A stretch of DNA of 64,000 nt from contig JABAQM010000001.1 in NCBI GenBank assembly GCA_019187105.1, positions 1,674,001 through 1,738,000 of the forward strand. Direction: 5' to 3'. This DNA is from Fimbriimonadaceae bacterium. Its GTDB lineage: Bacteria; Armatimonadota; Fimbriimonadia; Fimbriimonadales; Fimbriimonadaceae. The notes beneath the pieces are model-generated. The model worked only from the letters and a program-made list of their open reading frames with translations. It had not been told where the DNA came from and ran no database searches. Of the stretch, positions 1 through 64,000 are shown one piece after another (positions within the stretch are counted from its first letter, which is position 1; each line of letters starts with the position of its first letter). The position numbers were made by a program, and so were the translations under genes.

Positions 1-1
1 G

Positions 2-754
2 CACCTCGCCATCCTTACCGGTCCGAACATGAGCGGAAAATCAACCTATCTGCGCCAGGCCGCTCTGATCACGTTGATGGCTCAGATCGGAAGTTTCGTG
101 CCGGCGGCCTCGGCGAAAATAGCGGTCTGCGACCGGATCTTCGCCCGGATCGGCGCCAAGGACGAGCTCGCCCTCGGACAAAGCACGTTCATGGTCGAGA
201 TGGTGGAAAGCGCCAACATCCTCAACCACGCGACCGATCGAAGCCTCGTCATCCTCGACGAGATCGGAAGGGGTACCAGCACGTTCGATGGACTCGCGAT
301 CGCCTGGGCCATGGCCGAAGACCTCGCCGACCGCGGCGTGAAGACACTCTTTGCGACCCACTACCATCAGCTCAATGCGCTGGCGGAGCAGGTCGAGGGG
401 GTAACCAACCTGCGCGTCAGCGTGGAGGAGATCGGCGACGACATCATCTGGACTCACCGCGTTCTCCAGGGCGGAACCGACCGCTCCTACGGCATCCATG
501 TCGCCCGCATGGCAGGACTGCCAGGGCGGGTGTTACAGCGGGCAAAGGCCATTCTCGCCGACCTCGAGTCGGACGAGCGTGCGCCCCGTGCCAACGTCCA
601 ACACCGGAGCCTGCAGCTTACGCTCTTCGATGGCGAGGAGCCAGAGATCGTCAAGGCCCTGCGCGGATTGTCGATCGATGCGATGACGCCGATCCAGGCC
701 CTGCAAACGCTCGACGCTTGGAAGGCCAAGTTTGCCAAAGACGACGAGGATTAG
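2..754 (+). CDS. mutS: DNA mismatch repair protein MutS, C-terminal part (5' end outside window)
   Basis: ATPase domain of the mismatch sensor MutS. The frame is open to the window edge, so the lever, clamp and mismatch-binding domains lie upstream. The Walker A motif [10 protein letters not shown] is in the first few codons. Walker B with the signature motif follows ([13 protein letters not shown]), then the conserved ATHYHQL. The tail carries QLTLF, which matches the sliding-clamp (DnaN) binding consensus QLxLF known for MutS. The stop codon directly abuts the ATG of the next gene, so the two are probably co-transcribed. Confidence 0.97.
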
Positions 755-1633
755 ATGACGTTCCTCATCGGTCATCCTGCGGTGTCTTGGTCGCCCTGGC
801 TCGCCGAACATGGTAGCAATGTCGTCTCGCTGGATGTCCAAATGCCGCCGTTTGGGCCGCCGGGCTGCATCACCGCCGGCACCGCCGATACCCCGACCGG
901 CTGGCGATTCGTGGGGTCATTGGATCCGACCCGGTACCCGTTGGCGATGCTGGCGGGTCTACGGGACCTCGCGTCGCCGGACTGCACGATACTTGGGTTT
1001 CCCTATCGGCCATCTCCCGTGGGCCGCCAGCTCCTTATCGAATGCATACGACAGTGCCGGCCGGAACGGATACTGGCGCCGTCCGAACTATCGGGAGACC
1101 TCATGATAGGAGCCACGTTCGAGTATGTCGCGAATCTCCCAGCAGCTCCCACTCATCATGCCCAGGCCGCGAAGAGACGCGGGCGATGGATCGAATGCCT
1201 GGAGGCTTGCGAAACCCACCATCTGACCATGCCAGGTCTCATCATCGAAGGGGTGCGACTCGGCTCAGGCATCGCGCTCAGAAATCTGGGGGGTGGAATC
1301 GACTATGCCGAGGTTTGCGGCAAAACGGTCCTGCTGGCGTCTCGCGAGCCTCTCGATGACCACGCCGTCGCTCATACCCTCGATGTCGCTCATGCAGACC
1401 GTGCCGTCGTCGTTACCCCTGAACATTACATCGGACTGATCTGCGCCTTCGCCAGAGAAGATGGGACCGACTTTGGCGTGGGCAGGCTGACCGATATCGA
1501 CTTCGCCGCCCAAACCATCACTTGCCGATGCACGGCGGTCGCCCCTGCACCGGTCAAGGTCCTCAAGCTCGGTTCCATACGCGTCGATGAAACCGGCCGC
1601 GAGCTCCCGCAGGAGAAGCCTTGGGCGGTCTGA
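755..1633 (+). CDS. Conserved protein of unknown function
   Basis: A 292-residue soluble protein that I do not recognise. It has no signal peptide or membrane segment. It starts with ATG immediately after the mutS stop, and a histidine phosphatase follows 17 bases later, so translation is probably coupled within a mutS-unknown-phosphatase-lnt operon. The alternating hydrophobic strands and GxxxGSGIALRN-like stretch in the second half suggest an alpha/beta fold, but no catalytic motif stands out. Base composition and codon use match the neighbours. Context alone gives no function. Confidence 0.8.
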   Translation: MTFLIGHPAVSWSPWLAEHGSNVVSLDVQMPPFGPPGCITAGTADTPTGWRFVGSLDPTRYPLAMLAGLRDLASPDCTILGFPYRPSPVGRQLLIECIRQCRPERILAPSELSGDLMIGATFEYVANLPAAPTHHAQAAKRRGRWIECLEACETHHLTMPGLIIEGVRLGSGIALRNLGGGIDYAEVCGKTVLLASREPLDDHAVAHTLDVAHADRAVVVTPEHYIGLICAFAREDGTDFGVGRLTDIDFAAQTITCRCTAVAPAPVKVLKLGSIRVDETGRELPQEKPWAV

Positions 1634-1650
1634 GCGGTATAACCTAACCC

Positions 1651-2295
1651 ATGCGGCTCCTCGTCATTCGGCATGGGCAAACTGCCTGGAATGCCGAAGG
1701 AAGAGCGCAGGGCCACACCGACATTTCCCTTGACGAAACCGGCCTTCACCAAGCCCGCCTCCTCGCCGCCAGCCTCGACGACATGCCGCTGCGCCGAGTC
1801 GTAACCAGCGATCTGAGCAGAAGCCGGGAAACGGCCCAGCTCGTTGCCGACCGCCTCGGCTTGGAATTGATTGTCGAGCCCAGGTTTCGAGAGAGCTGCA
1901 TCGGCGAGTTCGAGGGCCGGCACTATACGGAGTACCGTGCCGAAATCGCGCGGCTTGCCGGGGTCCATCAAGCGCCTTGGTACGGGGTGAGCGTGGGCGG
2001 AGGTGAATGTGGACGAGACGTTTGGAAGCGAGTTTGCGAAGCTCTTGAGGACCACGTTCCCGGCGATGGCGCCGACACCGCGATCATCGCTCATGGCGGG
2101 TCCTGCAGCATGATCGCCGCTCGGCTGATCGGCGGCACCGTCGACACGTCCCGCAGCATCCGATTTGGAAACACCGCGGTGGCCGAGTTTCAGCGTATGC
2201 CCGCCGGCCACTGGGTCATTCAGCGATATAACGACACGCGACACCTCGACCAACCGTCTAGCCCGATGATCGACCTCCATGCATCGGCTTCGTAG
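1651..2295 (+). CDS. Histidine phosphatase family protein (phosphoglycerate mutase-like)
   Basis: A 214-residue member of the phosphohistidine phosphatase superfamily. The catalytic RHG triad is at residues 7-9 (VIRHGQT), followed by the typical WN and ExGxxQA segment (DETGLHQA). The acid residue region is ESCIGEFEG and the second catalytic histidine lies in IIAHGGS. The family includes cofactor-dependent phosphoglycerate mutases, alpha-ribazole phosphatases (CobC) and broad phosphatases. Nothing in the sequence or context separates these, and no cobalamin genes are nearby. Its 3' end overlaps the start of lnt by 17 bases. Confidence 0.9.
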   Translation: MRLLVIRHGQTAWNAEGRAQGHTDISLDETGLHQARLLAASLDDMPLRRVVTSDLSRSRETAQLVADRLGLELIVEPRFRESCIGEFEGRHYTEYRAEIARLAGVHQAPWYGVSVGGGECGRDVWKRVCEALEDHVPGDGADTAIIAHGGSCSMIAARLIGGTVDTSRSIRFGNTAVAEFQRMPAGHWVIQRYNDTRHLDQPSSPMIDLHASAS

Positions 2296-3742
2296 CGCCG
2301 GACCCGTTGTCGCCTCAGTGCTGTTGTACTGGTTGGCCTTTCCGCCCGTCAACCTGCTCTTCCTTGTCTTTGTGGCCCTGGCGCCCTGGTTCGTCTTCCT
2401 CAGGACATGCTCGGGAAAGCAGGCATTTAGATCAGGGTTGCTGTTCGGGCTGCTCTTTTGGCTCTTGCAGATGACCTGGATCGTCCCGTTCGTCGGGCGA
2501 TGGACGCAGAGCATTTGGCTTGGCATGGTCCCTTGGCTTCTCATCCCCACGCTGGGTATCTGGTACTTCGGCCTTCTCGGCTGGCTTATCCACCGCTGTT
2601 GGGCGATCGACAAGCCGTGGCTCATTCCTGTGGTTTGGATCGGGGTCGAGGCGTTTCGGGCGTTCATCCCCATTTTCGCCTACCCTTGGGGGATCCTCGC
2701 GTTTCCGCTTGCCGAGTTTCCGATCCTCGCCCAGCTTGGCGCCCTCGGAACGGTCTACACCGTTTCCGGATGGTGTTCGCTCGGCAGTGTCGTTGCTGCG
2801 ATGTGGCTCGGACAAGTGCCATGGGCTCGCATCCGCGGTTACGCGATGGTGTTGGTCGTGCTCGGCGTCGCTTCCGCCCTCCGGTTCCAGCAACCGATCG
2901 TCGGCGAGAACTTGAAAGTCACGCTCGGCCAGATTGGCGTTGACCAGGCCTTCTCGGATCCGCAGTCCCGGCCCCAGATGATACGCGACGCTGCCGATGA
3001 AACCCTGCGACAAGCGGAGCGGGCCGGAGCTCAGCTGCTCGTGCTGCCAGAAGCCGTTACCTCGGCATACGACGACCGAGCGGTCTTGCCGTTTACAACC
3101 CGACCGACGATTCCCGTCCTCCTCGGAGCCCATCGACGATCCGTCGGCGGCTCCCACCAATCCGCGTTCTTGTACGCTAACGGGCAATTCCAGCACAAGG
3201 ACAAGCTCCGGCTGGTGATCTTCGGAGAATTCGTTCCGTTCCGCGACCACCTGCCCTTTCTCAAGGCCTTCAACTTGCCTGGCACCGACATGACCGCGGG
3301 AACCGACAACGCCGTCCTAAAGCTGAGCGATCGGATCCGCATCGGCACGCTGGTCTGCTTCGAGGCTCTGTTTTCCGAGGTGACCGACCGGCTCGTCGCC
3401 AAGGGCGCCAACCTCCTCGCCGTCATCTCGGTCGACGATTGGTACATGGGAACCGTCGCGCCAAACCAACTGCGCCAAGGCACGATCTGGCGCTCCATCG
3501 AATCGGGCCTGCCGCTTGTGCGGGTTGGCAGTCTCGGGTACTCGCTCGCCACCGATGCGAGGGGAACCGTGACCTACCAGCTGCCCACCTTCATTCAGGC
3601 TTCCCCAACGGTGAATGTTTGGGTTCCTGAACACTCGGATGCCTTCGCCTATCGCTGGGTGGTCCCATGGATCGGCGTCGCCGGTTGCATCGGCGTGATT
3701 ATTCAGGCGATCTGGCGACGTCAGCCGAAAAGCTCGAGCTGA
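2279..3742 (+). CDS. lnt: Apolipoprotein N-acyltransferase
   Basis: Inner-membrane enzyme that adds the third acyl chain to lipoproteins. The N-terminal 200 residues hold about six to seven hydrophobic segments. The nitrilase-like periplasmic domain follows, with the expected catalytic triad: Glu258 (LVLPEAV), Lys309 (HKDKLRL) and Cys360 (GTLVCFEA). Length (487) is normal for the family. Together with the lipobox proteins in this window it implies a diderm envelope with triacylated lipoproteins. The last 22 bases overlap the 3' end of the convergent uracil-DNA glycosylase gene. Confidence 0.95.
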   Translation: MHRLRSAGPVVASVLLYWLAFPPVNLLFLVFVALAPWFVFLRTCSGKQAFRSGLLFGLLFWLLQMTWIVPFVGRWTQSIWLGMVPWLLIPTLGIWYFGLLGWLIHRCWAIDKPWLIPVVWIGVEAFRAFIPIFAYPWGILAFPLAEFPILAQLGALGTVYTVSGWCSLGSVVAAMWLGQVPWARIRGYAMVLVVLGVASALRFQQPIVGENLKVTLGQIGVDQAFSDPQSRPQMIRDAADETLRQAERAGAQLLVLPEAVTSAYDDRAVLPFTTRPTIPVLLGAHRRSVGGSHQSAFLYANGQFQHKDKLRLVIFGEFVPFRDHLPFLKAFNLPGTDMTAGTDNAVLKLSDRIRIGTLVCFEALFSEVTDRLVAKGANLLAVISVDDWYMGTVAPNQLRQGTIWRSIESGLPLVRVGSLGYSLATDARGTVTYQLPTFIQASPTVNVWVPEHSDAFAYRWVVPWIGVAGCIGVIIQAIWRRQPKSSS

Positions 3743-4374
3743 ACCAGCGGCGGCTCCGGCATTGGCTGCTCCAAAAGCTTCTGGGCGGTTTCCCAAGCTC
3801 GCTGGATGTCCGCCACAAGCAGGCTGTAGCCACCATCGGATTTAGGCCCCTGCTGCCGCAGAATGTAGGCTGGGTGGAGCGTCGCGATCGCCACCCGGGC
3901 TAGCTCGCAGGGGAAATAGCGACCGCGTTCCGCCGTGATCTTGAAGTCTTTCTTGATGAGGTTCTTTGCGCTTGGCGCCCCTACGCAAAGTATCACTTTG
4001 GGCGCGATCGTGGCCAGCTGCGGGATCAACCACTGTCGGCACGCCGCCGTCTCTCCCTCCGTGGGGGGCCGGTTGACCGGCTTGCCGTTCACCCAATCGC
4101 AGGCACGGCACTTGACCGTGTTGCAGATGTAGACGTGGCTCCGATCGAGTCCGTTGTCGGCGAGCGCCCGATCCAGCAGCTGCCCGGCTTTCCCGACGAA
4201 GGGACGCCCCAGCTTGTCCTCGGTATCCCCGGGACCTTCGCCAACCAGCACCAGGGGTGCGTTGGGATTGCCCTCACCAAAGACGACGTTGGTCCGTCGT
4301 TCGGCAAGCTCGCAGGAACTGCAGGACTGCGCCGCCTGCGCAAGCTCAACCAGCGTGCGATCAGCGACCGGCAA
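3721..4374 (-). CDS. Uracil-DNA glycosylase, family 4 (iron-sulfur)
   Basis: Removes uracil from DNA in base excision repair. The motif GEGPGDTEDKLGRPFVGKAG matches the family-4 active site region, and HPAYIL matches the second motif. Four cysteines fit the 4Fe-4S ligands: C18 and C21 (CSSC), C89 (VKCR) and C112 (AAC), the last pair separated by a small insertion. I chose a TTG start with GGAGG six bases upstream; a TTG five codons earlier lacks such a site. The C-terminus ends in QLELFG, a sliding-clamp-binding consensus. It overlaps the HIT gene start-to-end by 14 bases, and the two form a leftward operon. Confidence 0.92.
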   Translation of the reverse strand: MPVADRTLVELAQAAQSCSSCELAERRTNVVFGEGNPNAPLVLVGEGPGDTEDKLGRPFVGKAGQLLDRALADNGLDRSHVYICNTVKCRACDWVNGKPVNRPPTEGETAACRQWLIPQLATIAPKVILCVGAPSAKNLIKKDFKITAERGRYFPCELARVAIATLHPAYILRQQGPKSDGGYSLLVADIQRAWETAQKLLEQPMPEPPLVQLELFG

Positions 4375-4861
4375 GCTCGTCCTCCACAATCACTCGAAGG
4401 CGGTCATAGCTCTCCTGCAAACTTTGGGGCAAGACCCGAACCTCGCCGACCGTTGTCATAAAATTCGTGTCGCCGGCCCATCGCGGCACGATATGCCAGT
4501 GAATGTGATCCGGTATTCCGGCGCCCGCGGCCTCACCCAGATTCACGCCGATGTTATAGCCCTGCGGCCGATAAGCCTTGCCGATCCAGCGGACGCATCG
4601 CACCAAGAGCTGGTTGATCTCGAGCAGCTCCGCCTCCTCCAGCTCTTCGAGGTCGGCAGTATGGCGGAAGGGCGCGATCATTAAATGGCCGTTGGTGTAG
4701 GGAAAGGCGTTGAGCATGACGAACGCCGTCGTGCCCCGGTAGAGAATGAGGTTCTCACGATCGCTTTCCAAGGCGGGGAGCTCGACGAAGATGCAACCGC
4801 CCGTCGGCGTGGCGGACTCGATGTATGACAGTCTCCAAGGCGCCCATAGCCGCTCCGCCAT
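4361..4861 (-). CDS. HIT family nucleotide hydrolase or phosphorylase
   Basis: A 166-residue histidine-triad protein that cleaves nucleoside phosphates such as Ap4A. The triad HIHWH is at residues 119-123. The opening MAERLWAPWR and following Y match the Ap4A phosphorylase/hydrolase branch of the HIT family. I trimmed 27 upstream codons because the family begins at this APWR segment. It is transcribed with the uracil-DNA glycosylase. The short divergent region upstream carries a perfect 14-base palindrome. Confidence 0.92.
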   Translation of the reverse strand: MAERLWAPWRLSYIESATPTGGCIFVELPALESDRENLILYRGTTAFVMLNAFPYTNGHLMIAPFRHTADLEELEEAELLEINQLLVRCVRWIGKAYRPQGYNIGVNLGEAAGAGIPDHIHWHIVPRWAGDTNFMTTVGEVRVLPQSLQESYDRLRVIVEDELAGR

Positions 4862-4874
4862 GTTTCGGTTATAG

Positions 4875-4888
4875 CACCCTGCAGGGTG
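4875..4888. promoter_or_regulatory. Perfect 14-bp palindrome in a divergent intergenic region
   Basis: CACCCTGCAGGGTG is fully self-complementary and sits in the 49-base gap between the leftward HIT gene and the rightward YcxB-like gene. This position suits a dimeric repressor controlling both promoters. No regulator gene is adjacent, so the binding protein is unknown. Confidence 0.35.
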
Positions 4889-4910
4889 TCGGTGGTAAGT
4901 TCGGGCCACC

Positions 4911-5438
4911 ATGTCGGAAGCTGAGCACCACTTCCGCGCCACGTACCAGGTTGTTTACGATGCCCAGGTGGCGCAAGCCGTTGACAGAGCGATGTTGCGC
5001 TCTTATCGGTTGGCGTGGCTTCGATATGGTTTTAAGATTGGTGTGTGGTCTCTAGTTGTCACCTATGCGTACTGGATGATCATCTCGTACTTCTCGGAGG
5101 TCTACTCGCTGATGGCGCTTGGCTATACGACCGGTATCGCGCTTGTCGTTACATCGCTGGACCCGCTGTGGGGCCTGATCAAACTCAACCGAGCTCCAGA
5201 TGATCACCCTGATCGTGACAAGGTTTGGGACTGCGAGATTTCCGATCGCCACTGGAAAACGACTGATCAGTTTGGATTTACTCGTACTTATCTTTGGCAC
5301 CAGATGGAAGTGATTAGTGAGTTCCCGGAAGCCTGGTGGATTAGGGTCGAAGCGTTCGACATTATCGTGTTTCGTAAGCCATTGCGAGAAGCCGGTGTGG
5401 AGGATGCCTTCCGCGAGCGGATGGCACATGGAAAATGA
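4911..5438 (+). CDS. YcxB-like membrane protein
   Basis: A 175-residue protein with two hydrophobic segments at about residues 43-62 and 66-85. A soluble C-terminal half follows, with a pattern (W..T.......T...W..M..I.E.....)) resembling YcxB-type proteins, whose function is unknown. It stands alone; the next gene begins 160 bases downstream. The family call is by sequence pattern only. Confidence 0.6.
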   Translation: MSEAEHHFRATYQVVYDAQVAQAVDRAMLRSYRLAWLRYGFKIGVWSLVVTYAYWMIISYFSEVYSLMALGYTTGIALVVTSLDPLWGLIKLNRAPDDHPDRDKVWDCEISDRHWKTTDQFGFTRTYLWHQMEVISEFPEAWWIRVEAFDIIVFRKPLREAGVEDAFRERMAHGK

Positions 5439-5600
5439 CTGCCCCAGATACCTTGTTGGCTCCTGCGCGAGATCTCCAGGCACGAGAAATCGGGTGCATA
5501 TCACGACGCTCACCGGGTCGCCCCTTGCCAGTTCCCCAAAACTTCCACAGTCGAACTGTCCCGGCATTTCGTGCCGTTTTGTAGGTGTATGAAGTCCTGA

Positions 5601-6050
5601 ATGCGGCACAACCGCTCAACCATTTCCATCATTGCCGGGATCGTTGTTGTCGGATTCGCGGCGTTCGTTCAGTTCAACTGGAAGAGTGCCAGACGGGTCG
5701 GCTTTGAAACCGCAGTCGGTTTCCTCGACCTCGCCAAGGCGGGCGACTTTGAAAAGATGACGTCGGCCCGTGTTGCCAGCGAGACCGTCATTCAATGGGT
5801 AAAGGAGTCCGAAGCGGCGCATGGCAAGATCTTGCGATACCGGATCGTCGCGTTCGGCTGCCAAATCGGCGGGACTCCGTGGTCCGGTCATGCCATCGTT
5901 TGGCGTGAGAAAGGAGCCTTCAGCGAAGGCTTCGGTGGCTCGCGGCGGTTCGTTTCCACCTATGGCCTCGTATCCGCAACGCCGCTCAGCGAAACCCAGA
6001 TACGAGAGGAGTTCCAGAGAGCCGGCCTTGACAGGGGTGATCGCCAATAG
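5601..6050 (+). CDS. Hypothetical single-pass membrane protein
   Basis: A 149-residue protein with one N-terminal hydrophobic segment (about residues 8-25), which could be an uncleaved anchor or signal. The remainder is a small soluble domain with no motif I recognise; the helix-rich first part (FLDLAKAGDFEKMTSARVAS) resembles accessory NTF2-like domains, but this is weak. It ends just before the RNase P RNA gene, whose likely promoter lies inside its last codons. Confidence 0.65.
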   Translation: MRHNRSTISIIAGIVVVGFAAFVQFNWKSARRVGFETAVGFLDLAKAGDFEKMTSARVASETVIQWVKESEAAHGKILRYRIVAFGCQIGGTPWSGHAIVWREKGAFSEGFGGSRRFVSTYGLVSATPLSETQIREEFQRAGLDRGDRQ

Positions 6051-6056
6051 GTCATC
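6028..6056 (+). promoter_or_regulatory. Possible promoter of rnpB
   Basis: A perfect TTGACA (6028-6033) lies about 30 bases before the predicted 5' end of the RNase P RNA. The -10 region is poor: GTCATC at 17-base spacing. The position suits the RNA gene, but the -10 match is too weak to be sure. Confidence 0.35.
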
Positions 6057-6061
6057 CTATA

Positions 6062-6382
6062 CGGGCGAGTTGGCCGGGCGACGGCCTCGGGAAACCGGGG
6101 AGGAAAGTCCGGACTTCATAGGGCACAGCGCCCTGGGCAACCAGGGACGGGGCGACCCGAAGGAAAGTGCCACAGAAACATACCGCCACGGCTTGCCGCG
6201 GTAAGGGTGAAATCGTGAGGTAAGAGCTCACGTCTCGGTTCGGCAACGGGCCGGGAGGGTAAACCCCGCTGGAAGCAAGGCCTAATAGGGAGGGGACGAC
6301 GTGGCCCGCAGACCCTCCGGGTTGGCCGCATTAGACAAATCGTCGCACAAAGACAGAATCCGGCTTACAGGCCAACTCGCAC
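6062..6382 (+). ncRNA. rnpB: RNase P RNA (class A)
   Basis: Catalytic RNA that trims the 5' leader of tRNA precursors. The conserved core is present: GAGGAAAGTCCGGACT near the 5' end, ACAGAAA, GGTAAACCC in the middle, and GACAGAATCCGGCTTACAG near the 3' end. The termini pair as helix P1 over 11 bases (6065-6075 with 6370-6380), which sets the ends. Length of about 320 nt is usual for class A. It is transcribed rightwards towards a convergent prepilin gene. Confidence 0.96.
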
Positions 6383-6392
6383 TGTTCCTCTG

Positions 6393-6427
6393 GTTATAAG
6401 TCCTATAGGACCTATGAGACCTATAAC
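6393..6427. terminator. Imperfect inverted repeat between rnpB and the convergent prepilin gene
   Basis: Outer arms GTTATA and TATAAC enclose the 12-base palindrome GTCCTATAGGAC (6400-6411) and a near-copy of it. It lies directly between the RNase P RNA 3' end and the prepilin stop codon, where a bidirectional terminator would be expected. There is no T-run, so intrinsic termination is not certain. Confidence 0.35.
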
Positions 6428-7257
6428 TAGCGGACCCCGTAGGTCATCCAGTATCCGATTCGTGTCGGCTCGCCCGCCGGCCATCTGGCCCAATACCGAG
6501 GGTGGCTGTCGGCAAAGAGCACCACATGTCCTTCGCGATGGCTGCCATGCATCTTCATGCCCTTCTGATTGCCGTTCGCGGGGGTGTACATGCACAGGCA
6601 ATACGGCGCGCAATACCAGCCGGTGCGGCGGAACTGGGTTCCGGTCAGTGGATCTTCCCAGCGAACGTTGGGGTCATGCTCGATCGCGTTCTCGTTGCTC
6701 GGATCCGGGTCCCCGGCGATCGGATCGTCGAGTGCGCCCCGATAGCTGCATCCGAGCGTGTTATTGGCCGTCGATTCCTTGCCATCCCGCCGACCCGTAT
6801 CGAACGCAAGAATCGCCTTCGCCGTTTCGATAAAGAGCGCGGTGGTCTTCGCGCCCTGCGCGATCACCGTGTTGTTCCCGTCATCTCGCAGGCGGCCGTT
6901 GGGATAGGACATCGCCCACGCGCTCATGATGAAGCCGTACTGGTAGCGCGACGACGGGCACTTGAACACGCCGAGATCGCGCTTCGAACGAGTCTTCATG
7001 TATGGGTTGACCTTGCCGGTCCAGCCGTCGCTTCCATCCTGGCCGGTGACGTCGTTGATCACGATCAGCGTGTCGTTGTGGTCGTCGTAGTACATCGTGC
7101 AGCCGACCGCGATCTGGCGCGCATTGCTCAGGCAGTTGGCCTTTTTGGCCGCCTCTTTCGCCTGGGCGAAGACGGGAAACAAGATCGCAGCGAGGATCGC
7201 GATGATCGCGATCACCACCAGCAACTCGATCAACGTAAAACCGTTACGGCGACTCAC
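6427..7257 (-). CDS. Prepilin-type protein with H-X9-DG domain
   Basis: A 276-residue pseudopilin. The type III leader is at residues 6-27 ([19 protein letters not shown]), with cleavage after the glycine by prepilin peptidase, followed by the helical stem [14 protein letters not shown]. The C-terminal [16 protein letters not shown] is the H-X9-DG motif abundant in Planctomycetes and Armatimonadetes, whose role is unknown. The GTG start overlaps the stop of the upstream hydrolase gene (GTGA), so it is the last gene of the sugar dehydrogenase operon. Assembly genes are not nearby. Confidence 0.9.
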
Positions 7258-7997
7258 TTCTTTAAGATTTTAAGCCGGATATTGCGAAAATCGATGGGAT
7301 GACTCTCCGATTGGAGCGAAATTGTCCCGCGAGATATCAACAGCCCGTCCTTTGGCATCAGCGCTTTGGCATCAGCGTCGTTGGGATCGAACTGAATGGA
7401 GTCGTAGCGAATAACTTCCTTTCCATTCACACGGTGAACGACGAGGCCGCCGCCATGTACTTCAATCTCGACACTTACCCACTGGTCGCCCCGGAACGTA
7501 TCCGAGCTTGAGTCGGTGCAATGCTGGGTCCACAGCTTCCCGTTCATCATCACGTTCGTCCCCGGCGTGCAGAGGTTGGCCGTCGATCGCTTGCCCTCGG
7601 CGGGACCCCCCAAAAACTGGGCTTCGGCGGAAACGGGAAAGCCTTGATCCACTCCCATCGTTTCCGGACGCTGTCCATGGAGCATCACCCCGCTGTTCCT
7701 CCAAGCCCACCCCTGGCCATCGGAAAGCTGGTCGCCGACGAAGCGATAGTCAAGCCGCAGGATGTAATGGGAGATCTCATCCTTGTAAAACAGGTGCCCA
7801 AAGCGGTCGCCAAACTTGCCGCCGTATCCGTCGTAACGAACCTGGATCATGCCGTCTTTCACGCGGAAGGTATTGGCGAAATTCTCCCCCGCCTTGAACC
7901 CCTTGATTTTCGGTATCCAGCCATTCAGGTCCTTGCCGTTGAAGATCGGCACGAAGCCATCATGCCCAAGGACGACGGCGAGCGCCAGAGCGATCAT
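7254..7997 (-). CDS. 3-keto-disaccharide hydrolase family protein (DUF1080)
   Basis: A 247-residue exported protein with a short hydrophobic N-terminus followed by FNGKDLNGW, the hallmark of the DUF1080 beta-sandwich (concanavalin-like) family. Some members hydrolyse 3-keto-disaccharides made by sugar 3-dehydrogenases. Internal signatures include the YRF...NSGV.LHGQRPE region and HRVNGKEV. It overlaps both neighbours by ATGA/GTGA, lying between a haem-containing sugar dehydrogenase and a prepilin. The context suggests extracytoplasmic oxidation followed by hydrolysis of a glycoside; this pairing is inference. Confidence 0.87.
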
Positions 7998-9469
7998 TCG
8001 GCCGGCACCAACCGAACAATCTTGTCCGGACCGTTGATCGCGAGATAGACGTAACCGTCTGGACCCACGGCCACCTCACGAATGCGTCCGATTCCAAAAA
8101 TCAACTCCTCACGCTCGACAAGGGCGCCATCCTTTACGCGGATCCGATCCAAGTTCTGGCCGGCGAGGCCGCCGGCGAGGAGATCGCCCGACCACTTGGC
8201 AAACGTCTTGCCGCGATAGACGTCGAGTCCGCACGCTCCGATGGATGGCAGCCACCGGAAGACTGGCATCGTGATCTTCTTCTCAGTAGTCCAAGGCGTT
8301 CTGAAGGGAGTGTCGTTGTAATTGATGCTGAACGCGACGACCGGCCAGCCGTAATTCGCTCCGCGCTCGATCTTGTTCACTTCGTCCCCGCCACGTGGCC
8401 CATGCTCGGTTACCCACAGATCGCCCTGCAGATCGAATGCAAGTCCCTGCTGGTTCCTGTGACCGTAGCTCCAAATCCCCTTGATGGCGTCGGCAGTACC
8501 CACAAACGGGTTGTCCTTTGGCTCGCTGCCGTCCTCGTTCAGCCGATAGGTCTTTCCAAAGGGATTGGATAGCTCCTGGGCGAGCATATTGCCCCCCCGC
8601 TCTCCCACCACGAACCATACATGGCCCTTTCCGTCGAAGACGATGCGGCTGCCAAAGTGAATTCCCGCACCGGTGTACCACTTTTGATCAGCCTCCCAAA
8701 TCGTCTGCTGATCCGTCCAGGTCAGGTCCTCACCGCTGGCCTTCAGTTTGCCGCGGACTATCTTCGTCAGGCCGCCGCGACCATTCTTCGCCGGCTCGGT
8801 GTAGGCCAGGTAAACCCATCCGTTCGATTTGTAGTTCGGATGAAGGGTGATGTCCATCAGACCGCCCTGGCCCAATTCGATGACTTCGGGAATCCCGCTT
8901 ACCTGCCCGGTGACGCGGCCGCCCCTCGCAACGGAGAGCGTCCCCCCACGATTCGTGATCAACATCCTTCCGTCGGGCAGCCACTCGACCGCCCAAGGCG
9001 TCGACAGCCCCTGGTCGCTATCCACCACGGTCTCCACCTTGAATCGGTGGTTCCTCGAGTTATAGACGCCACCCGATGCCTCCGGTCTCATTCCCGATCG
9101 GCGCAGAGCCTGGTATTGGAGCTCACGGATATGAACCACCAACGCCCAGATTTGCTCGTCGGAAAGGGACTCGCGATAGGCTTCCATACCCATATCGGGC
9201 ACGCCGTTCTTGATCGCGTCGAAGAAGGGCCGGTCCCACTTCTGGTCGTACTTCTCCAGGGTGTTCAGCGACTTCGTGCCACCCCCGCCGCCCTGGCCCT
9301 GAGAGCCGTGGCACTTCGCGCAGGTCTGCTCGTAGAGCTCGGAAACATTGACGCGCGTTCGATTCTGGGCACTGGACTCTGCCGCAACTGCCGCCTTCGG
9401 TTCCTCCACCGTGGTACACGCCATCGTCACCGCCGCCACTGGGGCCCAAATCCAAGCACGCTTGCTCAC
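7994..9469 (-). CDS. PQQ-type sugar dehydrogenase with N-terminal cytochrome c domain
   Basis: A 491-residue secreted oxidoreductase. The hydrophobic N-terminus ends at VTMAC (Cys18), a weak lipobox. A cytochrome c domain follows with haem motif CAKCH at 50-54 and a Met ligand candidate at 93 or 95. From about residue 135 a glucose/sorbosone dehydrogenase beta-propeller begins (TPWAVEWLPDGRMLITNRGG), with GGDEVN and NYGWP typical of the fold. The haem domain probably passes electrons to the respiratory chain. I chose a GTG start with GAAGGAG about nine bases upstream; the open frame upstream runs over the MFS gene and is not coding. Confidence 0.9.
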   Translation of the reverse strand: MSKRAWIWAPVAAVTMACTTVEEPKAAVAAESSAQNRTRVNVSELYEQTCAKCHGSQGQGGGGGTKSLNTLEKYDQKWDRPFFDAIKNGVPDMGMEAYRESLSDEQIWALVVHIRELQYQALRRSGMRPEASGGVYNSRNHRFKVETVVDSDQGLSTPWAVEWLPDGRMLITNRGGTLSVARGGRVTGQVSGIPEVIELGQGGLMDITLHPNYKSNGWVYLAYTEPAKNGRGGLTKIVRGKLKASGEDLTWTDQQTIWEADQKWYTGAGIHFGSRIVFDGKGHVWFVVGERGGNMLAQELSNPFGKTYRLNEDGSEPKDNPFVGTADAIKGIWSYGHRNQQGLAFDLQGDLWVTEHGPRGGDEVNKIERGANYGWPVVAFSINYNDTPFRTPWTTEKKITMPVFRWLPSIGACGLDVYRGKTFAKWSGDLLAGGLAGQNLDRIRVKDGALVEREELIFGIGRIREVAVGPDGYVYLAINGPDKIVRLVPAE

Positions 9470-9521
9470 CGCTCTATTCTCCTTCGAAAACCGCCGCCAT
9501 TGCTTGACTTCATGTGATCGA

Positions 9522-10826
9522 TCACGTCCTGTCCGTCGTTCCGGCGACCTGCGCCGCCAGATCATGCTCCCCTTTTGGGCTCGATGCCGGTCTGATGACG
9601 AAGCAACCGGCGACCAACAAGCCCAGGAGGCCGATCGGCCAGAACGGACCTGCCACCTTTCCGGCCGTAGCGAAGTCGATCGCCAGTCCCACGATCGGCG
9701 CGCACGCCAAGGTCGCCAGGCCCTGGGCCTGGCCCTCGATCGATAGGATGGTCGCTGCTTGCCGCTCATCAGAAGATTTGTCGAATCGGCTGATGATCAG
9801 CGGTCGCCATATGGCTTGCATCACATGGAGGAGTACGAAGGCCGGAATCAAGATTGCGGCAAGACCCATCCAGCCGCCCAGAAGGATCAGGCCGTAGAGG
9901 AGGGCGGCGGAGGCCCACAGCGCCGTCGAAGCCCGTTCCTCGTTACCTAGCCGCTCAGCGATCTTATGCGTCTGCCGGCTGCCGAAGGAGGAAAGGACAT
10001 AGAGAACAAAGTAAACGACACCGACGAGCACTGCGCTTCGCTGCGTGTCGCTCCAGCCTTCCTCACTCTGAACGATGGCCAGGCCGCTCGCGGCGAAGAG
10101 CCCGCCAGCTGCGGCTTTCAAAACTGGCTGCAGGTAGTCCTTGACCGCCTTGAAGACTCCCTCGAATCCCATCGACTCGAGCATTAGTCGACGAAGATCG
10201 GGCTTGCGGACAGAATGCACGATGGCGTCTCTCAGGTGCCGAGCAACATTCCGTACCGAAGCCTTCTCATCGATGTGAGCATCGAGCTCCTTCGGATAGC
10301 CGAAGAAATTGATGATGTTCAGCAAATAGGGAGGAATAGCAAAGAGGAAGACATAGCGGTACCCGTCACTCACGAAGACAAAGACCGCCGACAGGATCAC
10401 CGAGACGGCCGATCCAATTAGGCTCCATGACCGTGTGTAACCGTAAACTTTCGTCCGCTCGCCCAGGCGATCTTGCAGCCTCAGCCAGGAGAAGATCAGG
10501 GCCTTATGGGTGCCATCCCGAAACGACTCGCCGATCGCAAAGAACAGCATCGCCACGAACAGAATTGCCGGAACCGTCGAATACGCGAAGATGACGAAGC
10601 TCACGATGTAGGCGGCAAACGACAGAATCATCGAAATTCGCCTGCCACACGTGTCGGCGATGGCGCCGGTCGGGACGCCCATTAGGTTGACGCAGGCTTC
10701 CCGAAACGCGATCAGGGTTCCAATCTCGAAATACGACATCCCCTTTTCGAGGAAGACAAGCACGAGAAAGGGCTCGAAATACCGCTGATTCTTGAGGAAC
10801 CCGTAGAGGCTGAAGCGGAATAGCAT
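9522..10826 (-). CDS. MFS transporter
   Basis: A 434-residue integral membrane protein with about 12 hydrophobic segments. The loop 2-3 motif is GAIADTCGRRISMI, close to the MFS signature GxxaDrxGrR. Residue content gives no substrate. It is the first gene of the leftward operon, 52 bases before the sugar dehydrogenase, so it may import a sugar or related product; that is contextual only. The divergent YjbR gene begins 60 bases away across an inverted repeat. Confidence 0.88.
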   Translation of the reverse strand: MLFRFSLYGFLKNQRYFEPFLVLVFLEKGMSYFEIGTLIAFREACVNLMGVPTGAIADTCGRRISMILSFAAYIVSFVIFAYSTVPAILFVAMLFFAIGESFRDGTHKALIFSWLRLQDRLGERTKVYGYTRSWSLIGSAVSVILSAVFVFVSDGYRYVFLFAIPPYLLNIINFFGYPKELDAHIDEKASVRNVARHLRDAIVHSVRKPDLRRLMLESMGFEGVFKAVKDYLQPVLKAAAGGLFAASGLAIVQSEEGWSDTQRSAVLVGVVYFVLYVLSSFGSRQTHKIAERLGNEERASTALWASAALLYGLILLGGWMGLAAILIPAFVLLHVMQAIWRPLIISRFDKSSDERQAATILSIEGQAQGLATLACAPIVGLAIDFATAGKVAGPFWPIGLLGLLVAGCFVIRPASSPKGEHDLAAQVAGTTDRT

Positions 10827-10849
10827 CGACCTGCCCGAACCGATCCGAT

Positions 10850-10875
10850 GCTACCGTCTTGCTGCTCCTGGTAGC
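10850..10875. promoter_or_regulatory. Inverted repeat GCTACC-N14-GGTAGC in a divergent promoter region
   Basis: Two perfect 6-base half-sites separated by 14 bases lie between the leftward MFS gene and the rightward YjbR gene. The position suits an operator, but the short arms could also arise by chance. Confidence 0.25.
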
Positions 10876-10886
10876 TTCATGGAGCG

Positions 10887-11186
10887 ATGACGATCGACGA
10901 CGCCCGAATCGTACTCCTCGCAATTGATGGAGCCTACGAGGGCGAACACATGGGCCATCCCGACTTCCGATTGAAGAAGGGCATCTTTGCGAGCCTATGG
11001 CCGAAAAGGGGAACGGCCGTGCTCAGACTCCCACCTGCCATCGCGGAGGCCGCCGTCGCCGATATTCCCGGGTCCCGGATCGCCTCGAAGGTTGGCGGCA
11101 TGGGCTGGATCGAGCTGCCATTAGGTCCGCTCGAACGCGAGACGTTTCGCGACTTCGCCGGGCTGGCCGCCGAAGCACGCCGCTGA
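10887..11186 (+). CDS. MmcQ/YjbR family protein
   Basis: A 99-residue protein of the YjbR-like fold, seen in small double-wing DNA-binding-like proteins of uncertain function. It shows the family pattern of an early basic patch, central FASLWPKRGTAVLRL strands and a WIELPLG turn near the C-terminus. There is no signal peptide. It precedes a drug-type MFS gene by 22 bases and is probably co-transcribed with it. Confidence 0.75.
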   Translation: MTIDDARIVLLAIDGAYEGEHMGHPDFRLKKGIFASLWPKRGTAVLRLPPAIAEAAVADIPGSRIASKVGGMGWIELPLGPLERETFRDFAGLAAEARR

Positions 11187-11208
11187 CCGCTTCCGGTAGA
11201 TTCGAGGC

Positions 11209-12378
11209 ATGACGGAGCCCGCCGCGAAGCTCTCGTGGCGAACCGAACTCCCGCTCCTTTTCGCGATTTTCCTAGACCTCGTCGGTTTCGGGATGATCAT
11301 CCCCGACATCCAGACCAGGGCCGAGCGGCTGGGTGCGGCTGGCCCCGTCATTGGCCTGCTGCTGGCAAGCTATTTCGTCGTTCAGATCTTGGTCTCACCG
11401 AAGTGGGGGATCTTGAGCGACCGGATCGGCCGGAAGCCGGTCCTCGTGGGTTGCGGGCTGCTCTCGGCTCTGTCGATGGTCGCCTACGGATTGGCCACCA
11501 CGCTCTGGTGGATCCTCGCCGCGAGAATTCTAGCCGGGCTGGCGGCTGCCAACGTTGCCGTGGCCCAGGCTTACATCGCGGACAAAACCACCCTCGACGA
11601 ACGAACCGCGGCGATGGGTAGGGTTGGCGCGGCAATCACCACCGGACTGATCCTGGGCCCCGCGCTGGGTGGCCAACTTGCCAAGTTTGGGGGCAACCAG
11701 GCGGTCGGTTTTGTTGCAGCGGGCTTCTCGTTGCTTGGGGCGGTCTGGATCGCCATGGCCGTCCCCCATGTGGCGCCAACCGCTGAGCGCAAACCCGGCA
11801 AGGGGCCGGTCATCGACTTTCGACTCCTGAAGGACGTTCGGGAAGTTCGCCCACTGATCATCCTCGCGATTGCCGCTTTTTTCGCGCTCGCCTGCCTGGA
11901 AGGCACATTTGGCCGCCTCATAAAGCAGAACCTCGGCCTTGGTGAGGACGCGTTTGGCTGGATATTCAGCTACGAGTCCGTGCTTGGGGTCGTTGTCCAA
12001 GCCGCCTTGCTGCCCTGGATCGTTCGACAGCTCCAACCAACGGCGACACTGCGAACGGGCTTTGTTCTACAGGGCGTTGGGCTGGCGCTGACCCCGTTTG
12101 CTCCCAATCTCGCGGCACTGTTTGGGTGCAGCACCCTGTATGCAGTCGGAGTCGGCCTGGCTAACCCAACGATCAATTCGTTGGGCAGCGCGCTCACACC
12201 TGAGAACCGGCAGGGCGAGCTCTTTGGTCTCCTCCAGGCAGCCCGGTCAGGCGGCTTTATCATTGGTCCCATCCTTGGCGGCGCCATGTTCGACTGGATG
12301 CCGGCGGCGCCGTACCTCTTGGCTGGCGCGGTTTCCGTCGTCGTTGCCTTTGCCACGCCAAAGTTCCAAAGCAGCTAG
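11209..12378 (+). CDS. MFS transporter, TetA-like drug efflux type
   Basis: A 389-residue, 12-helix transporter of the DHA1 branch. The first helix carries LDLVGFGMIIPDIQ, close to the TetA/Bmr pattern, and the loop 2-3 motif GILSDRIGRKPVL is a good match to GxLsDRxGRRpvl. The helix 5 segment GPALGGQL resembles the antiporter motif C (GPxxGG). Efflux of a drug or metabolite by proton exchange is the family role; the substrate is unknown. Confidence 0.88.
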   Translation: MTEPAAKLSWRTELPLLFAIFLDLVGFGMIIPDIQTRAERLGAAGPVIGLLLASYFVVQILVSPKWGILSDRIGRKPVLVGCGLLSALSMVAYGLATTLWWILAARILAGLAAANVAVAQAYIADKTTLDERTAAMGRVGAAITTGLILGPALGGQLAKFGGNQAVGFVAAGFSLLGAVWIAMAVPHVAPTAERKPGKGPVIDFRLLKDVREVRPLIILAIAAFFALACLEGTFGRLIKQNLGLGEDAFGWIFSYESVLGVVVQAALLPWIVRQLQPTATLRTGFVLQGVGLALTPFAPNLAALFGCSTLYAVGVGLANPTINSLGSALTPENRQGELFGLLQAARSGGFIIGPILGGAMFDWMPAAPYLLAGAVSVVVAFATPKFQSS

Positions 12379-12395
12379 CTATTTTGGCGACCCGC

Positions 12396-12447
12396 GCAAC
12401 GGGACGCCCCCTTGCTTCCACAAACGGTATTACCGGCTTTCTGCCGG
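12396..12447 (+). other. Two tandem hairpins in the leader of the PEP-CTERM gene
   Basis: Hairpin 1 is at 12396-12415 (GCAA and GGG pairing with CCC and TTGC across one mismatch). Hairpin 2 is at 12433-12447 (CCGGC, loop TTTCT, GCCGG). They lie in the 92-base gap before the gene and stop about 10 bases short of its ribosome binding site AAAGGAAG. Hairpin 1 could end the upstream MFS transcript, or the pair could form a regulatory leader. Confidence 0.35.
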
Positions 12448-12470
12448 ATTAAGAGAAAGGAAGTAACTAC

Positions 12471-13241
12471 ATGAAAACTATATTTGGAAACCGCTTGAGC
12501 GGTTTATTGGCGTTGGGCGCCCTTGCGGTATCCGCCAACGCGCAGCTAAACGACGAGGACCGAATCCTCGAAACCATGAAGGAAAGCCAAGGCCAAGTCA
12601 TCAACACGCTGGGTCGACTCTATGGCGCCGCCCCCGGCGAACTCATCCACTTCGACGTCACGACTCAGCGAACCCAGGAATGGTCCTTCTTCCGAATGAC
12701 CTCCAGGGCAGGCCAATCCTGGCAGGGCATGAACATCAGCATCGACATCGCCGGAAGCCACAACCTGCTCTCCGGGAGCGGCAATTTCGGGTCCAGTTTG
12801 ATGCTTGGCGCCGATGCCTGGAATCAGGACGGCACCTTCCAATGGAATCAGGGTGGCGCTGACCTCCTACTCATGGATTCGCTGGCGACCAACCAGCGCA
12901 AGGGCGGCAAGCCCGACGAGCACACCGGAACCGAGTGGGTCGGAGACCTCAGCTTCACGTGGGTGATCCACACCATGGATGGAGTCCCGACCGGTGAGGA
13001 ATCGTTGCGACTCGACTACAGATTTCGTCTTCCCAGGAAATTCAACTGGTGGCAGAGGACCGAAATGAATACCGTTACCGGCGAGACCTTCGGAACGAGC
13101 AGCGCTGGCTCGTGGGACCTCGATACGGGTACCGGAGAGTTTAGTGCCGAAATCGTGCCAGAGCCCGTCTCGCTGATCGCGATTACGGTTGGACTTGCGG
13201 GACTCGCCGGCCGCCGACGAGCCCGATCAAGCCGCCGTTAA
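12471..13241 (+). CDS. PEP-CTERM domain protein
   Basis: A 256-residue exported protein. The signal peptide is residues 1-25 (cleavage near SANA-QL). The C-terminus has VPEPVSLIAI, a hydrophobic helix and the basic tail RRRARSSRR, the PEP-CTERM sorting signal recognised by exosortase. The middle region is rich in G, S, W and N and has no motif I know; such proteins are usually linked to extracellular polysaccharide or surface attachment. The start has AAAGGAAG upstream. No exosortase gene is in the window. Confidence 0.9.
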   Translation: MKTIFGNRLSGLLALGALAVSANAQLNDEDRILETMKESQGQVINTLGRLYGAAPGELIHFDVTTQRTQEWSFFRMTSRAGQSWQGMNISIDIAGSHNLLSGSGNFGSSLMLGADAWNQDGTFQWNQGGADLLLMDSLATNQRKGGKPDEHTGTEWVGDLSFTWVIHTMDGVPTGEESLRLDYRFRLPRKFNWWQRTEMNTVTGETFGTSSAGSWDLDTGTGEFSAEIVPEPVSLIAITVGLAGLAGRRRARSSRR

Positions 13242-13251
13242 AAACTTGCTA

Positions 13252-13286
13252 ATTGGCGCCGGGCCACCGGTTCAACCGGCGCCAAT
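13252..13286. terminator. Bidirectional hairpin terminator
   Basis: A perfect 11-bp stem (ATTGGCGCCGG at 13252-13262 with CCGGCGCCAAT at 13276-13286) with a 13-base loop lies exactly between the stops of the convergent PEP-CTERM and FAD oxidoreductase genes. On the minus strand TTTTT follows seven bases after the stem; on the plus strand there is no T-run. Confidence 0.65.
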
Positions 13287-14776
13287 CATAGCGAAGCCAG
13301 GGTTTGCTCTGGCCACCGGAGCTCGATCCCAAAGGTTTCGCACAGGCTTTGAATTGCCCGAAGGTGCTTCGAGCTGGACCAGGCATCGGCCGGCTCAACC
13401 TGGTTCTGCAGGCAATATCCGGCCAAGATCCCAGCCGCCTCACCAATGTTCCACTCGACCGGATGCAACCGGTAACAGCCATTGGTAATGTGCGTCGTGG
13501 CAAGGTTCTTTCCTCCCGCAATGAGATTCCTCGTCTCTTGGGGAATGAGGGAGCCCAGCGGTATTTCGAATGGCAGTGAGCTCAGGTCAAGCGGGCCGTC
13601 GCCATCGGTTCGCGGATGAAGGTCGATCCGGTAGGCCCCGATCCCGACGGAGTCCGGAAATGATGGCGCACGATCCAAGGCCGGGTTGGCGGAGGCGGAA
13701 ACATCTTCCTCCCGAATGGTCTTGCACGCCACCATGCGGCGAGATTCGCGAACGTAGGGCGCCTCAGCCCACGAATGAAGCTGAAACTCGGGCATGCCAC
13801 CCTCGCTCTGCATCCACTGCAGCCATCTGAGGGAGAATTCGCGCGCCAATTGCCCAACTTCAGACTCGCTAAGCCGAGGATGGTCGATCAGCGGCTCAAG
13901 AAAGTAGTCGTTCTGTGGCCAATTCACCACCGAAACCGACTCTCGATGCGGTGAAAACAAATCGCCATCGATCACGCGGCGGTACGCAAAGAGCGAAAAG
14001 TCTCCCTCGTAGGGCGGCAAAGTCTTGATCTCGCCCGTGATAGGGCTTGGAAATGACCATCCAAAGAGAGGGAGGTCGGGGTAGCCGGGCCACACCGGCG
14101 ACTCGAAGCCGCTCGGCAGCGACACCACCGCTTGCCCTCCGGCGCGGTGCGCGATCGCAAAGCACCAGGTGATCGCCTGCTGGGCCAAGGGACTGGCATG
14201 CGATCGGGCGTGCTCTTCCCCCGTCTCGTTCTGGGATTCTGCCCCGATCCGGTACGCCGTTCCCGTTACGGGCAGGAGCTCGCCCGTTTCCGAGGCGTCG
14301 ATAAACATGCTAGCTGCAAGCTCTATGTCGTCGTCGATCGATATCGCCTCGATCCGATTCCCCTTCATTCTCGCGGCTGCCTGAGGCTTCTGCTGCCAAA
14401 CGACCTCGATCAAATCGCCGCCGACCATCTCCTCCAGAATCGCGGCTGCTACCTCAGGCTCGTGACCCAGCCGGGAAACCCAACACCGACCGGGATTGAG
14501 AAGCGGATCGTCCCGGTGTTGCGGCAGCAGATCGGCCAGCGACCGATAATGCGCCCGTACTCGGTTTCGGAATTCGCGGTAGGTGGCCGTACAGCCGAAC
14601 TGCTCGATCCAGGGATGCTCGTCCGGAGGCACCATCTGGCTCGTCATCTGACCGCCAAGCCAGCGGTGGCGGCGAACCAGAGCCGTCCGCATTCCCACGC
14701 GCTTCGCGGAGATTGCGGCAGCGCATGCGCCCATGCCGTCGCCGTAGACCACCAAATCGGCGGCGAGTCTCTTCAC
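13286..14776 (-). CDS. FAD-dependent oxidoreductase (FAD_oxidored family)
   Basis: A 496-residue flavoprotein. The N-terminal Rossmann motif is VVYGDGMGACAAAISAKRVG, followed by WLGGQMTSQMVPP, typical of the FAD_oxidored family found with polysaccharide or carbohydrate use in Planctomycetes and Bacteroidetes. FIDASETGELLP and a C-terminal IAGGKNLATTHI.NGCYR match the second FAD-contact region. The substrate is unknown. Unlike many relatives it has no evident signal peptide. It is alone on its strand, downstream of the tRNA terminator. Confidence 0.88.
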   Translation of the reverse strand: MKRLAADLVVYGDGMGACAAAISAKRVGMRTALVRRHRWLGGQMTSQMVPPDEHPWIEQFGCTATYREFRNRVRAHYRSLADLLPQHRDDPLLNPGRCWVSRLGHEPEVAAAILEEMVGGDLIEVVWQQKPQAAARMKGNRIEAISIDDDIELAASMFIDASETGELLPVTGTAYRIGAESQNETGEEHARSHASPLAQQAITWCFAIAHRAGGQAVVSLPSGFESPVWPGYPDLPLFGWSFPSPITGEIKTLPPYEGDFSLFAYRRVIDGDLFSPHRESVSVVNWPQNDYFLEPLIDHPRLSESEVGQLAREFSLRWLQWMQSEGGMPEFQLHSWAEAPYVRESRRMVACKTIREEDVSASANPALDRAPSFPDSVGIGAYRIDLHPRTDGDGPLDLSSLPFEIPLGSLIPQETRNLIAGGKNLATTHITNGCYRLHPVEWNIGEAAGILAGYCLQNQVEPADAWSSSKHLRAIQSLCETFGIELRWPEQTLASL

Positions 14777-14799
14777 CGGTCAAGGGACGCGGGCCAACC

Positions 14800-14828
14800 C
14801 AAAAAAGTGGCCCGGTGTGATCGGGCCA
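14800..14828 (-). terminator. Intrinsic terminator of the tRNA-Leu transcript
   Basis: Read on the minus strand: stem TGGCCCG, loop ATCACAC, stem CGGGCCA, then CTTTTTT. This is a textbook rho-independent terminator about 155 bases downstream of tRNA-Leu. The rest of the gap (14829-14982) holds no gene that I can see. Confidence 0.8.
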
Positions 14829-14982
14829 AGGGTGACAATTTCATTCCAGGGGGGTGCTGTCTCGTTATGTCAGTTGTGAAGTGCCGATTCCATTCAGTAA
14901 CGCAACCGAAATCGACGAGTGGAGTCTGCCAGGGGGGTGTTATCGGGGCGTTAAGAGCGCCTTAAGTGCCGATTAAGTTTGT

Positions 14983-15069
14983 TGGTGCCGGGAGCGGGAC
15001 TCGAACCCGCACGAGTGTGAAGCTCAACGGTTTTTGAGACCGCCGCGTCTACCATTCCGCCACCCCGGC
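14983..15069 (-). tRNA. tRNA-Leu (anticodon CAA)
   Basis: An 87-nt class II tRNA with encoded CCA. Acceptor arms are GCCGGGG and TCCCGGC with discriminator A. The D arm contains GGCGGAATGGTAGACGC, typical of leucine tRNAs. Anticodon loop CTCAAAA gives CAA, reading UUG. A long variable arm and T arm GCGGGTTCGAGTCCCGC follow. A TAGAAT -10 element (minus strand, 15080-15075) lies six bases upstream of the 5' end, without a recognisable -35. Confidence 0.96.
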
Positions 15070-15119
15070 AGGGCATTCTAGGGTACCAGAACCCTTTCCC
15101 CGCGCCTATACTGGGATGC

Positions 15120-16004
15120 ATGAACACCGGCTTGAGGGCGCTCCTTGGTGGTCTTATCGATTACGCCGGCTTGTATCCTCCCGCTTCGCTCAAGCTATCC
15201 GAGGCGGCGGCGGAGTACCGGCGTTACCTGGCGGGACCGGAATCGTGGATCTTGAACCGGTTCATTTGTCCTTCGTCAAAGCTGGCGGATCTCGGCGGCA
15301 TGATCGGCAGTGTCGCCGAGCCTTGGCCGGTGACCACGCTGGTTTCGAGCCTTGGAAAGCTGGATGACGAGCTACCCCTCATCGAGGAGTTCGTCGCTGA
15401 GTTCGAAGGCACGGCAACCGTCGAGTGTATCGAGGTGAGGGCGACGGAACCCTTAACGGCCCGCGGTCTCCGATCGATCAGCGATTTGGAGGTCGAGGAA
15501 ACGTTCGTTGAAGTCGCGTTGGGCGACAACCTGCTCGACGATCTTGCCGCAATCGCCGAGGTCGGCCAGGTTGGAGCAAAGGCTCGAACGGGCGGAGTTA
15601 CCGCCGATCAGTTTCCTTCCGTCGAGGCGCTGGCCGCATTCATCCAGGAGTGCGTCAACCTCGGGATCAGCTACAAGATGACGGCTGGACTCCACCATCC
15701 TTACCGCCAATACCACCCGAGCGTCAAAACGGAAATGCATGGATTTCTCAACGTGCTTGCCGGAGGCCTCTTTGCGATGACGGCCGAACTGTCGCGGTCA
15801 GAAATCGAGGAGGTGCTGTCCGAACAGAGGGTCGGGGCTTTCGAGATTGACGACCAGGGCATTCGTTGGCACGAGCTTCACGCCACACTCGATGAAATCG
15901 AGGAATTCCGTGATATCTTCCGCACAATCGGCTCTTGCTCGGTCGAAGAACCGCTCGAGGATCTGGCGGGAATCGGCCTGTTGCCCTCAAAATCGAGGCG
16001 ATGA
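15120..16004 (+). CDS. Conserved protein of unknown function, first gene of the fumarylacetoacetase operon
   Basis: A 294-residue soluble protein that I do not recognise. The segments KARTGGVTADQFPS, LGISYKMTAGLHHPYR and a strand-helix rhythm suggest a TIM-barrel-like fold, and the conserved-looking K, R, H residues could form an active site. Its stop overlaps the ATG of fumarylacetoacetase, so it belongs to the same pathway operon. An aromatic-degradation or lyase role is possible but unproven. Confidence 0.75.
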   Translation: MNTGLRALLGGLIDYAGLYPPASLKLSEAAAEYRRYLAGPESWILNRFICPSSKLADLGGMIGSVAEPWPVTTLVSSLGKLDDELPLIEEFVAEFEGTATVECIEVRATEPLTARGLRSISDLEVEETFVEVALGDNLLDDLAAIAEVGQVGAKARTGGVTADQFPSVEALAAFIQECVNLGISYKMTAGLHHPYRQYHPSVKTEMHGFLNVLAGGLFAMTAELSRSEIEEVLSEQRVGAFEIDDQGIRWHELHATLDEIEEFRDIFRTIGSCSVEEPLEDLAGIGLLPSKSRR

Positions 16005-17269
16005 GCTTCGACCCCGCCGCGCGCAGTTGGATTCCCGTCGACCCCTCAAACGATTTTCCAATTCAGAATCTTCCCTTTGGGGAGATCGAGCGGCGCGATG
16101 AGGAGGGCATGCTGTCGCCGGCCACCCGCATCGGTGATCACGTCGTCGACATCGGCGTGTTGATCGAAGCCGGAATCATCGAGTCCACCATGGGGGAGTC
16201 CGGGCTCGATCTCCTGCTGGCCGATGTGGGAATCGCTGGGTTGAAGCAGATCCGCCAACAGCTGTTCGATTTGCTGCGGGAAGACGCATCGCTCCTGCGC
16301 GACAATGCCGACCTGCGCACGCGAGCGGTCCTGCCGGTCGACCAAGTTCATATCGAGATGCCGCTGCCCGTCCCGAACTTCGTGGACTTCTATTCCGGCA
16401 TTCACCACGCCAGTAATGTCGGCCGCATGTTCCGCCCCGACCAGCCACCCCTCCTGCCCAATTACCGGCACATCCCCATCGGCTACAACGGACGCGCCTC
16501 GAGCGTGGTCGTATCCGGCACGAATATTCACCGGCCTTGGGGACAAAACAAGCCCGCGAACGCCGAGTCCCCCGTTTTCGAGCCCAGCCGAGAGCTCGAT
16601 TTCGAACTCGAAATGGGGTTCTTCGTTGGAGAAGACACCATGCTGGGCGAGCCGGTTGCGATCGCCCGGGCAGAGGACCATATGGTCGGGCTGGTGATGG
16701 TGAACGACTGGTCAGCACGGGACATCCAGCGCTGGGAGTATCAGCCCTTGGGTCCGTTTCTGGCCAAGAGTTTCGGCACTTCGATCAGCCCCTGGATCGT
16801 GACGTTCGATGCGCTCGATCCCTGGCGCATTCAAGGGCCGGAGCAAGACCCGCCGCCCACCTCGTATCTCCACCGACCTCGCCCCTGCCACTTTGACATC
16901 GAATTGGAGGTCTCCATCCAAACCGCCCGAGCGACGAGGCCCCAGGTTGTCTGCCGGTCAAACACCAAACACCTCTATTGGGACTTTGCCCAGCAATTGG
17001 CCCACCAGACCGTTAACGGAACGAACTTGTCGGTTGGAGACCTGTATGCGAGCGGGACCATCAGCGGACCCGATGAAGGCTCGTTTGGCAGCCTTCTCGA
17101 AGCCACGTGGCGGGGAACGAAGCCGATCAGGATTGAGGAAACCGGCGAGGAGCGAACCTTCCTCGAGGACGGCGACACCGTCGTCTTCAGGGCGTGGTGC
17201 GAGGGAGACGGTTACCGTATCGGCTTTGGCGAATGTCGGGGGACCGTCTTGCCGGCGGTTAGGCAATGA
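16001..17269 (+). CDS. Fumarylacetoacetase
   Basis: Last step of tyrosine and homogentisate breakdown, splitting fumarylacetoacetate into fumarate and acetoacetate. The 422-residue protein shows the family order: N-terminal SH3-like domain, then DFYSGIHHASNVGRMFRP, the metal-binding ELDFELEMGFF, VNDWSARDIQRWEYQPLGPF, and LYWDFAQQLAHQTVNG. I chose the ATG that overlaps the upstream stop (ATGA); the longer frame begins inside the upstream gene. Homogentisate dioxygenase and maleylacetoacetate isomerase are not in the window. Confidence 0.94.
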   Translation: MSFDPAARSWIPVDPSNDFPIQNLPFGEIERRDEEGMLSPATRIGDHVVDIGVLIEAGIIESTMGESGLDLLLADVGIAGLKQIRQQLFDLLREDASLLRDNADLRTRAVLPVDQVHIEMPLPVPNFVDFYSGIHHASNVGRMFRPDQPPLLPNYRHIPIGYNGRASSVVVSGTNIHRPWGQNKPANAESPVFEPSRELDFELEMGFFVGEDTMLGEPVAIARAEDHMVGLVMVNDWSARDIQRWEYQPLGPFLAKSFGTSISPWIVTFDALDPWRIQGPEQDPPPTSYLHRPRPCHFDIELEVSIQTARATRPQVVCRSNTKHLYWDFAQQLAHQTVNGTNLSVGDLYASGTISGPDEGSFGSLLEATWRGTKPIRIEETGEERTFLEDGDTVVFRAWCEGDGYRIGFGECRGTVLPAVRQ

Positions 17270-17808
17270 GCCTGTGCCGACTGAGTGACTCGATTCTCCT
17301 CGTGATCGACCTCCAGCCGACGTTCCTCGCCCCGATCCCAGACGCCGACAAGATTCTCGCGCGGGCGCGCTTTCTCATCCAATGCGCAAACCTGCTGGGC
17401 GTGCCCGTCGTCGCCACCGAGCAGGTTCCTGATCGAATGGGAGGCTCCGAGTCTTCCATCTTGGAGGCCGTCGGACCTAACGCGACGATCGTCGCCAAGA
17501 CCGAGTTTGGAGCATGCGGACTTCTGAATCTCCAGGGAAAGACGCAGGCAATCCTCGTAGGCATCGAGACCCATATCTGCGTAAACCAGACGGCCCAGCA
17601 GCTCGCCTCAAACGGAATTGAAGTCTTTGTCGCCGACGATGCTGTTGGTTGCCGCTCCGCCATGGTCCACGAATCCGCTCTCAGGCGGCTCCGACATGCC
17701 GGCGTCGAGGTCACTCACACCGAGTCCGTTGCCTATGAGTGGATGCGAGACGCCAAGCATCCCCAGTTTCGCCAGGTTCTCGAACTCGTCAAGGCGTATC
17801 CGCTGTGA
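17266..17808 (+). CDS. Isochorismatase-like cysteine hydrolase
   Basis: A 180-residue hydrolase with the family catalytic set Asp15 (LVIDLQ), Lys78 (VAKTEFGAC) and Cys105 (GIETHICVNQT), plus the TEQVPDRMG loop. The pattern is closest to the ISOC/YcaC-like branch rather than true nicotinamidases. Substrate unknown. It overlaps both neighbours by four bases (ATGA and GTGA), so four genes from 15120 to 19100 form one tightly coupled operon. Confidence 0.9.
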   Translation: MSLCRLSDSILLVIDLQPTFLAPIPDADKILARARFLIQCANLLGVPVVATEQVPDRMGGSESSILEAVGPNATIVAKTEFGACGLLNLQGKTQAILVGIETHICVNQTAQQLASNGIEVFVADDAVGCRSAMVHESALRRLRHAGVEVTHTESVAYEWMRDAKHPQFRQVLELVKAYPL

Positions 17809-19100
17809 ACCTGCTCGACATCATCGCCGTTACTCGTGATAGGCACGCCCTTAGCCAGGAGCAGATCGAGCGGGTCGTTCGCGGCGCGGCCACTGGAGAG
17901 GCGTCGGACTATCAGCTGGCCGCCTGGCTGATGGCGGTGGTGCTCAATGGGCTGACCGACCCCGAAACTGCAACCCTGACGATGGCGATGGCGCGCTCAG
18001 GAGACCGGATCGATTTGACTGGACTTCCTCGGCCGTGGCTTGACAAACACAGCACCGGAGGAGTCGGGGACAAGGCCACGATCGTCGTTCTCCCCATACT
18101 TGCCGCCTGCGGCCTAACGGCCGTTAAACTGAGCGGCCGTGGGCTGGGCATCACCGGCGGAACCATCGACAAGCTCGAATCGGTGCCGGGATTCCGTATC
18201 GACTTGTCGCCCGAAGAGATGATCGAGCAGGCTCGGACGATCGGGATCGCGCTAAGTGGCCAGAGCCCCCGGCTCGCACCGGCCGACAAGGTCCTCTATG
18301 CGCTTCGAGACGCGACGGGAACGGTTCGGTCGCTTCCGCTTATCGTCAGCAGCATCCTCTGCAAGAAGATCGCCGGCGGCGCCGAACGGGTGGTCTTCGA
18401 TGTCAAGTGCGGCTCTGGCGCGTTCATGAAGAACCTCGACGAGGCACGGAAGCTGGCCGATGCCCTCAGAAGCGTCGGGGAGGCTGCAGGACTGAAGGTT
18501 CGATGGCTCATCACCGACATGGACCAGCCTCTCGGCCGATGCTGTGGCAATGCGATCGAGGTTGAAGAAGCCATCGCCGTCCTTGCCGGTCGAACGGGAG
18601 GACGGCTGAGAACCCTATGCGAAGCGCTGGCCGGGACCGAACTAGAGCTTGCCGGCAAAGCGCCTGACGGCCAGGGGGCCCGCCTCGCCGCCGAGGTGAT
18701 CGACAACGGTACTGCGCTCCTGAAAGCCGAGGCATGGTTCGCCGCCCAGGGCGCCAGCGTATCGATTGCCCGGGCCGACTTTACGCTCGAGCGGGCACCA
18801 TTCCAAGCCAGCGTATTGGCCGGCTCACCGGGCTGGGTTCATCGCGTCGATGCCGGGGTGATTGGCCAGACCGTGGTGGACCTCGGCGGTGGAAGGAAGT
18901 CCAAATCTGACGCCGTCGATCCTCGCGTCGGTGTAGAAGTGCTCGTCGAAGTTGGCGACCAAGTTATCGCCGGTCAGCCTCTCCTCATCCTCCATGGCGC
19001 CAGCGAAGATGGCATCCAAGCCGTCTTGCCGAGTGCACAGGCAGCGGTCACCATTGCCCCTCAAGCCATTCCACCCCGACCCGTGGTCCTGCTGGACTAG
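17805..19100 (+). CDS. Pyrimidine-nucleoside (thymidine) phosphorylase
   Basis: Phosphorolysis of thymidine or uridine to base and (deoxy)ribose 1-phosphate. The signature KHSTGGVGDK and LSGRGLGITGGTIDKLE are both clear, and the C-terminal beta domain is present (431 residues, normal length). The GTG start overlaps the upstream stop; the longer open frame lies inside the hydrolase gene. DeoA and Pdp cannot be separated by eye. Its stop shares the CTAG overlap with the convergent gene. Confidence 0.94.
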   Translation: MNLLDIIAVTRDRHALSQEQIERVVRGAATGEASDYQLAAWLMAVVLNGLTDPETATLTMAMARSGDRIDLTGLPRPWLDKHSTGGVGDKATIVVLPILAACGLTAVKLSGRGLGITGGTIDKLESVPGFRIDLSPEEMIEQARTIGIALSGQSPRLAPADKVLYALRDATGTVRSLPLIVSSILCKKIAGGAERVVFDVKCGSGAFMKNLDEARKLADALRSVGEAAGLKVRWLITDMDQPLGRCCGNAIEVEEAIAVLAGRTGGRLRTLCEALAGTELELAGKAPDGQGARLAAEVIDNGTALLKAEAWFAAQGASVSIARADFTLERAPFQASVLAGSPGWVHRVDAGVIGQTVVDLGGGRKSKSDAVDPRVGVEVLVEVGDQVIAGQPLLILHGASEDGIQAVLPSAQAAVTIAPQAIPPRPVVLLD

Positions 19101-20908
19101 AATCCAACCTCGCGTCCGAAATCGAATACGGTAACCGGTGGCTCCTTGAATCCACTCCGGTCGAGCGACTGTCTCGTTCGGTGCACCTGCTGCAGCAACC
19201 CCGGTATCGCATGAGGGGGCCGGGCCGGGACCTTGAAGGCCCGCTCCAAAATGTCCCAGACTTCGTCAATTCGATGCGAGAGGTCGAAAATCATCACCCC
19301 CTGAGAGGAGCCTACGGCCGCCTGGAGAGCCCGCTCCAATCCGTCGCGATCGCCGAAGAAATCGGCGAGCATGATACTGGCATAGGTCCAGCATTCATCC
19401 CGAACCGCCCGATTGGCGAGGTATGCGCCCGCTTCGACGGTTCTACCGTCCGGCAGCGCCGCTTCCATGGCATCAACGATCGTCGGCACGCGGTAATAGG
19501 TTCCCGTAAAGAGGACATCGAGTAAGGGAGCAAAGCCCGTCTTTCGATAAGCGTGGGTGAGATAGGGAAAGCCTCCGTCAAACTTGGTGGAAGCCCAGTT
19601 GGAGCCGAATCGCTCGTAATCGCCGTAGGCCGAACCCGCATAGACACCGAGCATCGCTGAGGGACGATGCGTCCTGAGTGCCGCACGAGCCTCAGCTAGG
19701 AAGTTTCGAACAGTCAGAGCCCTGAACGCCGACCAAGAATCGTAAAAGCGGCCAGGACGGATTCCCTTACCCAGATTCGGCGCGAACGTTACGGTAAAGA
19801 TATCATCTGGCCACCGAACGGTCTCGCCCACGAATGTTTCGAATTCTGCCTTCGCCTTCTGCGAAAAGTCAGCGTGCTTGTTGCCGTAGCGCAGCCGGTC
19901 GTCGAACAGCAGGGCGTCGATGTCATATCGCTCCGCAATCTCCTTCACGAAGGCCAGCATATGGTCGGCGTTGCGCCGGTCGTGAGGATTCATCATCAGC
20001 GGAATCTGGTTCGGTAGGTCCGCCGACCGCAGGAACCGGGGAGTGGACCCGAGCCGGATTCTCCCACCGAGGGCAAAGCGCTTCAAGAAGGCGCCTGCAT
20101 TGCCGATGCCGGCATACACTGACGCCCGCGCTGGCAGATTGATAGGTTCCTGATCGGGGTGGACGATGCCGGTGATCTTGCCCTGGGGGTCGACGACCAG
20201 GCCGTAAAAGTCGCTTGGCCGCTCGGTAAGGCGCTTCGCATCGGAGAAGACCCGGATTCGATCCCCGTCCGCCAACGGCGCGTTCAGCGTGGGGTGGACG
20301 CGGAACTTTTCGTCCAGCGACATCGGGGCGTAGAGGAAGGGCTCCGCATCGTAAAAGACGGTCTGCTGATCGGTCTTGGCGTACCCTGGTCCGTCCGGCC
20401 TGAACTCGTTCGGCTTGTCCGTTTCCAGGGCGGTTCGATGACCTTCGCTGAATGCATTGAGGCTCACCATGAAGCTGAGTCCCTGCTTCCTTGCCGCGAC
20501 GAGCATGGCTGGGATGGGATCCATGCCCTTCGGAAATCGACGTCCTCGCCAATACGTCAGCTGCTCAGCCAGTGCGGACGGATACATGGTCTTGCCCACG
20601 ATCGGCTTGACATCGAAGACGACGGTGTTGAATCCCACGCGCGCCAGCTTGGCAAACAACGCCTCAATCTTCTCGTTCGAATCGACGCGCTCCATGTTTG
20701 CCGTGCCGTCGATCCAGATCGTCCGCCCTTGGAGCCCGCGAGACCGGGCGAGCGTCTGGGCGACGCCGATCGAATGGCTTGGAACATCGAGGACGACCGA
20801 CTGAAGAAACGGCAACGGCGCCTGAACCTGGAACCGGTTGATCGGCGGACGGATGGAGAGGGCATCCTGGGCGAGCAGCAGGGAAGCGATGACGGAGCCG
20901 AGCGGCAT
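19097..20908 (-). CDS. Family 10-like glycoside hydrolase (GHL10/DUF187-type TIM barrel), exported
   Basis: A 603-residue protein with a short hydrophobic N-terminus consistent with a signal peptide. The segment TIWIDGTANMERVDSNEKI and FNTVVFDVKPIVGKTMYPS match the start of GHL10 barrels, found in poorly characterised surface or cell-wall glycoside-active proteins. DALLFDDRLRYGN and GVYAGSAYGDYERFG fit later barrel strands. A substrate cannot be named. It is a single-gene unit, divergent from the DUF1800 operon. Confidence 0.78.
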   Translation of the reverse strand: MPLGSVIASLLLAQDALSIRPPINRFQVQAPLPFLQSVVLDVPSHSIGVAQTLARSRGLQGRTIWIDGTANMERVDSNEKIEALFAKLARVGFNTVVFDVKPIVGKTMYPSALAEQLTYWRGRRFPKGMDPIPAMLVAARKQGLSFMVSLNAFSEGHRTALETDKPNEFRPDGPGYAKTDQQTVFYDAEPFLYAPMSLDEKFRVHPTLNAPLADGDRIRVFSDAKRLTERPSDFYGLVVDPQGKITGIVHPDQEPINLPARASVYAGIGNAGAFLKRFALGGRIRLGSTPRFLRSADLPNQIPLMMNPHDRRNADHMLAFVKEIAERYDIDALLFDDRLRYGNKHADFSQKAKAEFETFVGETVRWPDDIFTVTFAPNLGKGIRPGRFYDSWSAFRALTVRNFLAEARAALRTHRPSAMLGVYAGSAYGDYERFGSNWASTKFDGGFPYLTHAYRKTGFAPLLDVLFTGTYYRVPTIVDAMEAALPDGRTVEAGAYLANRAVRDECWTYASIMLADFFGDRDGLERALQAAVGSSQGVMIFDLSHRIDEVWDILERAFKVPARPPHAIPGLLQQVHRTRQSLDRSGFKEPPVTVFDFGREVGF

Positions 20909-21025
20909 CGCAACGGTTTACCCGGCGGTAGGACTTTCGGCCCAGTTTCACCTCCCACCGCTGCAACGCTGAAACCGGACGACCTGTATGGCAACTACAG
21001 CGGCGATGCCGCTAGGAGGACACCG

Positions 21026-21541
21026 ATGTTCATGCTCGGAGATTCTTTGACCTTGCTGTCGATCGTGGCGGCAGCCTGTCTTTCCGCCTGGTCCCTGATG
21101 GTGGGATGCGCGATCCTCTTCGGTCGAAAGGCTGCCCACGCCAAAGTCACGCTCGAACAGAAGCCGTGGCGGGCGTTTGCCTACGGAGTGGTTTGCATGT
21201 TCACCGTCGGGTTGGTGGCGATCGTTATGCTGTCGATTCCAAACCCGGCAATGAAAGTTCTGGGGATGAGTTTGATGTTCCTGATCCTGTTTGTTGCCGC
21301 CCTCGGAGCATCGGGGATGGCGCTCCTCGTCGGCAATCGGATTCAACCGCTGGATCCTGACGTCGCACCCTTCAGGGCGCTTTCCCGGGGCTCCGCTCTC
21401 GTGGTGGCTGCTGCGGTCATGCCAGGTTTTGGATGGTTCTTCATGCTTCCGGTGATTCTTGTGATGGGCTTAGGTCTCGGCGTTGACGCCTTGGTTCATC
21501 GACAGGTTCGACCCCCCGTGGCAGCTCAGACCGCGCCATGA
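21026..21541 (+). CDS. Multi-pass membrane protein of unknown function
   Basis: A 171-residue protein with about four hydrophobic segments. The ATG at 21026 has a strong AGGAGGA site five bases upstream, which decides the start; the longer open frame runs antisense through the GHL10 gene. A small hairpin (AGCGGC/GCCGCT, 20999-21013) sits directly before the ribosome binding site. It overlaps the DUF1800 gene by ATGA, so it may help membrane handling of the two exported proteins behind it; that is inference. Confidence 0.8.
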   Translation: MFMLGDSLTLLSIVAAACLSAWSLMVGCAILFGRKAAHAKVTLEQKPWRAFAYGVVCMFTVGLVAIVMLSIPNPAMKVLGMSLMFLILFVAALGASGMALLVGNRIQPLDPDVAPFRALSRGSALVVAAAVMPGFGWFFMLPVILVMGLGLGVDALVHRQVRPPVAAQTAP

Positions 21542-22947
21542 GACCGACCCGGCGGGATCTGCTGATTGCAGGCGCCGCTGCGGGCTTGGCACTGGCCGGA
21601 TGCAAGGACCTTCGCCAAGCTACGGGACATAACCTTCCCGAGCGGATGGAGCCGCCAGAGGATCCGCAATCTCCTGGGTTCCGGATTGCGAACCGTCTCG
21701 GGTTCGGGCCGACCCCCGGCCAGGCCGAAGCGATATCCACTAATATCGAGGGCTACATACGGGAGCAGCTCGCCGCGAGCCAGCCCGAACCACCCCACCT
21801 TCAGTTGCGGCTGCAACGTTTGGACATTCACCAGTTGGACGGGTTCGAGATGCGTGACTGGCCCGAAGACGCGGTGCTGCGCCAGCTCCAGCAGGCCCTC
21901 ATTCTCAGGGCGGTCTATTCCCCGAATCAGCTGCGGGAACGGATGGTCGACTTCTGGACCAATCATTTCAACGTCTACGGCCGCAAAGGTTGGTCTGCCT
22001 ATCGGAAGGCCGAGGACGAACGGAAGGTCATCCGGGCAAATGCCCTCGGCAGCTTCCCAACCATGCTTCGCGCTTCCGCCAAGTCTGCGGCGATGCTGGC
22101 CTACCTCGATAACCAGCTCAATACCCGGCGAGCGCCGAATGAAAACTATGCCCGTGAGCTTATGGAGCTGCACGCGCTAGGCATCGACGGCGGCTATACC
22201 CAGCGCGATGTCGAGGAGGTCGCCCGATGCCTTACGGGCTGGACGATCGAGCGCCGCTTCATGAGCGGCTTCCGCCCCGACCAGGGCATCACGCCATTCG
22301 GAAGGCTCAGATTCGTCCCGGAGTGGCACGACGACGGCGAGAAGCGCGTTCTTGGCCGACGCATTCCTGCTGGCGGCGGGCAAAACGACATCGATCTCGT
22401 CCTCGATATCTTGATCGCCCACCCAAGCTGTGCCCGCTTTATCACCGGCAAGCTTTGCCGCTATTTCCTCGGTGAGGGCGCGCCCTCCGCCTATCGTCAA
22501 GCGGAGAAGGCGTTCGTCGCGTCTCGCGGCGATATTCGGGCCACCATGCAGGTCATCAGTTCGCCACACGAACTATTAGGCGGCCATCCTGTTGTCAAGC
22601 GGCCGTTCGATTTTGTGGTATCGGCTCTGCGCGCATTCGCCTTTGATACCGATGGCGGAACCGGCGTCCAGGGCCACCTCGAAAGGATGGGCCAACCGCT
22701 CTACCAATGGCCGATGCCGGATGGCTATCCTGATCAATCCAATGCTTGGACGGGATCGTTGCTGGCCCGATGGAATTTCGCGATCGCGCTCGCCCACGGC
22801 CAGGTCGACGGGTGCCGAATGCCGCAGCAATCGGTGCTTGAGCTCGATAGCAAGGCGGGGAGCCTGGTGGGTTCTCAGGTGGCCGCCCGAGACGTTTCCG
22901 AATCAATTGCCCTTGCGCTGTGCGCGCCGGAGTTCCAATGGAAGTGA
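21538..22947 (+). CDS. DUF1800 domain exported protein
   Basis: A 469-residue protein with a Tat-like N-terminus (RPTRRDLL followed by a hydrophobic stretch) and a lipobox LALAGC. The DUF1800 hallmark segments are present: NRLGFGPTPGQ, DFWTNHFNV, NYARELMELHALG and GYTQRDVEEVARCLTGW. Family function is unknown; members are exported and nearly always paired with DUF1501 proteins, as here, where the next gene overlaps by ten bases. Confidence 0.92.
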   Translation: MRPTRRDLLIAGAAAGLALAGCKDLRQATGHNLPERMEPPEDPQSPGFRIANRLGFGPTPGQAEAISTNIEGYIREQLAASQPEPPHLQLRLQRLDIHQLDGFEMRDWPEDAVLRQLQQALILRAVYSPNQLRERMVDFWTNHFNVYGRKGWSAYRKAEDERKVIRANALGSFPTMLRASAKSAAMLAYLDNQLNTRRAPNENYARELMELHALGIDGGYTQRDVEEVARCLTGWTIERRFMSGFRPDQGITPFGRLRFVPEWHDDGEKRVLGRRIPAGGGQNDIDLVLDILIAHPSCARFITGKLCRYFLGEGAPSAYRQAEKAFVASRGDIRATMQVISSPHELLGGHPVVKRPFDFVVSALRAFAFDTDGGTGVQGHLERMGQPLYQWPMPDGYPDQSNAWTGSLLARWNFAIALAHGQVDGCRMPQQSVLELDSKAGSLVGSQVAARDVSESIALALCAPEFQWK

Positions 22948-24191
22948 CGACGCAGGACTGGATGTATTGCGATGGCGCCGGCGGTCTATCGCGGCGTGCA
23001 CTCTTTCGCGGCGCCGCCGCGATGGGCTTGGGAGCGCTGTTCGGCAAGACGGCGTTGAGCCAAGTAGCCGTCAGTACATTTAAGCCGTACAGCGGCAACG
23101 TCCTTGTCGTGATCTTTCTCCGAGGCGGGGCAGACGGACTGAGTATGATCGTGCCCTACCGGGAGGACGAGTACCACCGAAACCGCCCGGCGACGCGGAT
23201 CGAGAAGCCGATCGATCTCGACGGGCAGTTCGGGCTTCATCCGTCCCTGGCGCCCTTGTTAGAGCAGTTCCGGGAGGGTCACCTGGCGTGCGTTCATGCC
23301 GTTGGCTCCGACGACCAAACACGGTCGCACTTCGAAGCCATGAACGCGATGGAGTTTGGGATGGCCGACCAGCGCGGCGGATTGAATAGCGGTTGGCTGA
23401 CGCGCTACTTGAAGTCCGCGCCGAGAGAGCCGGCTTCACCGCTCCGCGCGGTGGCGTTGGGAGGGCTTATGCCGGATTCCCTGCGTGGCGGAACCCATGC
23501 TACGGCGATTCGGACGCTCGCCGAGTACTCCCTCCAGGTTCCACCAGCCACCCATGCGGAGTGGCTGACGCGAATCGCGGAGTTGTACAGTACGGCTAAA
23601 GACGAGATGGCCGAGGCCGGGCAGGCAACTGTCGCCGTTCTCAAGCGGCTGAAGGATGTCCAGACCGATCTCGCGACCAAGAAAGGCACGGACTACCCCA
23701 ACACCGATCTTGGGCGGGGGCTGCGTGAAGTTGCCTATCTCATCCGGTCGGACTTTGGCGTCGAAGTGGCGTGCCTCGATCGCGGGGGCTGGGATACCCA
23801 CGTCGCCCAGAATAACCTGCTGCCCGGCAACCTCGAGGACGTCGCCAAGTCGATTCACTCGTTTGTTACGGACCTGGGCGAACTGATGGCGAGGGTTACC
23901 GTTGTTGTCCAAACGGAATTCGGGCGTCGTCTCCACGAGAATGCAGGTCTCGGCACTGACCACGGTCGCGGTGGCGTTATGTTCATTCTCGGCGGAGGCG
24001 TCAACGGCGGCCGAGTCGTCGCTGATTGGCCCACCCTTCAGGCAGACCGTCTCGACGAGACCGGCGACCTGCGGGTGACCACGGACTACCGAGACGTGCT
24101 CACTGAGGTCATCCAAAAGCGGCTCTCGCCCGTACCGGTCCCGGACTTATTCCCTGGCCTGAACTACAATCCGGTCAAGCTGTTCGACTAA
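22938..24191 (+). CDS. DUF1501 domain exported protein
   Basis: A 417-residue partner of the DUF1800 protein. A Tat-type signal (LSRRALFRGAAAMGLGALFG) is followed by VLVVIFLRGGADGLSMIVPY, the DUF1501 start, and GGWDTH, FGRRLHENAGLGTDHGRGG further on; this fold is related to sulfatase/alkaline phosphatase enzymes. I chose the ATG within the DUF1800 3' end rather than a GTG six codons earlier. The stop overlaps that of valS in CTAA. Confidence 0.92.
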   Translation: MEVTTQDWMYCDGAGGLSRRALFRGAAAMGLGALFGKTALSQVAVSTFKPYSGNVLVVIFLRGGADGLSMIVPYREDEYHRNRPATRIEKPIDLDGQFGLHPSLAPLLEQFREGHLACVHAVGSDDQTRSHFEAMNAMEFGMADQRGGLNSGWLTRYLKSAPREPASPLRAVALGGLMPDSLRGGTHATAIRTLAEYSLQVPPATHAEWLTRIAELYSTAKDEMAEAGQATVAVLKRLKDVQTDLATKKGTDYPNTDLGRGLREVAYLIRSDFGVEVACLDRGGWDTHVAQNNLLPGNLEDVAKSIHSFVTDLGELMARVTVVVQTEFGRRLHENAGLGTDHGRGGVMFILGGGVNGGRVVADWPTLQADRLDETGDLRVTTDYRDVLTEVIQKRLSPVPVPDLFPGLNYNPVKLFD

Positions 24192-26794
24192 CCACCGAAC
24201 AGCTTGATTCGAGACTCTAGCTTTGCCTTGAGATCATCGAGGGCGGCAAGGGACTCCCGGTCCTTTTCGATGACCTCAGGCTTGGCACGCTCAATAAACT
24301 GTGGATTTCCAAGCTTGACCGTTAGCTTTTGGTGGTCCGATGCCGCCTTTTCGAGCTCCTTTGCAAGTCTTTGCCTCTCCTTCTCAGGGTCGACAAGGCC
24401 TTCAACCGGCAGATGCACGTCGACATCCGCCACTGAGGATGAGATAAAGACTCCTTCCAGCGGCTTGCCCCCCCTAATTTCCCTGGCCCAAGCCTGGGAA
24501 GCGATGATCGACTCGCCACCTCCTAGATCACCCTCGATAAAGACGGTATCGACTGGTTTCATGGCGGCCAAACCCACTTCCGCTCGTAGGGCTCGGATAC
24601 CGCGTGTGATCTCGAAAAGCCGCTCGATGCGTGACTCGGCCGTTTCGTCGACGGTTAAGTCTGCCGGCCATGGCGCCGCCATCAAATACGCCGACTTGTT
24701 GGGTAGCGGCATCTGAGCGTACAGCTCTTCTGAGATAAACGGCATGTAGGGATGGAGCATCTTGAGGTACGCGTCGAAGGCCTTCATCAGGACCCATTGG
24801 GGGGCCTTTCGCTGACCTGGATCCAGTAGCCGGGATTTGCTGACTTCGATGTACCAGTCGCACAGGTCATCCCAGAAGAACTTCTGAAGTGCCTGAGCTC
24901 CCTCCTGGATGTCGTAACCTTCGATGCTCTTTCGAACCCTCTGCTCGCACTTGGCAAGCCTGCTCAGCAGCCATCGGTCCACCGTGTCCAAGCTCTCCGG
25001 CGTCTCGCCGGTGTATCCATCCAGATTCATCAAGGTAAATCGGGCCGCATTCCACATCTTGTTGCAGAAATTCCGGGCTTCCTCGGCCTTCTTCTCTCCG
25101 TAGCGAATCTCCTGGTTGAAACCGGTTTGAGAAAACAGTGCGAACCGCAACGCATCGGCTCCGAACTTGCTGATGATCGAAACCGGATCAACGCCCGTAC
25201 CAAGGCTCTTGCTCATTCGCTTACCGTCCTCCGTCAGGACCGTGGCGTAAACGTAAACATCTTCAAAGGGAATCCGCCCTACCTGGTCGAGGCCCATCAT
25301 GATCATGCGAGCCACCCAAAGGAAGATGATGTCTCGGGCGGTAACGAGCACCGAGGTCGGATAACGTGACGCCAATTCGGGTGTCTGATCGGGCCAGCCC
25401 AAAACTACGAACGGCCACAGCCCGCTGCTGAACCAGGTGTCGAGCACGTCGTCGTCCTGCCGCACGATCTTGTGGTCGCCCGCCTTCTTCTGGGCTTCCT
25501 CCCAGGACAAAGCCGCGTAAGGCCTATCCTCGGCATCGTAGTAGATTGGAATTCGATGGCCCCACCAGAGCCTCCGGCTGATATTCCAATCGTGAAGGTT
25601 CTCCATCCATTCGAGATAGACCTTGGTGTACCGCTCTGGCGTGAACTTGACCTTCCCACTCTCGACGGCCTCGATCGCGCCCATTTTGAGCTCACTTTGG
25701 TTCGCGAACCACTCCTCGCTGAGTAGCGGCTCGATCACCTCGCCGCTTCGCTCGCTGACCAAGAGCGCTATCTCGTGGTCTTCGACTTTGACCAGGAAGC
25801 CCTGCTCCTCGAGGTCGGCAACCACGCGCTTCCGCGCCTCTCGCCGATCCAAACCTGCGTACGGACCGACATCGCCGGTCATAAAGCCCTTGGGATCGAC
25901 AACAACCGGCATATCCAGGCCATGTCGAACCCCAACCGCGTAGTCGTTAGGGTCGTGTGCGGGCGTGATCTTCACGGCGCCGGTGCCAAACTCTGGATCG
26001 GGATAGATATCCGCGATCAAGGGGATTTCTCGGTTCAGCAACGGTAGCCTCAGCAGCTTTCCGACCTTGCCCTCGTAGCGTCCGTCGCTCGGATGAACCG
26101 CTACAGCCACGTCGGCGAGCATTGTCTCCGGCCGGGTTGTGGCAATCACGACATCGCCTGACCCGTCCACGAAAGGATAGCGAATGTGATAGAGGTGGCC
26201 CTTGACCGTCTTTCGCTCAACCTCGATATCGCTCACGCTGGTCTGGAGGACGCAATCCCAATTCACCACCCGCTTGCCGCGGTAGATGATGCCTCGCTCA
26301 AACCAGTCGATAAAGACCTTGAGAACAGCATTGGCATAGTGGTCGTCGAGCGTGAAGCGGCTACGGTCCCAGTCGAAGGCGCAGCCGAGCTCGCGGAACT
26401 GTCGGAGGATCGTATCCCCGCTCTCGTGGCGCCACTCCCAAACCTTCTCGACAAAGGCTTCCCGCCCGATTTCAACGGCGCTGGTGCCTTCTGCCTTCAG
26501 TTTCTTGTTGACCACGACCTGGGTGGAAATCCCAGCGTGATCCTGGCCGGGCACGATTAGCACGTCTCGGCCCCGCATTCGGTAGTAGCGCCCCAGAAGA
26601 TCCTGCAGGGGATAGCAGAGGGCATGGCCCATGTGGAGACTGCCGGTTACGTTGGGCGGCGGTATCGTGATGGTGTACGGGACTTTGCCCGGCCCCGGGC
26701 TTTCCTTGAAGAGGCCGGCCGCCTCCCACCGTCCGTACCACTTGGCTTCAACCTGGCTCGCGTCATAACGCGAGGGCATCTCGACTTCGATCAT
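24188..26794 (-). CDS. valS: Valine-tRNA ligase
   Basis: Charges tRNA-Val with valine. A class I synthetase of normal length (868), with HMGH at 54-57 in PPPNVTGSLHMGHA and KRMSKSLGTGVDP as the second ATP motif. The long editing (CP1) insertion and the C-terminal coiled coil (EKERQRLAKELEKAASDHQK) typical of ValS are present. The start has GGAGGAGGAG just upstream. It lies 43 bases after lon, at the end of a long leftward run. Confidence 0.97.
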   Translation of the reverse strand: MIEVEMPSRYDASQVEAKWYGRWEAAGLFKESPGPGKVPYTITIPPPNVTGSLHMGHALCYPLQDLLGRYYRMRGRDVLIVPGQDHAGISTQVVVNKKLKAEGTSAVEIGREAFVEKVWEWRHESGDTILRQFRELGCAFDWDRSRFTLDDHYANAVLKVFIDWFERGIIYRGKRVVNWDCVLQTSVSDIEVERKTVKGHLYHIRYPFVDGSGDVVIATTRPETMLADVAVAVHPSDGRYEGKVGKLLRLPLLNREIPLIADIYPDPEFGTGAVKITPAHDPNDYAVGVRHGLDMPVVVDPKGFMTGDVGPYAGLDRREARKRVVADLEEQGFLVKVEDHEIALLVSERSGEVIEPLLSEEWFANQSELKMGAIEAVESGKVKFTPERYTKVYLEWMENLHDWNISRRLWWGHRIPIYYDAEDRPYAALSWEEAQKKAGDHKIVRQDDDVLDTWFSSGLWPFVVLGWPDQTPELASRYPTSVLVTARDIIFLWVARMIMMGLDQVGRIPFEDVYVYATVLTEDGKRMSKSLGTGVDPVSIISKFGADALRFALFSQTGFNQEIRYGEKKAEEARNFCNKMWNAARFTLMNLDGYTGETPESLDTVDRWLLSRLAKCEQRVRKSIEGYDIQEGAQALQKFFWDDLCDWYIEVSKSRLLDPGQRKAPQWVLMKAFDAYLKMLHPYMPFISEELYAQMPLPNKSAYLMAAPWPADLTVDETAESRIERLFEITRGIRALRAEVGLAAMKPVDTVFIEGDLGGGESIIASQAWAREIRGGKPLEGVFISSSVADVDVHLPVEGLVDPEKERQRLAKELEKAASDHQKLTVKLGNPQFIERAKPEVIEKDRESLAALDDLKAKLESRIKLFGG

Positions 26795-26837
26795 GTCTCC
26801 TCCTCCTTTCCTGTCGCGAAAGTTGAGGTGATTCTAC

Positions 26838-29348
26838 CTAGCCATGTTTCACGTGAAACATATGTGCCTGCGACGATCGGCGCGACTTATGGGGCGATGG
26901 CGAACCGTTCTTGGACACCGATGCCGACTCCAGTGCCAGTTTCAAGACCTGGCTGGCCTGCTTCACGAAATGCGCCTTCAGGTCCTTCCGAATTTCCTCG
27001 GGGACCTCTTCCATATAGTCCTTCCGGTTTTCCTCGGGCAGGATAAGCGTTTGAACACCGGCGCGATGGGCCGCCAGGACCTTCTCCTTGATGCCGCCTA
27101 CCGGCAAGACGTTGCCCGTCAATGTCAGCTCACCTGTCATCGCAAGGCGCTGCCTGACCGGGCGGTTGGAGAAGAGGCTGGTCAGAGCGGCAAGCATCGT
27201 GACGCCCGCGCTTGGGCCATCCTTTGGAACCGCTCCGGCAGGAACGTGCACATGCACTTCCGACTTGTCGAAGAGGCTTGGATCGATGCCCAGGTTGTTG
27301 GCGTGGCTTCTGACGTAGGTCATCGCAGCCGTTACGCTTTCGCGCATGACCTCTCCCAGCTGGCCCGTGACAATCAGTCCCTTGCTGCCATCCATGCGCG
27401 CGGACTCGATAAACAGCACATCGCCCCCGACAGGGGTGTAAGCGAGACCCACCGCAACCCCTGGCCGAAGCTCGCGCTCCATCACCTCTTCGTGGAGGAA
27501 CCGCGGCGCACCAAGCGCCTCTTCCACGAACTTGGGATTCACGGTCAGCTTCGCCTTGCGTCCTTCCGCGAACTTTCGCGTTGCCTTCCGGATCACGCTG
27601 GCAATCTCACGCTCCAAGTTTCGGACACCGGCTTCCCGCGTGTAGAAGCGGATGATCATGCGGGCGCCTTCCTCGGTAAAGCTGATCTGGGTTGGCCTTA
27701 AACCATGCTCCTCGATCTGCTTGGGAATGAGATGACGGATGGCTATGCCCAACTTCTCCTGCTCGGTATAACCACCCAGCTCGATGATCTCCATGCGGTC
27801 GCGAAGCGGAGGTGGAATCGTGTCAAGCCGGTTGGCGGTCGTGATGAAGAAAACGTGACTCAGGTCGAAGGGGGCGTCCAGGTAGTGGTCGCGGAACGAG
27901 CTGTTCTGCTCGGGATCGAGCACCTCAAGGAGAGCCGAAGCAGGATCGCCTCGAAAGTCGCTCCCCAACTTGTCGATCTCGTCTAACACAAATACAGGAT
28001 TATGACTTTCTACACGTCGTAACCCTTGAATAATCTGGCCAGGAAGGGCGCCAATATAGGTTCGGCGATGGCCACGAATCTCCGCCTCGTCCCGCATGCC
28101 GCCCAGCGAGATGCGATGGAATTTTCTACCCATCGCCCGTGCGATGCTTCGTCCGAGCGAGGTCTTTCCGACGCCGGGGGGACCTGCAAAGCACAGGATA
28201 GGCTGGCGTACACGGCCGTCGCCCTTCACCTTTCGGACGGCAAGAAACTCAACGATCCGCTCTTTGATTTGGTCCAGGCCAAAGTGGTCTTCATCCAGAA
28301 TCTGCTTCACATGGACCAAGTCCAAGTTGTCGATCGTCGACTTGTTCCATGGCAGGGCGGCCATGGTTTCGAGATACGTCCGCGAAACCGAGTATTCCGG
28401 CGAACCTGGGTTGATCCGACGCAGCCGATCAATCTCCCGATCAGCTTCCTTTTGCGCTTCCGGCGGAAGGTTGGCGTCTCGCAGCCGCTGGGCAAGCTCC
28501 TCGACCTCCTCGGTCCGGTCGTCCGATTCGCCAAGCTCCCGCTGGATCGCCTTGAGCTGCTCACGCAGGTAATACTCGCGCTGTGACTTGCTGAGCTCGG
28601 CCGAAACCTCGCTTTGCACCTTCGAACTGAGCTCCAGAACTCGGACTTCCTTGCTAAGGAGCTCCAGCAGCAGCCTGAGCCGTGGCAACAGCTCGGGTGT
28701 CTCGAGCACCTTCTGCTTCTCCTCAACGGAAAGCATCATATGAGCGGCCACGAGGTCGGCCATGACATTTGGCTCCTGGACCGCCTGCGTCAGCGACCGA
28801 AGCTCGTCCGGCAGGTTCGGCGATAGCCGAATCGCCTGCTCGAAAAGTCCCGATATGCTTCGCCGCAGCGCCTCGACCTCTTCCGTCTTGTCCTCAGGCA
28901 CGGTCGGCTCGTCGATAATCTCGATCCGGGCCCGCAGATACGGCTCTTCCTGAAGGCGCTCGGCAACCCGGAATCGGGAAACGCCCTGCACGATCAGCCG
29001 AACGGCATCGGGCGCCTTGACCAGCGTACGGACGATAACCGCGCAGCCGTACTCGTAGACATCGTCAAAGTCGGGCTGCTCGATGTGAGGCTTCCGCTGC
29101 GCCACCATGCCGATGACTCGGTTGTTGGCGGTGATGCTGTCGTCGATGAGCATCACGCCGGCTTCTCGGGCGACGCTCAGCGGAGCGATCAGCATGGGGT
29201 AAATCACGGAATCCCGAAGAGGCATGATGTTCAGCTCGGAAGGGATATCCGGCTTACGTTCCTCTTCAGTGTCTTCATCCAGAATCGGCACGCCAAAAGG
29301 CGCTTCGACTTCCAGAGCTTCTTCAACGGTTGGCTTGGTTTCCGCCAT
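26838..29348 (-). CDS. lon: ATP-dependent protease Lon
   Basis: Cytoplasmic AAA+ serine protease that degrades misfolded and regulatory proteins. The 836-residue protein has the N-terminal LON substrate domain (LNIMPLRDSVIYPMLIAPL), a coiled region, the AAA module with GPPGVGKTSLGRSIARA and FVLDEIDKLG, and the protease domain with PKDGPSAGVTM (catalytic Ser) and GGIKEKVLAAHRAG (catalytic Lys). It abuts the hsp20 gene with no gap. Its last codons (HMFHVKHG) are written by a perfect parS site. Confidence 0.97.
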   Translation of the reverse strand: MAETKPTVEEALEVEAPFGVPILDEDTEEERKPDIPSELNIMPLRDSVIYPMLIAPLSVAREAGVMLIDDSITANNRVIGMVAQRKPHIEQPDFDDVYEYGCAVIVRTLVKAPDAVRLIVQGVSRFRVAERLQEEPYLRARIEIIDEPTVPEDKTEEVEALRRSISGLFEQAIRLSPNLPDELRSLTQAVQEPNVMADLVAAHMMLSVEEKQKVLETPELLPRLRLLLELLSKEVRVLELSSKVQSEVSAELSKSQREYYLREQLKAIQRELGESDDRTEEVEELAQRLRDANLPPEAQKEADREIDRLRRINPGSPEYSVSRTYLETMAALPWNKSTIDNLDLVHVKQILDEDHFGLDQIKERIVEFLAVRKVKGDGRVRQPILCFAGPPGVGKTSLGRSIARAMGRKFHRISLGGMRDEAEIRGHRRTYIGALPGQIIQGLRRVESHNPVFVLDEIDKLGSDFRGDPASALLEVLDPEQNSSFRDHYLDAPFDLSHVFFITTANRLDTIPPPLRDRMEIIELGGYTEQEKLGIAIRHLIPKQIEEHGLRPTQISFTEEGARMIIRFYTREAGVRNLEREIASVIRKATRKFAEGRKAKLTVNPKFVEEALGAPRFLHEEVMERELRPGVAVGLAYTPVGGDVLFIESARMDGSKGLIVTGQLGEVMRESVTAAMTYVRSHANNLGIDPSLFDKSEVHVHVPAGAVPKDGPSAGVTMLAALTSLFSNRPVRQRLAMTGELTLTGNVLPVGGIKEKVLAAHRAGVQTLILPEENRKDYMEEVPEEIRKDLKAHFVKQASQVLKLALESASVSKNGSPSPHKSRRSSQAHMFHVKHG
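26845..26860. promoter_or_regulatory. parS: parS centromere-like site (ParB binding)
   Basis: TGTTTCACGTGAAACA matches the ParB-binding consensus TGTTNCACGTGAAACA at every position, and the palindrome extends to 18 bases. It lies in the last codons of lon. Chromosomal parS sites load ParB for origin segregation and usually lie near oriC. No parA or parB gene is in the window. Confidence 0.85.
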
Positions 29349-29813
29349 TTAAATTTGTCGTATCGTAATCGTCCGCCGCACTTCGGCTACCGAATCATCG
29401 TCCCCGGCCTTGGGCAATTCGACCAAGAGGAACCCTTGCGCGTACTGGACCCGCACCTGGCTAAGGTCGATTTCCAGCATGGGCAGACTGACGTCGCACT
29501 CGAAGTCGCCGTACGAAATCTCCAATTGATGAAAGGCAACCCGCAGGCCTTCAAAAACGTCGTCCCGCCGCTCGCCACGTATAGTAACACGTCCGGTTCG
29601 GCGATTCAACGTCACTCGAATCGCCTCTGGGCGAACCCCGGCCAGCTCGACCTTGATGTAGATCGCCCGGTCGGTTTCGGCCACATCCGCCTTGGGGCGC
29701 CACTTCCTGCTGCGAGCTACCGCCGGCTTGCCTGACGTCAGCTCGTCGCCCATTCGTTGCAACTCGGTTCCGAGTTGCCAATAGAACTCGTCCAAATTGC
29801 GTTTGGCCATCAA
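29349..29813 (-). CDS. Small heat shock protein, Hsp20/alpha-crystallin family
   Basis: ATP-independent holdase. A 154-residue protein with the alpha-crystallin domain from about residue 40: ADVAETDRAIYIKVELAGV starts it, and LPMLEIDLSQVRVQYAQGFLLVELPK ends it, with the A.xx.GxL strand pattern replaced by YAQGFLLVELP. The C-terminal ITIRQI could serve as the IxI anchor. It is immediately upstream of lon, so holding and degradation of unfolded proteins are produced together. No CIRCE element is visible. Confidence 0.92.
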   Translation of the reverse strand: MMAKRNLDEFYWQLGTELQRMGDELTSGKPAVARSRKWRPKADVAETDRAIYIKVELAGVRPEAIRVTLNRRTGRVTIRGERRDDVFEGLRVAFHQLEISYGDFECDVSLPMLEIDLSQVRVQYAQGFLLVELPKAGDDDSVAEVRRTITIRQI

Positions 29814-29822
29814 CCTTACAGT

Positions 29823-30248
29823 CTACTGCTTGGCCGCTAACGACTTTGCCATCTGGATCATCATCGTTAGGCCAAGGGTCTTTCCCATCGAAAGCTCGTT
29901 GCCAAAAATCGCCGTCACCAAGTCATCCGATAGCTTGCCGTACTCACTCGCCGGCTGCCCGGATAGGCCTTCCGACAAAATCGTAGCCAGCGCCTTGGCT
30001 GAAAGGCCCTGCGGATTCTCAACCGCAAAGTGGACATCGAGGGCTTCGCCATTGGGCACCACCCAAACAAAGGCCTCAGATTCGCAGCCCGGCACTCGGT
30101 GCGATTCCTCAAATGGCCGATGCGCGACCTCGGGAGGCACGTCGCGAAACCGTTCGGCGAGGGAGATCAGCGCCTGGATGCGCTCGCTCCGATCGGATAG
30201 CATCGCCAAACCGTCCACAACCGACTGAATTTTGCCTGGCAAGTTCAA
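29823..30248 (-). CDS. sufE: SufE-like cysteine desulfurase sulfur acceptor
   Basis: Accepts persulfide sulfur for Fe-S cluster assembly. The 141-residue protein contains the SufE signature around the acceptor cysteine ([12 protein letters not shown]) and the [10 protein letters not shown] context, with [13 protein letters not shown] typical of the later helix. Its ATG overlaps the stop of the upstream rhodanese gene. No sufS or sufBCD gene is in the window, so the partner desulfurase is encoded elsewhere or the rhodanese feeds it. Confidence 0.9.
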
Positions 30249-31099
30249 GGGCGCTCAATCGGCAGCCCGACCGAGTTGCCCCACTCCGTCCAGCTGCCGT
30301 CGTAATTCCTTACGTTCGGATAGCCAAGCAGGTGCTTCAGCACGAACCACGTGTGGCTGCTGCGCTCGCCGATCCGGCAGTAGGCGATGACCTCATCGCT
30401 TGGCGTGAGGCCGGCCTCACCTTCGTAGATCGCCCGCAGCTGGGTTTCAGGAAGGAACTCTCCCGTCGCGGGATCGATGGCGCGAGCCCACGGGACGCTC
30501 TTCGCGGTGGGAATATGGCCGCCGCGGACGGCGCCCTCGTTCGGATAATCCTCCATGTGCAACCGTTCGCCCGTGAATTCGGCAGGAGAACGGACATCGA
30601 TCAGCTTTCCACCCCGCTTGAGGTGCTGCAGCACGTCGTCCCGGAAGGCGCGTTCGGTTCGGTCGTCTCGATCCTTGGCCCGGTATTGGGTTGGCGAAAT
30701 TTCGGGTAGATCGCGAGTGAGCGGTCGACCTTCGTCAACCCACTTTTGTCGTCCCCCGTCCATCACGCTGATTCCCTCGTGCCCGAAGAGCGAGAAAACC
30801 CACATCGCGTAAGTGGCCCACCAGTTGTGGCGATCCCCATAAACGACCACGTGTGTCTCGGGCGTGATGCCGATGCGCGACGCAAGGCCCTCGAACCCGG
30901 ACCGGTCGAGGTAATCCCGGCGAATCGGGTCGTTCAGATCCCTGATCCAGTCCACCTCCACGGCGCCCGGTATATGGCCCGACGGATACACGAGGGGATC
31001 CTCATTTGACTCCACGATTCGTATAAGCGGATCGTGGAGGTGCTCGGCAACCCATTCGGTTGACACCAACGGCTGGACTCTCTGGATGGTTACGCTCAT
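30245..31099 (-). CDS. Thiosulfate sulfurtransferase (two-domain rhodanese)
   Basis: A 284-residue tandem rhodanese. The inactive N-terminal domain carries [17 protein letters not shown]; the C-terminal domain carries [20 protein letters not shown] and the active-site loop AYCRIGERS with the persulfide-forming cysteine, then [10 protein letters not shown] typical of the family end. Substrate may be thiosulfate or 3-mercaptopyruvate; the loop CRIGERS favours thiosulfate-type. It overlaps sufE by ATGA. Confidence 0.92.
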
Positions 31100-31122
31100 A
31101 GCTCCACTCTACTTAACGCCGG

Positions 31123-31437
31123 TTAGACTTTGGGTGTCAGCGCATATCGTATTCCGTAAGGATCCTCGATAAAAATCTCTCCCGCCTTCTCGCCGATTTT
31201 TCGAAAACCCAAGGGCTGCAAACGGGCCATCGCCTCATCGATCGAGGGCACCGCCAAGTCGAAAGTAGGTGTGGTCTCGTCATCCTCAACAAGGAAAATG
31301 CGAAGGTCGCCCGCCCGCATTTCAACCCAGTCGTCCTTGCGCTGGATTTCCTCCCACCCCAGCGCATTGCCATAAAGGGCCACGGCATCGTCGAGCTTCC
31401 CGACACCCAAGGCGACGCAATTGGTCAGCTTGTACAT
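31123..31437 (-). CDS. VOC (glyoxalase/dioxygenase fold) family protein
   Basis: A 104-residue single-module VOC protein (two beta-alpha-beta-beta-beta units). It begins NCVALGVGKLDDAVALYGNALGW and ends FIEDPYGIRYALTPK, the usual family opening and closing. I trimmed 55 upstream codons of low-complexity arginine-rich reading frame. Without a clear metal-ligand set its activity is unknown. It lies 23 bases before the rhodanese gene. Confidence 0.85.
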   Translation of the reverse strand: MYKLTNCVALGVGKLDDAVALYGNALGWEEIQRKDDWVEMRAGDLRIFLVEDDETTPTFDLAVPSIDEAMARLQPLGFRKIGEKAGEIFIEDPYGIRYALTPKV

Positions 31438-31486
31438 GGCCGGATGATAGACGCCGGGGATGCCTGTCGGCACCCCCGGAGCTCCA

Positions 31487-32785
31487 TCACGCGCACGGGA
31501 CGGCAGCAGGCTCGGTACTTTTCGTGGGTTCGTCCTGGAAACCGGATACCGCCTGGTCCGGGATCGTGGCCGTTCGAAACGGCTTGTCCAGGAGGCCCGC
31601 AAGGGCGGAGAGGCAGAAGCCGACGCCCATGGCGACGAAGAGCGCCACCAAGCCGATCCGCTCGATGATGATTCCGCTTAACGCCATCCCGACCGGTTGA
31701 ACGCCCATCGAGACCATCATCATCGCGCTGTTCACGCGTCCGCGGTGACTGTCGGGGACGGTGAGTTGGATGTAGGTGGTCAGCGGGATTTGGGCTATCG
31801 GCAGGGCCAGGCCACAAACCAGGTTCCAGGTCAGGAACCACCAGAAGGAGCTGAACGCCATGAAGGCCACACAAAGACCCACCACCGCCAGTCCGCCGAT
31901 CCATGCCAGCCCAACCCTCTTGATGTTGAGCCTGGCCACGTAGAGGCTGCTGGCGACCATCCCTGCCATGAACGCGAACTCAAAGGCAGCCAGTCGACCG
32001 TATTCGCCACCAAACCACTGGTCATTGGCCTTCACATACGCAACCATGAAGGGTGCGATGAACAGATTGATGAAGAAGCTGAGAATGACAGCAACACGAA
32101 GGAAGTGGTCAGATGCCACGTACCGAACGCCCTCTATACTGTCCAGCCAAGCTGAAGCGCGGACCCCAGTCCGTCGTTCGGGTCGCAGGGCGGGCAACAG
32201 ATAGATGAAGGCAGCCGAGGCCAGGAAGGTCAAGCCATTCACGACCACCGAGACCAGGAAGAAGGTCTGGCCGCTGGCAGCCCAGAGGGTGCCGAGGATG
32301 GTTCCAGAAAGCCCGAGTCCGATGAGAGGCATCATATTCTGAGCGGCCGCGTTTAGCGAATTGGCCTCAAGAAGCTGGTTCTCGGGAACGAGGCGGGGAA
32401 TGGACGCGTTCTTCGCGGGCGCGAAGAACGCGTTTACGCAAGACAGGGCGAACGGCGTGGCGTACAGCGTCCAGACCGGGAAGTCCTTGGAGAGCACCAC
32501 CATACCGGCGAAGGCAAACAGGATGACCGCGCTCAAAAGGTCGCACGCCAGCATCAGCCGCCGCCGGTCAAACCGGTCAGCCGAGGCGCCGGCCAGCGGT
32601 CCCAGTACCAAGTACGGCAGGGCGCTGAGCGCTCCGACATAGCCGACCGCAGCCGCCGAACCCGTAATCTTGGCCGCCATGAACAAGAACACGAGCATGT
32701 ACAGCGCATCGCCGAACAGCGAGATCGCTTGCCCTATAAACAGGTTTTTGAAATCACGGATTCTTAAAGCGCCCGTGGATAGCAC
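31487..32785 (-). CDS. MFS transporter (DHA3/EntS-like)
   Basis: A 432-residue 12-helix exporter. The pattern FKNLFIGQAISLFGDALY and GPLAGASADRFDRRRLM matches the DHA3 branch (macrolide or siderophore exporters). I chose a GTG start with a perfect GGAGG seven bases upstream; an ATG 35 codons earlier has no such site and its product is not MFS-like. The substrate is unknown. It is the first gene of the leftward run to valS. Confidence 0.88.
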   Translation of the reverse strand: MLSTGALRIRDFKNLFIGQAISLFGDALYMLVFLFMAAKITGSAAAVGYVGALSALPYLVLGPLAGASADRFDRRRLMLACDLLSAVILFAFAGMVVLSKDFPVWTLYATPFALSCVNAFFAPAKNASIPRLVPENQLLEANSLNAAAQNMMPLIGLGLSGTILGTLWAASGQTFFLVSVVVNGLTFLASAAFIYLLPALRPERRTGVRASAWLDSIEGVRYVASDHFLRVAVILSFFINLFIAPFMVAYVKANDQWFGGEYGRLAAFEFAFMAGMVASSLYVARLNIKRVGLAWIGGLAVVGLCVAFMAFSSFWWFLTWNLVCGLALPIAQIPLTTYIQLTVPDSHRGRVNSAMMMVSMGVQPVGMALSGIIIERIGLVALFVAMGVGFCLSALAGLLDKPFRTATIPDQAVSGFQDEPTKSTEPAAVPCA

Positions 32786-33053
32786 AACGTCACCTCCGGT
32801 GAGTGCAAATAGCGCCAAGGCCCGGCGCAAGGGGGATGCGGGGGGACCCGTCAATCCGTACGGCGAACGCGGCATTTGTGGTTTCGTCAAGAACTGCCAA
32901 ACCAGCCGCAGGAGTTCGGACAGCCGTTACAGACGGGTGATCTTCATCAGAGGAGAGAAGGTACCTGGGTGGGATGCGGCTTTGCAACCCTCGGGCGAAG
33001 CATTTTCAAAACTTTCTGAGCAGTTTGTGGACAACGACCGAAGAAGGTATGTC
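32786..33053. other. Intergenic region without a recognisable gene
   Basis: A 268-base gap upstream of the MFS gene and downstream of the kelch gene. Apart from the GGAGG ribosome binding site of the MFS gene at its left edge I see no hairpin, promoter or convincing reading frame. Confidence 0.5.
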
Positions 33054-33932
33054 CTATCCGCCTCTGTCCCAACGATTCGCTATCGGATCGTACACCCAGC
33101 GGATCGGCCGATCGGGGCCACTCTCTGCCTGCCCACCGAGAACCACGATCTTGCCGTCCACCACGGCCGCCGTCGGCATCGCAACCGACCCCGGCATCAG
33201 AGGAAGCTCCTTCCAGCGGCGCGTCGTTGAATTGTACGAAACAGAGGCTTCTTTGCCTAGAATCCAAACCTGACTGCCGCTAACGGCCACTGCCGAGAAC
33301 TTCGCCCACAGGGCCTTGGGCGGTGGCGGACCCTTCGACCATGTCTTGCCGTCGAATATCCCGTGCCGTTTCGTCGGTTCGAAGTCCTCGGCCGATAGCC
33401 CACCGATCGCATGCAGCTTGCCGCTTAGGTTCACCAGAATGAAAAAGTGGTCGGCCGCCTTGTACCCAGGCATCGCAGGCTCGACCCGCACCCTGCCGCT
33501 CTCCAAGTCGATGCTGCGAAAACTTCCGAGTTCCGCAGGATAGCCACCCAAAGCGTAAGCGCGGCTACCCAGCCTGGCCGCGGCAAGATGGGTTTCCGGC
33601 AGGTCGCCACCCGTGTTTAACTTCTGCCACGACCTTGCCGCGGCTTTCAGGACATCCACGCCGCCGCCTATCGCGTAGACGTTGCCCCGCCATTCGACGC
33701 TCCCAAAGAACGTCCGGCCCTCTGGCAGGCTCGGTCCGGGGCTCCAGACGCCGGTACCCGACGTCAGCCTGACGTCGCGCATGCCGCGGTCCGCCGCTGA
33801 GGTCCTGCCATAGCCGCCAAACGTGATCCAGCCCTTCCCGTAGCGTTCGAGCCGGTGGCCGTGCCGGACTTCAGGCAGCGCGGGCAATACCGGATCCCGG
33901 ACCAAGCTGATCGCTAGCAGGACGGAAACCAC
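33054..33932 (-). CDS. Kelch-repeat beta-propeller protein, exported
   Basis: A 292-residue protein with a hydrophobic start consistent with a signal peptide. Repeated kelch units appear as W-x(n)-LPEGR, VYAIGGG, AYALGGYP, LHAIGGLS and IVVLGGQAE, about five to six blades. Such propellers bind proteins or sugars or act as oxidases; nothing here selects one. It is followed in the same direction by no gene for 270 bases, and lies 12 bases after an NmrA-family gene. Confidence 0.85.
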   Translation of the reverse strand: MVSVLLAISLVRDPVLPALPEVRHGHRLERYGKGWITFGGYGRTSAADRGMRDVRLTSGTGVWSPGPSLPEGRTFFGSVEWRGNVYAIGGGVDVLKAAARSWQKLNTGGDLPETHLAAARLGSRAYALGGYPAELGSFRSIDLESGRVRVEPAMPGYKAADHFFILVNLSGKLHAIGGLSAEDFEPTKRHGIFDGKTWSKGPPPPKALWAKFSAVAVSGSQVWILGKEASVSYNSTTRRWKELPLMPGSVAMPTAAVVDGKIVVLGGQAESGPDRPIRWVYDPIANRWDRGG

Positions 33933-33944
33933 GACTGATCTGGC

Positions 33945-34877
33945 TTACGCAAAGGCGGCCTGGTTGGATTCCAGCCATTGTCGGAACGACTGCAGGTCCG
34001 GATTAAGCCGTCTTGAGCCTTCGATGCTGCGGGCGCCGACGAAGTGGTCGTTGAAGTCACGCTTGAACTGGAACATGTTGCCCAGGTCTTCGGCGCCAGG
34101 GAAACCGAATCCTCGATAGGCTTCGGGACTGACCGAGTTATAGCGAATCTCCTTCCCGAGCACTTGGGACATGGTTGCGGCCATTTCGGCGCCCGTGAGA
34201 TGCTCTCCGGCGATGCCGACCCGCTTGCCAATCCACGAATCGCCGTCCCGGAAAATGCCGGCCGCACACTTGCCGATATCGGCAGCGGCGATTCCCGGCA
34301 ACTTGGCGTCACCCATAGGGAAGGTGATTCCGAGCACGCCGTCAGGACCGGGCTGCGGACCCATCCCGAAGTGAATGAAGTTGTCCCAATAAAAGGAGGT
34401 CAGCAAGTAGGTTGTGGGCAGGCCGGCGAAGTAGGCGTCCGCCTCGCCCTTGGCGTCGAAGTGGGGCACTTTGTAGCGCTCCATCAGTGTTGGCATTCGA
34501 TCGTCTTCAAGCGGAACCCACTTGCGAGTGTCCTCCAGCGTGGACCATACGACGTGAGCCGCACCAGATGCTCGAGCCGCTTCGGCGATATTAAGAGCTT
34601 GCCGAAGCTCGGTTTCCGGGGAGAAGTGCTCCCAAAAGTTAGTGACGCCAAAGACGCCGTGCGCTCCTTCGAACGCTCGCTTGAGGCTGTCGACGTCCTC
34701 CAAATCTGCCGCCACGACCTCCGTGCCCGCTTGCGCCAGTGATCTTGCGGCATCGCCGGAAGGATTGCGCGTCAGGCCGCGGACACTGAAATTCGAGTCC
34801 GCCGCCAACGCTCTCGCCAAACCACCGCCCTGGGCGCCGGTCGATCCGATGACGGCTATTTGCTTTCGTTCTTGCAT
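33945..34877 (-). CDS. NmrA-family NAD(P)-binding protein
   Basis: A 310-residue atypical short-chain dehydrogenase fold. The dinucleotide motif is AVIGSTGAQGGGLARAL (GxxGxxG), followed by LTRNPSGDAARSLAQAGTEVVAADLED, typical of NmrA/HSCARG proteins. The catalytic Tyr-x-x-x-Lys of true reductases is not evident, as expected for redox-sensor members. It forms a pair with the downstream kelch gene and is divergent from the histidine kinase. Confidence 0.88.
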   Translation of the reverse strand: MQERKQIAVIGSTGAQGGGLARALAADSNFSVRGLTRNPSGDAARSLAQAGTEVVAADLEDVDSLKRAFEGAHGVFGVTNFWEHFSPETELRQALNIAEAARASGAAHVVWSTLEDTRKWVPLEDDRMPTLMERYKVPHFDAKGEADAYFAGLPTTYLLTSFYWDNFIHFGMGPQPGPDGVLGITFPMGDAKLPGIAAADIGKCAAGIFRDGDSWIGKRVGIAGEHLTGAEMAATMSQVLGKEIRYNSVSPEAYRGFGFPGAEDLGNMFQFKRDFNDHFVGARSIEGSRRLNPDLQSFRQWLESNQAAFA

Positions 34878-34980
34878 TGTCGTGCCCTATTCTGCTTGAT
34901 TCCTCGATCTGGCTGATCTACGGGCGCAGGTCTTTAGGTTCATTGAGCAGCAATAAGCAAACTTGGCCGCCCGAACCCAT

Positions 34981-36927
34981 ATGGAGCGGCAACCTGCGCT
35001 CCGAAAATCCTTCTTAGCCATGGCTATCTGGCAAAAGATATCGCTCGTCTTGCTGCTGCTTGCGGCGGCGTTGGGCGCTATTGTGACCACCATTCAAGCT
35101 AACGCCATGGTGCAGAAGTTCAAGCAGCTTCAGCATCAAGTTGCTGAAAAGAACCTTTCCCGGATTCAGGACGCCATCGTTACGGAAATCCAGGCCCTGG
35201 GCAACCAGGCAAAGGATTGGGGCAGTTGGGACGACACCTACCGTTTCGTCGACGACGGCAACGACCAGTTTTCCAAAGTCAACCTGACCGGAAATCTCTA
35301 CGAGACGGTGAACATCGACCTACTCGCGATCCTTGACAAGAATGGCGAGCCGGTCTACAGCACGTTCCGCGACGCGGCAGGCAAAGAACAGCTCTTACCT
35401 GACGATTTCAACCCGAAGGTCCTGGCGATCGGCACCAAGCGCCGGCCAGGCCCAAGCCGAGCGAGCGCCGCGACCTTCTCCGGTGTGCAATTCATTCACG
35501 GGACTCCGGCAATCATCTTTGGTCGCCCGATTCTCGACAGCTCCGAGGAACGGCCCACAAGAGGCACCATTGTCATGGCTAGGCTCTTGACGCCTGAACG
35601 CCTCAACACAATCGCGAAGCGCAACCGCGCGTCCTTCACGCTGTTTCCAAATGCCACCGGTGCGAGTACGAACCTGAGCACCGAGGTGCTTGAGACGCTA
35701 TTCCATAAGGGCTCCTTCATCGAGGAACCTCAGGAGTCGGTCCCCGTCGACGCATACCGATACTTAACCGATGCGGCCGGCAATCCCGGTGTTATCGTTC
35801 GCGCGTCGACCGTTCCGGAAGTGTTGCGTGGCGGCATCTCTACGGTCAAGCAGATGATCTTCAACGTCATCAACGTCCTCGTGGTCGCCTGCATGTTGTC
35901 GATGCTGCTGGTTCACCTGATGGTCTCCGCGCCCCTCGCAGTCCTCGCGGGAAAGCTGAAAGCGATCGGAGAGGATCATCACGAAGTCGTTGGCGGACGC
36001 CTGACCGCACGAAACGACGAAATTGGCACCCTCGCCAGGAGCTTCGACGACACCCTTTGCCGTCTCGCCCAGACTCGCACGCGACTGATGTCGGCCTCTC
36101 GGGAAGCGGGAATGGCCGAAGTCGCTCGGGGAATACTTCACAATGCCGGCAACGCGCTGAACTCCGTAACGGTCTCGGTGAAGCAGATCGAGACCCTTAG
36201 CAAACGTTCGAGAGTCGCAGGATTGGCCAAGTGTGTCGAGATGCTTCGACAGAACGAGCATCGCCTTGGCGAATTCTTAACGACCGATCCCAAAGGCACG
36301 CAGGTTCTGGGTTATCTCGAGGGCCTCGCCAACGCCCTCAAAGAGGAAAACCGGGAACTGCAGAGCGAAGCACAGGCGCTGGCAACCAGTACCAACCACA
36401 TCGTCAACTTGATGCAGAACCAGGAATCGATCGCGCAGAAGTCCGATCAAGTCGTCAGCTTCCCCCTGAATGGCATCGTTCACGAAGCGGTTGGAATCGT
36501 TCAAACCTCTTTCCGAAGCCACCGTGTCGACCTAAAGCTGGCTCTGGAAGGCGACCCGGTGGTATCCGGCGACCCTTCCAAGTTGACGCAGATCTTGGTC
36601 AACCTCTTGACGAACGCGAAAGAGGCCATCAAGGCGACGGAACGGGGCCAAGGTTCGGTCGTGGTGACGTCCGTGCTGCACGGCAGTGGCGCCTGCGAGG
36701 TCCGCGTTAAGGACGATGGCCCCGGTATCCCTGCCGACCTGCTCAGCAAGATTTTCAATAGTGGATTCAGCACCAAGGACCGTGGTTCAGGCATCGGCTT
36801 GCACTATTGCGCAAACGCAGCGGCCGAAATGGGGTGGCAGATCCGAGCCGAGAGCGAGGGCCTGGGGAAAGGAAGCACTTTTTGCTTGACGGCGGGGGCG
36901 GCTAGCCAAGGGAGGGAAGCGGCATAA
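34981..36927 (+). CDS. CHASE4 sensor histidine kinase
   Basis: A membrane kinase of about 648 residues. Transmembrane segment 1 is near residues 18-38; the CHASE4 sensor carries the hallmark DWGSWDDTYRFV; a second membrane segment near 298-322 leads to a HAMP domain. The phosphoacceptor region is GILHNAGNALNSV, a variant H-box lacking the usual HExxNP. The ATPase domain shows NLLTNAKEAI, DDGPGI, GFSTKDRGSGIGL. The start is uncertain (ATG chosen; TTG six codons earlier or ATG at 35020 are possible). The partner regulator starts three bases downstream. Confidence 0.9.
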   Translation: MERQPALRKSFLAMAIWQKISLVLLLLAAALGAIVTTIQANAMVQKFKQLQHQVAEKNLSRIQDAIVTEIQALGNQAKDWGSWDDTYRFVDDGNDQFSKVNLTGNLYETVNIDLLAILDKNGEPVYSTFRDAAGKEQLLPDDFNPKVLAIGTKRRPGPSRASAATFSGVQFIHGTPAIIFGRPILDSSEERPTRGTIVMARLLTPERLNTIAKRNRASFTLFPNATGASTNLSTEVLETLFHKGSFIEEPQESVPVDAYRYLTDAAGNPGVIVRASTVPEVLRGGISTVKQMIFNVINVLVVACMLSMLLVHLMVSAPLAVLAGKLKAIGEDHHEVVGGRLTARNDEIGTLARSFDDTLCRLAQTRTRLMSASREAGMAEVARGILHNAGNALNSVTVSVKQIETLSKRSRVAGLAKCVEMLRQNEHRLGEFLTTDPKGTQVLGYLEGLANALKEENRELQSEAQALATSTNHIVNLMQNQESIAQKSDQVVSFPLNGIVHEAVGIVQTSFRSHRVDLKLALEGDPVVSGDPSKLTQILVNLLTNAKEAIKATERGQGSVVVTSVLHGSGACEVRVKDDGPGIPADLLSKIFNSGFSTKDRGSGIGLHYCANAAAEMGWQIRAESEGLGKGSTFCLTAGAASQGREAA

Positions 36928-36930
36928 CTG

Positions 36931-38199
36931 ATGGAACCAATACGAGTACTGGCGATCGACGACAATGACGATATCCTCCGGGACTATCGTAAGACGCTAT
37001 CGCCAAAAACGCACCGTTCCGAACTTGAGGACCTCGAGGTCGAGCTCTTTGGCAACAGTGCGCCGGATCCTGGCGCAGCACAGTCCATTGATTGCGTGAT
37101 CGAAACCGCAAGTCAAGGGTTTGATGGCGTCGAACTGGTTCGCATGGCCATCAGTGAGGGCAATCCCTTTGATGTGGTCTTCGTTGACATGCGCATGCCT
37201 CCGGGTTGGGACGGACTTCGAACGATTCAGGAAATCTGGAAGCTGCACCCTGAGCAGTTCGTGGTCCTCTGCACGGCCTACTCCGACTACTCGATCGAAG
37301 AGCTCCACCACATTCTCGGGCGCAAACCAAACTTTCTGATCCTGCGGAAGCCCTTCTCACCCGACGAGATTGTTCAGATGGTGCTGTCCGTTCTCGGCCG
37401 CGAGTCGGACGACACCCGAAGACATCGGAGTCTCTCCTACGAGCTGAGTTCTGCTCTGGCCTTCGGCAATCTCCACCTGGCGTTCCAGCCGATAATCGAC
37501 CTGAAAACGATGGCGCCAAAGGGGTTCGAAGCGCTTTGCCGCTGGACCAAGAACGATGGCACGGAGGTCCCCCCCGATATCTTCATCCGGGTTGCCGAAG
37601 ACTTCGGTCTGATCAAAGATGTAGGAACCTTCGTTGCGGCGGAAGCGTGCCGATCGGCCGCCATTCTCAACACCGAGTTCGGCAACGAGCTCCTGGTGAC
37701 GATCAATGCCTCGGTCATGCAGCTCGAGCCCAATTTCCTAGGGGAAATCCTCGACATGGTGACCAAGAACAGCTTGCAGCCCGAACAAATCGGCGTCGAA
37801 GTAACCGAGAGTCGCGTGGTCCACGACGGTTCCCAATGCTTCGAAACGCTGTCCGCCTTGCAGGCAGAAGGCATCCAGATCCTCATCGACGACTTTGGGA
37901 CGGGATTCTCCTCCCTCCACACGCTGGCCCGTATGCCCTTCGACGTCATCAAGATCGATCGGTCGTTCTGCCGCCGCATGGTCACCGACCCCGCGACCGC
38001 GATCATCATGAAGTCGATCGTGCAGATGGCAGAGTCGCTCGGGCGGACATGCGTGGCAGAAGGCGTGGAGAGCGAGCGCGAAGAGGAATTGCTGCGATCC
38101 ATCGGATGCCATGCCGTTCAAGGTTTTCGCTATGCGAGGCCGATGGAGCTGCACTCGGCGCTTGAGTTTCTCAAATCCAACGAGTGTGAAGCGGCCTAA
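36931..38199 (+). CDS. Receiver-EAL c-di-GMP phosphodiesterase (response regulator)
   Basis: A 422-residue two-domain output protein. The N-terminal receiver has acidic residues in IDDND, the phosphoacceptor Asp in VVFVDMRMPPGWDG, and the conserved Thr and Lys (CTAYS, LRKPF). A linker leads to an EAL domain with FEALCRW, INASVMQLEP, VEVTESR, DDFGTGFSSL, IKIDRSF, EGVES and QGF, so the catalytic metal and base residues look intact. It should hydrolyse c-di-GMP on phosphorylation by the adjacent kinase. No GGDEF protein is in the window. Confidence 0.93.
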   Translation: MEPIRVLAIDDNDDILRDYRKTLSPKTHRSELEDLEVELFGNSAPDPGAAQSIDCVIETASQGFDGVELVRMAISEGNPFDVVFVDMRMPPGWDGLRTIQEIWKLHPEQFVVLCTAYSDYSIEELHHILGRKPNFLILRKPFSPDEIVQMVLSVLGRESDDTRRHRSLSYELSSALAFGNLHLAFQPIIDLKTMAPKGFEALCRWTKNDGTEVPPDIFIRVAEDFGLIKDVGTFVAAEACRSAAILNTEFGNELLVTINASVMQLEPNFLGEILDMVTKNSLQPEQIGVEVTESRVVHDGSQCFETLSALQAEGIQILIDDFGTGFSSLHTLARMPFDVIKIDRSFCRRMVTDPATAIIMKSIVQMAESLGRTCVAEGVESEREEELLRSIGCHAVQGFRYARPMELHSALEFLKSNECEAA

Positions 38200-38555
38200 G
38201 TCTTCGAATCCGGAACCTCTCCGTCATCGATATCGGGTTCCAGCGTAAAGTCGCGTCGCGGAGGGCGGACTCCAACGCGCAAGGCGGAAAAGAGCTTCGA
38301 GTCTCCGGCCATCTCATTCAGGCGCTGGATGATCAGGTCCTTATGCATTCGGACTTCTTGGCACCACGCCGAGCCCGAAGCAGCCACCCAGAGCGTCCCA
38401 TGGTCGAATCGGTCCGGCGTGGAATGGTCCGCCAAGAGATCGCCCACCGCTTCCCGCCATCGCCGCATCACCTGGTGTGCCCGTGCCTGTCGGACAACTT
38501 CCGGTCTCCCGATGGCTCCGTCCAAAACTTCGCTGAGTCGTTTCATCCATTCCAA
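38196..38555 (-). CDS. dciA: DUF721 protein, DciA-like replicative helicase loader
   Basis: A 119-residue protein with the DUF721 KH-like core: MRRWREAVGD, TLWVAASGSAWCQEVRMHKDLIIQRLNE and a basic or disordered tail. DciA replaces DnaC-type loaders for DnaB in many phyla. The start lies 13 bases inside recF, so both are co-expressed; their coupling is common near replication loci. Confidence 0.85.
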   Translation of the reverse strand: MEWMKRLSEVLDGAIGRPEVVRQARAHQVMRRWREAVGDLLADHSTPDRFDHGTLWVAASGSAWCQEVRMHKDLIIQRLNEMAGDSKLFSALRVGVRPPRRDFTLEPDIDDGEVPDSKT

Positions 38556-39664
38556 AGGGTGGCCGCACCCTCGCTAACACGGAATACCCGAGCCGACTCG
38601 AGCAATTCGGTACCGGCTTGTTCCGGTTCTGTGCAAGTTATCAACACTTGGCCCGATGTCTCCCGCACGAGCCTGACCAGCCGTTGTCGGCGCCCGGCAT
38701 CGAGATCCGAAAACACATCGTCAAGCAACAGAGTTGGTGGCTCACCATGGAGTTCACCCGCCACGTTGAAGACGCCGGCCTTGAGCGCCATCACTGCCGA
38801 CCGCTGCTGGCCCTGGGAACCAAACGCTCTGATGTCGACGCCCTGCACGAAAATCCTCAGGTCGTCGCGATGGGGTCCGACCGAGGTGCTTCCCCGGCGG
38901 ATATCGTTCGCCCGACCCGATTCCAGCAGGCCGAGGAGTGGTTCCTCATCCGATGCTTGAATGCCAAGTTCGATGCTCTCGTTGCCAAGATCGCGCATAA
39001 AGGCACTCACGGCGGGCGCGAGATCGGTCACGAAGGCCTGCCTGCGCCTCCGGATGTCTTCTCCGCTCTCTGCCAGGGACAATTCCCACGGCTCGAATTC
39101 GGACCCCGGCACGTTCCTTTCCTGGGCCTCTTTCAGCAGCGCGTTACGCTGCTCCAGGCTTCGACGATAAGTGGCGAATGACTTGAGATAGTTCGGGTAG
39201 TGCTGCGAAAGCTCGACGTCGAGGAAGCGGCGTCTGGCTCCTGGCTCCCCCCTCACCACCTCCAGGTCCTCCATCGAGAACGTCACGATTGGGAGCCGCC
39301 CCATGATGTCGGAGGCTCTGGCAAGGGGCTTGTCGTTGACCAAGATCCTCTTGCGGATTCCCGCCCGTAACTCGACCCGGATCGTGGTTCCCGAAGGCTG
39401 GATCGTGAGCTCGACCGTCGCATCGGCCTCGCCATTCCGGATCGCCTCGGCGTCTCTTCCTCCTCTGAGGAGCTGCCCGGTCGAAGCGAGAAAAAGGGCC
39501 TCGAGGATGGACGTCTTCCCCTGGGCATTGGCTCCGGCAATCACGTTGAGACCGGGATCGAAATCGATCGGTCCATGGCCAAGGCAGCGGAACCGATCGA
39601 ACCCCAGCCGCCCGGCATAGTGGGTGGAGCTTTCCAGTGCCTGTTTCTGTAAAGAAGAGTTAAT
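38543..39664 (-). CDS. recF: DNA replication and repair protein RecF (start codon unclear)
   Basis: SMC-like ATPase that loads RecA at gaps via RecOR. Walker A is AGANAQGKTSILEALF, signature and Walker B follow (TSVGPHRDDL, LLLDDVFSDLDAGRR). The best ATG/GTG/TTG in frame is a GTG at 39544, but it sits inside the first beta strand. The upstream codons encode HYAGRLGFDRFRCLGHGPID and FDPGLNV, clearly the RecF N-terminus. No canonical start precedes them; candidates are an ATT at 39664 with AAAGGA seven bases upstream, and a CTG at 39637. I placed the boundary at the ATT with low certainty. Confidence 0.9.
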   Translation of the reverse strand: MNSSLQKQALESSTHYAGRLGFDRFRCLGHGPIDFDPGLNVIAGANAQGKTSILEALFLASTGQLLRGGRDAEAIRNGEADATVELTIQPSGTTIRVELRAGIRKRILVNDKPLARASDIMGRLPIVTFSMEDLEVVRGEPGARRRFLDVELSQHYPNYLKSFATYRRSLEQRNALLKEAQERNVPGSEFEPWELSLAESGEDIRRRRQAFVTDLAPAVSAFMRDLGNESIELGIQASDEEPLLGLLESGRANDIRRGSTSVGPHRDDLRIFVQGVDIRAFGSQGQQRSAVMALKAGVFNVAGELHGEPPTLLLDDVFSDLDAGRRQRLVRLVRETSGQVLITCTEPEQAGTELLESARVFRVSEGAATLWNG

Positions 39665-39938
39665 GAGTTAATCCTTTGGAATTACTGTTATAGCGGCCAT
39701 TTCGGTGGATAACGGGATTCGGACTCGCCGCCGGCAGCCTGTTGCGAACCCAATCGACGCCAGGCGGGCCCGTTCTCCCGAGTGGATAACGGTGTGGAGA
39801 AAGCACGCCCAAGAGGTTAAGGAAGGGCAAGCTTTCCCCCGAAAATTCGAGGCCCTGTTTATCCCCGAGGTTTCCCATGGATGTTTCCAGCTTTTCCGCG
39901 ACCCTTCCCAATGTTAGGTGCATAATCTCGAAATCGCC
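39665..39938. other. Divergent intergenic region with DnaA-box-like sites
   Basis: Between leftward recF and the rightward acyl-CoA synthetase. On the minus strand TTATCCACC (39704-39712) and TTATCCACT (39781-39789) each match the DnaA box TTATNCACA at 8 of 9 bases; a third site TTATCCCCG (39859-39867) matches 7 of 9. An AT-rich stretch (39661-39692) adjoins. Small reading frames here overlap one another on both strands and look non-coding. This could be an origin element or DnaA-regulated promoter. Confidence 0.4.
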
Positions 39939-41654
39939 ATGAGCCTACCAATCGAAGCACGTTCCCTGGGTGAACTGTACCGGCATTCGGTTGCTCGCTA
40001 TGGCACGCGAACGGCTGCGATGTTCAAGGCAAACGGCCAGTGGCAAAAGCAGACGTATAACGAGCACGCAAGCAGCGTTCGGAACGTCGCCGCCGCCTTG
40101 GCCAGTCTCGGCTTGGAGCGAGGCGACCGGGTGGCGATCTTCGCTGAAAACTCCATTCACTGGGCCCAGGCAGAGTGGGCGTGCCAGTTACTCGGTCTCA
40201 TTCCGGTACCGATCTATCCGACCTTGCCAAGCGACCAGGCCCAATACATCGTCAACGACTCCGGCGCTAAGCTGGCGCTGGTCAGTAGCGACGAGTTGGC
40301 AAGCCGGCTGCCCGGGACGGATTGCGAGTTTCTGGACGGGCCGTCCCGGCTTGTCGATCGGCCATCGTCGACCCCAATCTCGGACGATGCTCTCGACGCC
40401 ATCAGTCAGGCCATCGCGGCCGAAGACCTTGCGACGATCATCTACACGAGCGGCACGACCGGGAATCCGAAAGGGGCGATGCTGAGCCACAAGTCCTTTG
40501 TCTCGACCTGCGAAGCCGTGCGGCAGCGGATTCCCGTCGATGAGAACGATCTCTTCTTAAGTTTCCTGCCCCTCTCCCACGTGTATGAGAGAATGGCCGG
40601 CCACGTGTTGCCGGTCGCCTTGGGCGCCACGGTTGCCTACGCCGGTTCCATCGCGACCCTTGCCAGCGACATGGTCGACGTCAAGCCCACGATCATGCTG
40701 TGTGTCCCGAGGTTCTTGGATTCGGTCCGGAGCCGAATCGTTGACAACGTCGCCCGCCAGTCTCCGATCAAGCAGCGCCTGTTCAAAGCCTGCCTGAGCC
40801 AAGGATTAACCCGCTCCAAAGGCGGCTTTGCCCCATTCGCCGGGATCTTGGACCACCTGGTGGGAGCGAAGGTGAGAGAACGAACCGGCGGACGGTTAAG
40901 ATTCTTTGCCTCGGGTGGTGCTGCTCTGCCTGGCTACGTGGCGGATTTCTACGCCGCTCTCCGGCTCACCGTCCTCCAGGGCTATGGACTCACCGAGACC
41001 TGTGGCGGCAACTGCATCAACCACCCAGACCGGGTTGACAACACCACCGTCGGAGAGCCCCTCGTACCGGCCGTCGAGATCAAAATCGCCGACGATGGCG
41101 AGATCCTGATTCGTGGAGACTGCCGGATGATCGCCTACTACAATCTTCCTGAGGAAACGGCATTGGCAATCGGTTCGGACGGCTGGTTCCACACCGGGGA
41201 CATCGGTGAAATGGTTGACGGAAAGCTCCGTATCACCGACCGGAAGAAAGATCTGCTGGTCTTGGGCAACGGCAAGAATGTAGCACCGCAGCCGATCGAG
41301 AACAAGCTACGAGAAAGCGAATGGATCGGTGAGGCTGTTCTCTTTGGGGATGGCATGGAATATGTCTGTGCGCTCGTTATCCCCGATAAGGAGCGCGTTG
41401 CGAAGTGGGCCAAGGAGGCCTCGGCTTCCGGCGGATACGAGGAGTGGGTAAACCAAGCCGAGGTAAGGCAAGCGATCAAGTCGGAAATCGACCGGATAAA
41501 CAAGGGCATCGCCGACTTCGAGAAGGTCAAGCGTCACGAGGTCGTCGCGGCTACGTTTTCGATCGAGACGGGCGAGCTCACCCCGACGTTAAAGGTCAAG
41601 CGAAAGTTTGTGAAGGAAAAGTTCGCGGACGTCATCGCCCGCATGTCGCGATAG
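39939..41654 (+). CDS. Long-chain acyl-CoA synthetase (AMP-forming)
   Basis: Activates fatty acids through acyl-AMP to acyl-CoA. The ATP motif TIIYTSGTTGNPKGAMLSH is exact, followed by the linker LRITDRKKDLLVLGNGKNVAPQ and catalytic Lys region typical of long-chain synthetases. Length (571) is normal; a GTG seven codons earlier is an alternative start. It precedes the first nucleotide cyclase gene by 23 bases, so the two may share a transcript and the synthetase could supply a lipid signal; that link is inference. Confidence 0.93.
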   Translation: MSLPIEARSLGELYRHSVARYGTRTAAMFKANGQWQKQTYNEHASSVRNVAAALASLGLERGDRVAIFAENSIHWAQAEWACQLLGLIPVPIYPTLPSDQAQYIVNDSGAKLALVSSDELASRLPGTDCEFLDGPSRLVDRPSSTPISDDALDAISQAIAAEDLATIIYTSGTTGNPKGAMLSHKSFVSTCEAVRQRIPVDENDLFLSFLPLSHVYERMAGHVLPVALGATVAYAGSIATLASDMVDVKPTIMLCVPRFLDSVRSRIVDNVARQSPIKQRLFKACLSQGLTRSKGGFAPFAGILDHLVGAKVRERTGGRLRFFASGGAALPGYVADFYAALRLTVLQGYGLTETCGGNCINHPDRVDNTTVGEPLVPAVEIKIADDGEILIRGDCRMIAYYNLPEETALAIGSDGWFHTGDIGEMVDGKLRITDRKKDLLVLGNGKNVAPQPIENKLRESEWIGEAVLFGDGMEYVCALVIPDKERVAKWAKEASASGGYEEWVNQAEVRQAIKSEIDRINKGIADFEKVKRHEVVAATFSIETGELTPTLKVKRKFVKEKFADVIARMSR

Positions 41655-41677
41655 CCGAAGTTTAAGGGGAGGTCTGG

Positions 41678-44245
41678 TTGCCCGAATTCGTCGAGACGAA
41701 CGCTGCATTCTTGCTTACTGACATCGTTGGGAGCACGCGGCTCCATCATCTCCATCCCCAAGCGATGTTGGATGCGATCGCTCGACACAACAACATCGTC
41801 GAAAGTGTGGTCTCGCAGCACGGGGGCGAGCTCTTCCGCCGACGCGGCGAGGGTGATTCGACTTTCAGCGTTTTCGCTCAGCCCTCCAGCGCCGTCCTGG
41901 CTGCGATCGACCTGCAGCGGCAGCTCGCGGGTTTCACGGTCGTCGAAGGCGTGGAGCTCCGTACTCGGGTAGGGATCCACTCTGGCGACGCCGTCCTTTT
42001 CGACGGAGACTATCAGGGCACGACGGTGAATCTCTGCGCTCGGATACGCTCCGCGGCGAATGGCGGCCAAATTGTAACGACCGAGCCGGTGCGCGCAAGT
42101 GCCAAGGGCGTCGTTTTCCGCGATCTCGGTGTTTATCGGCTCGCCGACGTTGCCGACGAGATCAAGCTCTATCAGCCCCTCGCCGAAGGCATCGACCGCG
42201 AATTCCCACCCCTTCGCGTGCCCTACAGTGGCAATTTGCCCACCCCAATCTCGCCGTTTATCGGAAGAGGGCCCGAGGTCGAGGCGATCAAACAGCTTCT
42301 CCAGGATAACCGTCTCGTAACCCTGACCGGGCTTGGGGGCTTCGGCAAGACCAGACTGGCAATCGAGGCGACGACCCAACTAGCCCACCGCTTTTCGGGC
42401 GGGACCTGGTTCGTCCCGGTGGAACGCGGCGCGACGACCGAATCGCTAATCGGCAGTTTCCTTCAGCTGGTGAGCCGGTCACCCGACCGCAACCAAATCC
42501 TGCAGCTCCACCAGCTTCGCGATGATCGATCCTATTTCGTGGTTCTCGACAACGCCGAAGTTGCGCTCGAACAGGCCAAGGAGTTCGCCAAGGAGGTCCT
42601 AACTCAACTCCCGAACATTCGCGTGCTCGCCACCTCCCGAGAGCTGCTTCATGTCAGTGGTGAAGCGGTCTATCCAGTTCCTCCGATGAGCTTGCCAAGC
42701 GAATCGAACCAGGGGGATGCCATGGCGCTGCTCGTTTCGCACCTCCGCCGGTCTCTGGCAAGGTCGAACCTCGGCAGGATGGACTTTGACAGGCTGTCGG
42801 AGGTTTGCCGATTGACGGAGGGGGTACCCCTTTGCCTGGAGCTCATTGCGCCGCACTATCGCTTCCTGAGCGAGACCCAGGTCCGCGAACGCTATGCCAC
42901 GTTGCTACGGCAGGAGAATGCCGCGGTCGAACCCAAGCATCGTTCCTTGGAGACGGCCATCCGGTCCAGCCTCGACATGCTGGCCGAGCGGGACCGGTAC
43001 GTCCTGCAGGGCTTGGCGGTTTTTGCCGGCGGTTTCACCCTCGACGCTGTCGAGGAGGTCGTAGCTGACCGGGTCTTGGAGAGATCTGACATCCTGCCTG
43101 CTCTGGGCTGCTTGGTTGATGCCTCCCTTTTGCAGCGGATTGCGGGTGAAGACCTGAGATTCAACCTGCTCGAATCCGTCCGTACGCATGCGCTCGCCGA
43201 GCTTGAGCCCACTCGGAGGGCTGAGCTCGAAACGCGCCATGCAAATTGGATTGCCCACCTGGTTTCCGATCGTGTTCAACGGATCTCCTCGCCGGAATCT
43301 GCGGCGGTGCTCAGCGAGCTCCTGACCGAGGAAAAGAATATCGACCTAGCCTTGGACAACCTCCTCCGGGAACCATGCCAGCCTCTAGCCGGAGAGCTTG
43401 CCGCCGACCTTGCCCTCTGGTGGTACCGATCGAATCCAAGGGTGGGGCGGTCGAGGCTCGAGGAAGTGCTCGCCCATGCCGAACGCTTCGAAGAGGCCCT
43501 CGTTCAGAAACTTTCGAATCGGCTGGGTGTCATCGCTTATGAGATGGAAGATATCGCCGTCTCCCAGGAGTGGCTGCGTGTCGCATCCGAGATCGCCAAA
43601 CGACGCGGAGACGAGACCGCCCTTCACGCCATTGAGATGAACTTGGGGCTGACCCACCAGGCGCTTGAGGACTATGGCGAGGCGATTCGGCTCATCAGGG
43701 CTGCGAAATCCTATTTCGATTGTCACGGTCCAAAGCCGTACGCCGTCAAGGCGACGGTCTCGCTTGGCAATTCGTTGGTGCGAGGGGGGCATCCCGACGA
43801 AGCGACGGAGGTCATTACGCAAGGATTGGCTTTGGCCGAGGAAATCGACGCCCGTGAGTCGCAGACGACGAGCCGCATCAACCTTGCCCAACTGGCGCTC
43901 CTCAAGCAGCCCGCGGACTATGAAGAGGCCCGGAAGAACTTGATGTGGACCTTGGATCACGGTCTTCACGCGGATCCCAACAACCTCGCCTTTACGCTAA
44001 TCGCGCTCGCTCTGTGCGTTCACGACGCGGGCAGCCAGAGATTGGCGGTGAATCTGATCGGCGCTGGTCGGGCCATGCATGAGTTCCACGGCACCCGGTG
44101 GTCCGAATTCGAGGTGAAGACCTACTCCCCACTTTGCGATCTGATTCTGGAATCCGCAGGTGAGGATGGCGATCGCTGGATCAGCGAAGGCGCAGCAATG
44201 GACGTCGAAAACCTTAGAACGGCACTGGCGGACTTGTACCGGTGA
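41678..44245 (+). CDS. Class III nucleotide cyclase-STAND ATPase-TPR protein (copy A)
   Basis: A 855-residue signalling protein. The N-terminal cyclase domain (about 8-165) keeps both metal aspartates (Asp15 in LLTDIVGST, Asp60 in RRGEGDSTF), the Asp111 base-contact residue (FDGDYQG) and transition-state Asn118 and Arg122 (VNLCARI); the usual adenine-contact Lys is Arg56. A STAND/NB-ARC ATPase follows (P-loop TGLGGFGKTR at 217, VVLDNAEV, TSREL, GVPLCLELIAP), then about 300 residues of helical TPR-like repeats. No DNA-binding domain. The TTG start has GGGGAGG five bases upstream. Copy B lies downstream; both look catalytically intact. Confidence 0.92.
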   Translation: MPEFVETNAAFLLTDIVGSTRLHHLHPQAMLDAIARHNNIVESVVSQHGGELFRRRGEGDSTFSVFAQPSSAVLAAIDLQRQLAGFTVVEGVELRTRVGIHSGDAVLFDGDYQGTTVNLCARIRSAANGGQIVTTEPVRASAKGVVFRDLGVYRLADVADEIKLYQPLAEGIDREFPPLRVPYSGNLPTPISPFIGRGPEVEAIKQLLQDNRLVTLTGLGGFGKTRLAIEATTQLAHRFSGGTWFVPVERGATTESLIGSFLQLVSRSPDRNQILQLHQLRDDRSYFVVLDNAEVALEQAKEFAKEVLTQLPNIRVLATSRELLHVSGEAVYPVPPMSLPSESNQGDAMALLVSHLRRSLARSNLGRMDFDRLSEVCRLTEGVPLCLELIAPHYRFLSETQVRERYATLLRQENAAVEPKHRSLETAIRSSLDMLAERDRYVLQGLAVFAGGFTLDAVEEVVADRVLERSDILPALGCLVDASLLQRIAGEDLRFNLLESVRTHALAELEPTRRAELETRHANWIAHLVSDRVQRISSPESAAVLSELLTEEKNIDLALDNLLREPCQPLAGELAADLALWWYRSNPRVGRSRLEEVLAHAERFEEALVQKLSNRLGVIAYEMEDIAVSQEWLRVASEIAKRRGDETALHAIEMNLGLTHQALEDYGEAIRLIRAAKSYFDCHGPKPYAVKATVSLGNSLVRGGHPDEATEVITQGLALAEEIDARESQTTSRINLAQLALLKQPADYEEARKNLMWTLDHGLHADPNNLAFTLIALALCVHDAGSQRLAVNLIGAGRAMHEFHGTRWSEFEVKTYSPLCDLILESAGEDGDRWISEGAAMDVENLRTALADLYR

Positions 44246-44277
44246 TCTTGCCGTGCTTTCATTAAGCGTCGTTGCGG

Positions 44278-44327
44278 TGTGATGTCCGTCACATATCCCC
44301 ACCACGTTCACTCATTTACTTGTCCTC
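44278..44327 (+). promoter_or_regulatory. CRP-type operator with a class II promoter layout
   Basis: TGTGATGTCCGTCACA (44278-44293) is the exact CRP/FNR-superfamily palindrome TGTGA-N6-TCACA. A TTTACT -10-like hexamer lies at 44315-44320; a start site near 44327 would put the operator centre at -41.5, the class II activation position. It lies between the first cyclase gene and the first small exported protein, so cAMP made by the cyclases could control this promoter. The regulator itself is not in the window. Confidence 0.6.
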
Positions 44328-44344
44328 GGAGGTTAGGAATATCA

Positions 44345-44827
44345 ATGAAACACAGTAACTGGCTTGTGGCCACCTTTGCCTGTTCCATCGTGGGGACCGT
44401 CGCGTTCGTGCTGCCGAGGGCAATGGCAGGCGAATCATCCGGCCCAGCCGATTCGATAGCTGGTGCCAGCATTGTGGCAAGTGGCGGCCGAGGAGCCGGA
44501 AGCGAACCGATCATGCTGGTGGCGACCAAGGAAACCGCCTCGTACCCGACCGGAGGCAGCTCCTCGCCCGCGACATTTGAAGCGGTCTACAGCGACAGCA
44601 TGACCGTCGAAGTCAAAGCGCTTGCTCCGATCGGTGGTTCGGGTACGGCGCCAACTCTCACCGTGTTGGCGAGCGCCAAGAATGCCTCCGATGACTACAA
44701 GCAGACCAATGTCAGCATCAGCGTCCAAGAAGGGGCCGCCGCCGGATGGGTGTCCGAAGTGGTTTTCCTTTTCAAGGAATCTGGGGTGATCAAGAAGATC
44801 TACTCGACCAAAATCGCAACGAACTAA
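44345..44827 (+). CDS. Small exported protein 1 of the cyclase cassette
   Basis: A 160-residue protein with a Sec signal peptide (residues 1-30, cleavage near RAMA-GE). The mature part is rich in S, T, G and A and short beta strands. It carries GAGSEPIML, the motif shared with the two later small proteins (NVGTDPIML). No known domain. The ATG has TAGGA seven bases upstream; a longer frame starting inside the CRP-type site is less likely. It lies between the two cyclase genes. Confidence 0.8.
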   Translation: MKHSNWLVATFACSIVGTVAFVLPRAMAGESSGPADSIAGASIVASGGRGAGSEPIMLVATKETASYPTGGSSSPATFEAVYSDSMTVEVKALAPIGGSGTAPTLTVLASAKNASDDYKQTNVSISVQEGAAAGWVSEVVFLFKESGVIKKIYSTKIATN

Positions 44828-44833
44828 CTGCAC

Positions 44834-44855
44834 CGCCCCGATTGGATCCGGGGCG
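44834..44855 (+). terminator. GC-rich hairpin after small protein 1
   Basis: A perfect 7-bp stem CGCCCCG/CGGGGCG with an 8-base loop lies six bases after the stop codon. There is no T-run, so it may be a pausing or partial termination element, or protect the 3' end of the upstream message, rather than a full terminator. Confidence 0.45.
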
Positions 44856-44866
44856 CCCGGCAGTCA

Positions 44867-44910
44867 CCTCGCCTTGTTGCGCCCAGTGGTGGGGTCACAA
44901 TAAGGCGAGG
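44867..44910 (+). promoter_or_regulatory. RNA hairpin covering the ribosome binding site of cyclase B
   Basis: CCTCGCCTTGTTG (44867-44879) pairs with CAATAAGGCGAGG (44898-44910) over 13 bp with a single G-U pair. The 3' arm contains the GAGG ribosome binding site located six bases before the cyclase B ATG at 44917. When folded it should block translation, so it may be a conditional switch or a translational brake. Confidence 0.55.
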
Positions 44911-44916
44911 CGAACC

Positions 44917-47460
44917 ATGTCCGTTCTTGAGCAGACTGCGGCATTTTTGCTGACCGATCTGGTCGGTAGCACGCGACTGCATCAAGACTATCCCGGCGAG
45001 ATGGTCGTTGCCTTGCAGCGCCATGCCGAGATCGTCTCCAGAGCCGTAGCCGCTCAGAATGGCGAGTTGTTCAAGCGGCGCGGAGAAGGCGATTCGACGT
45101 TCTCGGTCTTTGCTACAGCGCAAGATGCCGTAAATGCGGCCGTGGCGATTCAGCGCGGCTTGAAGTCGGTCGAAGTTGCCCCACAGGTTCCACTCCGAGC
45201 GCGTATCGGTATTCACTTCGGCACCGCGCTGCTCTTCGATTCTGATTACCAGGGAGCGGTCGTCAATCTCTGCGCACGAATCCGGTCTGTGGCCCACGGA
45301 GGGCAGATCCTGATCTCCGAGGCGGCAAGACAGCTGCTGTCAGGCACCGAGGTCAAAGACCTGGGGTACGTGCGGCTTGCCGATGTGCACGAGCGGCAGC
45401 ACGTCTTCCAGGTTTGTGCCGATGGATTGGAGTCGGAGTTTCCAGGGCTGCGCTCTCTGGAGTTAGGTGGACTGCCGAGGCCCGTAACGCCGTTTGTGGG
45501 TCGCGTTTCCGAGACCGCCGATCTGATCGAGTTGGTTCGTGGCCACGTCTTGGTGACCGTCACCGGCCTCGGCGGGATCGGCAAGACAAGGATTGCGATC
45601 GAGGTCGCGTCGAGACTGGCCCCTCAGTTTCCCCATGGAGTTCACTTCGCTAGGGTCGAAGTAGGGGTCAACGAATCGGACCTTGCCTCCACCCTCTTCG
45701 CCGAGATCAGCAAGGATAGACCCGATCGCCCGATTCAGGCCTTGGCCGCGGTCATGAACCGGGAACCCCACCTCATCGTCCTCGACAACGCCGAAGTGGC
45801 CCTTCCCTCGGTTAAATCGCTCCTCAAAGAGGCAGCTTCTCACGATGGCGCCGGCCGCTGGATCGTCACATCGCGAGAAGTCCTCAATCTGCCGGGTGAG
45901 GCCAGCTTTGCCATCGGTCCGATGGGTCTCCCTGATGGCACTGTGGCGGGTGATGCCGTTGCCCTCCTCATGGAAGGCATTAGGAGGGTGGCTCCACGTG
46001 CCTCCGTTTCGAATGAAGACCTTGCCGAAATCTGCCGAGAGGCAAACGGTATTCCGCTGTGTCTGGACTTGATCGCTCCCCACTTTCGGAGTCTTTCGAG
46101 CCACCAGATCCTCCAGCGCTTTGAATCGCTGATCAACAGGGACCGCGACGAGATGGGTCCGAGACACAGCAGCATCCAGGCTGCCCTCGAGAGCAGCTTT
46201 CAAGTGCTGTCTGCGGTTCAACGCGACGTCTTTAGCCGGATCGCGATCTTTGCCGGCTCGTTCTCGCCAGAGGCGGCGGAAGCCGTGGCTGCCTTTGGTG
46301 CAGTGGAGCGGGGACAGGTGCTGCCCGCCCTCCAGGAATTGGTCGATGGCTCCTTGCTTAACGTCGATCTGGAGACCGGCCGATTTCGCTTGCTGGACCT
46401 GGTAAGGCACTTTGGAATGCGAACCGAAGGCTTTGCCGAGGCCCGAGACGGGCTCTGGGACCGACTGCAAGGCTGGCTGGAGACCCATATCGCCGATCAC
46501 TGTGGAAGGCTCTCAGGCCCCGAAGGAAGCTTCCATACGGCAAGCATCGCCAGTGAAATCGACAACATCCGGTGCCTCCTGGATGCGCGCTTTGCCGCCG
46601 GGAAAGTGCCCGTTCAATTACTGGCCGACATGGCCATGTGGTGGTACCGGGAGAACCCCCACCAGGGATGGAAGTACCTCCAGCAAGCGGCTGTGGCCAT
46701 GGATGAGGTCATCACCGAGTCCTCATGCGTGCTTCTCAATCGCGCGGGCGTTGTCGGTTACGCCCTGAGTCACCCCCGCGAGGGTCGGGACCTGCTGGAG
46801 CGCGCACTGCAGCAAGCTGAACAGCTTGGGGACGAATCCCGGGCGAACAGCATATTGGCGAACATTGCGCTGACTTACCTCCAGGAGGGTAGACCGATTG
46901 AAGCGCTGCCGCTGCTGGAACGGGCGATCGCCTTTTACAAGGGTAGTGGTGACGCCTCAACCTCCATCCGAGTTGCCGTCAATTTGGGCCGGGCACTGCT
47001 GGAGATGGAGGATCACGAGCGGGCTGCCACCGTTCTAACATCGGCGGCCCATGACGCCGTCGGTTCTGGACTCGTCGAAACTGCGGCACTTGCCAGCCTG
47101 AACCTGGGCCTCATTTCGCTCCTAAAGTGGCCGGCTGAGCCCGAAAGGGCCATTGCTTACTTCCTCGAGTGTATGGAAGAGCCAGGACGACTATCCCTGG
47201 CAAACCGTGCCTACGCGGCAATTGGACTTGCGCTGGCACTGAATCGTCGAGGCACCAGCCAGCTGGCGATGCAACTGATTCAGTATGCCGAGCAGGTGAG
47301 AGCCGAGAACGGCATTCCCCCGATGCCCCACGAGTCCAGGCACTTCGGCGACGAACTGTCGATTCTAAGGGGTCGTTTGGAAAATGTGCATGACCTGACC
47401 GTTCGACCGACCCTCACGGATGTCCTGGATGCGGTTAGACTGCAAGGAATCGCATCATGA
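44917..47460 (+). CDS. Class III nucleotide cyclase-STAND ATPase-TPR protein (copy B)
   Basis: An 847-residue paralogue of copy A with the same domain order. The cyclase keeps Asp14 and Asp59, Asp110, Asn117 and Arg121, and again has Arg (55) at the adenine-contact Lys position. The ATPase P-loop is TGLGGIGKTR at 217, with IVLDNAEV, TSREVL and GIPLCLDLIAPH. A helical repeat tail follows. I trimmed 57 codons of the open frame upstream because the family start MSVLEQTAAFLLTDLVGST and the GAGG site decide the ATG. Its stop overlaps the next gene. Confidence 0.92.
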   Translation: MSVLEQTAAFLLTDLVGSTRLHQDYPGEMVVALQRHAEIVSRAVAAQNGELFKRRGEGDSTFSVFATAQDAVNAAVAIQRGLKSVEVAPQVPLRARIGIHFGTALLFDSDYQGAVVNLCARIRSVAHGGQILISEAARQLLSGTEVKDLGYVRLADVHERQHVFQVCADGLESEFPGLRSLELGGLPRPVTPFVGRVSETADLIELVRGHVLVTVTGLGGIGKTRIAIEVASRLAPQFPHGVHFARVEVGVNESDLASTLFAEISKDRPDRPIQALAAVMNREPHLIVLDNAEVALPSVKSLLKEAASHDGAGRWIVTSREVLNLPGEASFAIGPMGLPDGTVAGDAVALLMEGIRRVAPRASVSNEDLAEICREANGIPLCLDLIAPHFRSLSSHQILQRFESLINRDRDEMGPRHSSIQAALESSFQVLSAVQRDVFSRIAIFAGSFSPEAAEAVAAFGAVERGQVLPALQELVDGSLLNVDLETGRFRLLDLVRHFGMRTEGFAEARDGLWDRLQGWLETHIADHCGRLSGPEGSFHTASIASEIDNIRCLLDARFAAGKVPVQLLADMAMWWYRENPHQGWKYLQQAAVAMDEVITESSCVLLNRAGVVGYALSHPREGRDLLERALQQAEQLGDESRANSILANIALTYLQEGRPIEALPLLERAIAFYKGSGDASTSIRVAVNLGRALLEMEDHERAATVLTSAAHDAVGSGLVETAALASLNLGLISLLKWPAEPERAIAYFLECMEEPGRLSLANRAYAAIGLALALNRRGTSQLAMQLIQYAEQVRAENGIPPMPHESRHFGDELSILRGRLENVHDLTVRPTLTDVLDAVRLQGIAS

Positions 47461-47942
47461 ACCGTAAGTTAGGATGGAAACTGTCGCTGCATGCCGCAAC
47501 AATGGTCGCAATGCTACTGGTCCTCGGAGCCTGTGGCCAAGAAGCGCCACCGCCAAGCGCCGCCGCCAAAGGCGACACGACAATTGTTTGGGGCAACCTC
47601 AATGTTGGGACCGACCCCATCATGCTGACCGTCCTCAAGGGAGCCGCGAGTGGGGCCGATTCAATGGCGACCGGTTGCATCGCCTCGCTCATGTACCCAT
47701 CTTCCGGCGCCGTAGGCACCCCCTCGATCTATGCGCTTTCGCCCGGGGCCGATGCCAGCAAGTACTCGGTCACGCTCGCGCCGGTTTTGGCATCGGGGTC
47801 CGGAATATCCATCTATTCCCAACACGTTGTCGTTAAACGAACCTCTGCCGCAACGGCAAAGGAAATCGTCTTCGTGCAAGTGTCGGTGACGATCGCCACA
47901 ACGGTCCATAATCGGTACTTCCAAGTCGAGTTCAATCCATGA
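47457..47942 (+). CDS. Small lipoprotein 2 of the cyclase cassette
   Basis: A 161-residue predicted lipoprotein: signal segment then lipobox LVLGAC (Cys26), a short Ala/Pro linker, and a beta-rich domain. NLNVGTDPIML, ASKYSVTL and HVVVKR are shared with protein 3, and the PIML motif with protein 1. It overlaps cyclase B by four bases (ATGA), so it is made together with it. Function unknown; a surface or periplasmic sensor or ligand of the cyclase cassette is a guess. Confidence 0.8.
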   Translation: MNRKLGWKLSLHAATMVAMLLVLGACGQEAPPPSAAAKGDTTIVWGNLNVGTDPIMLTVLKGAASGADSMATGCIASLMYPSSGAVGTPSIYALSPGADASKYSVTLAPVLASGSGISIYSQHVVVKRTSAATAKEIVFVQVSVTIATTVHNRYFQVEFNP

Positions 47943-48415
47943 GGAAGCAAGCCGACATCGAAAATGTCATTCGGATCACCTTGACCGCGGGGATGGGTTT
48001 CATCGCCGGCCTCTTGTTGGGAAAGAACCGACTGCCGTCCCCGCTCAGGAAGACGAATGTGGGTACCGATCCGATCATGCTGAACATGATCAAGGATGAG
48101 GTTAGGGCAGCCGATGCTACGAACGGCGGAGCTTTTGCCGTTTACTTCTCCCAGCCGACAACCGTCCTGCGTGCGGTCGAGGTCTCGATCGACGGCACGT
48201 CAAACGCCAACAACCCTGCAAGCAAGTTTGAGGCGACGGTAGTCGTGGCCGCCAACCCGGTCAACAATCCGCTTAGGCTATGCCGTCACGTGGTGGTCAA
48301 GCTCAGGGCCGGTGAAACCGTAACCGCCGACACAACCGTCCACGGCACCATCACGGTCAAGGAAGGCGCCCGGTCGTTAAGGACCGAGGCCATCGAGGTC
48401 ACCTTTAGAGCCTAG
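47939..48415 (+). CDS. Small membrane-anchored protein 3 of the cyclase cassette
   Basis: A 158-residue protein with one N-terminal transmembrane helix (about 10-28), probably an uncleaved anchor, and a beta-rich domain. KTNVGTDPIML, ASKFEATV and HVVVKL align with protein 2 in the same order and spacing, so the two are paralogues with different anchors. It overlaps protein 2 by ATGA and ends in a CTAG overlap with the convergent mannosidase gene. Confidence 0.8.
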   Translation: MRKQADIENVIRITLTAGMGFIAGLLLGKNRLPSPLRKTNVGTDPIMLNMIKDEVRAADATNGGAFAVYFSQPTTVLRAVEVSIDGTSNANNPASKFEATVVVAANPVNNPLRLCRHVVVKLRAGETVTADTTVHGTITVKEGARSLRTEAIEVTFRA

Positions 48416-51400
48416 CTCTCGACCAGTACCGTTAGGATCTCGAACGGCTTGTACTCGAGCATCACCAAGTTGTCGATCACCTCGAGCTCGCTGATTGGGG
48501 ATTCCTCCAAGTCCGCGAGCCAGGCGCGCCGGATCCGCCTTGCCGAAGAAAGCTCCGCCGTCCCACGGGCATTGTGGCATTCGTAGAGCCGGACCACCAG
48601 CTGGTCCGAATCCTCCGCCTTTTTGACCGACTCGACCACCAGGTTCCGATCCTCGCACGAAAACAGCGGAGGCAGAGCGGTCAAGTCGCTGCCTGAGACG
48701 TCATCCAACAGCGCGTATCGCAGCGGAGAGTTCACCGAATAGGCCGCTGCCACGACTCCTCCGTGGTAGTACTGGTCGTAATGGGGCAGCAGGACGTAGG
48801 TGAATCGATGGAGGCCCATGTCGCATTGCGGGTCGGGCGCTTTCGGACTGCGCAGCAGGGACAGCCGCATGACGTTCCCGCGAATGTCGTAGCCGTACTT
48901 GCCTACGTTGATTAGCGCAACTCCATGGCCGCCCTCGCTGATGTCCGCCCATTTTTGTGCGCAGGTCTCGAACATCGCCATTTCCCACGAGGTGTTGGCA
49001 TGTGTCGGACGCTCCACGTTCCCGAACTGGATCTCGTGCGTCGCCCGTGTGGCGTTGACGTTAACGGGAAAGGCGACCTTCAGCATCGTGTCGGATTCAT
49101 GCCAGTCGATTTCCGTATCGAAACGGATTCCAGGAGTCGGTCCTAAGCTGATGCGCTGGCGGATGCGGCTCTTGCCGAACGTCTTGACGATCTCCGCCGC
49201 CACCCGAACCGGCCCGCGCTCCACGATTTCGAAGCTGTCGCTCTTGAGCAGTTCACGAACCGTCTCTTGAGCGTAGATATCGACGTCCCACGCCGACCAG
49301 AACAGGGGGTGGTCATCGAGCAACTGGAAGACGTTGCCAAGTTTCCCCGGTGCGATGAACTCCATCGGGCGGTCATCCAGGCTCGTAATGCTCGTTATAT
49401 TGCCGTTGCTGTCAAAGCGGACGGAAAACTGGTCGTTCTCAAGTCGCCTGGTACCGGCCTTGGCGCGAAAACGCGCATTGGGCGGCTGATTGCCGAGATC
49501 CGCGACCATCACCGTTCCCAGAGCTTCGCGGGGGATGGGGAAGATGATCTTTCGCTCATCGAATTCCTCGACCAGCTGTACGGGGAGGTGGTCGCCTCCA
49601 ATCGACAGCGAGGTCGGCACCTCGTCTTCCTCCCAGGGAATCGAGCCCTGGGACCGTTCGGTTGCGTTCTGGAACAGCGCGACGGGCCGCACCCTGCCCT
49701 CGAGGTGGAAATGCTTTCCAAGATTAATCAGCGCGCGCTGAACGATTCCCTCGCCGATGGCTTCGATTCTCTGGTAATCCAACACGCTGTCTTCGTAGAC
49801 CTCGCGCACGGATGAGCCCGGGATGATGTCGTGGAATTGGTTGAGCAGAACCAGCTTCCACGCCTCCTCCAGCTCGGCGGACGGATACGTTTTGGGATAG
49901 TCGTCGCGGAAGCAGGATAAGTACTCGGCGTCCCTGAGCAGGAACTCCGAAACCCGGTTGCTCAGCTTGTTGGCCGCTTGGCTGGTGTACGTGCCGCGGT
50001 GGTACTCGAAGTAAAGCTCGCCTGCCCAGGTTGCGAGATCCGCACTCTTGTTGCGGGCCTCGCGGAAGAAGTCCAGGGCCTTGCGTTTCGCCCTGATTTC
50101 CGGCAGGGCTCCGCAGGATCGCGCCCGACGGAGAAACTCGATGTGGCGTTCGGTCGGGCCGCCTCCACCGTCACCGTATCCGAAGCAGTACAGGCTGTGG
50201 TCGCATCGGGCATGGTCCTTGTGGTTCTTGACCGAGAACAGCAGCTCCTTCGGCTCACAGTTGCCGCAGTAGGTGTTTGCAGGCGAAAAGTGGGTCCAAA
50301 CCCGGCTCCCGTCAATGCCCTGCCACCAGAACGTGTTGTGGGGAAAAACGTTGAACTGGTTCCAGCTGATTTTCTGGGTGAAGAACGCCTTGATTCCGAA
50401 CTTGCGCAGAATCTGGGGCAGCGCCGCCGAATAGCCGAACACATCGGGCAACCACATGTCCTCCGTCTCGACTCCGAGCTTGTCCCGGAAGTACCGCTTG
50501 CCGTAGAGGAACTGACGCACCAAGGATTCGCCGCCCGTCAGGTTGCAGTCGGCTTCCACCCACATCGAGCCAAGAACCTCCCACTGCCCGGTTCCGATCG
50601 CGTCCTTTACCTGCGCGAGGAGCTTGGGATGCTCCTGCTCGAGCCACTCGTACTGCGACGCCTGGCTATGGACGAAGACGTACTCTGGGTACCTCTCGAT
50701 GAGGCGCAGCTGGTTGGCGGTGGTATGCGCCATCTTCAAGTGCGTAATTCTCAAGGGCCAGAGCCAGGCCGTATCGAGGTGGGCATGGCCGACCGCTGTC
50801 ATGGTATGGGCCGGTCCCTCGCCAAGGGATTGAAGGGCGTCGCGAAGCACCTTGCGGCATCTGGCGATCGACTCCTTTCCCTCGGTCGCCCAGAGGTTGG
50901 CCGCATCGTTCAGCCCTCGCATCAGTAGGGCATAGTTGGGGCTGTCGGCGGACTGGGCTTCCATCAGGTTGAAGGCAAAATCAAAGTCATAGGTCAGTGC
51001 CTGCATCTCACCATCGAGAAGCAGGAGCTCGGCCTTCTGCATCGTTTCCACAAGGTCCTCCCGCGGCAGCTCAGCGCGGTGAACGCGGCACTGTGGATTG
51101 GTCGTGTAGACCTGAATCAGGCGGTCGATCTTCTCGCCACCCTTTGCGGTCCAGAGCAAGGGCATGATCGCATGGGGCCCGTCGATGCCGATCTCAGGGA
51201 CGTTGTCCTTCCAGACCGTGCGCTCGCCACCGACCTCGGCGGTCAGCCCGACTTGCCCGTTCGACCATCCCTTCGGTACAGCGCCCGAAACCCTGAACCA
51301 GACTTCGCGGTAGGCCGGACCATAGCGAAATCCCGATTCGACCGGAGACCACGGACCCTTTGACTTGGCTTCTCTTTCGTTCTGATGAGGTTCCGGGCAG

Positions 51401-51504
51401 AACTCGACGGAGAGAGGCGACCGATCGAGAATGATTCCTTCCTTGAGCTCGTGCTCTAGCAATTGGCGCAGCCGTCCGGCGGTAACTGTCGGGTGTTTTA
51501 GCAT
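48412..51504 (-). CDS. Alpha-mannosidase, GH38
   Basis: Hydrolyses alpha-mannosides, probably in the cytoplasm since no signal peptide is seen. The 1030-residue protein has the GH38 barrel with HAHLDTAWLWPLR (zinc ligands His and Asp) and WLPDVFGYSAALPQIL, whose Asp is the expected nucleophile; a further His ligand lies downstream. The middle helical bundle and C-terminal beta domains follow. I trimmed about 40 upstream codons lacking family similarity. It is a single-gene unit. Confidence 0.92.
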   Translation of the reverse strand: MLKHPTVTAGRLRQLLEHELKEGIILDRSPLSVEFCPEPHQNEREAKSKGPWSPVESGFRYGPAYREVWFRVSGAVPKGWSNGQVGLTAEVGGERTVWKDNVPEIGIDGPHAIMPLLWTAKGGEKIDRLIQVYTTNPQCRVHRAELPREDLVETMQKAELLLLDGEMQALTYDFDFAFNLMEAQSADSPNYALLMRGLNDAANLWATEGKESIARCRKVLRDALQSLGEGPAHTMTAVGHAHLDTAWLWPLRITHLKMAHTTANQLRLIERYPEYVFVHSQASQYEWLEQEHPKLLAQVKDAIGTGQWEVLGSMWVEADCNLTGGESLVRQFLYGKRYFRDKLGVETEDMWLPDVFGYSAALPQILRKFGIKAFFTQKISWNQFNVFPHNTFWWQGIDGSRVWTHFSPANTYCGNCEPKELLFSVKNHKDHARCDHSLYCFGYGDGGGGPTERHIEFLRRARSCGALPEIRAKRKALDFFREARNKSADLATWAGELYFEYHRGTYTSQAANKLSNRVSEFLLRDAEYLSCFRDDYPKTYPSAELEEAWKLVLLNQFHDIIPGSSVREVYEDSVLDYQRIEAIGEGIVQRALINLGKHFHLEGRVRPVALFQNATERSQGSIPWEEDEVPTSLSIGGDHLPVQLVEEFDERKIIFPIPREALGTVMVADLGNQPPNARFRAKAGTRRLENDQFSVRFDSNGNITSITSLDDRPMEFIAPGKLGNVFQLLDDHPLFWSAWDVDIYAQETVRELLKSDSFEIVERGPVRVAAEIVKTFGKSRIRQRISLGPTPGIRFDTEIDWHESDTMLKVAFPVNVNATRATHEIQFGNVERPTHANTSWEMAMFETCAQKWADISEGGHGVALINVGKYGYDIRGNVMRLSLLRSPKAPDPQCDMGLHRFTYVLLPHYDQYYHGGVVAAAYSVNSPLRYALLDDVSGSDLTALPPLFSCEDRNLVVESVKKAEDSDQLVVRLYECHNARGTAELSSARRIRRAWLADLEESPISELEVIDNLVMLEYKPFEILTVLVES

Positions 51505-51557
51505 GGGCGGGGAACCGGCAGGGTACCCCAGAGGAGGCTGGCACGAGGAGCGGTAAG

Positions 51558-52505
51558 ATGCCATTTGTGGCACGTCGGCGAGACCTGGCCAACGCTTCTG
51601 TGGACACCGAATTGCACCTCGGGGCATCTCTCGCGGCCCTGTATCTGGATGGCCTGCGCCGAGCAGATTGCGGCGATCTGAGCCGGCAGCGATGGCCTCG
51701 GGTTGCCGACGCCCTCAGGCGACGGCTGCCTTCGGGAGCCACCCCAGCCTCTATTCTGCGTGACAGCGGATTTTGGGAGGAGGCGCTCTGCCTGGACGAT
51801 ATTCAGCTGGTTGCCCGAGCCTTGACTCTCGTCAAATCTGGCGCTGCCCTTACCGCTGCCGGCAGGGCGTACCCGTTGCGATGGACGGGCCTCTCCACCG
51901 CGCCGCCCGCAATCTGGTCCTCCGGTCCTGTCCGGCCGGCAACGTGGATCGGCATCGTCGGTACCCGTACTCCGAGCCCGGCGTTGGCTCGTGCGGCCCG
52001 CGGCCTTGCTACGGCGGCATCCGCGCTGGGATTTGGCGTCGTATCGGGTGGCGCCATCGGCATCGACAGGATTGCCCTGTCAAGCGCCGCCCGAATGGGG
52101 GGGCCGACCCTCGCGATCCTCCCACGCGGCCTCGATGGGTCTCCCCGCAGCCGCGGCGTCGTTAACGTTTCTGCCTGTTCGCACAGCGCCGAGTTCGATA
52201 CCCAGCGGGCCATGCAGCGAAACGCGTGGATCTTTGCCGCCGCAGAAATCACAATGGTGCTGGGACCCAGGTTCCGACAAGGAGGAACGTGGCACGGCGC
52301 GGTGGCCGCCTTGCGATCTGGGCGTTCTGCCGTCGCGGTGCTGGATCTTGCCGACGACGCGACCAGGGCGCTCATCAATCTCGGTGCGACAGGTTTCGCC
52401 TTGGACCGACCAGCGGAGGATGTGCTTGCCGACCTGCTGGCTCAAGCCTCCACGCGGTGCCTGTTCTCGGCGGTTGGGGAAGCGCGCGTCGCCTTTTTGA
52501 GTTAG
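51558..52505 (+). CDS. DprA-like DNA-processing protein (divergent)
   Basis: A 315-residue protein with the DprA Rossmann-like core: IGIVGTRTPSP, VSGGAIGID, TLAILPRGLDGSP and QRNAWIFAAA, each matching DprA motifs. The usual His after GID..A is replaced. DprA protects incoming single-stranded DNA and loads RecA in transformation; distant members act elsewhere. GAGGAG lies seven bases upstream of the ATG. It precedes fabD by 25 bases. Confidence 0.75.
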   Translation: MPFVARRRDLANASVDTELHLGASLAALYLDGLRRADCGDLSRQRWPRVADALRRRLPSGATPASILRDSGFWEEALCLDDIQLVARALTLVKSGAALTAAGRAYPLRWTGLSTAPPAIWSSGPVRPATWIGIVGTRTPSPALARAARGLATAASALGFGVVSGGAIGIDRIALSSAARMGGPTLAILPRGLDGSPRSRGVVNVSACSHSAEFDTQRAMQRNAWIFAAAEITMVLGPRFRQGGTWHGAVAALRSGRSAVAVLDLADDATRALINLGATGFALDRPAEDVLADLLAQASTRCLFSAVGEARVAFLS

Positions 52506-52530
52506 ACATCGAGGGGTAACCTCGGTTGCT

Positions 52531-53469
52531 ATGGTCGCCTACATCTTCCCTGGCCAGGGCAGCCAGCGTCCGGGCATGGGCGAAGATCTCGTCCGCAATT
52601 CGGCGGCGGCTTCCGCGGTGTTCGATACCGTTGCCGCGGCAACCGGCGTCGATGTACGGCGCCTGTGCTTCGAGGCTTCCGAGGACGAGCTCAGGCGAAC
52701 CGACAACGCTCAGCTCGCCCTCTTCACTTGCGGGATCGCTGCCTTTCAGGCGGCAATGGCGCTTGGCGCTCCCGCTCCATCGATCACGGCAGGACACAGC
52801 GTGGGCGAGTACGCCGCGCTCGTGGCCGCTGACGTCCTCACGATCGAAGATGGCGCCAGAGCGGTGCAGCAGCGCGGAAAGCTGATGGCCGGCAGCGGAG
52901 CAACTCGGCGAGGGACGATGGCCGCCGTTCTCGGGCTTGAGGTCGATGCAATCGAAGAAGTTTGCGCTGCCGTAGCTGGAACCGGTGTGGTTGTGATTGC
53001 CAATGACAACTGTCCCGGCCAGATCGTGATCAGCGGCGACTATGATGCCGTCCAGGCGGCGAGCGCAATGCTCGCGGAGAAGGGTGCCAAGCGCGTATTG
53101 CCGCTCAATGTGAGCGGGGCCTTTCATAGCCCGCTGATGACGGAATCGGCAACGGCGATGGGGGCCGTTCTACGGACGATCCCCTTCCAAAAGGGGCGGT
53201 GCCCGGTCGTGGCAAACGTCACCGCTGCGCCGGTCGAGGATCCCGCCGCGTGGCCCGATCTTCTCGAGCGCCAACTGGCATCCAGTGTCCGCTGGACGGA
53301 ATCCGTTCAGAGGATGCGTTCGCTCGGAGTGAACTGGTTTGTCGAGTGTGGAGTCGGAGAAGTCCTCTGTGGCCTCGTCAAGCGGATCGACAGGGATGCC
53401 GCAACGACCAAGGTCGTCGATACCGCGACCGCCAACGAGGCTGTCGGCATGCTTGGGGTCCCGGCCTGA
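52531..53469 (+). CDS. fabD: Malonyl-CoA-ACP transacylase
   Basis: Transfers malonyl to acyl carrier protein for fatty acid synthesis. The start FPGQGSQRPGMG, the nucleophile motif GHSVGEYAAL and the later FHSPLM (catalytic His) are all present; length 312 is typical. A 5-bp hairpin (CGAGG/CCTCG, 52510-52524) lies just before the ATG and covers its purine-rich region. It overlaps fabG by one base of TGATG. Confidence 0.96.
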   Translation: MVAYIFPGQGSQRPGMGEDLVRNSAAASAVFDTVAAATGVDVRRLCFEASEDELRRTDNAQLALFTCGIAAFQAAMALGAPAPSITAGHSVGEYAALVAADVLTIEDGARAVQQRGKLMAGSGATRRGTMAAVLGLEVDAIEEVCAAVAGTGVVVIANDNCPGQIVISGDYDAVQAASAMLAEKGAKRVLPLNVSGAFHSPLMTESATAMGAVLRTIPFQKGRCPVVANVTAAPVEDPAAWPDLLERQLASSVRWTESVQRMRSLGVNWFVECGVGEVLCGLVKRIDRDAATTKVVDTATANEAVGMLGVPA

Positions 53470-54200
53470 TGCGGTTCCAGGATCAGGTCGTCGTCGTTAC
53501 CGGGGCCAGTCGCGGTATCGGGAAAACCATTGCGGCCGCCTTCGCCGCCGAGGGGGCGAAGGTCGCCTGTGTAGCCTCCACGCCCGAGAATGCGGCTCGC
53601 GCCGCGTCTGAGCTAGGTGGCGGCGCGGCAGGCTTTGGCTGCGATATCGGCGACCCGTTGCAGGTGTCGGCTGCCGCAGAGGCGATCGAATCCCAGATGG
53701 GCAGCCCATCCGTGCTCGTGAACAATGCCGGCATGACCCGCGATGGCCTGATGATGCGGATGAAGGATGAGGACTGGGATGCGGTCTTGCGGGTGAATCT
53801 GGGCGGCGCCTTCCACTGGACGAAGGCATTGATTCGCGGCATGATGAAGGCACGCTACGGCCGAATTCTGAACATGACCAGCGTTATCGGCACGGGTGGC
53901 GGCGCCGGACAGGCAAACTATGCGGCCGCCAAGGCCGGCATCATCGGACTGACCAAGTCGACCGCTAAAGAACTCGGCAGCCGTGGAATCACCTGCAACG
54001 CCATCGCTCCAGGTTTCATCGAGACCGATATGACCCACGATTTGCCCGAAGAAATGCGGGATCGCATCATCGCTACCGCCCCAGCGGGCCGATTGGGTAC
54101 GCCGGAGGACATCGCACCTGCTGTACTATTCCTTTGCAGCTTGGACGCCGGTTACATCACGGGCCAGGTGCTGACGATTGACGGCGGACTGACGGTATGA
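53469..54200 (+). CDS. fabG: 3-oxoacyl-ACP reductase
   Basis: NADPH-dependent ketoreductase of the fatty acid elongation cycle. TGASRGIG (cofactor), VNNAG, and the catalytic Ser, Tyr and Lys in SVIGTGGGAGQANYAAAKAG match the short-chain dehydrogenase family; the end GYITGQVLTIDGGLTV is typical FabG. I chose the ATG that overlaps the fabD stop, so 90 codons of antecedent open frame inside fabD are excluded. The acpP and fabF genes do not follow here, which is unusual. Confidence 0.96.
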   Translation: MRFQDQVVVVTGASRGIGKTIAAAFAAEGAKVACVASTPENAARAASELGGGAAGFGCDIGDPLQVSAAAEAIESQMGSPSVLVNNAGMTRDGLMMRMKDEDWDAVLRVNLGGAFHWTKALIRGMMKARYGRILNMTSVIGTGGGAGQANYAAAKAGIIGLTKSTAKELGSRGITCNAIAPGFIETDMTHDLPEEMRDRIIATAPAGRLGTPEDIAPAVLFLCSLDAGYITGQVLTIDGGLTV

Positions 54201-55009
54201 AACGTATTGGCGTATTGGCGCTCCTGCTCGGCCTCCATGCATTGGCATGGGGTCAGACCCGCACGTACCTCGCGATCGGAGACTCGGTGGCCTACGGCTT
54301 TCAACCCAATGACTACAACCCGAGCTACGGAGACAAGGGGTACGTCAAGCTTTATGCCGACTGGTTGAAGACACAGCAGGGCGGAGTCCGGCCGAGGGTC
54401 ATCAACGTCGCGATCCCGGGCGAATCGACTTCCAGCTATTACGACGACAGTGAAGTCGGTCGACTCCTCAATCTGAATTACTTCCTCAACAGCTACAGCC
54501 AACGCGAAATGGTCGACCGTCGGATCCAGCAGGAGAAGCAGGCCAATCGCACCGTCACCCACGTGACCTTCGCACTCGGCGCCAACGACCTGATCGATCT
54601 GCAATCTTCCGCATTCTTCGACAAGCCGTTCGAAGAACAGAGAGCGCTGGTTGACGCCGCCCTGGCAGCCGCGCGACCCCGACTCGATGCGGTGATCACG
54701 CAAGTCAAGACCCAGCTGCCTGCCACCCGAATCCTGGTCCCCGGATACTACAATCCGTACAACGCGTTTCCGGGATCACCGGAAGACCGGATCGCCGATT
54801 ACGGCATCCCCAAGCTAAATGCGCTGCTGGCATCCGCCGCAAAGCGGCACCGTGCCACCTTCGTACCCGTGTACGGTTACTTCATCGGACAGGAAGGGTC
54901 GCTGACCTGGATACTGGAAGGAGATATTCACCCTCGCAACGCGGGATATGCGGTCTTCTCCCAGCGTCTGTCCGCCGCTCCGCCCGCTAACGTCTACGCG
55001 CTACCTTAA
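54197..55009 (+). CDS. SGNH/GDSL hydrolase, exported
   Basis: A 270-residue esterase or lipase. The signal peptide is residues 1-19 (ALAWG-QT). Catalytic motifs are GDSVAYG (Ser), GESTS, ALGAND (Asn) and EGDIHPRN (Asp-His), the four SGNH blocks in order. The substrate could be acylated polysaccharide, lipid or peptidoglycan. It overlaps fabG by ATGA; the downstream convergent gene overlaps it by nine bases. Confidence 0.9.
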   Translation: MKRIGVLALLLGLHALAWGQTRTYLAIGDSVAYGFQPNDYNPSYGDKGYVKLYADWLKTQQGGVRPRVINVAIPGESTSSYYDDSEVGRLLNLNYFLNSYSQREMVDRRIQQEKQANRTVTHVTFALGANDLIDLQSSAFFDKPFEEQRALVDAALAAARPRLDAVITQVKTQLPATRILVPGYYNPYNAFPGSPEDRIADYGIPKLNALLASAAKRHRATFVPVYGYFIGQEGSLTWILEGDIHPRNAGYAVFSQRLSAAPPANVYALP

Positions 55010-56122
55010 CTGGGGCGAGCCGGTGATTCGCTCCGCAATTCCGGTGATGTCGGCCCACCGGTTTTCCATCTCGCTGACAAGCTTGAACTGTGTCCGTGCC
55101 CGATCGAGATTGTGGCCCTCGCGCTGGATGCGGAAGTACCGGTCGCCGTTCAGGTGGTCGGCAAGGAAGCGCGTGCCGATCTCGAGGGTGATGACGAGCC
55201 CGGCGATTGCGAACCGGCGGCGCTCGGCCTCCACCAGGTCGTCGTCAAGAGCGGCGACATAGCCATCGAGTAAGGCTTCGAAATTCGGCAGATCAAATTC
55301 CATCAGATCGAGGTCGCGCTCGTCTTCGCGGGCGGTACCACAGACCGTTCTAACCAGGTCGCCAAAGTCATAGAGCGCGGTTCCGGGCATCACCGTGTCG
55401 AGGTCGATCACGCAGGTCGCACGGTCAGTCTTTCGATCGAACAGCACGTTGTTGATCTTGCAGTCGTTGTGGGAGACGCGGCGAGCCCGTTGGTCCTCTG
55501 AAATGGCGGAAACCAAAGCCTCGGCGTGGCGAACGCGGTCGAACACGAACGTGAGCTCATCGCCGACGTCCCTGGCCCGACCCTCGACGTCGACCTCACA
55601 AGCGGTCCGCAACTGGTCGATTCTGGTCGGGGTGTGATGGAAGTTGGCGATGGTCTCGTGCAGAAGTTCCGGCGAAAAATCCTTCATCTGGGCGATAAAG
55701 GCGCCAAACGCTCGCCCGGCTTCGCGGGCATGGTGCTCGTTCTCCACCACGTCAAAAGTGCGGCAATCCTCAACGTAGTAGTAGGCGCGCCAATACTCCT
55801 CTTCGGGGTCGACGAAGAAGGTCTCCCCGCTCCTGGTGGAAACCACTGTCAAGGTATGCCGCCGCCAGGGCTCTACGGCCCCATCTCCCGCCAAGTGGCG
55901 GGTAACCCGGTCGATGTTGTCCATGACCAAGTCCGGCCGCGGAAAGACCGTTCGGTTGATGCGCTGAAAGACGAATCGCGTTTGCTTGCCCGCCACGTCG
56001 GCAGCCACCAAATAGGAGCGATTGATATGGCCGCCCGCGAGCCTGTCGGACCCTGCAAAAGCGCCGCTGATATCGAATTGCTCGAAGATTCCTGGAGGGA
56101 GCTGCTCGGCGACGATGCTCAC
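55001..56122 (-). CDS. N-acetylhexosamine 1-kinase-like phosphotransferase
   Basis: A 373-residue APH-fold kinase. The pattern HNDCKINNVLFD (catalytic loop) and CVIDLDTVMPGTALYDFGDLVRTVC matches NahK/LnpB N-acetylhexosamine 1-kinases more closely than aminoglycoside kinases. I chose the GTG that overlaps the stop of the upstream nucleotidyltransferase (GTGA). Together the two could convert GlcNAc or GalNAc to a nucleotide sugar. Confidence 0.85.
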   Translation of the reverse strand: MSIVAEQLPPGIFEQFDISGAFAGSDRLAGGHINRSYLVAADVAGKQTRFVFQRINRTVFPRPDLVMDNIDRVTRHLAGDGAVEPWRRHTLTVVSTRSGETFFVDPEEEYWRAYYYVEDCRTFDVVENEHHAREAGRAFGAFIAQMKDFSPELLHETIANFHHTPTRIDQLRTACEVDVEGRARDVGDELTFVFDRVRHAEALVSAISEDQRARRVSHNDCKINNVLFDRKTDRATCVIDLDTVMPGTALYDFGDLVRTVCGTAREDERDLDLMEFDLPNFEALLDGYVAALDDDLVEAERRRFAIAGLVITLEIGTRFLADHLNGDRYFRIQREGHNLDRARTQFKLVSEMENRWADITGIAERITGSPQLR

Positions 56123-56973
56123 CGTGTGGTCGCTCCTGCCAGATTCGCACGAACGGCGGGAAGATCTTCGGCGAAGGTCAAGCCGAACCACCGGTCGGAC
56201 GACAGAGCCACCGTCACGCGCAGGTCGCCCGAAGCCATCAGAGATTGTACGGTTTGAGGCAGGCCGAACTCGCCGTTCGCAAGATCGGCTGACCGAAGAA
56301 AGTGCCCAAACTCACGCTCAAGCAAGGGGAAAATGTCGGGCCGGAACGCCCACAGGTTTATCGAGACCGGGACGTCCTCCTCCAGGCTAACGTCGGCCTC
56401 ACGACGACCCACCAGCCCGCTTCCAACCCGACGAATATCGTAGGTCTCCTGCAAACCGACCAAGCGATCCCCATCGACCGAGCAAACGGCGCGAGAGACT
56501 CCTCCACTGTCGGATAGGGTGTTCCCCAACCGGTAGGCGATCAAAGCGGCTTCGCCGGACACGAGGCCCTCCGCTGCTTTTCCCGCCAACGCCATGGATG
56601 CGGTTCCGTAGTAGTCGTCGGCGTTGATAACCGCAAAGGGTTGAGTCGCCTGCTTCCGAGCGGCCCAGACGGCGTGGCCGGTACCCCACGGCTTTTCGCG
56701 GTCGACCTCGCCGCCGAACGGTCGATCGTCTACCGACTGAACGGCAAACTCGATCGGGATTCGCCGTCCGATAAAGCGGTCGCAGCACTGCTGCAGAGGT
56801 TCGATCAGTTCGGGCCGCGTCACGATGACCGCGAACTCCGCGCCAGCCGCGATGGCATCGCGAAGGGACAGGACGAGGAGCGGCTCATCGGCAGGGCCCA
56901 CCGGGGCCAATTGCTTTGGACCGCCAAACCGACTCCCCTTGCCGGCGGCCAATACGACGAGACACCATCCCAT
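56119..56973 (-). CDS. Sugar-1-phosphate nucleotidyltransferase
   Basis: A 284-residue GT-A fold enzyme. LVVLAAGKGSRFGGPKQLAPVG is the nucleotide-binding start, and AVINADDYYG gives the metal-binding Asp. WGTGHAVWAA contacts the base. No acetyltransferase or other domain is fused. It overlaps the kinase gene at its 3' end, so its product would use the sugar 1-phosphate that the kinase makes. The exact sugar and nucleotide are unknown. Confidence 0.88.
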   Translation of the reverse strand: MGWCLVVLAAGKGSRFGGPKQLAPVGPADEPLLVLSLRDAIAAGAEFAVIVTRPELIEPLQQCCDRFIGRRIPIEFAVQSVDDRPFGGEVDREKPWGTGHAVWAARKQATQPFAVINADDYYGTASMALAGKAAEGLVSGEAALIAYRLGNTLSDSGGVSRAVCSVDGDRLVGLQETYDIRRVGSGLVGRREADVSLEEDVPVSINLWAFRPDIFPLLEREFGHFLRSADLANGEFGLPQTVQSLMASGDLRVTVALSSDRWFGLTFAEDLPAVRANLAGATTR

Positions 56974-57003
56974 GCGAGCAAGCGATAAGTTACCCGTTGG
57001 CGG

Positions 57004-57921
57004 CTACTGGACAGATTGGGGAATGGCTTCCTCGGTTCCTACGGCGACTCGGTGATGCTCGTCCGAGAACTCCAGTGTGCCGCTATAGACGTCATCGACC
57101 ATCGAAGCCAGCGTCAAGCTATCCTGCCAGCTATCCATTTGCACGGTCACAATCCCGCCGCGGTTTTCTACCCAAAAGGTGCCATTCAGATCGTGAGTGC
57201 GCGCATGGACGACGGCCGCCGCACTGCTGCCAGTACCACAGCCAAGCGTCTCGCCGGCCCCCCGTTCCCAGATTCGAATCCGAACTCGGTGCGTATCGTG
57301 CGCTTCCATCCAGATCACCGAGGTTCGCTCCGGAAACATCGGATGTACTTCAAGTTCTCGGCTCACGGCGAGAAAGACCGCATCCTCCGGCAGGGTATCG
57401 ACGCTTAGCACGGTGTGGGTGCTGCCGGTCGAAACGCAGCTCAGGTCCACATCATGGCCGGCGACAGCCATTCTCGCGTGCCAAATCTCCCCAGCCGACG
57501 AAACCGGAATTCGGGTCGGTTCGAACGTAGCCTTGCCGATATCGGTGACGACCATGCCGTCATCGTCAATATCGGCTCGGACCGATCGAGCTCGGTGGAG
57601 GATGGTGGTCTCGCCCGTCGTCCAGCCCAACTCGCGGGCGTGCCAGGCCGCACAACGGAGGCCGTTCCCGCAGAAGTCCTCGGTTCCGTCTGGATTGAAC
57701 ATCCGCAGCCTTAACCCTCCATCGTGAGGACCAACCGCCAGCAAGCCGTCCGAGCCGACGGAAAAGCGGCGCTCGCAGACGGTCTGAGCAAGTTGGGATA
57801 AGGCGGTCGTCTCGTCGATTCCGCTCCCGGCAAGCTGACGCCTCATTTCGATATCGGATAGGTGCACCAGCACGAAATCATTACCGACCGATTCGACCTT
57901 CCAAAAAGGCAGGGGGCTCAT
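57004..57921 (-). CDS. dapF: Diaminopimelate epimerase
   Basis: Interconverts LL- and meso-diaminopimelate for lysine and peptidoglycan synthesis. The two active-site cysteines lie in FNPDGTEDFCGNGLRC and GETLGCGTGSSA, with SVGSDGLL, VSTGSTHTVL also typical. The 305-residue form starts at the ATG before SPLPFWKVE; 35 upstream codons are excluded as non-homologous. It is between the unknown coiled-coil gene and the nucleotidyltransferase. Confidence 0.94.
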   Translation of the reverse strand: MSPLPFWKVESVGNDFVLVHLSDIEMRRQLAGSGIDETTALSQLAQTVCERRFSVGSDGLLAVGPHDGGLRLRMFNPDGTEDFCGNGLRCAAWHARELGWTTGETTILHRARSVRADIDDDGMVVTDIGKATFEPTRIPVSSAGEIWHARMAVAGHDVDLSCVSTGSTHTVLSVDTLPEDAVFLAVSRELEVHPMFPERTSVIWMEAHDTHRVRIRIWERGAGETLGCGTGSSAAAVVHARTHDLNGTFWVENRGGIVTVQMDSWQDSLTLASMVDDVYSGTLEFSDEHHRVAVGTEEAIPQSVQ

Positions 57922-57935
57922 GTAATTCAGGCTGT

Positions 57936-59894
57936 TCACGAGTTCAGCGGCTCCAGGCGGTAAGTGGCCCGCTCGACCGTGGAACGATACCACGCACCCT
58001 GCGGGCAAACGATGGGAAACCACCAAGCTGACGGCCGCCTGCCCGCGAGTTCGAGTCCATCGCTGGCGATCACAGCATTTCGAACGAGCTGGAGCCGGTG
58101 TAACTCCGCCTCGAGCTCTATATTGCGCCGCCGCTCGTGGGCTCTTCGGATGGAATCCTCGGTGACCAACTCATCCTGCCGGCGTTGAAGCGCCTGCCAT
58201 GCCGCCGTTTGCTCCTTGAGTTGCTCGCTGAGGGCGCGCACCCGGTGGATGAACTCGTCCCGCTGTCGACGCGCCTCCTCCGTAGGAGTCTTCTCAAAGA
58301 ATTGCTCCCGCCAATGGCGACCCTTTGCCAACTCAACTTCCTGCCGCTCCCTCTTCAGGTCACGCTGAATCTCCCCAATCTTGGCTTTTTCCGCCTTGAT
58401 CTCTCGAATCTTTTTTTGAAGGGAATCGAGCTGGTTGCGAAGTTCGCGGTACTCCTCGGCAGGCGCCTTCCATGAGGCCCCGAAGCGAGATTGGAAGTAT
58501 TCGATGAGGTCGAACGGGCGGCGCAGCTCGCCGAGCGTCTTCAGGAGTTCGCGTTGCTCCTCGCCGACCTGTCTCCAGCGTGCGGCGAAGCTTGGGCCGC
58601 AGAGCTCTTCCGTACCGAATGGCCCCTTGAGGGGTTCCGGAAGCCGAAACCACGAGCCGCAATCGTCGATGCTGTCCCATGCCGCGTACCGCACACGCAA
58701 TATCGGATGAAAGTGAAGCTCTTCATCCAGTTCGCGAAGACGTTGGTGAAGGATCTTGGAAAACCGCACATAACTGCTCGCTCCATGGTGAAAAACGAAG
58801 ACGAATTCGGAAGCGAGCATCCCGATGAGCGTCACCGCCTTTCCGATCAACGTGCAATTCGAACCCCATTTCCGTTCCACGACCTCGGCGAGGTCGTGGA
58901 TGCTCGTGATCGGGCGTTTCAAGGTTGCAAAGAGTGGCTTTGGCGTCATCACGACGAGACCCTTGGATCCGATCCGTAGCGTGCCGCGGCCGTGGCCCGG
59001 AACGACAAGATCGAACGGCAACGCTCCCGTGCCGAAACGATGCAGCGGATACATTTCGCTCCCTTCGATTGCATGGTCATAGGCTTCCGCCGCGTCGGCG
59101 GCTGAAACCGGGCGGAGGAAGGCGTCGGCGATTCGGAATCGTGCCTGGCCCGCCGTTTCGGTATTGAATCTCAGTAACTCCGTGGTTCTTGTGGTCGACA
59201 ACTCTGACGATTCGCCTGAGACGAAGCGATAAACCTCAGGCAGCAGCCGTTCATAGTAGTCGGCAAGCGTCTGCTCGCCGAGCGGATCCGACGTATCGCA
59301 GGCGATTCCGAGGAACTGGTCGGCTGCCTCCTGTGCCTGCTTCCGGCGGGATGCCGGCACGCCCAAAACCGACTCATCGACCGCCCACTTCAGAGTGTCG
59401 TAAAGGACAGGAAACAGGGGCCGAAGGGGTAGCTCTGCCGTGATCCGGGTCTCGGCATCGTTCGCCACCACGCCTCGCCAGCCGTATGCCTCAGTGGCTT
59501 GATTGAGGAGGTCCGGCCTGTCCCGGGAGATCCGGGCGACCTTGACTCCGCTCCTCTGCAGCGCTTCCCGAGTGACGATCGTTTCGCTGCCGAACAGAGC
59601 CGAGAACTCGCCCGCCGCGCTCCACAGGTCTTTCGTCGTCGTGTCGTTATGGGGAACCGCGACGTATCTCCCGTTGATCCGCTTTCCACCAGGGTGCTTG
59701 GCGAAATAGTCGGTGTCATGTATGCCTGCGACAAACGCCCGGGGGAAACCTAAATCGCGAGCTCGTTTAACCACGCCGGACTTGAGCGGCTCGTCCCAAA
59801 ACACGGTCTGCCCCAAAGCCAGGAAGGGAACGCCTGGGGCGAGCACCTCAAGCTCTGCCAAGACATCCTTCTGCTCCGTACAAACCGTTTCCAT
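57936..59894 (-). CDS. Large protein of unknown function with C-terminal coiled coil
   Basis: A 652-residue protein without signal peptide or membrane segment that I do not recognise. The N-terminal 450 residues look globular. A highly charged helical region at about 485-610 (KKIREIKAEKAKIGEIQRDL and onwards) is a clear coiled coil, then a short globular tail. It lies 14 bases upstream of dapF and 47 bases after the thioesterase gene, in the same leftward operon. A structural or scaffold role is possible; no catalytic motif stands out. Confidence 0.75.
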   Translation of the reverse strand: METVCTEQKDVLAELEVLAPGVPFLALGQTVFWDEPLKSGVVKRARDLGFPRAFVAGIHDTDYFAKHPGGKRINGRYVAVPHNDTTTKDLWSAAGEFSALFGSETIVTREALQRSGVKVARISRDRPDLLNQATEAYGWRGVVANDAETRITAELPLRPLFPVLYDTLKWAVDESVLGVPASRRKQAQEAADQFLGIACDTSDPLGEQTLADYYERLLPEVYRFVSGESSELSTTRTTELLRFNTETAGQARFRIADAFLRPVSAADAAEAYDHAIEGSEMYPLHRFGTGALPFDLVVPGHGRGTLRIGSKGLVVMTPKPLFATLKRPITSIHDLAEVVERKWGSNCTLIGKAVTLIGMLASEFVFVFHHGASSYVRFSKILHQRLRELDEELHFHPILRVRYAAWDSIDDCGSWFRLPEPLKGPFGTEELCGPSFAARWRQVGEEQRELLKTLGELRRPFDLIEYFQSRFGASWKAPAEEYRELRNQLDSLQKKIREIKAEKAKIGEIQRDLKRERQEVELAKGRHWREQFFEKTPTEEARRQRDEFIHRVRALSEQLKEQTAAWQALQRRQDELVTEDSIRRAHERRRNIELEAELHRLQLVRNAVIASDGLELAGRRPSAWWFPIVCPQGAWYRSTVERATYRLEPLNS

Positions 59895-59941
59895 GTGGGC
59901 CTGCTGATGCTTCTACGCCGCTCGGAAGCCGCAAAATTGCG

Positions 59942-60382
59942 CTATTCGATGCGATTCCAGTCCGCTGGGCTCCGATCAAGCCATTCCCGAACATCAGTGG
60001 GAATCGACACAGCTCGGTTCGAGCCATCGATCATCACATGCCAAGTGTATCCCTCCGTGCATAGCTTATCGGTGCGGAGGTTGAAGATTTCGTATTTGAA
60101 CTGGATAGCCGCTCGACGAATCGTGGCCAAATGGATTCGGACCTCGACCAAATCATCGTATTTGATCTCGTCCCGGTACCGTGCGTGTACTTCCACCACC
60201 GGCAGCTTGAACCCCGACTCCTCGAGCTGCTTGTACGTAAACCCTCGATCCCGACACCACGCTCCGCGGGCCTGCTCCATCCAATACAGGTAATTCGCGT
60301 AATAGGCATGCCCCATCTGGTCGGTTTCGCCGTACCGTACGCGGATTCGTTCGACGGTAACGGTGGGATTCGCAGCTGGCAT
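59942..60382 (-). CDS. YbgC/4HBT-type acyl-CoA thioesterase
   Basis: A 146-residue hotdog-fold enzyme. RVRYGETDQMGHAYYANYLYWMEQAR carries the catalytic Asp and His of the YbgC branch. The ATG chosen starts at MPAANPTVTV; an upstream extension is not family-like. It heads the leftward operon and may hydrolyse short-chain or aromatic acyl-CoA. Confidence 0.9.
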   Translation of the reverse strand: MPAANPTVTVERIRVRYGETDQMGHAYYANYLYWMEQARGAWCRDRGFTYKQLEESGFKLPVVEVHARYRDEIKYDDLVEVRIHLATIRRAAIQFKYEIFNLRTDKLCTEGYTWHVMIDGSNRAVSIPTDVREWLDRSPADWNRIE

Positions 60383-60573
60383 CTGCGGAAGGTGTACCTC
60401 GCATCGCGCTGAACATCGTTGCGGGGTGGCCGTCACAACCCTTGTCCTCGCCATCCACGGGCGCTTGGGTCCGTGGAACCAACCAGCCGAATTAATGCCA
60501 CGCCATGGAGAGGACCCGGCGGCGCCCGTCTATCGGGCGTCGTCGCTTTTTGACCCTCGTCATAATCAGGTCT

Positions 60574-61704
60574 ATGCGGCGGATCGTTCTCGTGATGCCT
60601 GACCTCTTTGGCGGTCCAGAGGATCAATCGGTTGTCCGCCAAGGCCCCGAAGGGGTCCCCGGGCTGCTGGGCCTTCGGGAATTGGGCAGCGTCACTGTCC
60701 TTGGTCCGATGAGGACGACCGTGGCCCACGAAGCGGCTTGGCTTGGTTTGGATGAGGAGACCGTCAAGGTCGCCCCAGGTCCGTTAACCCTCTCTGCGCT
60801 TAAGGTCGATCCACCCGAGCGATCGGTGTCCATGCACGTTACGCTGGCTGGCGCTGTCGATGGCGTTCTTCAGGATGCAAGTTACGTACCCGAGGCAAGC
60901 GATCTCCGTCCGCTTCTCCAAGAGGCAGAACGCCTCAAAACCAGTGACCTCTTTCCAGCCTTCGGCGATCAGGTCGATCACGGTCTGATCTGGCTGAACG
61001 GTTCTCTGGACCTGGGGCTGACGGAGCCAGTTGAAGCGATAGGGAAGGAACTGAGAGTCAGCCTCCCCCAGGGCGACGGGGAAAAGATGCTCAGGCGATT
61101 TATCGACGACTCGATCAACCTGCTCACGGATCACGAGCTCAACCGGAAGCGAGCCGATAATGGACTTCCTCCCTTGAACGTGCTCTGGCCCTGGGGGCCT
61201 GGTTTCACACCGCATCTGCCGAACCTTGCTCTGGAACGAGGCGAGACAGTCTGGTGCGAGAGTGGTTCCATGCGTCTTGCCGGCCTTGCGCGGCTGGTGG
61301 GCTACCGGCATGGCCCCTGGCAGTCGTTCGTGCAGGGATTGAATGTCCCGTGGTCACGCATCCTTCGCGACTCCCTCGAGCGTCCGGCAACCGTCATCGT
61401 GGTCGAGCTTGCGAGCGAGCTCCGGAAGCTGAACCGCATGGAGGAGCTTGCCTGGCTGGTGCGGCGAATGGACGAGGATTTCCTTGGCCCGATCGCTGCC
61501 GAACTGAAACGAGAACCGATGCGCCTCGCGATCGTGGCGCCGTCCAGTTGCCCAAACCGCCTGGGGCTCGGACTGACCAGCGAAACGGGGCAGCGGTCCG
61601 ACGATTCGACCCCGTTCGACGAGCGGGCTCTGGAAGAGGGTCCGCCCATTCGGATGAGATCCGCCAATCTCATCGAGGAGGCATTGAAATGGTCCGTCGA
61701 GTAG
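60574..61704 (+). CDS. Degenerate apgM-type phosphoglycerate mutase-like protein
   Basis: A 376-residue protein resembling archaeal-type, cofactor-independent phosphoglycerate mutase. The clearest match is HELNRKRADNGLPPLNVLWPWGPGFTP, close to the apgM N..R...G..PAN..W..G pattern. The metal-binding N-terminus reads MPDLFGGP instead of the usual PDGMAD, and the phosphoacceptor segment appears as RTTVAHEAAWLGLD instead of GSDVANLSLLGYD, so the catalytic Ser may be Thr or lost. The longer frame upstream is not conserved. Overlaps the next gene by 16 bases. Confidence 0.7.
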   Translation: MRRIVLVMPDLFGGPEDQSVVRQGPEGVPGLLGLRELGSVTVLGPMRTTVAHEAAWLGLDEETVKVAPGPLTLSALKVDPPERSVSMHVTLAGAVDGVLQDASYVPEASDLRPLLQEAERLKTSDLFPAFGDQVDHGLIWLNGSLDLGLTEPVEAIGKELRVSLPQGDGEKMLRRFIDDSINLLTDHELNRKRADNGLPPLNVLWPWGPGFTPHLPNLALERGETVWCESGSMRLAGLARLVGYRHGPWQSFVQGLNVPWSRILRDSLERPATVIVVELASELRKLNRMEELAWLVRRMDEDFLGPIAAELKREPMRLAIVAPSSCPNRLGLGLTSETGQRSDDSTPFDERALEEGPPIRMRSANLIEEALKWSVE

Positions 61705-64000
61705 CCGTTCTCTTCATGTTGTCGGTGGCGGGTATGGGCAATGCTCAGCTCACCGAAGCCGAGCGTAAGGGATTGGCTGACGTCCTGTACATCGGCAACC
61801 TTGAAGAGCGCGACCTGAATTGGGAGCGCAAGGCGGCTCCGGCAACCATGCGGCTCCCCTTCATCGATCGTTCACTGGATTCGCCGATCGCTACCGCCAA
61901 TTCGCTGTTGGTGCTTCATGCCGCCGCCGGCCCCAAATCGCCGTCCGCGCTTATCGAGCAGCTGTCCTCGACTGTTTTCGGCGACCAATGGCCTCGGGAC
62001 GCCCGAATATTGCCGCCGATGCGGGATGAACTAAGCCAGGTTCCAGAAGCATGGCAACGGCCCGTGATGAACTTGGCGGCGACGTTGGCGGATGTCAACG
62101 AGCAGATCAGGCAGGCGACAAGCGCCCTCTCGGGAGCGGAGAAGCGCACCCTCATCGAGTCCCTGCCGGTCCTCGCCGTCGAGGAACCTTCGGTCACGTT
62201 CGATTTCGTCAGGCAGCCGGACTCCAACCGCGCCAAGGTCCTGGAACTGGCGGCCAAAGTCGACGGCCTCCGACTTCGATTCGCCGCCTACCTGCTGGAG
62301 TCGAGCCTTGAGAAGGAGCTGGGGCCGCTCAAAGAAGCAGGCGTTCAGATTCCGGCCCGGATAGAACTGAAGCTCTACGGACAGAAAATCGTTCTCGGCT
62401 CTTCAGGGGATGACCTCCACGAGGACTCCGATTCCATCCTGACCATCGATCCTGGGGGTAACGATCGCTATAGGGGCCGCCATGGAGCAGGCATTGGCTA
62501 TGGGGCCGTCCTGATCGATCTGGGCGGGGACGACCGCTGCGAACCCAAAGACGCAAGCCTCGGCTGCGGTTTGGTAGGTATAGGCCTCGCTAGATTTGTG
62601 GGCGGAAACGACCAGTTCTTCACCCCGTCTCTATGCCTTGGTGCCGGGCTCGTTGGCGTTGGCGGCTTTGTTAAGGAAGGCGGGGACGACCTCTACCGCT
62701 CCAAAACGCTCTCCCAGGGCTTCGGCATGTTTGGAATCGGCTTGATGTTCGATTCTGCCGGCGTCGATCGGTATGAAGGAAGCCTGTTCGTACAGGGTGC
62801 CGCCCGGACGTTAGGAGTTGGCTGGATCATTGACCGAACCGGAAACGACATCTATTTGGCTGGCGGCATGGTCTTAAACTCACCGCTGTTCGCTGACGTT
62901 CATTACAGTTTTGCCCAGGGTTTTGGCAGCGGCTATCGCGAGGACTCGGGGGGAATCGGCGGCGGCATCGGCTTGCTGACCGACCTTGCCGGTGCCGACC
63001 ATTACCTGGCAGAAACCTATGCTCAGGCAGCTTCCTATTGGTATTCGATCGGAACCACATTCGACGCTGCCGGCCACGATACTTACAGTGCCCACCACTA
63101 CGCCCAAAGCAGCGCGATGCACATGACGTCTGCGTATCTCTTCGATCTGGATGGGGACGACTTGTATGGGGTCAAGTTCGGCGCCTCCCATGCGATCGGA
63201 CACGACTACGGCGTGGCGTTCATGCTCGACCGTGCCGGCAACGACGTCGTGGTTGCCCGCGACAGCACGCCTGCGGTGGGGAACGCCAACGGACTGGGTA
63301 TCTACATTGATTCGGCTGGCGACGATCGTTATCAAGGACCGCCGGGTGTCGGCAATGGCGCCCGCGGCAGCGGCTCGCTTGGCCTATTCGTCGATCTGAA
63401 AGGTCAGGACAAATACCGTGAGGGGCTTGCCGATGGCCAATCTGCCCTGCGAGACACCTGGGCTGCTGCCTACGACCTTGTCGATCCCCCACGCGGCGGA
63501 ACCATAACGCAGGATACGCCCGAAGCGCAGCCAAAGCCCGGATCGAAGCCCCGGCCAAACGACCAGGAGCTGCAGGAGCTGTTCCGCAAGGCCACCCAAT
63601 GGGGGGTCGGTACGGCTTCCGCCGAAGTAGCCGCCGCCCTGCGGGACCTCATCGCGATCGGCATGCCTGCGTTCCAGTGGATGGTCGACACCAAGCTTGC
63701 CAGTGCCGGAAGGTTCGAGATTCGTGCGTTTACGGCGGTGATCGCTGCCCTCGGAGACCCCGCAAGGGAGCTCATCGCTACGAAAGTCGCCAGCGACCAC
63801 GATGACACGGCAAAGGCGGCGATGCGAATTTGCATCGAGGCGAACGTAAAGCAGGCAGCGGCGCACCTTGCCGTAGCCCTTCGCAAGCCTCCGCTACAGA
63901 TGCTTGCCACCAGGCTCGCGGGTGTCGTCCAAGCCACGAGCGCGGTCCCCGAAATTCTCCCTCTTGCCGCATCGCCTGATGGATCGCTGGCCTTATCCGC
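61689..64000 (+). CDS. Large exported DxxGxDxY-repeat protein, 3' end outside window
   Basis: A long open frame of at least 770 codons reaches the window edge without a stop. A signal peptide (residues 1-19, cleavage near GNA-QL) is followed by a 250-residue domain of unknown type. Then about 12 repeats of the form [IVF]D-x-x-G-x-D-x-Y spaced 25-45 residues (62440-63420; for example IDLGGDDR, FDSAGVDRY, IDRTGNDIY, VDLKGQDKY) suggest a beta-solenoid with Asp-rich, perhaps calcium-binding turns. From about 63570 helical HEAT-like repeats begin. The ATG lies 16 bases inside the preceding gene. Confidence 0.88.
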   Translation, partial: MVRRVAVLFMLSVAGMGNAQLTEAERKGLADVLYIGNLEERDLNWERKAAPATMRLPFIDRSLDSPIATANSLLVLHAAAGPKSPSALIEQLSSTVFGDQWPRDARILPPMRDELSQVPEAWQRPVMNLAATLADVNEQIRQATSALSGAEKRTLIESLPVLAVEEPSVTFDFVRQPDSNRAKVLELAAKVDGLRLRFAAYLLESSLEKELGPLKEAGVQIPARIELKLYGQKIVLGSSGDDLHEDSDSILTIDPGGNDRYRGRHGAGIGYGAVLIDLGGDDRCEPKDASLGCGLVGIGLARFVGGNDQFFTPSLCLGAGLVGVGGFVKEGGDDLYRSKTLSQGFGMFGIGLMFDSAGVDRYEGSLFVQGAARTLGVGWIIDRTGNDIYLAGGMVLNSPLFADVHYSFAQGFGSGYREDSGGIGGGIGLLTDLAGADHYLAETYAQAASYWYSIGTTFDAAGHDTYSAHHYAQSSAMHMTSAYLFDLDGDDLYGVKFGASHAIGHDYGVAFMLDRAGNDVVVARDSTPAVGNANGLGIYIDSAGDDRYQGPPGVGNGARGSGSLGLFVDLKGQDKYREGLADGQSALRDTWAAAYDLVDPPRGGTITQDTPEAQPKPGSKPRPNDQELQELFRKATQWGVGTASAEVAAALRDLIAIGMPAFQWMVDTKLASAGRFEIRAFTAVIAALGDPARELIATKVASDHDDTAKAAMRICIEANVKQAAAHLAVALRKPPLQMLATRLAGVVQATSAVPEILPLAASPDGSLALS

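Follow-up and report, generated by a model that had tools for sequence, protein, structure and literature searches.

Motif-bearing small proteins recur beside cyclase-STAND-TPR genes in Armatimonadota, a candidate two-part signalling module

A cassette of two cyclase paralogues and three small proteins

Positions 41678 to 48415 of the window (the whole 64,000-nucleotide stretch of Fimbriimonadaceae DNA analysed) hold five open reading frames in the order A, s1, B, s2, s3, all on the forward strand, with the arrangement and the 4-base overlaps that an earlier note on this DNA had described. A codon-usage gene caller trained on long ORFs picks all five, with scores of 147 for A, 22 for s1, 126 for B, 17 for s2 and 27 for s3. 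The ATGA overlaps lie at 47457-47460 (B/s2) and 47939-47942 (s2/s3), and the start of s1 is most likely the ATG at 44345 rather than the GTG at 44279. The features are as follows.

39918..41654, forward strand: acyl-CoA ligase-like gene, identified by inspection of the sequence only
41678..44245, forward strand: A, class III cyclase, NB-ARC/STAND ATPase and TPR, 855 aa, TTG start with GGGGAGG 5' of it
44345..44827, forward strand: s1, small protein, 160 aa, likely Sec signal peptide, motif AGSEPIMLVA
44498..44518, forward strand: GSEPIML codons of s1, from a codon-pattern search
44917..47460, forward strand: B, paralogue of A, cyclase, STAND and TPR, 847 aa
47457..47942, forward strand: s2, small protein, 161 aa, likely lipoprotein (LGAC), motif VGTDPIMLTV
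47607..47627, forward strand: GTDPIML codons of s2, same search
47939..48415, forward strand: s3, small protein, 158 aa, one N-terminal TM segment, topology uncertain, motif VGTDPIMLNM
48062..48082, forward strand: GTDPIML codons of s3, same search

The pairs A-s1 and B-s2-s3 probably arose by duplication of one unit made up of a cyclase and a small protein, A and B being each other's nearest relatives. The acyl-CoA ligase-like gene ends 23 bp upstream of A and may share its transcript, but no such gene was noticed beside other cassettes, so it probably lies outside the module. A promoter and terminator scan of the cassette found no forward-strand promoter and nothing above shuffle expectation.

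A and B are 38-39% identical across their full length, and cyclase-STAND gene trees place them closest to one another. Pfam recognises Guanylate_cyc, NB-ARC and TPR_12 domains in them, with NB-ARC (PF00931) over its cut-off of 23.5 bits in A (24.9 bits) and below it in B (17 bits), which we place among the NB-ARC-type STAND NTPases by its identity to A and its kept GLGGIGKTR. The Walker Lys, K224, is retained in both. No HTH family, GerE included, was found in either protein by Pfam at E<=1, so they are not LuxR-type cyclase-STAND proteins, and the domain order without a DNA-binding tail that had been read from the sequence is borne out. The catalytic cyclase residues, comprising the metal-binding Asp D15 and D60, the base-contact D111 and the transition-state N118 and R122, are all present, and the base-contact Lys is replaced by Arg in both (R56 in A; B checked against Ma1120), as had also been noted. 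We considered whether this exchange marks a degenerate cyclase and rejected the idea, since Arg is normal for the subfamily: it occupies the adenine-contact position in 33 of the 41 GEGD-type cyclases of this cyclase-STAND family, against Lys in 75 of the 81 KxxGD-type ones. Active-site and Walker residues are likewise retained in the motif-associated cyclase-STAND members described below. The genome holds 15 Guanylate_cyc matches including A and B, of which several carry a STAND fusion, and three CRP-like cNMP-binding proteins.

A family of small proteins defined by position and motif

By inspection, s1 likely carries a Sec signal peptide cleaved near AMA/GES and s2 is likely a lipoprotein, while the topology of s3 is ambiguous because more positive charge follows its single TM segment. 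Searches of all three against Pfam, NCBIfam, PHROGs and PADLOC gave no useful family match, those of Pfam and PADLOC gave no CNBD or effector model, and s2 found nothing useful among PDB sequences. A sequence search with s2 in 60 relatives returned only chance-level matches outside its own genome, and the kinship with small proteins elsewhere is visible only through position and motif. AlphaFold models of s2 and s3, built from only three input sequences, are all-beta at low confidence (pLDDT 47-49). For s2, most of the best Foldseek matches to its model have an Ig-like sandwich fold, at E of about 0.01-0.1 and with low TM-scores, which is a lead only.

The PIML of s1-s3 is part of a wider N-terminal signature, approximately G/S/D/E-[YF/T]-[V/D/I]-P-I, which recurs downstream of Armatimonadota cyclase-STAND genes. 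We counted as family members small ORFs that immediately follow a cyclase-STAND gene on its own strand and have [YFLTS][VIDE]PI in their first 120 residues, as is the case for s1, s2 and s3. Small proteins bearing the signature occupy this position at some 15 loci from six Armatimonadota families. The pairing of a cyclase-STAND protein with a motif-sharing small-protein family, which the earlier note had seen in this cassette, is real and found in other genomes.

The motif is short and was defined after inspecting the data. Simple patterns were tested against controls. The core motif [YF][VID]PI lies downstream of 12 of 144 cyclase-STAND genes compared with 2 of 307 other long genes (p 4e-5), and in none of 147 segments upstream of cyclase-STAND genes. 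With the narrower pattern Y[VI]PI the counts are 6/70 and, among control small genes, 1/564, and the lone control match is itself downstream of a cyclase-STAND gene. Across all 3.3 Mb of the genome the codon pattern for G[ST][DE]PIML has exactly three occurrences, always in the cassette, with no occurrence on the other strand or of the reversed pattern. Together with one other genome this makes two in which the lineage's own form of the motif is encoded three times, all three in a cyclase cassette. These patterns were used in place of a de novo EM motif of width 9, which reached a likelihood of 173 with controls up to 164, was a different motif and was dropped as overfitted.

A scan of genome contigs with B alone as query found no relative, and a scan with a 4-sequence alignment returned 80 loci, mostly from other phyla, with mycobacterial relatives of A and B among those retrieved. 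None of 75 cyclase-STAND loci, mainly from other phyla, has a motif-bearing small neighbour, nor do about 87-90% of cyclase-STAND genes. The expectation that the small proteins would accompany homologous cyclases therefore holds for the cassette-bearing lineages, which keep a partner, and fails for most homologues. Most members do without such a neighbour, so the cyclase-STAND family at large does not need the partner in order to fold or to be active.

Divergence has been quicker in the small proteins than in the cyclases next to them: between L075 and L077 the cyclases are 56% identical and the small proteins 29%, with the motif kept. Tandem motif copies occur in the window (3) and at L070 (2), L157 (2), L174 (2) and L365 (3). 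L185 encodes two motif proteins with three modules, one of them consisting of two motif-plus-module repeats, and at L070 the motif occurs twice, 25 residues apart; these two arrangements fit assembly or processing roles and count against docking through the motif.

Export, which had been claimed for all three small proteins, is likely for s1 and s2, ambiguous for s3 and not general in the family, since by inspection roughly every second motif protein (those of L075, L077, L110, L174, L186, L200 and L365) has no signal peptide; these forms and that of L113 look cytosolic. The L070 and L185 forms likely have a signal peptide. In a first tree of 127 genes all strong loci fell within one 44-gene set. 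A 154-gene tree including L365 scatters them, its well-supported branches requiring 7 or more changes, and we have withdrawn the reading of a single origin in a single clade. The motif label is clustered on the tree, with 11 changes against 15.4 expected and none of 500 shuffles as low.

What the small proteins may do

If a set of cyclase-STAND proteins does have a dedicated partner gene beside it, fast-evolving and marked by a motif, the product would be a concrete, testable ligand or regulator for switching them on. We put at about even chances that these loci represent an undescribed two-part Armatimonadota module, in which a cyclase-STAND-TPR switch is joined by fast-diversifying, often tandem beta-domain partners with a conserved N-terminal [YF][VDI]PI docking motif. 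More tentatively, the small protein may serve the cyclase-STAND protein as its dedicated partner or ligand and dock via this motif. If so, each cyclase-STAND-TPR protein would have its own co-transcribed small partner, composed of a variable domain (probably an Ig-like beta-sandwich) and the N-terminal [YF/T]-[V/D/I]-P-I docking motif. The constant motif would be recognised by the cyclase-STAND protein, probably by its STAND/TPR half, leaving the fast-evolving domain as the variable sensing or presented part. Class III cyclases work as dimers, and partner binding or displacement could cause the STAND module to oligomerise, which would pair two cyclase domains and allow cyclic nucleotide to be made. 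The signal would then run from the small protein through the cyclase to a reader elsewhere in the cell, for example CRP-like proteins. Because s1 and s2 look exported, they would lie on the opposite side of the membrane from the cytosolic cyclase unless the precursor is sensed. The many cyclase-STAND genes with no motif-bearing neighbour and the low confidence of the s2 and s3 models also count against this reading.

If instead the small proteins were the output, adhesin- or pilin-like beta-domains of the envelope or surface under cyclic-nucleotide control with the motif as an assembly or anchoring strand, then the export signals of s1 and s2, the likely signal peptides of the L070 and L185 forms, the repeated L185 protein and the low-confidence all-beta models with Ig-like matches would fit. 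The earlier note had likewise hypothesised that cAMP from the cyclases controls synthesis of the small proteins. We regard such an output role as possible yet unlikely: about half of the family looks cytosolic, and a translational overlap like that of B with s2 is more in keeping with a partner made in stoichiometric amounts than with an output under regulation.

The rapid divergence and the tandem copies would also suit a conflict or defence module whose cyclase-STAND protein senses an invader, with the variable small proteins as toxins, decoys or immunity proteins. Known conflict systems include STAND proteins together with cNMP cyclases or caspases (PMC7159879), and proteins with caspase-like HG...SGCNTG patterns adjoin two motif loci in G013. 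However, two of these neighbours that were tested have no Pfam match, the small proteins have no PADLOC match, B matches a defence cyclase at the level of the cyclase only, and no mobile-element or defence genes were recognised around the cassette, whose neighbours look housekeeping-like by inspection; we judge this role improbable.

Quite improbable, too, is a precursor role, in which the small proteins would be processed into peptides or converted to modified products, their motif would act as leader or cleavage site, and the cyclase-STAND protein would be a regulator. The conserved N-terminal motif before a variable remainder would fit, as would weak NCBIfam matches of A and B to models annotated in peptide-modification contexts, but these fall far under their cut-offs (TIGR03903, 36 of 705.75 bits; TIGR04510, 32 of 400; FxSxx_TPR, 52 of 300; HaaT, 62 of 1125), neither the cassette nor its surroundings show a recognisable peptide-modification enzyme, and the bodies are beta-rich domains of 100-250 aa rather than short cores.

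Ig-like domains commonly have a proline close to their first strand, and small secreted genes that happen to lie behind cyclases could share a short, post hoc motif of this kind, absent beside some 90% of cyclase-STAND genes, as a mere strand start; the downstream and upstream controls, the restriction of the motif to the cassette in two genomes and its clustering on the tree make such chance or hitchhiking very improbable.

Comparison with known systems

As in regulators of the Rv0386 type, the class III cyclase of A and B precedes a STAND-type ATPase and then repeats, and these regulators likewise tolerate a residue other than Lys at the adenine-contact position. Mycobacterial Rv0386 itself is a cyclase-ATPase-HTH regulator of the LuxR type; A and B differ in having no HTH, and the relatives that were examined have no small partner genes alongside.

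The TIGR03903 model (TOMM kinase/cyclase fusion) aligns over the cyclase-ATPase junction of B, and both it and TIGR04510 (peptide-modification cyclase) are annotated in small-peptide loci. At 5-8% of the cut-offs A and B fall outside both families, and the cassette differs in its folded-domain-sized partners and in having no recognised modification enzymes.

In Pycsar systems, too, a nucleotide cyclase shares its operon with a second, small protein, and B has a weak match to the PADLOC PycC model (E 6e-4), confined to the cyclase domain. In contrast to Pycsar, in which PycC is accompanied by a CNBD effector, s1-s3 have no cNMP-binding domain by Pfam or PADLOC, and A and B carry STAND and TPR regions. 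The residues reported to select the base in BcPycC are Y50/D94/R97 (PMC11224242).

Kaur et al. 2020, in the sections of that paper drawn on here, describe conflict systems of cNMP cyclases and caspases that include STAND or EACC1/VMAP components (PMC7159879) and that resemble the cassette in having a cyclase as signal generator beside ATPase switches and a small, partly membrane-associated second component. Unlike those systems, the cassette has no recognised EACC1, VMAP, MoxR or vWA component, and where the EACC1 two-gene system, as given in those sections, has its EACC1 TM gene 5', the order here is reversed, with the cyclase gene first. Neither the motif nor the beta-rich partner is among the descriptions in those sections, and the recurrence of the cyclase-STAND/small-protein pairing in distant members of the phylum points to an undescribed signalling pair.

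Architecture of the cassette

The window's host genome is 3.3 Mb and nearly complete, and the order and single strand that an earlier note had read for this five-gene cassette hold, with all genes on the plus strand:

41678-44245, plus strand, A, cyclase-STAND-TPR protein
44345-44827, plus strand, s1, small protein
44917-47460, plus strand, B, cyclase-STAND-TPR protein
47457-47942, plus strand, s2, small protein
47939-48415, plus strand, s3, small protein

A gap of 23 bp separates A from a preceding acyl-CoA ligase-like gene, and A has a clear ribosome-binding site (GGGGAGG); ATGA overlaps occur at both the B/s2 and s2/s3 junctions, and s3 overlaps tail to tail with an opposite-strand gene (48412-51504) that is alpha-mannosidase-like by inspection. 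By inspection, the minus strand further upstream (38196-39544) has a small DUF721/DciA-like gene and, overlapping it, one that is RecF-like.

A and B both carry a class III cyclase, an NB-ARC-type STAND ATPase and TPRs, with no HTH in either, so that the proposed build without a DNA-binding tail is confirmed. They are 38-39% identical and are mutual nearest relatives (among 127 and among 154 family members), which makes the cassette look like a duplicated unit of cyclase and small gene. Their cyclase active-site residues are kept and, as also noted earlier, Arg replaces the adenine-contact Lys. This Arg accompanies a GEGD hairpin longer by two residues; Arg is found in 33 of 41 GEGD-type members and Lys in 75 of 81 KxxGD-type members, a split that marks it, at the level of sequence, as a subfamily trait. 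We therefore reject Arg as a mark of cyclase decay, since it is usual in the GEGD type.

The small proteins are weakly related (mutual identity 18-29%; shuffle Z 5.5 for s1/s2, 8.1 for s2/s3 and 1.6 for s1/s3), and family searches with all three returned no match to any family. The PIML motif reported for them proved to be G[ST][DE]PIML, behind an N-terminal export or anchor segment, and its codon pattern has exactly three copies genome-wide, one in each gene. AlphaFold models from three sequences (mean pLDDT 49 for s2 and 47 for s3) are all-beta over the C-terminal two thirds in s2 and s3, and the top Foldseek hits for the s2 model are for the most part Ig-like sandwiches (E ~0.01-0.1, low TM-score), making an Ig-like fold a lead rather than evidence.

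Recurrence of the pairing across Armatimonadota

Cyclase-STAND genes are common across the phylum. In wider regions around ~150 of them, with genes called by a codon model, unrelated-looking small proteins directly downstream on the same strand bear the same N-terminal signature, at loci spread over families f1, f5, f10, f12, f13 and f30.

Examples of N-terminal motifs of small proteins downstream of cyclase-STAND genes, by locus
L070 (two genes): QGFDPIIAMD; TGFDPIIVMG...TGFDPIIGMN
L077: SGYVPIVGVE
L075 (sister locus of L077): SGYDPIVGVQ
L076: AGFVPIVIGP
L110: PGYVPIIVEP
L122: PDYVPITKMK
L109: AQLIPITSDK
L157: GSLIPITKVS; GSLIPLTKVN
L174: PEYIPIITPP; PEYIPIIDPG
L186: PEYIPITTNK
L200: IVYVPIGIGL
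L185: SDYVPIG, three times in two genes
L365: SKFDPIP, one copy per gene in three tandem genes

Of 144 cyclase-STAND genes, 12 have the core motif, [YF][VID]PI, in an ORF no more than 1.5 kb downstream, versus 2/307 other long genes and 0/147 upstream segments; s1-s3 do not fit this pattern and are left out of the 12. Two of the 12, L098 and L166, are probably chance matches, since the ORF at L098 is 0.8 kb distant and both loci fail the narrower form, for which the counts are 10/144, 0/307 and 0/147. The broad form [YFLTS][VIDE]PI gives 19/144, 9/307 and 6/147, at least one upstream match being the small gene of a neighbouring cassette (s1, upstream of B). Within the first 70 residues, Y[VI]PI is present in 6/70 downstream small proteins versus 1/564 others, the single control match being the L185 protein itself. 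Against other long genes the core forms reach p 4e-5 and below, values that serve as guides because the patterns were picked after examples were known. Genome-wide uniqueness was counted once the motif was fixed, both in the window's genome and in G150: the DYVPIG codon pattern occurs exactly three times in the 5 Mb of genome G150, all within its cyclase-STAND small-gene locus, and in none of ten other genomes tested. Among 75 cyclase-STAND genes of a named-genome scan (mainly Chloroflexota, Eremiobacterota, Actinomycetota, Ignavibacteria and mycobacteria), no downstream motif protein was found except one unrelated membrane-like ORF match.

On the cyclase-STAND tree the motif-partner label is clustered (11 changes versus 15.4 in shuffles; 0/500 as low). 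Well-supported branches nonetheless demand at least 7 label changes; the partner was repeatedly gained or lost, and we do not rely on the single set of motif loci suggested by an earlier, smaller tree. The small proteins diverge faster: between the sister loci L075 and L077, identity is 56% for the cyclase proteins and 29% for their small neighbours.

Several other neighbours were seen. An ORF ~14 bp past the L113 cyclase-STAND gene reads TIQPIVGV and may have a long His/Cys-rich N-terminal segment (MANHHQEQHIHYHYHCSCGSGCQCGKGG...) ahead. At L101 (genome G027) three tandem paralogous small lipoproteins (~128-145 aa) without a PI motif follow the cyclase-STAND gene, possibly a parallel kind of partner. 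Upstream of the L168 gene (G249), two adjoining small proteins bear DEPILF(S/A)M close to their N-termini, which resembles the motif set used but falls outside it. In G013, proteins with HG...YLSGCNTG-like patterns (L086:2039-3700; L076:5972-6745, with YLSGCLTG) adjoin motif-type cassettes; the patterns are reminiscent of caspase-like His/Cys sites, and the two such proteins tested had no Pfam match.

Location and possible function of the partners

Export of the small proteins, as first proposed, is likely for s1 and s2 and less clear for s3, whose topology is ambiguous, and it does not extend to every locus. By inspection, signal peptides occur in s1, L070, L122, the first L185 gene and L086, a lipobox in s2, and an N-terminal TM segment in s3, L109 and the first L157 gene; L075, L077, L110, L113, L174, L186, L200 and L365 have neither signal peptide nor TM segment. 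Whether or not such a segment is present, the motif lies close to the mature N-terminus.

The observations are the pairing, its motif and recurrence, the tandem copies of the small genes, their quicker divergence and the preserved enzyme sites; the mechanism that follows is proposed from them. A constant motif would dock onto something constant, and since the cyclase-STAND protein is the sole constant neighbour, we infer that it is the target. STAND proteins switch through ligand-driven oligomerisation and class III cyclases require two domains together, so that binding or release of the partner could switch on cyclic nucleotide synthesis. The main rival holds that the small proteins are instead the output of the circuit. 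If docking is correct, an exported partner might, speculatively, be sensed as its unexported precursor, and the cyclase-partner pair would then be a monitor of secretion.

The window's genome encodes three CRP-like cNMP-binding proteins. One such gene adjoins another cyclase gene (L005, L388) at G000:C1:1661317-1662438, ~11.6 kb ahead of the window start, and the two are candidates for a cognate pair.

In the open-licence full-text literature searched, no description of the cyclase-STAND and small-partner pairing or of its motif was found; the known systems with which it may be compared are cyclases within conflict systems (PMC7159879, PMC8195603), Pycsar (PMC11224242) and cyclases in peptide-precursor loci (PMC2887384, PMC8939145).
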